DNA of 25,000 bases from Diacronema lutheri (taxonomy: Eukaryota > Haptophyta > Pavlovophyceae > Pavlovales > Pavlovaceae). The notes under the pieces were generated by a model. The model saw only the letters and a list, made by a program, of their open reading frames with translations, ran no database searches and had not been told where the DNA came from. Positions 1 to 25,000 of the stretch are shown in pieces. The stretch lies in the NCBI GenBank assembly GCA_019448385.1, contig JAGTXO010000076.1:1-25000 (forward strand), in the 5' to 3' direction. The position numbers and the translations under genes are program-made. Within the stretch, counting starts at the first letter, position 1. Each line of letters starts with the position of its first letter.

Positions 1-198
1 GCGTCCTACACCGTGCGAGGCTGCGCCGCGCCGGCAGGCGCTCGTCCGGCAGATTGGCTTGTCCGAATGTCGCGAGACTTTGGCGCGTGGCTCCATGCAC
101 CATGCTCATCGAATCGGCTCGGCAGGTCTGCGCACTTTCCGCCTCGATCACCCGCACGCGCGTGGTCGGCGCCGCGCGCGCCTCGTTTGGCCGTCCGA

Positions 199-520
199 CA
201 CGCTCGCGCGACCGTCGCGCAAGACCCACTAGGCCAAAGTCGCTCAAAATTTGAGCCAGGCGTCCCCAAGGTCTACCTTATTGATCGGCCTGGCCAGATT
301 TGCCGCGAAACGCTCCCTTCGCGTTCGCCCAGACTACTAACCCTAACCCTAACCCTAACCCTAACCCACGCTCGCGCGACCGTCGCGCAAGACCCACCAG
401 GCCAAAGTCGCTCAAAATTGGAGCCAGGTGTCCCCAAGGTCTACTCTATCGATCGGCCTGGCCAGGTTTGCCGCGAGACGCTCCCTTCGCGTTAGCCCAG
501 ACTACTAACCTAAACCTTCG
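199..520. repeat. Two-copy tandem duplication (about 168 bp unit) carrying telomeric repeats
   Basis: Two similar copies begin near 201 and 369 (spacing 168). Both contain the inverted repeat GCGCGAC-C-GTCGCGC, a shared GTCCCCAAGGTCTAC segment and a shared CGCTCCCTTCGCGTT segment, and each ends in CTAACCC-like sequence. Copy 1 ends in a clean telomeric tract; copy 2 ends in a degenerate CTAACCTAAACC. I see no gene in 1-504: the open frames crossing it are stop-poor GC-rich sequence without recognisable domains. The arrangement looks like a subtelomeric or interstitial telomeric block. Confidence 0.85.
337..367 (-). repeat. Interstitial telomeric repeat (TTAGGG)n
   Basis: About five units of CCCTAA run on the plus strand, so TTAGGG reads on the minus strand, towards the left edge of the window. 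This is the orientation a left-hand chromosome end would have. The tract sits at the junction of the two 168-bp copies. It is too short and internal to be the telomere itself. Confidence 0.9.
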
Positions 521-975
521 ACGAGCTCTTGCATCGCCTTCGCCTCCACCTCGAGGTCGGCCACGTCAGCCTCGGCGAGCCGCTCGCGCAGCCGCAGAGC
601 GCTCGTTGCGTCGATATGCAGGCTGAGCTGCAGCCGCTGCTGGAGCACGGCGAGACGCTCGGCAAGGTCGCGCATGCGCGCCCGATCGCGCAAAACGCAG
701 CGCATGCGCTGCGCGCGCGAGCGCGACGTGTACTTGGCCACGAATTTAGCCGTCTCACCTGCGAGATTGGTGAGCGCGCCGAGCGGCTGCGCTTGCGTGG
801 CGGCGTCGATGTTGTCGCTAGCGAGCTGCGTGAGCCGGCTCTCGAGCCGGCGCCACTCGTCGCAAAGCATCGCGGCCATCTCTCGGTTCCACGCCCCCGC
901 ACTGTACGCCTGCCACGCCGCGCGGCAGGCCTGGATCGCGCTGGTGAGCACAAGCGACACGGCTACCTCCTCCAT
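505..975 (-). CDS. Small helical protein resembling the MLKL/HeLo-type N-terminal four-helix domain
   Basis: A single open frame of 156 residues starts at an ATG (MEEVAVSLVL) and is predicted almost wholly alpha-helical. The central stretch ETAKFVAKYTSRSRAQRM followed by LRDRARMRDLAERLAVLQQR resembles the second half of the MLKL N-terminal / HeLo-like four-helix bundle, a membrane- or adaptor-binding module often placed in front of kinases, repeats or NLR-type proteins. Here nothing follows it: the last codons (GGT TTA GGT TAG) lie inside a degenerate telomere-like sequence, so the original C-terminal part may have been lost, or an exon may continue beyond a GAAG|GTTTAG donor. The upstream frame stays open past the chosen ATG, so a longer N-terminus or 5' exon is possible. 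The helical fold is well supported; the family name is a resemblance judged by eye. Confidence 0.5.
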   Translation of the reverse strand: MEEVAVSLVLTSAIQACRAAWQAYSAGAWNREMAAMLCDEWRRLESRLTQLASDNIDAATQAQPLGALTNLAGETAKFVAKYTSRSRAQRMRCVLRDRARMRDLAERLAVLQQRLQLSLHIDATSALRLRERLAEADVADLEVEAKAMQELVEGLG

Positions 976-1288
976 CGGGCCAGCGGGGATGAGTTTGACG
1001 CCTGAGAGGATGGTCGGGCGGCTTAGCCTTGAACCCAGCCGGAGATGAGTTACTTGGGATATACGAAGTGTCGATTGATGTATCCCTTTGATGATATCAA
1101 CGATTTAGGCATTGGAAATCGAACAGGTGGCTGCTGTTGGATTTGGCAGGCCGACGGGTACGACGCGGCGACAGCAGGCCGTGCGGGCGGCGGATGCTCT
1201 CGAGATTGATGTACACGGCCTCTTGGAAGCGTCGAGGTCGACGTCCTCATCCTCGCTCGCACTAACCCTAACCCCAAGAGTGCTTTCG
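976..1288. other. Intergenic stretch between two minus-strand genes
   Basis: This 313-bp gap separates the stop codon of the carrier gene from the start of the helical-domain gene. It contains a less GC-rich stretch around 1045-1115 that could serve as promoter for the minus-strand gene at 975, and a short telomere-like motif at its right end. I see no further gene. Confidence 0.5.
1262..1276 (-). repeat. Short telomere-like motif in the carrier 3' flank
   Basis: The minus strand reads GGGGTTAGGGTTAG just downstream of the carrier gene stop codon. It is in the same orientation as the tract at 337-367. Two units only, so it may be chance or a relic. Confidence 0.7.
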
Positions 1289-4200
1289 CTAGCCGAGGCG
1301 CGTCGTGCCGAGGGCCGTCCCGTCAAAGAGCGCGAGGATTAGCTCATCGCGCACCCAGCCGTATGCCACGAGCCGCAGCGGCGTCACGAGGCCAAAGCAC
1401 AGCCCGATCCATGCAGCGCGCGCGAGAGCTCCACCGTAAAGCGCGCGCACGGAGCGCGAGCCTGCGGCCTCGCGCAGCTCGTCGAAAAAGATGGACGAAA
1501 TCGTCTGCACGCTGGTCGAAGAGAGCGGATGCGCGGCCGCCGGCGCGAGCGGCGCGAGCGGCGGCGCGCCGTCGACGCCGCGTGCGCCAGGCGGGCCCAC
1601 TCCCACGTGCGGGCTTCCTGCCTCCATGTGCGGGCTGCCCGGCCCCACGTGCGGGCTGCCCGCGCCGTGCCGCTGCTCAGCAGCAGCGGCGGCCGCGCCC
1701 ACGGCGACGGCCACCACCGCGCCACGCGCGGCCTGCGCGCTCGCCGTCGCCGCCGTGGCGGCGGCGGCGGCGGAGGCGGCCGCAGCCGCGGCGGTCGCCG
1801 CTCGACGGTCGTCGGTCCAGCGCTGCAGCGTGCGCGTGCGCGCGATCTCGAGGGGTGCGGTGAGCAGCGCGGCGGCGGTGGCGAAGAGCACGGTCACTGC
1901 AACGTCGTCGGCGAGCGGCAGCCCGTCGCCCGCCGCCTGCGCGTCCGCCTGGGTCGAGCGCCACGTGCGGTACGCGCCCACACGCACGAGGGTGAGAGGC
2001 AGGTAGGTGAGGACGCTCATAGGGTAGGTCTGCACGCCGAGCAGCAGCGCCTGCTTGTCCGTCGGCCACCACGGCAGCTGCGCCGCGCTCGCCGCGCCGT
2101 GCAGGTCCGCCGCGACGACGGCCTCCGCCTGGCGCAGCAGCTTGAGGGCCTCAAAGGGCGAACGCACCGCCCAGTAGACCACGTCGGCACACAGCACCGC
2201 AACTGGCGGGCGGCGCGCGGCGGCGGCGGGCGGTGCAGGCGGGGAGCGCGCGAGCGCCTCAGGTTGGGCACGAGGGGGCACCCGCACGCACACCCGTTGG
2301 CAGCGCGGGCAAGCGCTGCCCACCGAGTGTCGTGCCGAGGTCGCCGAGCAGCTGCTCCGACAGGTGCGTGCGCATCACGTCGTACGTGGCAAAGAAGGCG
2401 CCGCCCTGCGGCGCGGCGGTCAGAATCGCCGGCACGAGCCCAGCAAACGGCGCGCGCAGCGCATCCGCCCAGCGCAGCCGCGCCACCCGCGCGCCGGCGC
2501 GTGGCGCGTGCGCGTGCGCGCTCTCCGCCGCATCGCGCGCGTGCGCACGCGGCTGTGCGCCGCCGTTGGCGCCACTGCCGCCGGCAGCGCGCGTCGACAG
2601 CTGCACGAGCGTGTCGCCGCGTGTGCGCCGGTGCGCGCGCGTCGTCCGGCGGAGAAGGTCGCGCCGCGCCCACGAGACGCGCGTGCGCGCCGTGTCGAGC
2701 GGATGGAGGACTGCAACCTTCACCACCTCCGTGAGCGCGCCCGCGATGAAGGCGGCGACCGCGATCTCCGAGTCGGCGATGCGCCGTACGGGCGAGCGCC
2801 ACGAGACGAGCTGCTCGCGCACTGCAAGGGGTGCGCGGCGGCGCAGTGCGGTGGGAAAGGGGCAGTGCGATGGAAGGGGCAGCGCGGTGCGAGGGCGCAG
2901 TGCGGTGGGAAAGGGGCAGTGCGATGGAAGGGGCAGCGCGGTGCGAGGGGGCAGTGCGGTGGGAAAGGGGCAGTGCGATGGAAGGGGCAGCGCGGTGCGA
3001 GGGGGCAGTGCAATGGGAAAGGGGCAGTGCGATGGAAGGGGCAGCGCGGTGCGAGGGGGCAGTGCGGTGGGAAAGGGGCAGTGCGATGGAAGGGGCAGCG
3101 CGGTGCGAGGGGGCAGTGCGGTGGGAGGGGGCAGTGCGGTGGGAAAGGGGCAGTGCGATGGAAGGGGCAGCGCGGTGCGAGGGGGCAGTGCGGTGGGAAA
3201 GGGGCAGTGCGATGGAAGGGGCAGCGCGGTGCGAGGGCGCAGTGCGGTGGGAAAGGGGCAGTGCGATGGAAGGGGCAGCGCGGTGCGAGGGGGCAGTGCA
3301 ATGGGAAAGGGGCAGTGCGATGGAAGGGGCAGCGCGGTGCGAGGGGGCAGTGCGGTGGGAAAGGGGCAGTGCGATGGAAGGGGCAGCGCGGTGCGAGGGC
3401 GCAGTGCGGTGGGAAAGGGGCAGTGCGATGGAAGGGGCAGCGCGGTGCGAGGGGGCAGTGCGGTGGGAAAGGGGCAGTGCGATGGAAGGGGCAGTGCGAT
3501 GGAAGGGGCAGCGCGGTGCGAGGGGGCAGTGCGGTGGGAAAGGGGCAGTGCGATGGAAGGGGCAGCGCGGTGCGAGGGGGCAGTGCAATGGGAAAGGGGC
3601 AGTGCGATGGAAGGGGCAGCGCGGTGCGAGGGGGCAGTGCGGTGGGAAAGGGGCAGTGCGATGGAAGGGGCAGCGCGGTGCGAGGGGGCAGTGCAATGGG
3701 AAAGGGGCAGTGCGATGGAAGGGGCAGCGCGGTGCGAGGGGGCAGTGCGGTGGGAAAGGGGCAGTGCGATGGAAGGGGCAGCGCGGTGCGAGGGGGCAGT
3801 GCGGTGGGAGGGGCAGTGCGGTGGGAGGGGGCAGTGCGGTGGGAGGGGGCAGTGCGGTGGAAGGGGGCAGTGCGGTGGGAGGGGGCAGTGCGATGGAAGG
3901 GGCAGCGCGGTGCGAGGGGGCAGTGCGGTACGCGAGCGCGCGGCGTATGCGCGCCGGGCAGAATGCGGGCCAGGTCTCGGCCAAATCCGGGCCGAATCCG
4001 GGCCGAATCCGGGCGATGCGTGCGGCCGCACCTGCACGCGGGAGCGCATCCGAAAGCTCCGCCGCGAACTGCACGTACTCAAACCCGTCGGTCACGTCAA
4101 CGACGATCTCGAGCAGGCCACCGGGAAGCAGCCGCCGCTCGCGGATCGCCTCGAGGCGCTTGCGCGGCAGCGCGACGGCGGCAGCGGCGGGAGAAGGGTT

Positions 4201-4860
4201 GGGCGCGTCCGCCCGCAAACGCGATGGCGCCAAGCTGGCGGTTGGCTCGACGCCGATGCGCCCGCCGCCACCGCCAGGCGTGGCGGCCGCAGCCTCGCCG
4301 TTACCGGTCGCATGGGCGGCGGGGGCCTCTGCCGGCGGCCGCGCGGTCGGCGTGCCCGCGGGAGCCGGCGCGAGGGCACGAGGCATGCCTGCAACTGGTA
4401 ACACGGCGACGCTAACGCCGTGCGCAAAGGATGATGGAAATAGCGCGCTCGAACCCGCAGAGCCGCCGCTGAACGCGCGCGACGCCAAGCCGGCCGTCGC
4501 CGCCGAGCGGGTGCCGAGCGCGGCCGGAGGGCTTTGCGCGGCCAAAGGGCTGTGCACGGGCGTGCTGAACTGTGCGGGTAAGCACACATGCACGCTGCCG
4601 CCCACGTGCGCTGCCGCTGCGGACAGCGCCACCGGCGCGAGCAGGAGGGCGGCCGGCGCCGCGGGCGCGCGCTGCGTCCGCCGGTGCGCGCCGGCGGCGA
4701 CGCCGGCGCCATGCCGCGGCGGCGCGTGGCGCAACGAGGCAGCGCGGCGCGGCGCGCTGTGCATGGGCGCACCCGCCCCGGCGAGCGCAACCAGCAGCGC
4801 GCCGATGGCCGCGCGCTCTCTGGCGACGCGGCCACGCCTGCACGCCTCGGACGGCCGCAT
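1289..4860 (-). CDS. Mitochondrial carrier family protein (SAM-carrier-like), three exons
   Basis: Exons 4860-4032, 2821-2324 and 2202-1289 join in phase to give 746 residues. All three carrier signature motifs are present: HPLDTARTR in repeat 1, RSPFEALK in repeat 2 and APLEIARTR in repeat 3 (P-x-D/E-x-x-K/R), each followed by a second helix (for example FAGLVPAILTAAPQGGAFF). The closest resemblance is to S-adenosylmethionine carriers. The first 276 residues are a low-complexity extension starting with a hydrophobic ER-signal-like segment (AIGALLVALAGAGAP), so plastid-envelope targeting is possible instead of mitochondria. Repeat 3 carries an insertion of about 90 residues (poly-Ala plus GSPHV repeats) in its matrix loop. 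Intron 1 (4031-2822) is CAG|GTGCGG to CTTGCAG and is almost entirely minisatellite; intron 2 (2323-2203) is 121 bp. The substrate is not proven by sequence. Confidence 0.85.
1601..1668. repeat. 21-bp coding repeat, 3 copies
   Basis: CACGTGCGGG-type units begin at 1604, 1625 and 1646 (spacing 21). They encode GSPHVGP, GSPHMEA and GSPHVGV in the matrix-loop insertion of the carrier's third repeat. Confidence 0.8.
2840..3930. repeat. 54-bp minisatellite (3 x 18-bp higher-order unit), about 20 copies, inside carrier intron 1
   Basis: A unit of 54 bp recurs (for example TGGAAGG at 2871, 2925, 2979), made of three diverged subunits of about 18 bp each beginning GGGGCAGTG or GGGGCAGCG. Some units are shorter and the right end decays into single 18-mers with GGTGGGAGG. 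Because the period is a multiple of three, reading frames remain open through it on both strands, which creates very long spurious open frames. On the carrier sense (minus) strand the array has no AG and no GT. Confidence 0.95.
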
Positions 4861-4874
4861 CCGGCGTCGTGATG

Positions 4875-4914
4875 ACCGCGCGTCAATAAATTGAACCGCG
4901 CGTCAATAAATTGA
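4875..4914. repeat. 20-bp direct repeat, 2 copies, upstream of the carrier start
   Basis: The unit CCGCGCGTCAATAAATTGAA occurs twice in tandem, 15-55 bp upstream of the carrier ATG. On the minus strand each gives a CAATTTATTG box, an AT-rich island in GC-rich DNA and a plausible core-promoter element. The rest of 4861-5058 shows nothing else; it is the gap between two minus-strand genes. Confidence 0.75.
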
Positions 4915-5058
4915 ACCGGCACTCTGCTGACTGCCTCGGGGCTCGTGAGTACGGCTGGTGACATCGGGAGTCGGGACGCCCGTGATTCGCCGCCTCGCCT
5001 TCGCACGAGTGCGTGAAGCGTAACGCCGCCATCAGCATCAGCCGCCTTAGGCGCCCGC

Positions 5059-5481
5059 TTAGTTGGCATAGGCGGCGGGCCCCGGCCCGATGCTCAGCGC
5101 ACGCTCGTCGAAGCGCTTGGACGTTGCGAACTTGAAGCTCGCCGACTTGAGATGCCGCCCGTCCGCCCGGCTGATCGCCTTGCCCGCGGTGCCAAAGCTC
5201 GAGTAAACGAGGGTTGGGCCGGGCATATCAGCCGCCTGCGTGCGCTTGCAGTGCTCGGCCGAGATGAAGAGGTTTGGCTGCGCCACGGGGCGCGTGGGGC
5301 GTGCGCGCGTCGGACGGCGCGCGCGGCGGCGCGCCGGCCGCGGCGCGTGCGCAGCAAGCCTCACGTGCGTGCGCGGGCCCTTCGGCACGCTGTGCGCGGG
5401 CTCACTCGTGCGCCGCGATAAGTGCTGCGGCCCGAATGAGGAGCGCAACTTGGTCTTCTTCGGCGCCTCTGCTTCCGTCAT
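5059..5481 (-). CDS. SHIPPO/PG-rich repeat ciliary protein (ODF3/CIMAP-like)
   Basis: Two exons, 5481-5365 and 5277-5059, joined by an 87-bp intron (CAC|GTGAGG ... GCGCAG|CCA, phase 0), give 111 residues starting MTEAEAPKKT. The order of motifs fits the sperm-tail PG-rich family: RSSFGPQHLSRR, a basic KGPRTHPNLFISAEH segment across the splice junction, ADMPGPTLVYSSFG, SFKFATSKRF and a C-terminal GPGPAAY. Family members bind or line axonemal microtubules. Removing the intron turns an arginine-rich low-complexity insertion into this continuous motif, which supports the splice model. A frame open upstream of 5481 lacks an ATG, so the ATG at 5481 was chosen. The gene is head-to-head with a PPP1R36-like gene, another cilium-associated family. 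Confidence 0.75.
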   Translation of the reverse strand: MTEAEAPKKTKLRSSFGPQHLSRRTSEPAHSVPKGPRTHVRLAAHAPRPARRRARRPTRARPTRPVAQPNLFISAEHCKRTQAADMPGPTLVYSSFGTAGKAISRADGRHLKSASFKFATSKRFDERALSIGPGPAAYAN

Positions 5482-5584
5482 CCGTGGCTGGCGCCGCCGC
5501 GGCGCCGAAACGACTCCGTCCAATTTGAAAACTTCCCCCAAAAAACCGACGATTTAAGAAAGCGCCCCGCTCGTTTCTCCCACG
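5482..5584. promoter_or_regulatory. 103-bp bidirectional promoter with CCAAT box
   Basis: This is the whole space between two divergent start codons. It contains a CCAAT at 5520-5524 followed by A-rich sequence (TTTGAAAAC, CCCCCAAAAAACC), unusual in this GC-rich window. The same layout occurs at 20577-20667. Confidence 0.6.
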
Positions 5585-6428
5585 ATGGCGAGGGACGTCA
5601 ACGACGTGGTGGAGGGCTTCGACCTTCGCGCGGCAAAGGAGCTCGCGCTTGCCAAGATGGGCGACGACTCCCCGCCCGCTTTCCGAGCTGCGGCGCGCCA
5701 GCCTCCGATCGACGCGCTCCTTCTCGCGCTCGCCGCATACTGCGCCGCATTCATCCGAAAGCTACGCGCGCGCCGCGAGCTCGACGCGGTGCAGGCGGAC
5801 ATGGCGCAGCGCGGCGGGCTGATGCGCGCGGGCTCGTCGCACGAGGGTGCTGACGCGGTGAGTGGTGCCACCGGCGCTGGCGGCGGCAGCGACGACGATG
5901 AAGACGACGACGATGACGTCAACGGCCGCGGCGACGCGGCGCGCGCGGCCGCGGAGAGCACGCTCGCGCAGCTCGAGGCGAGCCGGGTGGAGCTCGACGT
6001 GGCGGACGCCGAGGCCGCTGCCGCGCTCCGCACCGTCGGCACCGCATACGCCTCAGTGCTCGTCCGCGCGTCCGCGTCGGTGCAATCGCGAGGCGGCGGC
6101 GGCGGCGGCGGCGGCGACGGCCCATTCTTCGAGCGGCTTTACGCCTACTGCGCGCACGTGCTCAGAAGCGCCTTCGACCACCGCCACTGGCTGCAGGTGG
6201 ACAATGAGCTCAGTCGGCTCTTCCGATCCTCGCACTTCAACGTTGCCGCGCGGCGCAATGGCGGCGAGCGGCCGCTGCTCCCTGCGCGAGAGCTCCACGC
6301 GCTCCGCACGTGCGCCGCGCGTCGCTCCATGCGCCGCGCGCGAGCAACGCGCACGGCATGTGTGGGTGGGTGGGTGGGTGGGTGGGTGGGTGGGTGGGTG
6401 GGTGGGTGGGTGGGGGTGGGGGTGGGGG

Positions 6429-6474
<46 letters not shown>

Positions 6475-7455
6475 CGTGGAGGTGGGTGTGTGTGTGGGGG
6501 GGGGGGGGGGGGGGGGGGGGTGTGCAGGTTCGGGGGTTTCTCGCGCTCGCGCATGTGCACAGAGCCACCGCCGCGTTGCTCAGTCCGCGGCTTCCCCCAC
6601 CCCCCCCCCCTCCCCCCCCCCCCCCCCCATTCCCTTCCCTTCCCCCCTCCCCCCTCCACTGACTGGCGCAGTTCAACTGATGTTTTCATGCAGCAGGCAG
6701 CTGCGAGCGCGCAGCTCAGACGCGCGTCGGTGCGCGCGGTCGTCAGCGCGCGCTCGCCTGCGCTCGCCGCGTTGCTACCCACCACCGAGCAGAAGCTGCA
6801 GCAGGCCACCGAGGCGCACACGGCCGCGATCGCCGCCGCGAGGGTGCGCGCGCTGCGCGAAACCCGCCCGCGCGGCGTACGCGGCGTGCCCACCCGCGAA
6901 ACCCGCCCGCGCGACGTACGCGGCGTGCCCACCTTTTGAAACCCGCCCGCGCGCGGACGCGCTCTGCAGGCGCGCGCCAAGGCGTCCGCCACCGCGCGCG
7001 CGGCCCCGGGGCGTGGACTGGCTGCCGCCCCCAGCGCGCGGAGCCGTGCGCCGGTCGTGCCCGCACGGCCGCACGCGCCGCGCGCGCCGCCCGCCGCGCG
7101 CGCGGGCGTCGGCGGCTCGTCGCGGCGCGCCTCGCTGCTCTCCGCGCGCGACGGTGGCGCGCGAGGCGCGGGCGATGGCGTGGGCACCGCCCCGGCGACG
7201 GGCGCGGCTGCAGACGCCGTGCGCACGATGGCCGCCTACACGCACGCGCTTGACGCTGAGACGGCTGAGGCGGATGGGCTCCATGACGGTGCGAGTGGGG
7301 ATGGAGCGGACGACGGATTGGAGGAGCTGGGAAGCACGGATGACGCTGACGCGGTCGAGCTCGAAGCGCGCGGAACCGGGTTGGTCGGAGCTGCCGCGTT
7401 GATCGACGCGCAGCTCGAGGCCGAGTTCAGCGGCGCACAGCTTCACGCCAGCTAG
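5585..7455 (+). CDS. PPP1R36-like protein (protein phosphatase 1 regulatory subunit), three exons
   Basis: Exons 5585-6309, 6672-6843 and 6970-7455 join in phase to 460 residues. The recognisable core is FFERLYAYCAHVLRSAF then NELSRLFRSSHFN in exon 1 and RSPALAALLPTTEQK in exon 2, which resemble conserved blocks of the PPP1R36 (PPPI_inhib) family, a PP1 partner linked to testis and cilia. An acidic SDDDEDDDDD stretch lies near residue 100 and the C-terminal exon is low-complexity and acidic. Intron 1 uses CAC|GTGCGC and a GCGCAG acceptor directly after a long C-rich tract; its body holds GGGT repeats and G-runs. Intron 2 is AGG|GTGCGC to TCTGCAG. Alternative exon-1 donors exist near 6360. The head-to-head SHIPPO neighbour supports a ciliary role. 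Confidence 0.65.
6362..6520. repeat. (GGGT)n and long G-runs in PPP1R36-like intron 1
   Basis: About a dozen GGGT units (6362-6420) lead into a run of about 43 G (6432-6474) and a second run of about 25 G (6496-6520). The G-rich strand is the transcribed sense strand, so the intron RNA could form G-quadruplexes. Exact run lengths are assembly-sensitive. Confidence 0.9.
6859..6955. repeat. 39-40 bp direct repeat, about 2.4 copies, in PPP1R36-like intron 2
   Basis: GAAACCCGCCCGCGCG occurs at 6859, 6898 and 6938, with the linker CGTACGCGGCGTGCCCACC between copies. The array fills most of the 126-bp intron. Confidence 0.85.
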
Positions 7456-7468
7456 CAGCCCTGCGACA

Positions 7469-7518
<50 letters not shown>

Positions 7519-7530
7519 GGGGGGAGGGGG
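7469..7530. repeat. G-run in the convergent intergenic space
   Basis: About 49 consecutive G, then GAGGGGGGAGGGGGG, lie just after the PPP1R36-like stop codon and directly before the 89-bp array. The run interrupts a sequence (CCCTG-CGACAG ... GCTGTGCAAATC) that otherwise resembles one repeat-unit junction, so it appears to have expanded inside an array copy. Confidence 0.85.
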
Positions 7531-8019
7531 GCTGTGCAAATCGCCCTTGATGCGGTGGAGATCCTGCCGCACGCACTGATCAGTGAGCGCAAACAGCCAT
7601 CAGGCAGCCCTGGCGACAGGCTGTGCATATCGCCCTTGATGCGGTGGAGATCCTGCCGCTGGCACTGATCAGTGAGCGCAAACAGCCATCAGGCAGCCCT
7701 GGCGACAGGCTGTGCATATCGCCCTTGATGCGGTGGAGATCCTGCCGCTGGCACTGATCAGTGAGCGCAAACAGCCATCAGGCAGCCCTGGCGACAGGCT
7801 GTGCATATCGCCCTTGATGCGGTGGAGATCCTGCCGCACGCACTGATCAGTGAGCGCAAACAGCCATCAGGCAGCCCTGGCGACAGGCTGTGCATATCGC
7901 CCTTGATGCGGTGGAGATCCTGCCGCACGCACTGATCAGTGAGCGCAAACAGCCATCAGGCAGCCCTGGCGACAGGCTGTGCAAATCGCCCTTGATGCGG
8001 TGGAGATCCTGCCGCACGC
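7531..8019. repeat. 89-bp tandem array, five copies plus a partial
   Basis: Units begin with GCTGTGCAAATC or GCTGTGCATATC at 7531, 7620, 7709, 7798, 7887 and (partial) 7976. Each full copy carries the perfect palindrome CACTGATCAGTG. Copies differ mainly at CCGCACGCAC versus CCGCTGGCAC and AAATC versus ATATC. The partial right-hand copy merges into the last recognisable exon of the minus-strand gene, so the unit seems to derive from exon sequence encoding RQDLHRIKGDLHS. The period is not a multiple of three. Confidence 0.95.
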
Positions 8020-9217
8020 GCTCCCAGTCACCGGCCTCAGCGTTGACCGCCGGCGAGGCACTGCGACGAGGCCGCGCGCTCAAAGCCGCGCGAAGCCAAG
8101 TCGGGCGTGGCGGGAGCCTCGCCGCTCGGCTGCTCGGCCAGACCACTGAGCAGAGCGCACGAAAGGCGCGCGGCCGGCAGCGTGCGTCTGACGAGCTCGA
8201 GCGCGCGCGAGCCCGAGAGCGTGCGCTGCGCGCGCGGGAATGGGGGAGGTGGGTGGTTGCAAAGGCGCGGCTCCGCTCGGCGCGCGGATGCGCGGCGAGC
8301 GCGCGCCGCCCTTGTGCGGGCCCCTGCTGCGCGCACATCCCCCCCCCCCCCCACCCCCCCCCCCCCCCCCCCCCCCACCCCCGTCAGACCCGCACGGCTG
8401 CACCCCACTCCGCCCCTCAGCTCGAGCGAGTGATGCGCGGCAGCGCCGGAATCCCCCAAAGTGGCGGGCGACACAAGCTCGGCAACTCGCGCGCGTACCG
8501 CCGGGCACACGCCTGCCAGCGCCGGCTCGCCCTCAACGCGGCGCCACGTCACCGGCGCGCCCCCTTGTCACCGGCTGTGCCACCGCCGAGGGCGCCAGGC
8601 CGTTGCTGTTGTAGAATTGTGCCCCACGTCTGCCGCGTGATTTGCTCCTGCGTCAAATTGAGCAGCCGCGCGCCACTGCGCGCTGCCGCGCCGAGCGCGG
8701 CGCTGGCGGCGGTCCCGGCCAGCATCGCGCCGGTGCCGCCGGCGCCCGCGCCTCGCCGCTCGGCGGCGTGCGCAAGCGCGTGCGCGTGCCACGCGCCGTT
8801 GTGTGCGGCGCCGAGGCTGCGCGCCAAGTGATCGTTGCGCGCGCGGCCGCGCGAGCCAAAGCCGAGGCGCCGGCGAGCGTGGGGTTGGCGAACGCTCGGT
8901 CAGAGCGCGCGGCGCCTCGCATGCCACGCGCGGCGCAGCGGGGACGCACGCAGGCGCGCGCACCTGGCGGGCACCAACCCGTCGCCGCCGGACGCGGAGC
9001 TGCGCAGCGACGTTGGCGCGCGAGCACCGGTGGCGGCGGCGCCGCCGCTGTGCTGCTGTGCGACAATCTCCTTCGAGATCTTCTTGAGCGTCGCGCGGCC
9101 CCAGACGGGTTCGTCACTTTCGGACATATCGGCGCCGTCCACTGTCGAGACAACGGGGCGCATGCTCGGCAGGTCGACGCGCTGCGGCGCAAAAGCGGCA
9201 AGGCCGCGCCCCGTCAT
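7847..9217 (-). CDS. Unrecognised spliced gene, five-exon model
   Basis: I do not recognise this protein. A phase-consistent model uses exons 9217-8964, 8816-8572, 8512-8409, 8225-8161 and 8060-7847, giving 293 residues from MTGRGLAAF. Non-low-complexity pieces are WGRATLKKISKEIVAQQ, LLNLTQEQITRQTWGTILQQ, VCPAVRARVAELVSPATL, SRALELVRRTLPAARL and GDWERVRQDLHRIKGDLHS; they look helical and soluble. Introns are short (147, 59, 183 and 100 bp); the third has a C/G-run at 8341-8376. The 3' end is uncertain: exon 5 runs into the 89-bp array, whose period shifts the frame and supplies the stop. Without the last intron, exon 4 would instead end at a TGA at 8037. Confidence applies to the existence of a minus-strand gene here, not to each splice site. 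Confidence 0.4.
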
Positions 9218-9909
9218 CGTGCCGCTGTTCGTTTCGTCGAACGGTCCAACAGAAACGGTATGGGTATATGGGTACTGAATACGGATACTTGAAAAACATG
9301 CCAGAACGTTGGTACCCATATGGGAGGAGGTCTTCAAGACCTTTCGCGCGGTGACATCGCAATCACGCCGGAGGCCGCTCGCGGCGGCGCTGCTTGTCGC
9401 GACGGAGCGGGGTGGCAGCAACGCGTTCACTGAGAGCGGCACGCCGGCACACCGCGAGGCGGCAGCACGCTATGAGACTCCCGCAATCGGAGGCTGCGCA
9501 AACGTGGTCCTCACGACCTCACCGTCGGTGATTGGCGTGTCGGCACGGCTGACGTCGCACGCGTGTGCGATGCCCAGCCGTGTGGCACTTGGATCGACGG
9601 CGCGCGCTGTCGCAAAGCGCGCGAGCGGCTCGGCTGCCGAACCAGGTGGGCGCCTGGGTGGGCGGAGGCCGGTCTGGATCGTGAGTGGCCGACCGAGCGT
9701 GGAGCACGGGTACGGCGGCAGCCGGCAGCCGCATAACGTAGGCGTGCTCACGCTGCCACGCTGCTAGAAAAATGATGTGACCCCGGCTCGGCTTTGGGCG
9801 GACGCGGAGTCGCGGACGCGGGGGTCGCGTGTCACCTACCCATCCTTCCGCTTGCAGAGTCGCTTGACGTGCACGTGTCGATTTTGAAATTCGAACGTCC
9901 TCCGCGGCC
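9218..9909. promoter_or_regulatory. Divergent intergenic region with two inverted repeats
   Basis: The 692 bp separate the minus-strand gene from the cysteine-rich gene. The part next to the minus-strand gene (9240-9345) is unusually AT-rich and has two inverted repeats: ATATGGGTAC (9266-9275) with GTACCCATAT (9312-9321), and AGGTCTT-C-AAGACCT (9328-9342). They are plausible regulator sites or hairpins. Near the plus-strand gene, GATTTTGAAATTCGAACG at about 9880 is AT-rich and may be the core promoter. Open frames in 9309-9980 show no recognisable domain. Confidence 0.45.
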
Positions 9910-10721
9910 ATGTTCGTGCTGCTCCTCGTCGCGCCCGCGCTCGGGACGGTCAACTGCCCGAACGGCGGCGTGTGCGACCCCAATCACTGCCTGGGCGGAA
10001 GTGCGTCTCGCGTCCACCCACGCGCCTCGCCGCGCAGCCCGACGCGGTGCTCACGCGGCGCGCCGCGCGCCGCCGCGCCGCCCCGCGCCCAGTCGCCGAA
10101 TGCTGCTCGGACGGCAGCGTCTGCCCCGGGCACACGTGCGACAAGTGCCAGTGCCAAAAGTGCGGCGACACGGGCCACGATTCCAAGGACTATGATGCGG
10201 CGAGCGCGCTCACGAGGTGCCCCGGCAGCGCGTCCGCCTTTTGCCAGCCCGACCTTTGCATCGGCGGCACGGCGATGTGCTGCCCGTCGGGCGCTGTCTG
10301 CCCCGGCTCGACATGCGCGACGTGCGAGTGCCCCGATTGCTCGATGACGTCGTCCGACGGCATGACGACGTCGATCGCGCACCCAGGCGGCGTGGGCGGC
10401 CCCAAGTGCGCGCGCGCGCGGCGCACGCGCGCCTGCCGCGCGGACCTGCCTCCCGGACCTGCCGCGCGGAGCGTTTGCGCACGCGTCGCGTGGCCGCCCG
10501 CGCCCATTACGCCCGTGGCCTTTCGTGGCGGTTGCCCCATTCCCGATGGCCGCGCGCAGGTACGACGACTCGTCGCGCCTCTCGACCTGCGCCAACTCGG
10601 CGGCGACGTGCGACCCGGACAACTGCGCGAACGGCATCGCCGAGTGCTGCGCCGACGGCACCGTCTGCCCCGGCCACGTGTGCGAGCAATGGTGCGGCGC
10701 GCAGCCCACTGGAAGGCGGGT

Positions 10722-10769
<48 letters not shown>

Positions 10770-11499
10770 CGATATGGTGGCGGCGCGAAGCCGGCGCGCC
10801 GCGCGCCGCGCTGCGCAAAGGCCGAACGCGCCGCGCTGCGCCGCGCCGCGCCGACCCCCGCCGCCACCGCGCGCCCACCCGCCTGTCCGCCGCGCCAGCC
10901 AATGCCCGGACTGCACCGTACGCCCGCGCACGCACGCGCTGGCTCCCAAGCCCGTCGCGTCCGCGGCGGCACCGGCGCGCGCGACGGGCGGCGGTAGCGG
11001 GCCGTGGGGTTCGCCGATGGACCCGTGTAACGGCTGCGCCTTCTGCGACCGCGCCGAGTGCGCGCGCTGCGGCGCGTGCGACGCGGGCAAGATTGGCGCG
11101 CGCTTCGGCGGCGGCGGCGGCAAGGCGACAGGTGTAACGGCGGGTGTAACGGCAACCGCCGCCTCGATCCCGGCTGACGCGTCTCTCCCCCTGCTCGCCA
11201 CTGAGCGCGATGGGCACGGCCTCGGCGCACCGGCGGCGGCCGGGCGTCGCATCGGCACTCGCGTGGCCGTTGCCGCGCTCGCGCTGGGCGCAGGCGGGCT
11301 CGCGCTCGTCGCGCTCGTCTCGTTTGGCCCGCGCGCGGCGGCGGTGCTCGTGCACACGCGGCGCGTGAGGGCGGCGGTGTCGCGCGCCGGCGGCGGCGTG
11401 GAGGGCGGCGCGGAGGGCGGGCTCGAGCGCAGCCTGATCGGAGCGGACGCGCAGTTTGAGGAGGGCGGTGGCACTGGCGGGGGCGAACGCGCGCAGTAA
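9910..11499 (+). CDS. Cysteine-rich type I membrane protein with three 10-Cys modules
   Basis: Exons 9910-10000, 10093-10405, 10560-10691 and 10899-11499 join in phase to 378 residues. A short signal peptide (MFVLLLVAPALG) precedes three copies of a module with spacing C-x5..7-C-x4-C-x6-CC-x5-C-x4-C-x2-C-x-C-x2-C (for example AECCSDGSVCPGHTC in copy 1, AMCCPSGAVCPGSTC in copy 2, AECCADGTVCPGHVC in copy 3). Each ends in a CxCxxC such as CQCPDC. A fourth, shorter cluster (PCNGCAFCDRAECARCGACD) follows. One membrane helix lies near residues 301-321 (AVAALALGAGGLALVALVSF), then a basic and glycine-rich tail. Introns 1 and 3 fall inside modules 1 and 3, and splicing restores the cysteine spacing, strong support for the model. 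I do not recognise a named family; the CC pairs recall granulin-like folds, but the spacing differs. An extracellular or endomembrane role is inferred. Confidence 0.75.
10722..10769. repeat. G-run of about 48 in intron 3 of the cysteine-rich gene
   Basis: An uninterrupted G-run lies 30 bp after the donor of the 207-bp intron (10692-10898). The sense transcript carries the G strand. Its length is likely polymorphic or assembly-sensitive. Confidence 0.9.
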
Positions 11500-11996
11500 C
11501 GTGCGCGCACGCCCCCGCGCGGTGCCCTAGCCCTCGCCCTCAGGGCCCTCGCGCGCGAGCCGCGAAATGGCCCGCCGCCGCCAATGGGTCAAAGAGCGCC
11601 CCACCGCATAGCCACGCCGCGCACCTGGTGACAGGTCTCGCCGTGCGCTGCTGCGATGTGGTGGGCTGTGCTCGATTGCTTGGCCGTCGAGTCCGATGGT
11701 GTCCGGCCTTGTGCATGGCGCTGCTTGAGCTGCTCCTCCAAGTCCGGCGACCTCGTTCGGCCCCGCCGTTCGCGCGCGCCGCTCAGGCGCCGGCCATCCG
11801 TGTCAGTCTGTCCACGCTCCACGCTTGCCGATGGGGGCGTGTCTGCTCCCGCGAACCATCCACAGTCAGCAGTCAGCGGTCCCCCTCTCACCGCTTTCCA
11901 GTGTCCAACTCCAAGTCCTTGTCTGAGACCGGTGGAGAGTTTTCTTGCGCGTTGTGACGTAACGGTGGGTGTCACAGCAACAACCCCGACCCGAAA
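11500..11996. other. Intergenic region upstream of the RBR gene
   Basis: This 497-bp stretch separates two plus-strand genes. It has no reading frame with recognisable RB N-terminal features on the plus strand. A GTGACGTAACGGTGGGTGTCAC-like element (11955-11976), with a CRE-like TGACGTAA and flanking GTGAC/GTCAC half sites, lies about 20-40 bp before the RBR start codon and may be regulatory. No RNA gene seen. Confidence 0.4.
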
Positions 11997-14900
11997 ATGG
12001 AGCGACGGCACGGCGCGGAGTTCCACTCGGCCGGCGCGAACGCGGCGCGCGCTCCCGACCCGCTCGTTGGCAGCTCGTGCGTCGTCTCCGATCCGGTGGC
12101 GGCGCGGCTCGCCGTGCCGTTCGCCGGTGCGCGCGCGCCGCAGACGCTGCCTCCACCCGCGACCGCGCAGCGGCTGGCCGCCGCGACGCGCGCCGACGGC
12201 CGCGGCCCGACTGCTGCGCTCACGCCGCTGCGCGGCAGCGCGCCCTTCGTATCGAGCGCGGAGGGCTTGCCGCAATCCTCCGCCACGGATGACCGTGGTT
12301 TGCTCGCGCGCGGGGCCATTGCCGGCGGTTGGGTCGGCGGTACGGCCGCCAGGCCGGCCGCCGGCGCGTGCGCGCCCGCGCCGGGCTTCGGCTTTGCGAC
12401 GCATGCGCCGGTCGCGCCCGCCGCCGCGTCGTCGCTCGAGATGGTCGCGTGGCTCAAGCTCGCCGTCGACCGCCAGCGCGTGCGCATCGGCCCGCCGCTT
12501 GACCGTTATGTCGCGGCCGCGGCCGCGGCCGAGCCCGCGTCGCCTCGCCGCGGCGCACAGCCGCAGCCGCCGGCGCTCGGCGACGCGCTGCTCGCGACGG
12601 CGCGTCGGATGGTGGCGCGCATCCCGTTCGCCGGCGATGTGAGCGCGCACACCGCGATCGGGCTCGGCGCCGCCGCCGGCGTGGCGGCCGACGCGGGCGG
12701 CTGCTGCGGCGTTCCGGGCGGTCCGGGCGATGCGCTTGGCGAGGTGATCGTGCGCCTCTTCTTGCACGCGCTGGGCAATATCCTCGTCGCGGAGGAGGCG
12801 CGCCTTGCCACCGGCCCCGCTGCGTGCGCGTGCGTACTGCGCAACGAGCGCTTCTGCGCCGCCACGCTGCTCTGCGCGGCGGAGTGCGTTGTGTGCGCAC
12901 ACAACGCGACGCCCCTCATGTTTCCCGCGCTTCTCGCACCGCTCGGTGTACAGCCCTACGACCTGCTCAAGGTGCGCCTCAACCCCCCCCCCCCCCCTCC
13001 CCCCTTTCCATTCCATTCCATTCCATTCTATTTCGCGACGTCGCTTGGCTCACCCCCCCCCCCTTCCCTTCCCCCTTCCCTTCCCCCCCCCCCCCCCCCC
13101 TTCCCTTCCCCCTTCCCTTCCCCCTTCCCTTTCCATTTTGCCCTGTGCGCAGGTGCTCGATTCCTTCGTGCGCGCAGAGGCGCCGCCCCCGCCCCTGCGC
13201 GCACACCTGCACCGCGTCGAGGTATCGCTGCTCGAGCAGCGCGTGTGGTGCGATGGGTCCGCCCTCTTCTCCCTCCTCGCGCACCAGCCGCACGAGGCGG
13301 CGGCACCCGGACATGTGCCGGCGGCACCCGGACATGCGCCGGCGGCACCCGGACATGCGCCGGCGGCACCCGGACATGCGCCGGCGGGATTCAGATGCGG
13401 CGGCGGGGCCGACGGCGCGGGCGCGCGCGCCAACGGCGGCGTTGAGGGCATTGCGGGCGGTGGTACGCACGGCGTGGCTCTGTGTGAGATGGGCGGTGGT
13501 ACGCACGGCGTGGCTCTGTGTGAAATGGGCGGATTGGCCCTCTTCTGGCGCAAGGTGATCTACCTGGCAGCAGCCCGACTCCATGCGCTTTGCGCACAGC
13601 TCCACTCGCCACATTCGCACCTGCAGCATAGCTGGCGTGTGCTCAAGGATGTGCGCGCGAGAGCGCCCAGCGGCACGCACCTGCGCCCGCCCTGCCCCTT
13701 CCCCCCCCCCCAGCTACTGCGCAACCAGACAGGTCCCCCCATCCCTCCCCATTCCCCCTCTCCCCCCCCCCCCCCCAGCTACTGCGCAACCAGACAGGTC
13801 CCCCCATCCCTCCCCATTCCCTCCCCCCCCCTCCCCCCCCAGCTACTGCGCAACCAATCAGATCTCCCCATCCCTCCCCCCCCCCCCCCCCCCCAGCTAC
13901 TGCGCAACCAATCAGATCTCCCCATCCCTCCCCATTCCCCCTCCCCCCCCCCCCCCAGCTACTGCGCAACCAATCAGATCTCCCCATCCCTCCCCATTCC
14001 CCCCCCCTCCCCCCCCCCCCAGCTACTGCGCAACCAATCAGATCTCCCCATACCCCCCCATACCCCCCCCCCCCCCAGCTACTGCGCAACCAATCAGATC
14101 TCCCCATCCCTCCCCATTCCCCCCCCCTCCCCCCCCCCCCCAGCTACTGCGCAACCAATCAGATCTCCCCATACCCCCCCATACCCCCCCCCCCCCCCCC
14201 CCCCAGCTACTGCGCAACCAATCAGATCTCTCCATACCCCCCCATACCCCCCCATCCCCCCCCCTCCCCCCCCCCCCAGCTACTGCGCAACCAATCAGAT
14301 CTCCTCCGATCGCGCCACCTCGACCAGCTCACCCTCTGCGCTGTCTACGGCGTGGGCAAGGCGCAGGGCCTCGCGCTCACCTTCCGCGCAATCGTCGACG
14401 CGTACAAGCGGCTGCCCCACGCCACGAGTGCCGTCTTCAGCGACGTGTCCATGATGCCGCTCAGGCCACACGCCCAACCCGCGCAGCCCGCCGCGCGCAC
14501 GGCGCCCGGCGTGTCAGGCGGCGTGGGCGCGTGCCGCGGTGACATCATTGAGTTTTACAACCGCCTCTTCCTGCCCGCGGCCAAGGCGTTGCTCCTGCAG
14601 CCGCCGAGCGCCGAGGCCGCCGCCATGCCCGCACCCTCCCCGCACGGCGCGGCCACTGGCCTCGCCCACGCGGAGGGCCATACGCCGCCATGGATTTTGG
14701 CTCAGACGATGGCGGCCATCGTTGGCGAGCAGCCGCCTGCCCGCGTGCCGCCTCCGCCCACGGATCGCGCGCAGCTGCCGTCGGTGCACGCGCTGCTTGC
14801 CGCTGGGGGCCAACGGCCGTTGCGTGCGCATGGCGGCCCAATTGACACACGCGGCAGCTCGGCCGTTGGCTCGCCCCCCCGCCGCGTGGGTGCGGGGGCG

Positions 14901-16319
14901 AGCCAACGGGCGCACGATGGCGGCCACGATGGCGGCCACGATGGCGGCCTCTACGCCCACACGCGCGTGGGCGCGGGTGCGTCGCAGGTCAGCCGCTGCG
15001 CGCGGCGGGCGGGCGCTCGCACGAGCTCATCCCCCTTCCCCCCCCCCCTCCCCTCATTTTGCCGCCCCCTCCCGCCCCCCCCCCCTCCCTCCCTCCTCGC
15101 ACGAGCTCACTTCCCCATTTTGCCGCCCTTGCAAAGTTGCGAGCGCCTCTGGGTTCTCTCACGCGCTCCCTCCCCCCCTCCCCCCCCCCCTCCCCCCCCC
15201 CCCCTTCCCACCCCCTCCCCACCCCCTCCCCTTGCATGGCAGGAGCTGGCGTCAGCCGCCCCCGCTGATTGTGCGTTCACCCCGCGCACACGCACGCTCT
15301 ATTGCTTTGGCACCTCGCCCGCCCTCGAGCTGCTCAAGTTGAATCGCAGAGTGAACGGCTTGCCCGACCTGCCCGAACCCAAGCGCAGGCCGCCCCAGCC
15401 GCATCCTTCTTCCTCCATTGCCCTTGCACGCCAGCAGGCAGCGAGAGCCGCCGCTTTTGCCGCGGCCAGGGCGGCGCTGGGGGCCACCGCTCGCCCACAC
15501 GCCGCGCCGCGCGGAGAGAGCGAAGGTGCCGACCCCGACGTCGGCATGGCAGGCGACGCGCGCGCGCCGCCGCCGCGCGCGCTCGCGGCGTGCACGCAGC
15601 CGCCCGCCGTGGCACCCGCGGCGTTGCGGCCGGCGGTGCTCGTCCCGCCCGCTGCGCCGCCAGCCGCCTGCGTGGCGTGTGGCGCGCAGGCGGTGGCCAA
15701 GCGGCCCGCCGCCGCCATCGCCGTGCCCGCTGCTCCCATGGGCGGCGTGCCTATGAGCGGAATGGTGCAGTGCGCGGCTTTGGACGGAGCTCTACCCGAA
15801 GCGAAGCACGCGTGCGTCGATTTGACGGCAGTTACCCGCTGCGCAGAGGTCACGGTGACGCTGCAACACCCCCCCCCCTCCCCCCCCCCCCTCCCCATCC
15901 CCAAACGTATCTCCGCACCCTGCGCGGATGTGCGCTGCGACGCCATGCTCCCTCTCCCGCTGATTGTCGTTACCCCCCTCCCCCTTCCCCCTTCCCCTCC
16001 CCCTTCCCCCCTTCCCCTCCCCCTTCCCCTTCCCCCCGTCCTCCCGCGAGCGCAGCGACCGGCCGACGCCGCGCCGTCCGCGCTCGCAGCGGCAGCCGCC
16101 GCCGCCGCCGCGGCCGCAGCTCTTGGCGCCGCCGTCCCGCTCGAGAGTGCCGGGGCGACGGCATCGCCATTGCTACCGAGCGGCAGTTTGCAGGGCGGCG
16201 GCGACGGCGAGGCGGACGACGACGACGACGACGACGACGACTCAAACTTGTTTCACGAGCTCGATTCGGAGCTGCACTCGGACGATGGGGATGAGCTGGA
16301 CGACGAGATCGACGACTGA
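11997..16319 (+). CDS. Retinoblastoma-related pocket protein (RBR), five exons
   Basis: Exons 11997-12971, 13153-13650, 14280-14987, 15243-15848 and 16056-16319, all phase 0, give 1016 residues. The A pocket spans about 140-375 (FCAATLLCAAECVVCAHN, LGVQPYDLLK, then VLDSFVRAE after intron 1). The B pocket spans about 455-600: FWRKVIYLAAARLHALC, then LLRSRHLDQLTLCAVYG and IVDAYKRLPHA, then IIEFYNRLF. Residues matching the human LxCxE cleft (Tyr709, Lys713, Tyr756, Asn757) are present as Y514, K518 and the YN of EFYN. A C-terminal ALELLKLNRRVNG block matches the conserved RB tail, and the protein ends in an acidic D-rich stretch. RB proteins repress E2F/DP and control G1/S in the nucleus. The N-terminal cyclin-fold domain (DUF3452) is not visible. 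The A-B spacer holds two coding repeats and intron 2 is a splice-site array. Confidence 0.9.
13303..13386. repeat. 21-bp coding repeat, 4 copies, in the RBR A-B spacer
   Basis: Units start at 13303, 13324, 13345 and 13366 and encode APGHVPA or APGHAPA. The repeat lies in the spacer between pockets A and B, a region known to vary in this family. Confidence 0.95.
13455..13526. repeat. 36-bp coding repeat, 2 copies, in the RBR A-B spacer
   Basis: Two near-identical units encode GGGTHGVALCEM twice, directly before the first helix of the B pocket (LALFWRKVIYL). Confidence 0.95.
13704..14304. repeat. Array of ten copies of the RBR intron-2 3' splice site plus exon-3 start
   Basis: A C-rich tract followed by CAG|CTACTGCGCAACCA occurs ten times; the base after AG is at 13714, 13779, 13843, 13897, 13959, 14023, 14079, 14144, 14207 and 14280. 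Spacing is 54-73 bp. Copies 3-10 continue ATCAGATCTC; copies 1-2 read GACAGGTCCC instead. The last copy is the true exon-3 start, in phase with the LLRNQSDLLRSRHLDQ of the B pocket. The array has no stop codon in any forward frame. Confidence 0.95.
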
Positions 16320-16442
16320 AAACATGGGCTGCGCGGTCCAACCCCTCCGGAGTTGTTCAGTCTGTCACTGTGACCCTCTGACTGTACTCTCTAATGACTC
16401 GCGACTCACCCGAGAGACACCTCGTCCGCCATCGCCGCCGCC

Positions 16443-17468
16443 ATGCTGGCGTCTCGCGTGTTCGCGCGGCGCGCCGCGCTGCGCGGCGCGGCCGCGCACA
16501 CGCACGGCTGCACGCGCGCGCCCGCGGCGCGGCGAGCTGCCAGCACGGCTAATCAGCCCGGCTGGCTGAGCGCCCGCGGCTTTGCGAACGCGGCCGCCGC
16601 TGGCGCGGGCGGCGCGCGCGCCGGCGGGCGCGGCTCGCAGCCGCGCTGGGATAACGAGACGCTGGGCGCGGCGTGCGCGGGCGTGGCGATCGTGTGCCTC
16701 GGCTTGTCGTACGCGGCGGTGCCGCTCTACCGCATGTTCTGCCAGGCCACCGGCTACGGAGGCACCGTCCGCACGGGCAAGGACGGCGGTGGCGACGCGA
16801 ACGCGCGCTACGCAAACCTCCCGGCCGATCCCACGTCGCTCGCGCGCAACCGGCCGATCCGGATCACGTTCAACACGGACATGGCGGCCAACCTGCCGTG
16901 GCGCTTCAAGCCCACCCAGCCGCACGTCACCCTCCGTGCAGGCGAGACGGCGCTCTGCTTCTTCCGCGCGACCAACCTGTCCGACGAGCCGATCGTCGGC
17001 GTGGCGACCTACAACGTGACGCCGATGCGCGCGGGGCAGTACTTCAACAAGGTACGGCGCGCGGCGCGCACTGTGCGGCAGTGAGCGCGGCGATGGCGCG
17101 CGCGCGAGACGTGGGCCCTCCCCCCCCCCCCCCCCCCCTCTTTCTGTCAATTGCGGCGCGGCGCCCTCACGCCGTTGCGTGGCACACGCGCCGCCAATCG
17201 CGCCCTGCGGCCTCAGGTGCAATGTTTTTGCTTCGACCAGCAGCGGCTGCTGCCAAACGAGTCGGTGGACATGCCGGTCTTCTTCTACATCGACCCGGAC
17301 TTTTTGGAAGACCCAAACATGGCTGGCATCAACACGCTCACGCTCTCGTACACCTTCTTCCGCGCCGATCGGGAGACGCATCGGCTGCCAGAGTACCTGC
17401 AGGGGCAGGAGCCCGGCGCGCGGCTGCACAACCCGGCGCCGGCTCCGCCGCTCCCCGCCGCCGCGTGA
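16443..17468 (+). CDS. COX11: Cytochrome c oxidase assembly protein COX11
   Basis: Two exons, 16443-17051 and 17217-17468 (phase 0, AAG|GTACGG ... CCTCAG|GTG), give 286 residues. COX11 delivers copper to the CuB site of Cox1 in the mitochondrial inner membrane. Visible family features are an Arg/Ala-rich mitochondrial presequence (about 1-60), one membrane helix (about 74-93), the conserved VPLYRMFCQATGYGGT with its cysteine at 100, the beta-domain segment RITFNTDMAANLPWRFKP, the copper-binding CFCF at 206-209 immediately after the intron, then LLPNESVDMPVFFYIDP and LTLSYTFF. It is complete and ends in a short proline/alanine tail. The start has a good context (GCCGCCATGC). It lies 123 bp after the RBR stop on the same strand. 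Confidence 0.95.
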
Positions 17469-17688
17469 GGCCCTGTGGCTGAGAGTGAGGCACGCGGCAG
17501 AGAGATTGTAGTGTAGTGCGGTCGCACCCAAGCTCGGCGTCGTCCGCGCGCACCGCGATGCGGCGGGCATCGCGGTCGGGCGCCCGACCGAGTCGGCCAT
17601 GCTGCCCGTCTCTCCTCTCCCAAAAAGGGGCAGCAGCTTTTTCTCGACAACGTTCTTTCTGCCGCCTTCCCAAACGACGAATCCAGTG

Positions 17689-19033
17689 ATGCGTGCCGGC
17701 CAATCGAGGATTGCGCGGCTCGGCGCCGCGCCGGCGCGCGCGCTGCTCGTGCTCGCGTGCTGCGCGGCGTGCACGAGCGCGCACGCGCACCGGCCGACGC
17801 CGCTGCGACGATATCGCCCATTCGCGATCGCGCCAACGCCGTGCCGCCGGCGCGCGTGCGGGCTGGTCGCGCGCGCGGGCGAGCCGCCGGCGGGCGAGCC
17901 TGGGCGCGCTGTGCCGCGCGCGCGCAGCGCGCCGCGCCGTTTCGCCTCCGCGCTCGGCCGTGCGTCGACGGAGCTGCTCCCCGTCTGGATCTTGGTAGCC
18001 GCGCTGCTCGCGCTGAAGTGGCCGTGGCTGTTCGCGTGGTTTGGCGGCGGCTACTACACGGCGGGGCTCGGCGCGATGATGCTCTCGACGGCGCTGACGC
18101 TGCGCGCGGCGGACTTTGCGGACGTGTGGCGCGATGGGAAGCGCGCCATCGCCGCCGGCGCCGCGATGCACGTGCTGCTCAAGCCGCCGCTCGCGCTCGG
18201 CCTCGCGCGCGCGCTCGGCCTCTCGCCGCCTGCGCTCGCCGGTCTCGTGCTGCTGGCGGCGGCGCCGGGCGCACAGTCGACGTCGGTGGCGGTGCTCCTC
18301 GCGCGGGGCAACGTCGCGCTCTCCGTGTGCATCGTCACGCTGCTCAACCTGAGCGCCTTCGCCACCACGCCCCTCTTCACAAAGGCCCTCGGCGGCGGCG
18401 CGACCGTCTGCGTCTCCGCGGCGGCGATGAGCCGCACGACGGTGCAGGTCGTGCTCGCGCCCATCGTCGTCGGCCTGCTCGTCAACGCGCTCTTCCCCGC
18501 CGTGCGCAAGCGCGCCGCGACCGTCGGTCCGCGCGTCGGTTCGGTGCTCGCCACCCTCTTCGCGGGCTCGGGTACGTCGCTGATCGCGCCCGCCTTTGCC
18601 ACCGTCACGCCCGCGCTGCTCGTCGCCGTTGGCGCCTTCCACGCGGGCGGCTCGCTGCTCGGTTGGCTCTTCGGCCGCCTCGCCCGACTCAAGCCCGACG
18701 ACACGCGCGTGCTCGCCATACTAGGTGCGCGCGCCCGCGCGCGCGCGCGCGCGCCGCTTGCGCGCCTGCGCCTACGCCGCGCCTACGCCGCGCCTACGCC
18801 GCGCCGCTCCGCGCGCGCTGCGCGCCGCGCGTGGTGCAGGCGGGATGCAAAGCTCGTCGCTCGCCTTCCTCCTCGCGACGCGCCACCTGCCCGACATGAT
18901 GGGGTCGGTGCCCGCAGCCATCTCCGTCTCGACGATGCTGCTCTGGGGGATGACGCTCGCCGCGGCGATGACGCAGAATGATAGGCGCGCTGCGGGCGGC
19001 GAGCGGCACCAACCGGCAGCGCCGGTCGTGTGA
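17689..19033 (+). CDS. BASS-family (bile acid:sodium symporter) transporter, probably plastid-targeted
   Basis: Exons 17689-18724 and 18840-19033 (phase 1) give 409 residues. The chosen start (MRAGQSRIARL) gives an ER-type signal peptide ALLVLACCAACTSAHA and then a basic transit-like region, the bipartite leader of complex plastids; an in-frame ATG at 17599 would bury it. The membrane part has family hallmarks: GAMMLSTALTLRAADF, KPPLALGLARALGLSP, LAAAPGAQSTSVAVLLARGN, LSAFATTPLFTKAL, and after the intron GMQSSSLAFLLATRHL. About nine to ten helices are expected. Plant plastid BASS proteins move pyruvate, 2-keto acids or glycolate with sodium; the substrate here is not decided by the sequence. 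Its stop codon converges on the BCD1 gene. Confidence 0.88.
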
Positions 19034-19247
19034 CCGAGTGCTGCTGCCATCTTGTTCCACTCGTGCAGACCCTTGACCGTGACACCCCATCTGCAACTTC
19101 CCGTCAACTCCGCTCCGATGAGGCCCCCACTGCGCAGCCCCCTCGCACGTTGAGCGCAGCGGTTGGGGCTTCAGCCCCTCTCTCAGTCTCGGCCTCAGTC
19201 AGTCTCGTCAGCTCGCGAGTTGGGCGGCCCGCACGGGCTCGCCCTGC

Positions 19248-20576
19248 TCAGCTCAGCCCCGCCGGGTGCGGCACTCGCGGCCAGACGGGCGCGCCGTCCG
19301 GCGCGAGCGCGTTCGCCTCGTCGTCGGTGAGGAGGAAGAGCGTCGGGAACTCGACGACGACGCAGCCGCGCAGCGCGGCGCCGAGCGGGGCGGCGAGCGG
19401 CAGCGCGAAAAAGCCGCGCAGGTCGGAGCGCGCGCCCTCGTCGCGCAGCAGCAGCGCCAAGCCCGGCGCGGCGGCCGCGGCGGGCGCGTCACCCACGCGC
19501 CCGTCGGCTGCCTCGGCGCACGGCAGGCGCGCGCGCGCCGTGCGCGCCTCCTCCGCGTCGAGGCCGCCCACGTAGCGCGAGAGGCGGTGGCGCTGCACAA
19601 CGGCGCTCATCGTCGGCAGCGGCACGCCGCTCGCGCTCCCGCTGTCGCCCGCCTCGCCCGCGCTGTCGACCGCGCGCCTCTCCGCCGCGCCGTGCGTGCG
19701 CGCCTCAACGGTGTCACGTAACAGCCGTAACAGCGTCACCGACTCGGGCGCGCGCTCCGCGACAAGTGTGAGGGAGAGCGCACACACCTCAACCTGCACG
19801 CGCCAGTGAATCGCGCCCGACGGCCCACCGCGCGGGCTTGCGCCGCGCGCGCCGTCGCCTCCGCCTTCCGCCCGCCCGCCCAACGCCGCGGTCGGATCGG
19901 CGCTCGCGGGCGCGCCCTCGCCGCCCTCGCCCGCCGCGCTGCACACCGCGCGCCCGTGTGCCGTGCCAACGTCGGCGCCGCCGCCACCGCGGCCGCCGCC
20001 GCTGCGGCCGCCGCCACCGCGGCCGCCGCCGCGCCCTCCGCGGCTGTGCCGCTCGGGCACAAAGCGCGACGTGTTCGCGGCCGCGCGGCTCATGCCGGAC
20101 GCCATCAGCCGGAGGTGGATGCCGCGTGCCGTCGCGGCGCGGAGGAGCGCCGCGCGCGCGGCCGAGAGCGGCGTCGCGACGAGCCCCGTCGGATGGCCGA
20201 TGCTCCGCCCACGCCCGCGCGCGCCACGCCCGCCGCCGCGCGCGCCACGCCCGCCGCGCGCGACGGCAGCGGCGGCGTCGCGCTCGGCCTCACGCCGCGC
20301 GGCCTCGACAGACCGGCCGGCCTCCTCGAGGAAGCGGTAATCGCTGAGCAGCAGCGCGTCATCAAAGTGCGGGAGCGACGAGTAGCGCGCGACATCGCGC
20401 TTGCCCGAGCAGCCGGGCGGCGCCGTCTTGTGCGCCGCGACGCAGCGGGCGGAGCAGGTGCGCACCTCGCACCGCGGGCAGCGGTAGCGCGCCTCCGCCT
20501 GCGCACATACCGCGCACGCCACCTCCGCGCGCGCGCGCTTGGCCGACGGCGGGCTCTCGCTCAGCATGGCGGGCAT
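19248..20576 (-). CDS. BCD1: Box C/D snoRNP assembly factor BCD1 (ZNHIT6-like)
   Basis: A single exon of 442 residues starts MPAMLSESPP; a second ATG at residue 4 is also possible. The zf-HIT finger is complete at 21-56: CAVC, CPRC, CSARC, then H49 and C56. Directly after it comes the family-typical SLPHFDDALLLSDYRFLEEAGRSVEAARR block. Further along are VATPLSAARAALLRAATARGIHLRLM (partly quoted), an RGG/GGR-rich linker and the C-terminal CVVVEFPTLFLL. BCD1 helps assemble box C/D snoRNPs in the nucleus, before rRNA 2'-O-methylation. The Gly/Arg linkers make it longer than many relatives. The gene is head-to-head with the DHCR24-like gene. Confidence 0.92.
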   Translation of the reverse strand: MPAMLSESPPSAKRARAEVACAVCAQAEARYRCPRCEVRTCSARCVAAHKTAPPGCSGKRDVARYSSLPHFDDALLLSDYRFLEEAGRSVEAARREAERDAAAAVARGGRGARGGGRGARGRGRSIGHPTGLVATPLSAARAALLRAATARGIHLRLMASGMSRAAANTSRFVPERHSRGGRGGGRGGGGRSGGGRGGGGADVGTAHGRAVCSAAGEGGEGAPASADPTAALGGRAEGGGDGARGASPRGGPSGAIHWRVQVEVCALSLTLVAERAPESVTLLRLLRDTVEARTHGAAERRAVDSAGEAGDSGSASGVPLPTMSAVVQRHRLSRYVGGLDAEEARTARARLPCAEAADGRVGDAPAAAAAPGLALLLRDEGARSDLRGFFALPLAAPLGAALRGCVVVEFPTLFLLTDDEANALAPDGAPVWPRVPHPAGLS

Positions 20577-20667
20577 CAATTTAGCCCCGGGCCAATCAAA
20601 ACCGAGCGGAAAAATCTCACCGCCGAGGGGGAATCGGAGCGCGTCCGACCCGCCCCTCGCGCGTGAG
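20577..20667. promoter_or_regulatory. 91-bp bidirectional promoter with CCAAT box
   Basis: The whole space between the divergent BCD1 and DHCR24-like start codons. It contains CCAAT at 20592-20596 followed by CAAAACC and GGAAAAATC, the same CCAAT plus A-rich layout as at 5482-5584. Confidence 0.6.
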
Positions 20668-23600
20668 ATGGCGGCCGACAACACCAACGGGCACTCAAAC
20701 GGGCGCTCGAACGGGCACTCGAACGGGCATGCGAATGGGCACGCGTCCAGCGGCGCCAGCCGCGCCCCCGAGCCCGTGACCGCCTGGATCCGCTTCGTCA
20801 CGTACATCCTGGAGGCACGCGCGCCGAGCGGCGCCGAGCGAGCGCGTGGCGAGGCCTTGAGCCACCCTCGCGCGCTCCGCGTAGGCCGGGCGCCTGGCTC
20901 TCAGGCGCTGTGCGCGTGGGTCGCGCGTTTTGAGCCGCACGCCTCGTCGCGCACTCCGAGCCGCGCGCTCACTCGCGCCGCGCCTCCCCTCGCACGCACG
21001 CCGTGCCACCGATGCCCGCCGCGTTTGGCCGACTCGCGTGCCTCCGCCGCCGCGTTCCCTCGCCGCGCGGCGCGCAGGAGCACCGCGGCAAGATCAACTT
21101 CTTCATCGTGCTCCCCATCTCCTTCCTCTGCGATGTGGTCTGGTCGTGGCGCGACTGGTACTACGAGACCTTCTGCACCACGCCGCACCTGCACGGCCAG
21201 CGCGTCGCCGAGGTGCAGCGCCAGGTGTGCGCGCAGCGCCGCACGCAGCGCCAACGCGCCTGCAGGCGCGGCCACCGCGCGGCTGAGCGGCCAGCGCGGC
21301 CACCCGGCGCAGGGGCCGCGCGGGCGCGGGCGGGGAGAGCGCACAGAGCCCGGGAGGGGGGGGGGGGGGGGGGGGGGGCAAATGGCACCCCCGCCAGCTG
21401 AGAGGGGGGCGGCACCCACAGCCAATGAGAGGCGCGCGGGCTGCCTGATGCCCCACCCCTCGGGGCAGACATTGGAGCAGGCGTGGTAGACGTTGGAGCA
21501 GGCGTGGCGGCGTGGCAGACGTTGGAGCGGGGCGTGGCGGCTGGCCTCGTCCGCATCTCACCGCACCGCCGCCCCGCCCCTCCGCCGACTGCGCGGCGCC
21601 ACCGCCGTCGCCGCCGCCGTGCCGCGCCGTCCGCCGCCGCGCAGGTGCGCGAGTGGCGGGCGCGCAAGGACGCGGGCGAGGAGGTTGGCAAGATGTGCAC
21701 CGACCGCAAGCCTTTCCTCACGATGGGCCCGGCGACTCGCACCTTTAAAAAGGAGTGCCGCAAGATCAAGTGCTCCGACATGTGTGACATCCTCAAGGTG
21801 GACCACGAGGCGATGACCGTCACGTGCGAGCCCCTCGTCAACATGGGACACATCACGCGCGCGCTGCTCCCGATGGGGTGCGGCGCACGCACAGTCGGCC
21901 GCCAGCCCGCCGAGCGCGTCCGCTTGCCCGCCTCCGTCCGCCTGCCCTCCCCCTTCACCCATTCCATCCCATCCCATCCCTTCTCTCTTCCCTTTTCCCT
22001 TCCCATCCCTTCCCTCCTTTTGAAAAAAGGTACGCGCTCAAGATTCAAATCGAGATGGAGGACCTGACGATTGGCGGCCTCTCGATGGGGCTGGGGATGG
22101 AGACCAACTCGCACCGTTTTGGCCTCATCCAGGAGGTGCGCGCTGCTGTGCCCCCCCCCCCCCCCCCCCCCCCGAATCCCCCATCCCAAGCTCTATCCGG
22201 GGGGCAAGCCAGTCAGTATCCAGCCAGTCAGCCAGTCAGCCAGTCAGCAGCTCGGGTCGACTTTGGCCGCTCGCATGGCACTCATCCCCCACCCCCCCCA
22301 CCCCCCACCCCCTCTCTTGCTGTCCCAGACGATCCGCGCATATGACGTCGTCCTCGCGTCGGGCGAGCTGGTGCACTGCACGCGCGACAACGAGCATGCG
22401 GCCCTCTTCGGCGTGATGGCGTGGAGCTGCGGCACGCTCGGCTTCCTCGTTGCTGTCGAGGTGAGGGAGGGAGGGGGGGGGGGGGGACACGCAGTGTGCG
22501 TCACCGTTTGGCCCTGACACCCCCCCCCCCCCCCCCCCCCCCTACCCCTCGCCCCATTGGGTGTGTAGGTTGAGATCGTCAAGGTGAAGCCCTACGTGCG
22601 AGCGACCTACCTGCCGTGCTTTACGCTGCAAGAGCACTGCGCGGAGATGAAACGCCTGTCCCTGCTGCCCGAGGGGCAGACGCCGCCGTGAGCGCAGCCC
22701 ACTGCCCCCCCTGCCACCACCCGCCCCCCCCCCCGCCCCCCCCTGCCCACCCCTGCCCTCCCCTGCCCCCCCCCCCCCCCCCCTGCCCCCCCTGCCCCCC
22801 ACACCGCCCAGCGCACGCGCGGGAGCCGCGCGCGTGCGCGTGGGCATGCGCGCACACGGCGCCGCCCCCCCCCCCCCCCCCCCCCCCCCCCCCCTTCTTT
22901 CCGCAGCTACCTCGAGAGCACCGTGTACGGCAAGGACCGCGCAGTGATCCAGTGCATCGAGTTTGTCGACATCAGTTGGCGCGAGTGGCTCTTTGAGGTG
23001 AACTCGTGCAACCTGTGGTTTAAGCCCTACTACTACAAGTGGTCCGCGCGCGCGAGGGCGCGCGCCGCGCTGCTGTGCGTGGCTTCCCACGCGCCGAGTC
23101 CCCTTTCCCGTCCCTTTCCCTTCCCTCCCCTTCCCTTCCTTTGCTTTCTTTCCCGTCCCCTTTCCCCTCCCCTCCCCTGCCGCGCACGCGCTGCCGCGTG
23201 CGCGCGCAGGGTGGAGGGCGCGTTCGAGCGGACCAACCGCGCGACGGGCAAGCCCGGCTTCAGCGAGATCCTGCCGATCAAGCATTACTACCACCGGTGT
23301 GTGGCGCGGGGTGCTGCTACGCTCTTAGGCTGTGGCCAAGGGGGGGGGGGGGGGGGGGCAGCACTGCAGCGCTCTTACGCTGCTACGCTCTTACGCTGTG
23401 GCCAAGGGGGGGGGGGGGGGGGGGGGGCAGCACTGCAGCGCTCTTACGCTGCTACGCTCTTACGCTGTGACCAAGGGGGGGGGGGGGGGGGGGGGGGCAG
23501 CACTGCGGCGCTCTTACGCTGCTACGCTCTTACGCTGTGACCGGGGGGGGGGGGGGGGGGGGGGGGCAGCACTGCGGCGCTCTTACGCTGCTACGCTCTT

Positions 23601-25000
23601 ACGCTGTGGCCAAGGGGGGGGGGGGGGGGGGGGCAGCACTGCGGCGCTCTTACGCTGCTACGCTCTTACGCTGTGACCAAGGGGGGGGGGGGGGGGGGGG
23701 GGGCAGCACTGCGGCGCTCTTACGCTGCTACGCTCTTACGCTGTGACCAGGGGGGGGGGGGGGGGGGGGGCAGCACTGCGGCGCTCTTACGCTGCTACGC
23801 TCTTACGCTGTGGCCAAGGGGGGGGGGGGGGGGGGGGCAGCACTGCGGCGCTCTTACGCTGCTACGCTCTTACGCTGTGACCGGGGGGGGGGGGGGGGGC
23901 AGCACTGCAGCGCTCTTACGCTGCTACGCTCTTACGCTGTGACCGGGGGGGGGGGGGGGGGGGCAGCACTGCGGCGCTCTTACGCTGCTACGCTCTTACG
24001 CTGTGGCCAAGGGGGGGGGGGGGGGGGGGGGCAGCACTGCGGCGCTCTTACGCTGCTACGCTCTTACGCTGTGGCCAAGGGGGGGGGGGGGGGGGCAGCA
24101 CTGCGGCGCTCTTACGCTGCTACGCTCTTACGCTGTGACCGGGGGGGGGGGGGGGGGGGCAGCACTGCAGCGCTCTTACGCTGCTACGCTCTTACGCTGT
24201 GACCGGGGGGGGGGGGGGGGGGGCAGCACTGCGGCGCTCTTACGCTGCTACGCTCTTACGCTGTGGCCAAGGGGGGGGGGGGGGGGGGCAGCACTGCGGC
24301 GCTCTTACGCTGCTACGCTCTTACGCTGTGGCCAAGGGGGGGGGGGGGGGGGGGGGGCAGCACTGCGGCGCTCTTACGCTGCTACGCTCTTACGCTGTGA
24401 CCAAGGGGGGGGGGGGGGGGGGGGGGGGGGGCAGCACTGCAGCGCTCTTACGCTGCTACGCTCTTACGCTGTGACCGGGGGGGGGGGGGGGGGGGGCAGC
24501 ACTGCAGCGCTCTTACGCTGCTACGCTCTTACGCTGTGACCGGGGGGGGGGGGCAGCACTGCGGCGCTCTTACGCTGCTACGCTCTTACGCTGTGGCCAA
24601 GGGGGGGGGGGGGGGGGGGCAGCACTGCGGCGCTCTTACGCTGCTACGCTCTTACGCTGTGACCAAGGGGGGGGGGGGGGGGCAGCACTGCAGCGCTCTT
24701 ACGCTGCTACGCTCTTACGCTGTGACCAAGGGGGGGGGGGGGGGGGGGGGCAGCACTGCGGCGCTCTTACGCTGCTACGCTCTTACGCTGTGGCCAAGGG
24801 GGGGGGGGGGGGGGGCAGCACTGCGGCGCTCTTACGCTGCTACGCTCTTACGCTGTGGCCAAGGGGGGGGGGGGGGGGGGGGCAGCACTGCGGCGCTCTT
24901 ACGCTGCTACGCTCTTACGCTGTGGCCAAGGGGGGGGGGGGGGGGGGGGGCAGCACTGCGGCGCTCTTACGCTGCTACGCTCTTACGCTGTGACCGGGGG
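20668..25000 (+). CDS. DHCR24: Delta(24)-sterol reductase (DHCR24/DWF1-like), 3' end beyond the window
   Basis: Eight exons are visible: 20668-20814 (end uncertain), 21078-21224, 21645-21877, 22030-22135, 22329-22460, 22569-22684, 22907-23041 and 23210-23296; phases agree at every junction from exon 2 on. The enzyme reduces the sterol side-chain double bond using FAD and NADPH in the ER. Marker blocks in order are an N-terminal hydrophobic anchor (FFIVLPISFLCDVVWSWRDW), PHLHGQRVAEVQ, the FAD-binding core MEDLTIGGLSMGLGMETNSH and WSCGTLGFLVAVE, then FVDISWREWLF, WFKPYYYKW and LPIKHYYHR. The N-terminus has an unusual NGHSNGRSNGHSNGHANGH repeat. About the last 200 residues of a typical family member lie outside. 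Exon 1 has no good phase-0 GT donor next to the expected end; GAG|GC at 20815 or GT at 20881 are options. Confidence 0.9.
21467..21540. repeat. Short tandem repeat in DHCR24-like intron 2
   Basis: Three diverged copies of AGACGTTGGAGCAGGCGTGG occur with variable linkers. A G-run at about 21355-21378 lies upstream in the same 420-bp intron. Confidence 0.8.
22208..22251. repeat. CAGTCAGC short repeat in DHCR24-like intron 4
   Basis: Several units of CCAGTCAG occur between a C-run (about 22151-22172) and a C-rich tract before the acceptor at 22327-22328. Confidence 0.8.
23326..25000. repeat. G-run minisatellite in DHCR24-like intron 8, at least 25 copies, open at the window edge
   Basis: Units of about 57-73 bp are spaced by CAGCACTGC (first near 23359, last near 24951). 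Each has a conserved part with a doubled CTCTTACGCTG and a G-run of about 11-30 bases. Length differences lie mostly in the G-run; small variants are TGACCAA, TGGCCAA and TGACCGG, and GCAGCG versus GCGGCG. The first, diverged unit (CTGCTACGCTCTTAGGCTG) lies right after the donor at 23297, so the array seems to have grown from the 5' end of the intron. It continues past the window. Confidence 0.95.

Follow-up and report, generated by a model that had tools for sequence, protein, structure and literature searches.

Intron 2 of a retinoblastoma (RB)-family gene in the alga Diacronema lutheri consists mostly of a minisatellite in which the 3' splice acceptor of the intron stands ten times in tandem, each time as a C-tract ending in AG and followed by 14-25 nt of exon 3. 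The array is real and probably near-neutral, and the instability of poly-C DNA seems to have produced it as a side effect more than selection for a tuned switch. Only its last acceptor, which starts exon 3 at 14280, joins exons 2 and 3 into an intact B pocket according to the predicted frames. Copying of splice junctions recurs in this genome, and it is not general.

The RB-family gene and its acceptor array

The window, the whole 25-kb stretch of DNA that was analysed, is the start of contig C31. A telomere-like CTAACC run (5.2 copies, 337-367) lies inside a 168-bp duplication (199-517) near its beginning, so the RB gene may be close to a chromosome end. The gene and its array are arranged as follows:

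11997..12971, plus strand: exon 1, RB_A part (Pfam RB_A 40.3 bits, cut-off 25)
12972..13152, plus strand: intron 1, C-rich, GTGCGC...GCGCAG, containing a 37-bp duplication
13153..13650, plus strand: exon 2, end of RB_A and start of RB_B (Pfam profiles)
13651..14279, plus strand: intron 2, 629 nt, phase 0, GTGCGC...CAG, mostly array
13701..14304, plus strand: minisatellite, C-tract-AG acceptor repeated ten times together with 14-25 nt of exon 3 (Tandem Repeats Finder, exact matches)
14280..14987, plus strand: exon 3, 236 codons, followed by a GT donor (RB_B 42-144)
14988-15242, plus strand: predicted intron 3, 255 nt, in-frame stop absent
15243..16319, plus strand: predicted exon 4, ending in the stop codon 16317-16319

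The initial annotation had called the gene RB-related, and the two features of the RB/pocket family, RB_A in exon 1 and RB_B in exon 3 (72.5 bits on 14280-14984), both exceed the Pfam cut-off; judged by these profiles it is an RB-family pocket protein. Exon 2 scanned alone stays below the cut-off for both, with RB_A 156-195 at 18.9 bits and RB_B 2-39, at residues 128-165 of 166, at 19.1 bits. At 13650|14280, exon 2 thus reaches RB_B position 39 with one residue left and exon 3 resumes at 42 after one residue; positions 40 and 41 are filled by these flanking residues, so the junction adds nothing and loses nothing. The joined exons align to human RB (1gux, E 2.3e-22) gap-free at the junction, with one single-residue gap six residues upstream. 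Predicted intron 3 might be retained, its frame being free of stops. In predicted exon 4, C-tracts translate as in-frame proline-rich stretches (15869-16037).

Tandem Repeats Finder places the array at 13701-14304 with a period of 65, 9.6 copies and a score of 801, and reports a 120-bp pair period within it. The unit reads C-tract-AG-CTACTGCGCAACCA..., and the tenth copy is the true exon 3 acceptor. The ten tandem acceptor copies first noticed in the sequence are borne out by CAGCTACTGCGCAACCA, which occurs ten times without mismatch, at 13711, 13776, 13840, 13894, 13956, 14020, 14076, 14141, 14204 and 14277. Across the genome searched (43,492,796 bases, 103 contigs) this sequence has 20 matches with at most two mismatches, namely the ten exact ones, one with one mismatch and nine with two, and all matches outside the window are single. 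Each of the ten acceptors has 8-21 C directly before the AG, and by its sequence no copy seems a poorer acceptor than the true one. The units measure 65, 64, 54, 62, 64, 56, 65, 63 and 73 nt, lengths divisible by three in two of nine cases. The unit had been described as a tract, the AG and 25 exon bases; this fits six of the nine upstream copies, while one carries 24 nt of exon 3 and the first two carry 14 nt, followed by four mismatches within 23.

The 25 kb of the window are rich in C/G runs of at least 8: there are 66, and 27 remain when the RB array and a second array at 23313 are set aside, compared with 21 in 13 control stretches of 10 kb, of which 12 were picked without looking, one adjoins the window, and one is partly N.

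Origin of the array and age of the intron

The copied exon part ends at base 25, within the first pyrimidine run of at least 5 in exon 3 (bases 21-28, TCTCCTCC). Slippage or unequal repair would have rejoined this run to the C-tract of the intron, and with a breakpoint in the pyrimidine run every unit would acquire a tract, an AG and 14-25 bases of the exon. Microhomology of the pyrimidine run with the C-tract would then suffice to explain the length of the exon part, with no involvement of splicing; one breakpoint argues for this route. Later rounds would have multiplied single units and unit pairs. Once the C-runs are collapsed, copies 4, 5 and 7 share one sequence and so do copies 6 and 8, which together with the 120-bp pair period points to stepwise local amplification. 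The C-run lengths within the array probably vary.

The intron itself is probably young, since a paralogue lacks it at the same point and a relative appears to lack it too. The paralogue on C33 (C33:133493-133687) covers RB_B 33-97 in one open frame through the intron 2 position, and has its own intron, predicted by eye, a few codons upstream. The relative, P0001, which comes from a public assembly, was matched in a protein search with exon 3, which also gave a weaker match to P0002; a search with exons 2 and 3 together returned no match, and one with P0001 returned only P0001 itself. P0001 is contiguous at the junction and has the same length there as the spliced RB gene. It begins at the start of exon 2 and diverges at about the end of exon 3, which suggests that it derives from genomic DNA with the neighbouring introns and without intron 2. 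On this comparison, which comprises one relative and one paralogue, intron 2 is probably lineage-specific.

We therefore consider it likely that the minisatellite arose from the C-tract that closes intron 2 on its 3' side and is near-neutral, with an intact B pocket obtained through 14280 only and the other acceptors latent or noisy. 

Outcome of each acceptor and competing readings

The reading frames of the ten acceptors rest on C-runs of 8-21 nt, whose single-base lengths are not safe in a PacBio assembly polished with Illumina reads, and are as follows in the assembled sequence:

13712..13713, plus strand: acceptor 1 (AG), exon start 13714 if used, stop at 14452
13777..13778, plus strand: acceptor 2, in frame with 14280, 167-residue insert
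13841..13842, plus strand: acceptor 3, stop at 14452
13895..13896, plus strand: acceptor 4, stop at 14452
13957..13958, plus strand: acceptor 5, in frame, 107-residue insert
14021..14022, plus strand: acceptor 6, stop at 14452
14077..14078, plus strand: acceptor 7, in frame, 67-residue insert
14142..14143, plus strand: acceptor 8, stop at 14540
14205..14206, plus strand: acceptor 9, stop at 14540
14278..14279, plus strand: acceptor 10, the true one (RB_B continuity; 1gux alignment gap-free at the junction)

It had been claimed that the copies starting at 13779, 13959 and 14079 are in frame with 14280, that the other six upstream copies shift the frame, and that no forward frame of the array holds a stop, and all three points stand. 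The three in-frame inserts of 167, 107 and 67 residues are largely proline-rich, the six shifted frames end at 14452 or 14540, both inside the RB_B-encoding stretch 14280-14585, and TAA, TAG and TGA are absent from all forward frames of the array. By these frames 14280 is the sole acceptor that yields an intact B pocket. Three in-frame acceptors out of nine is the chance value (P of three or more = 0.62), and tuning of the array for frame was rejected on this count. As a sign of coding, the lack of stops was likewise rejected: shuffling the whole array gave a mean of 8.6 stops and no stop-free case in 2000, a comparison in which the copies are not independent, while a single shuffled unit was stop-free in 15% of 2000.

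Neutral slippage and a length-variable alternative-splicing cassette had both been offered as explanations, and slippage is the better of the two. A cassette, in which several acceptors are used and proline-rich peptides are added to the pocket, would draw on ten acceptors with 8-21 C straight before the AG, three of them in frame in a stop-free array. Nevertheless, the number in frame is that of chance, six of the nine upstream acceptors run into the stops at 14452 or 14540, and the frame-keeping expected of a regulated in-frame cassette is seen in three of nine acceptors and two of nine unit lengths. The 67-167 residues would enter a predicted B-box helix, the insertion point falling after K116 in P0001, within helix 105-121 of a low-confidence predicted structure (mean pLDDT 44, block means of 62-78 for residues 81-160); in that model a proline-rich insert at the K116-equivalent site would probably harm the fold. 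Neither P0001 nor the C33 paralogue shows an intron there, and frames set by long C-runs are probably unstable. The cassette reading is thus unsupported and very unlikely. The same stops could alternatively act as a brake, if upstream acceptors captured part of the pre-mRNA and led to premature stops and nonsense-mediated decay, so that copy number would set the RB dose. Six of the nine upstream acceptors do reach stops in exon 3, and acceptors that look equal to the true one lie ahead of it; we hold this possibility to be rather unlikely. 

Near-neutrality, with 14280 as the main productive site and the upstream acceptors as latent or noisy sites, is what we infer. Under the first-AG rule, a branch point upstream of the array would favour acceptor 1 over the tenth, which counts against 14280. 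The array might also be constitutively exonic and encode a proline-rich insert, being stop-free in each of its frames; yet its intron of 629 nt shifts the frame by 2, read-through stops at 14452, and RB_B joins exactly without the array, so that this reading is scarcely credible. Inflation or misassembly of the array would be understandable, as repeats with C-runs are difficult to assemble. An excerpt of the genome report (PMC8379373) describes PacBio subreads (N50 23 kb, about 315-fold) polished with Illumina reads, and subreads of this length can bridge 0.6 kb, while the copies carry substitution differences and a pair structure, although C-run lengths may still be off. An assembly artefact is accordingly highly improbable.

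Similar arrays in the genome and relation to known systems

The search for similar arrays began from C-tract-AG patterns among the matches listed. Long C-tracts that run uninterrupted up to an AG show no enrichment in the genome, with 144 places for C10AG against 459 for the backwards pattern and 120 against 304 for C14AG, and were rejected as a general acceptor mark. C8NGCAG is enriched (254 vs 52), with about half of 100 listed places in two C17 arrays, and C7NCAGGT occurs 37 times against 14, with 24 of the 37 in one C6 array. Three C8AG with gaps of 20-50, a pattern too short for the RB units, matched 25 times against 8 for the control, always within the C5 array or the two C17 arrays. For a donor-with-G-tract pattern the count was 538, with many overlaps, against 232 for the control, and the matches listed reach into C14, so that donor arrays further on would go unseen. 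Among the first 100 of the 144 C10AG matches, 59 are single and 41 fall in six same-strand clusters with neighbours less than 500 bp apart, on C5, C6, C17 (twice), C31 and C64; the 100 listed of 120 C14AG matches, reaching C84, showed no further clusters. No tract-AG array was seen in the 13 stretches of 10 kb by a scan that also missed the known C5 array and is not fully sensitive.

The six C10AG clusters together with arrays on C29, on C14 and at 23313 of the window make up nine C/G-tract arrays, outside which further low-copy or pure-pyrimidine arrays lie. Their gene context places copies of a splice junction in three (the RB array included), none in five, and C5:1152k in neither class; the figure of three in nine gives no genome rate, as the starting point was C-tract-AG among the matches listed. 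The suggestion that other introns might hold copies of their own junction thus found one homology-verified case besides RB, a donor array, and did not prove general. The two other junction arrays are:

C6:128893-131607, minus strand: NEK-like kinase array, 32 donor-junction copies (pattern starting at GT)
C64:16782-17066: GCTCAA(G/T)GT with G-tracts in six copies, of which three read AAG|GT; the first copy lies at a predicted exon end

In the C6 array the first copy is the donor of an exon of a NEK-like kinase, whose exons, joined at an acceptor picked by eye, give a gap-free alignment of 97 residues with NEK1 (4apc, E 2.8e-29). CAG precedes the GT in all 32 copies, a count from a pattern that needs GT and misses GT-less copies, some of which may hide in a few spacings of 139-149; five exon bases are common to 29 of the 31 further copies. 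The unit, GT...C-tract-CAG, resembles a short intron, as if exons of zero length separated the units. Unit lengths modulo three are 0 in 7, 1 in 13 and 2 in 11, so that splicing from another donor copy would in most cases disrupt the frame. The C64 donor junction is a prediction without homology support.

Five arrays were rejected as junction arrays. That at C17:129k is intronic and begins 92 nt downstream of a predicted donor; that at C17:194k lies inside an ORF resembling, by eye, a tyrosine recombinase; that at C29:172k is intronic (by eye); no exon edge was seen in 621 bases at C14:162k; and the array at 23313-24995 of the window starts after a predicted donor and has a unit without one. 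In the last, a 67-bp unit containing G-runs of 12-27 is repeated about 25 times. The C17:194k array (L035 about 5004-5450) is made of C-tract units, has the inverted ends CGGATGGGCGCCACCTC, is flanked by a direct repeat of 13-14 bp and interrupts the ORF; its unit also builds the 2.4-kb array at C17:129k. It looks as if a minisatellite had moved. The window further holds a G-rich array of 20 copies of a 54-bp unit (2843-3929) and an 89-bp unit repeated 5.5 times (7469-8019), adjoined by a G49 run, whose last copy on the minus strand seems, by eye, interrupted by an inserted C-run. CCCCCCCCGGCAG occurs at about 21,160-21,700 from the contig start on C1, C2, C5, C6, C10 and C12 and is perhaps a shared chromosome-end repeat.

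The nearest known kind for the junction arrays is the minisatellite of the human gene IFI6, which reportedly carries multiple splice donors that are used. Both are tandem repeats across an exon border with a splice signal per unit, in the RB array in 10 of 10 units; the IFI6 signals are reportedly used donors in a human gene, whereas those of RB are C-tract acceptors in an alga. The C6 array, also made of donors, stands nearer to IFI6 than the RB array does. NAGNAG and other tandem acceptors place competing acceptors ahead of one exon, as the RB array does, but the latter has ten, 54-73 nt apart, tandem-duplicated and mostly frame-breaking. Recursive splicing uses AG|GT ratchet points, which the C6 kinase units fit with C-tract-CAG|GT, while in the RB units the acceptor is not followed by GT, apart from a weak AG|GTCC at base 19 of the first two copies.

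Young introns of Daphnia, in an excerpt of PMC4202315, hold internal direct repeats of 4-17 nt; RB intron 2 is similar in being probably recent and lengthened by internal duplication, but its units are 54-73 nt long and include exon sequence. Introners are lineage-specific introns, and an excerpt of PMC9860276 names Chrysochromulina among the carriers. RB intron 2 is probably lineage-specific too but has a unique 5' part (13640-13712) that matches only itself genome-wide, and an introner origin was rejected. Among the titles and abstract openings listed in literature searches, none described a minisatellite repeating a splice acceptor.

Two or three such arrays in one genome could be more than accident, which weighs against the near-neutral reading. 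Junction arrays are seemingly driven by homopolymer instability and not by transposons. A wider view, which we regard as improbable, is that poly-C/G slippage at intron ends is a recurrent source of 'junction minisatellites' in which the splice site of a gene is repeated, that copy number serves as a quickly mutating rheostat of splicing in genes including two cell-cycle regulators, RB and the NEK-like kinase, and that the kinase array permits recursive splicing through zero-length exons. The finding gains interest because such copying of splice borders has occurred at more than one place in the genome. Ten equivalent acceptors and 32 donors are natural tests of how the spliceosome chooses among identical sites, and the choice would be readable from RNA data of the kind generated by the genome's authors, who prepared three 150-bp paired RNA libraries (PMC8379373). 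The arrays also show a route by which introns may lengthen and exon borders may be copied into introns.
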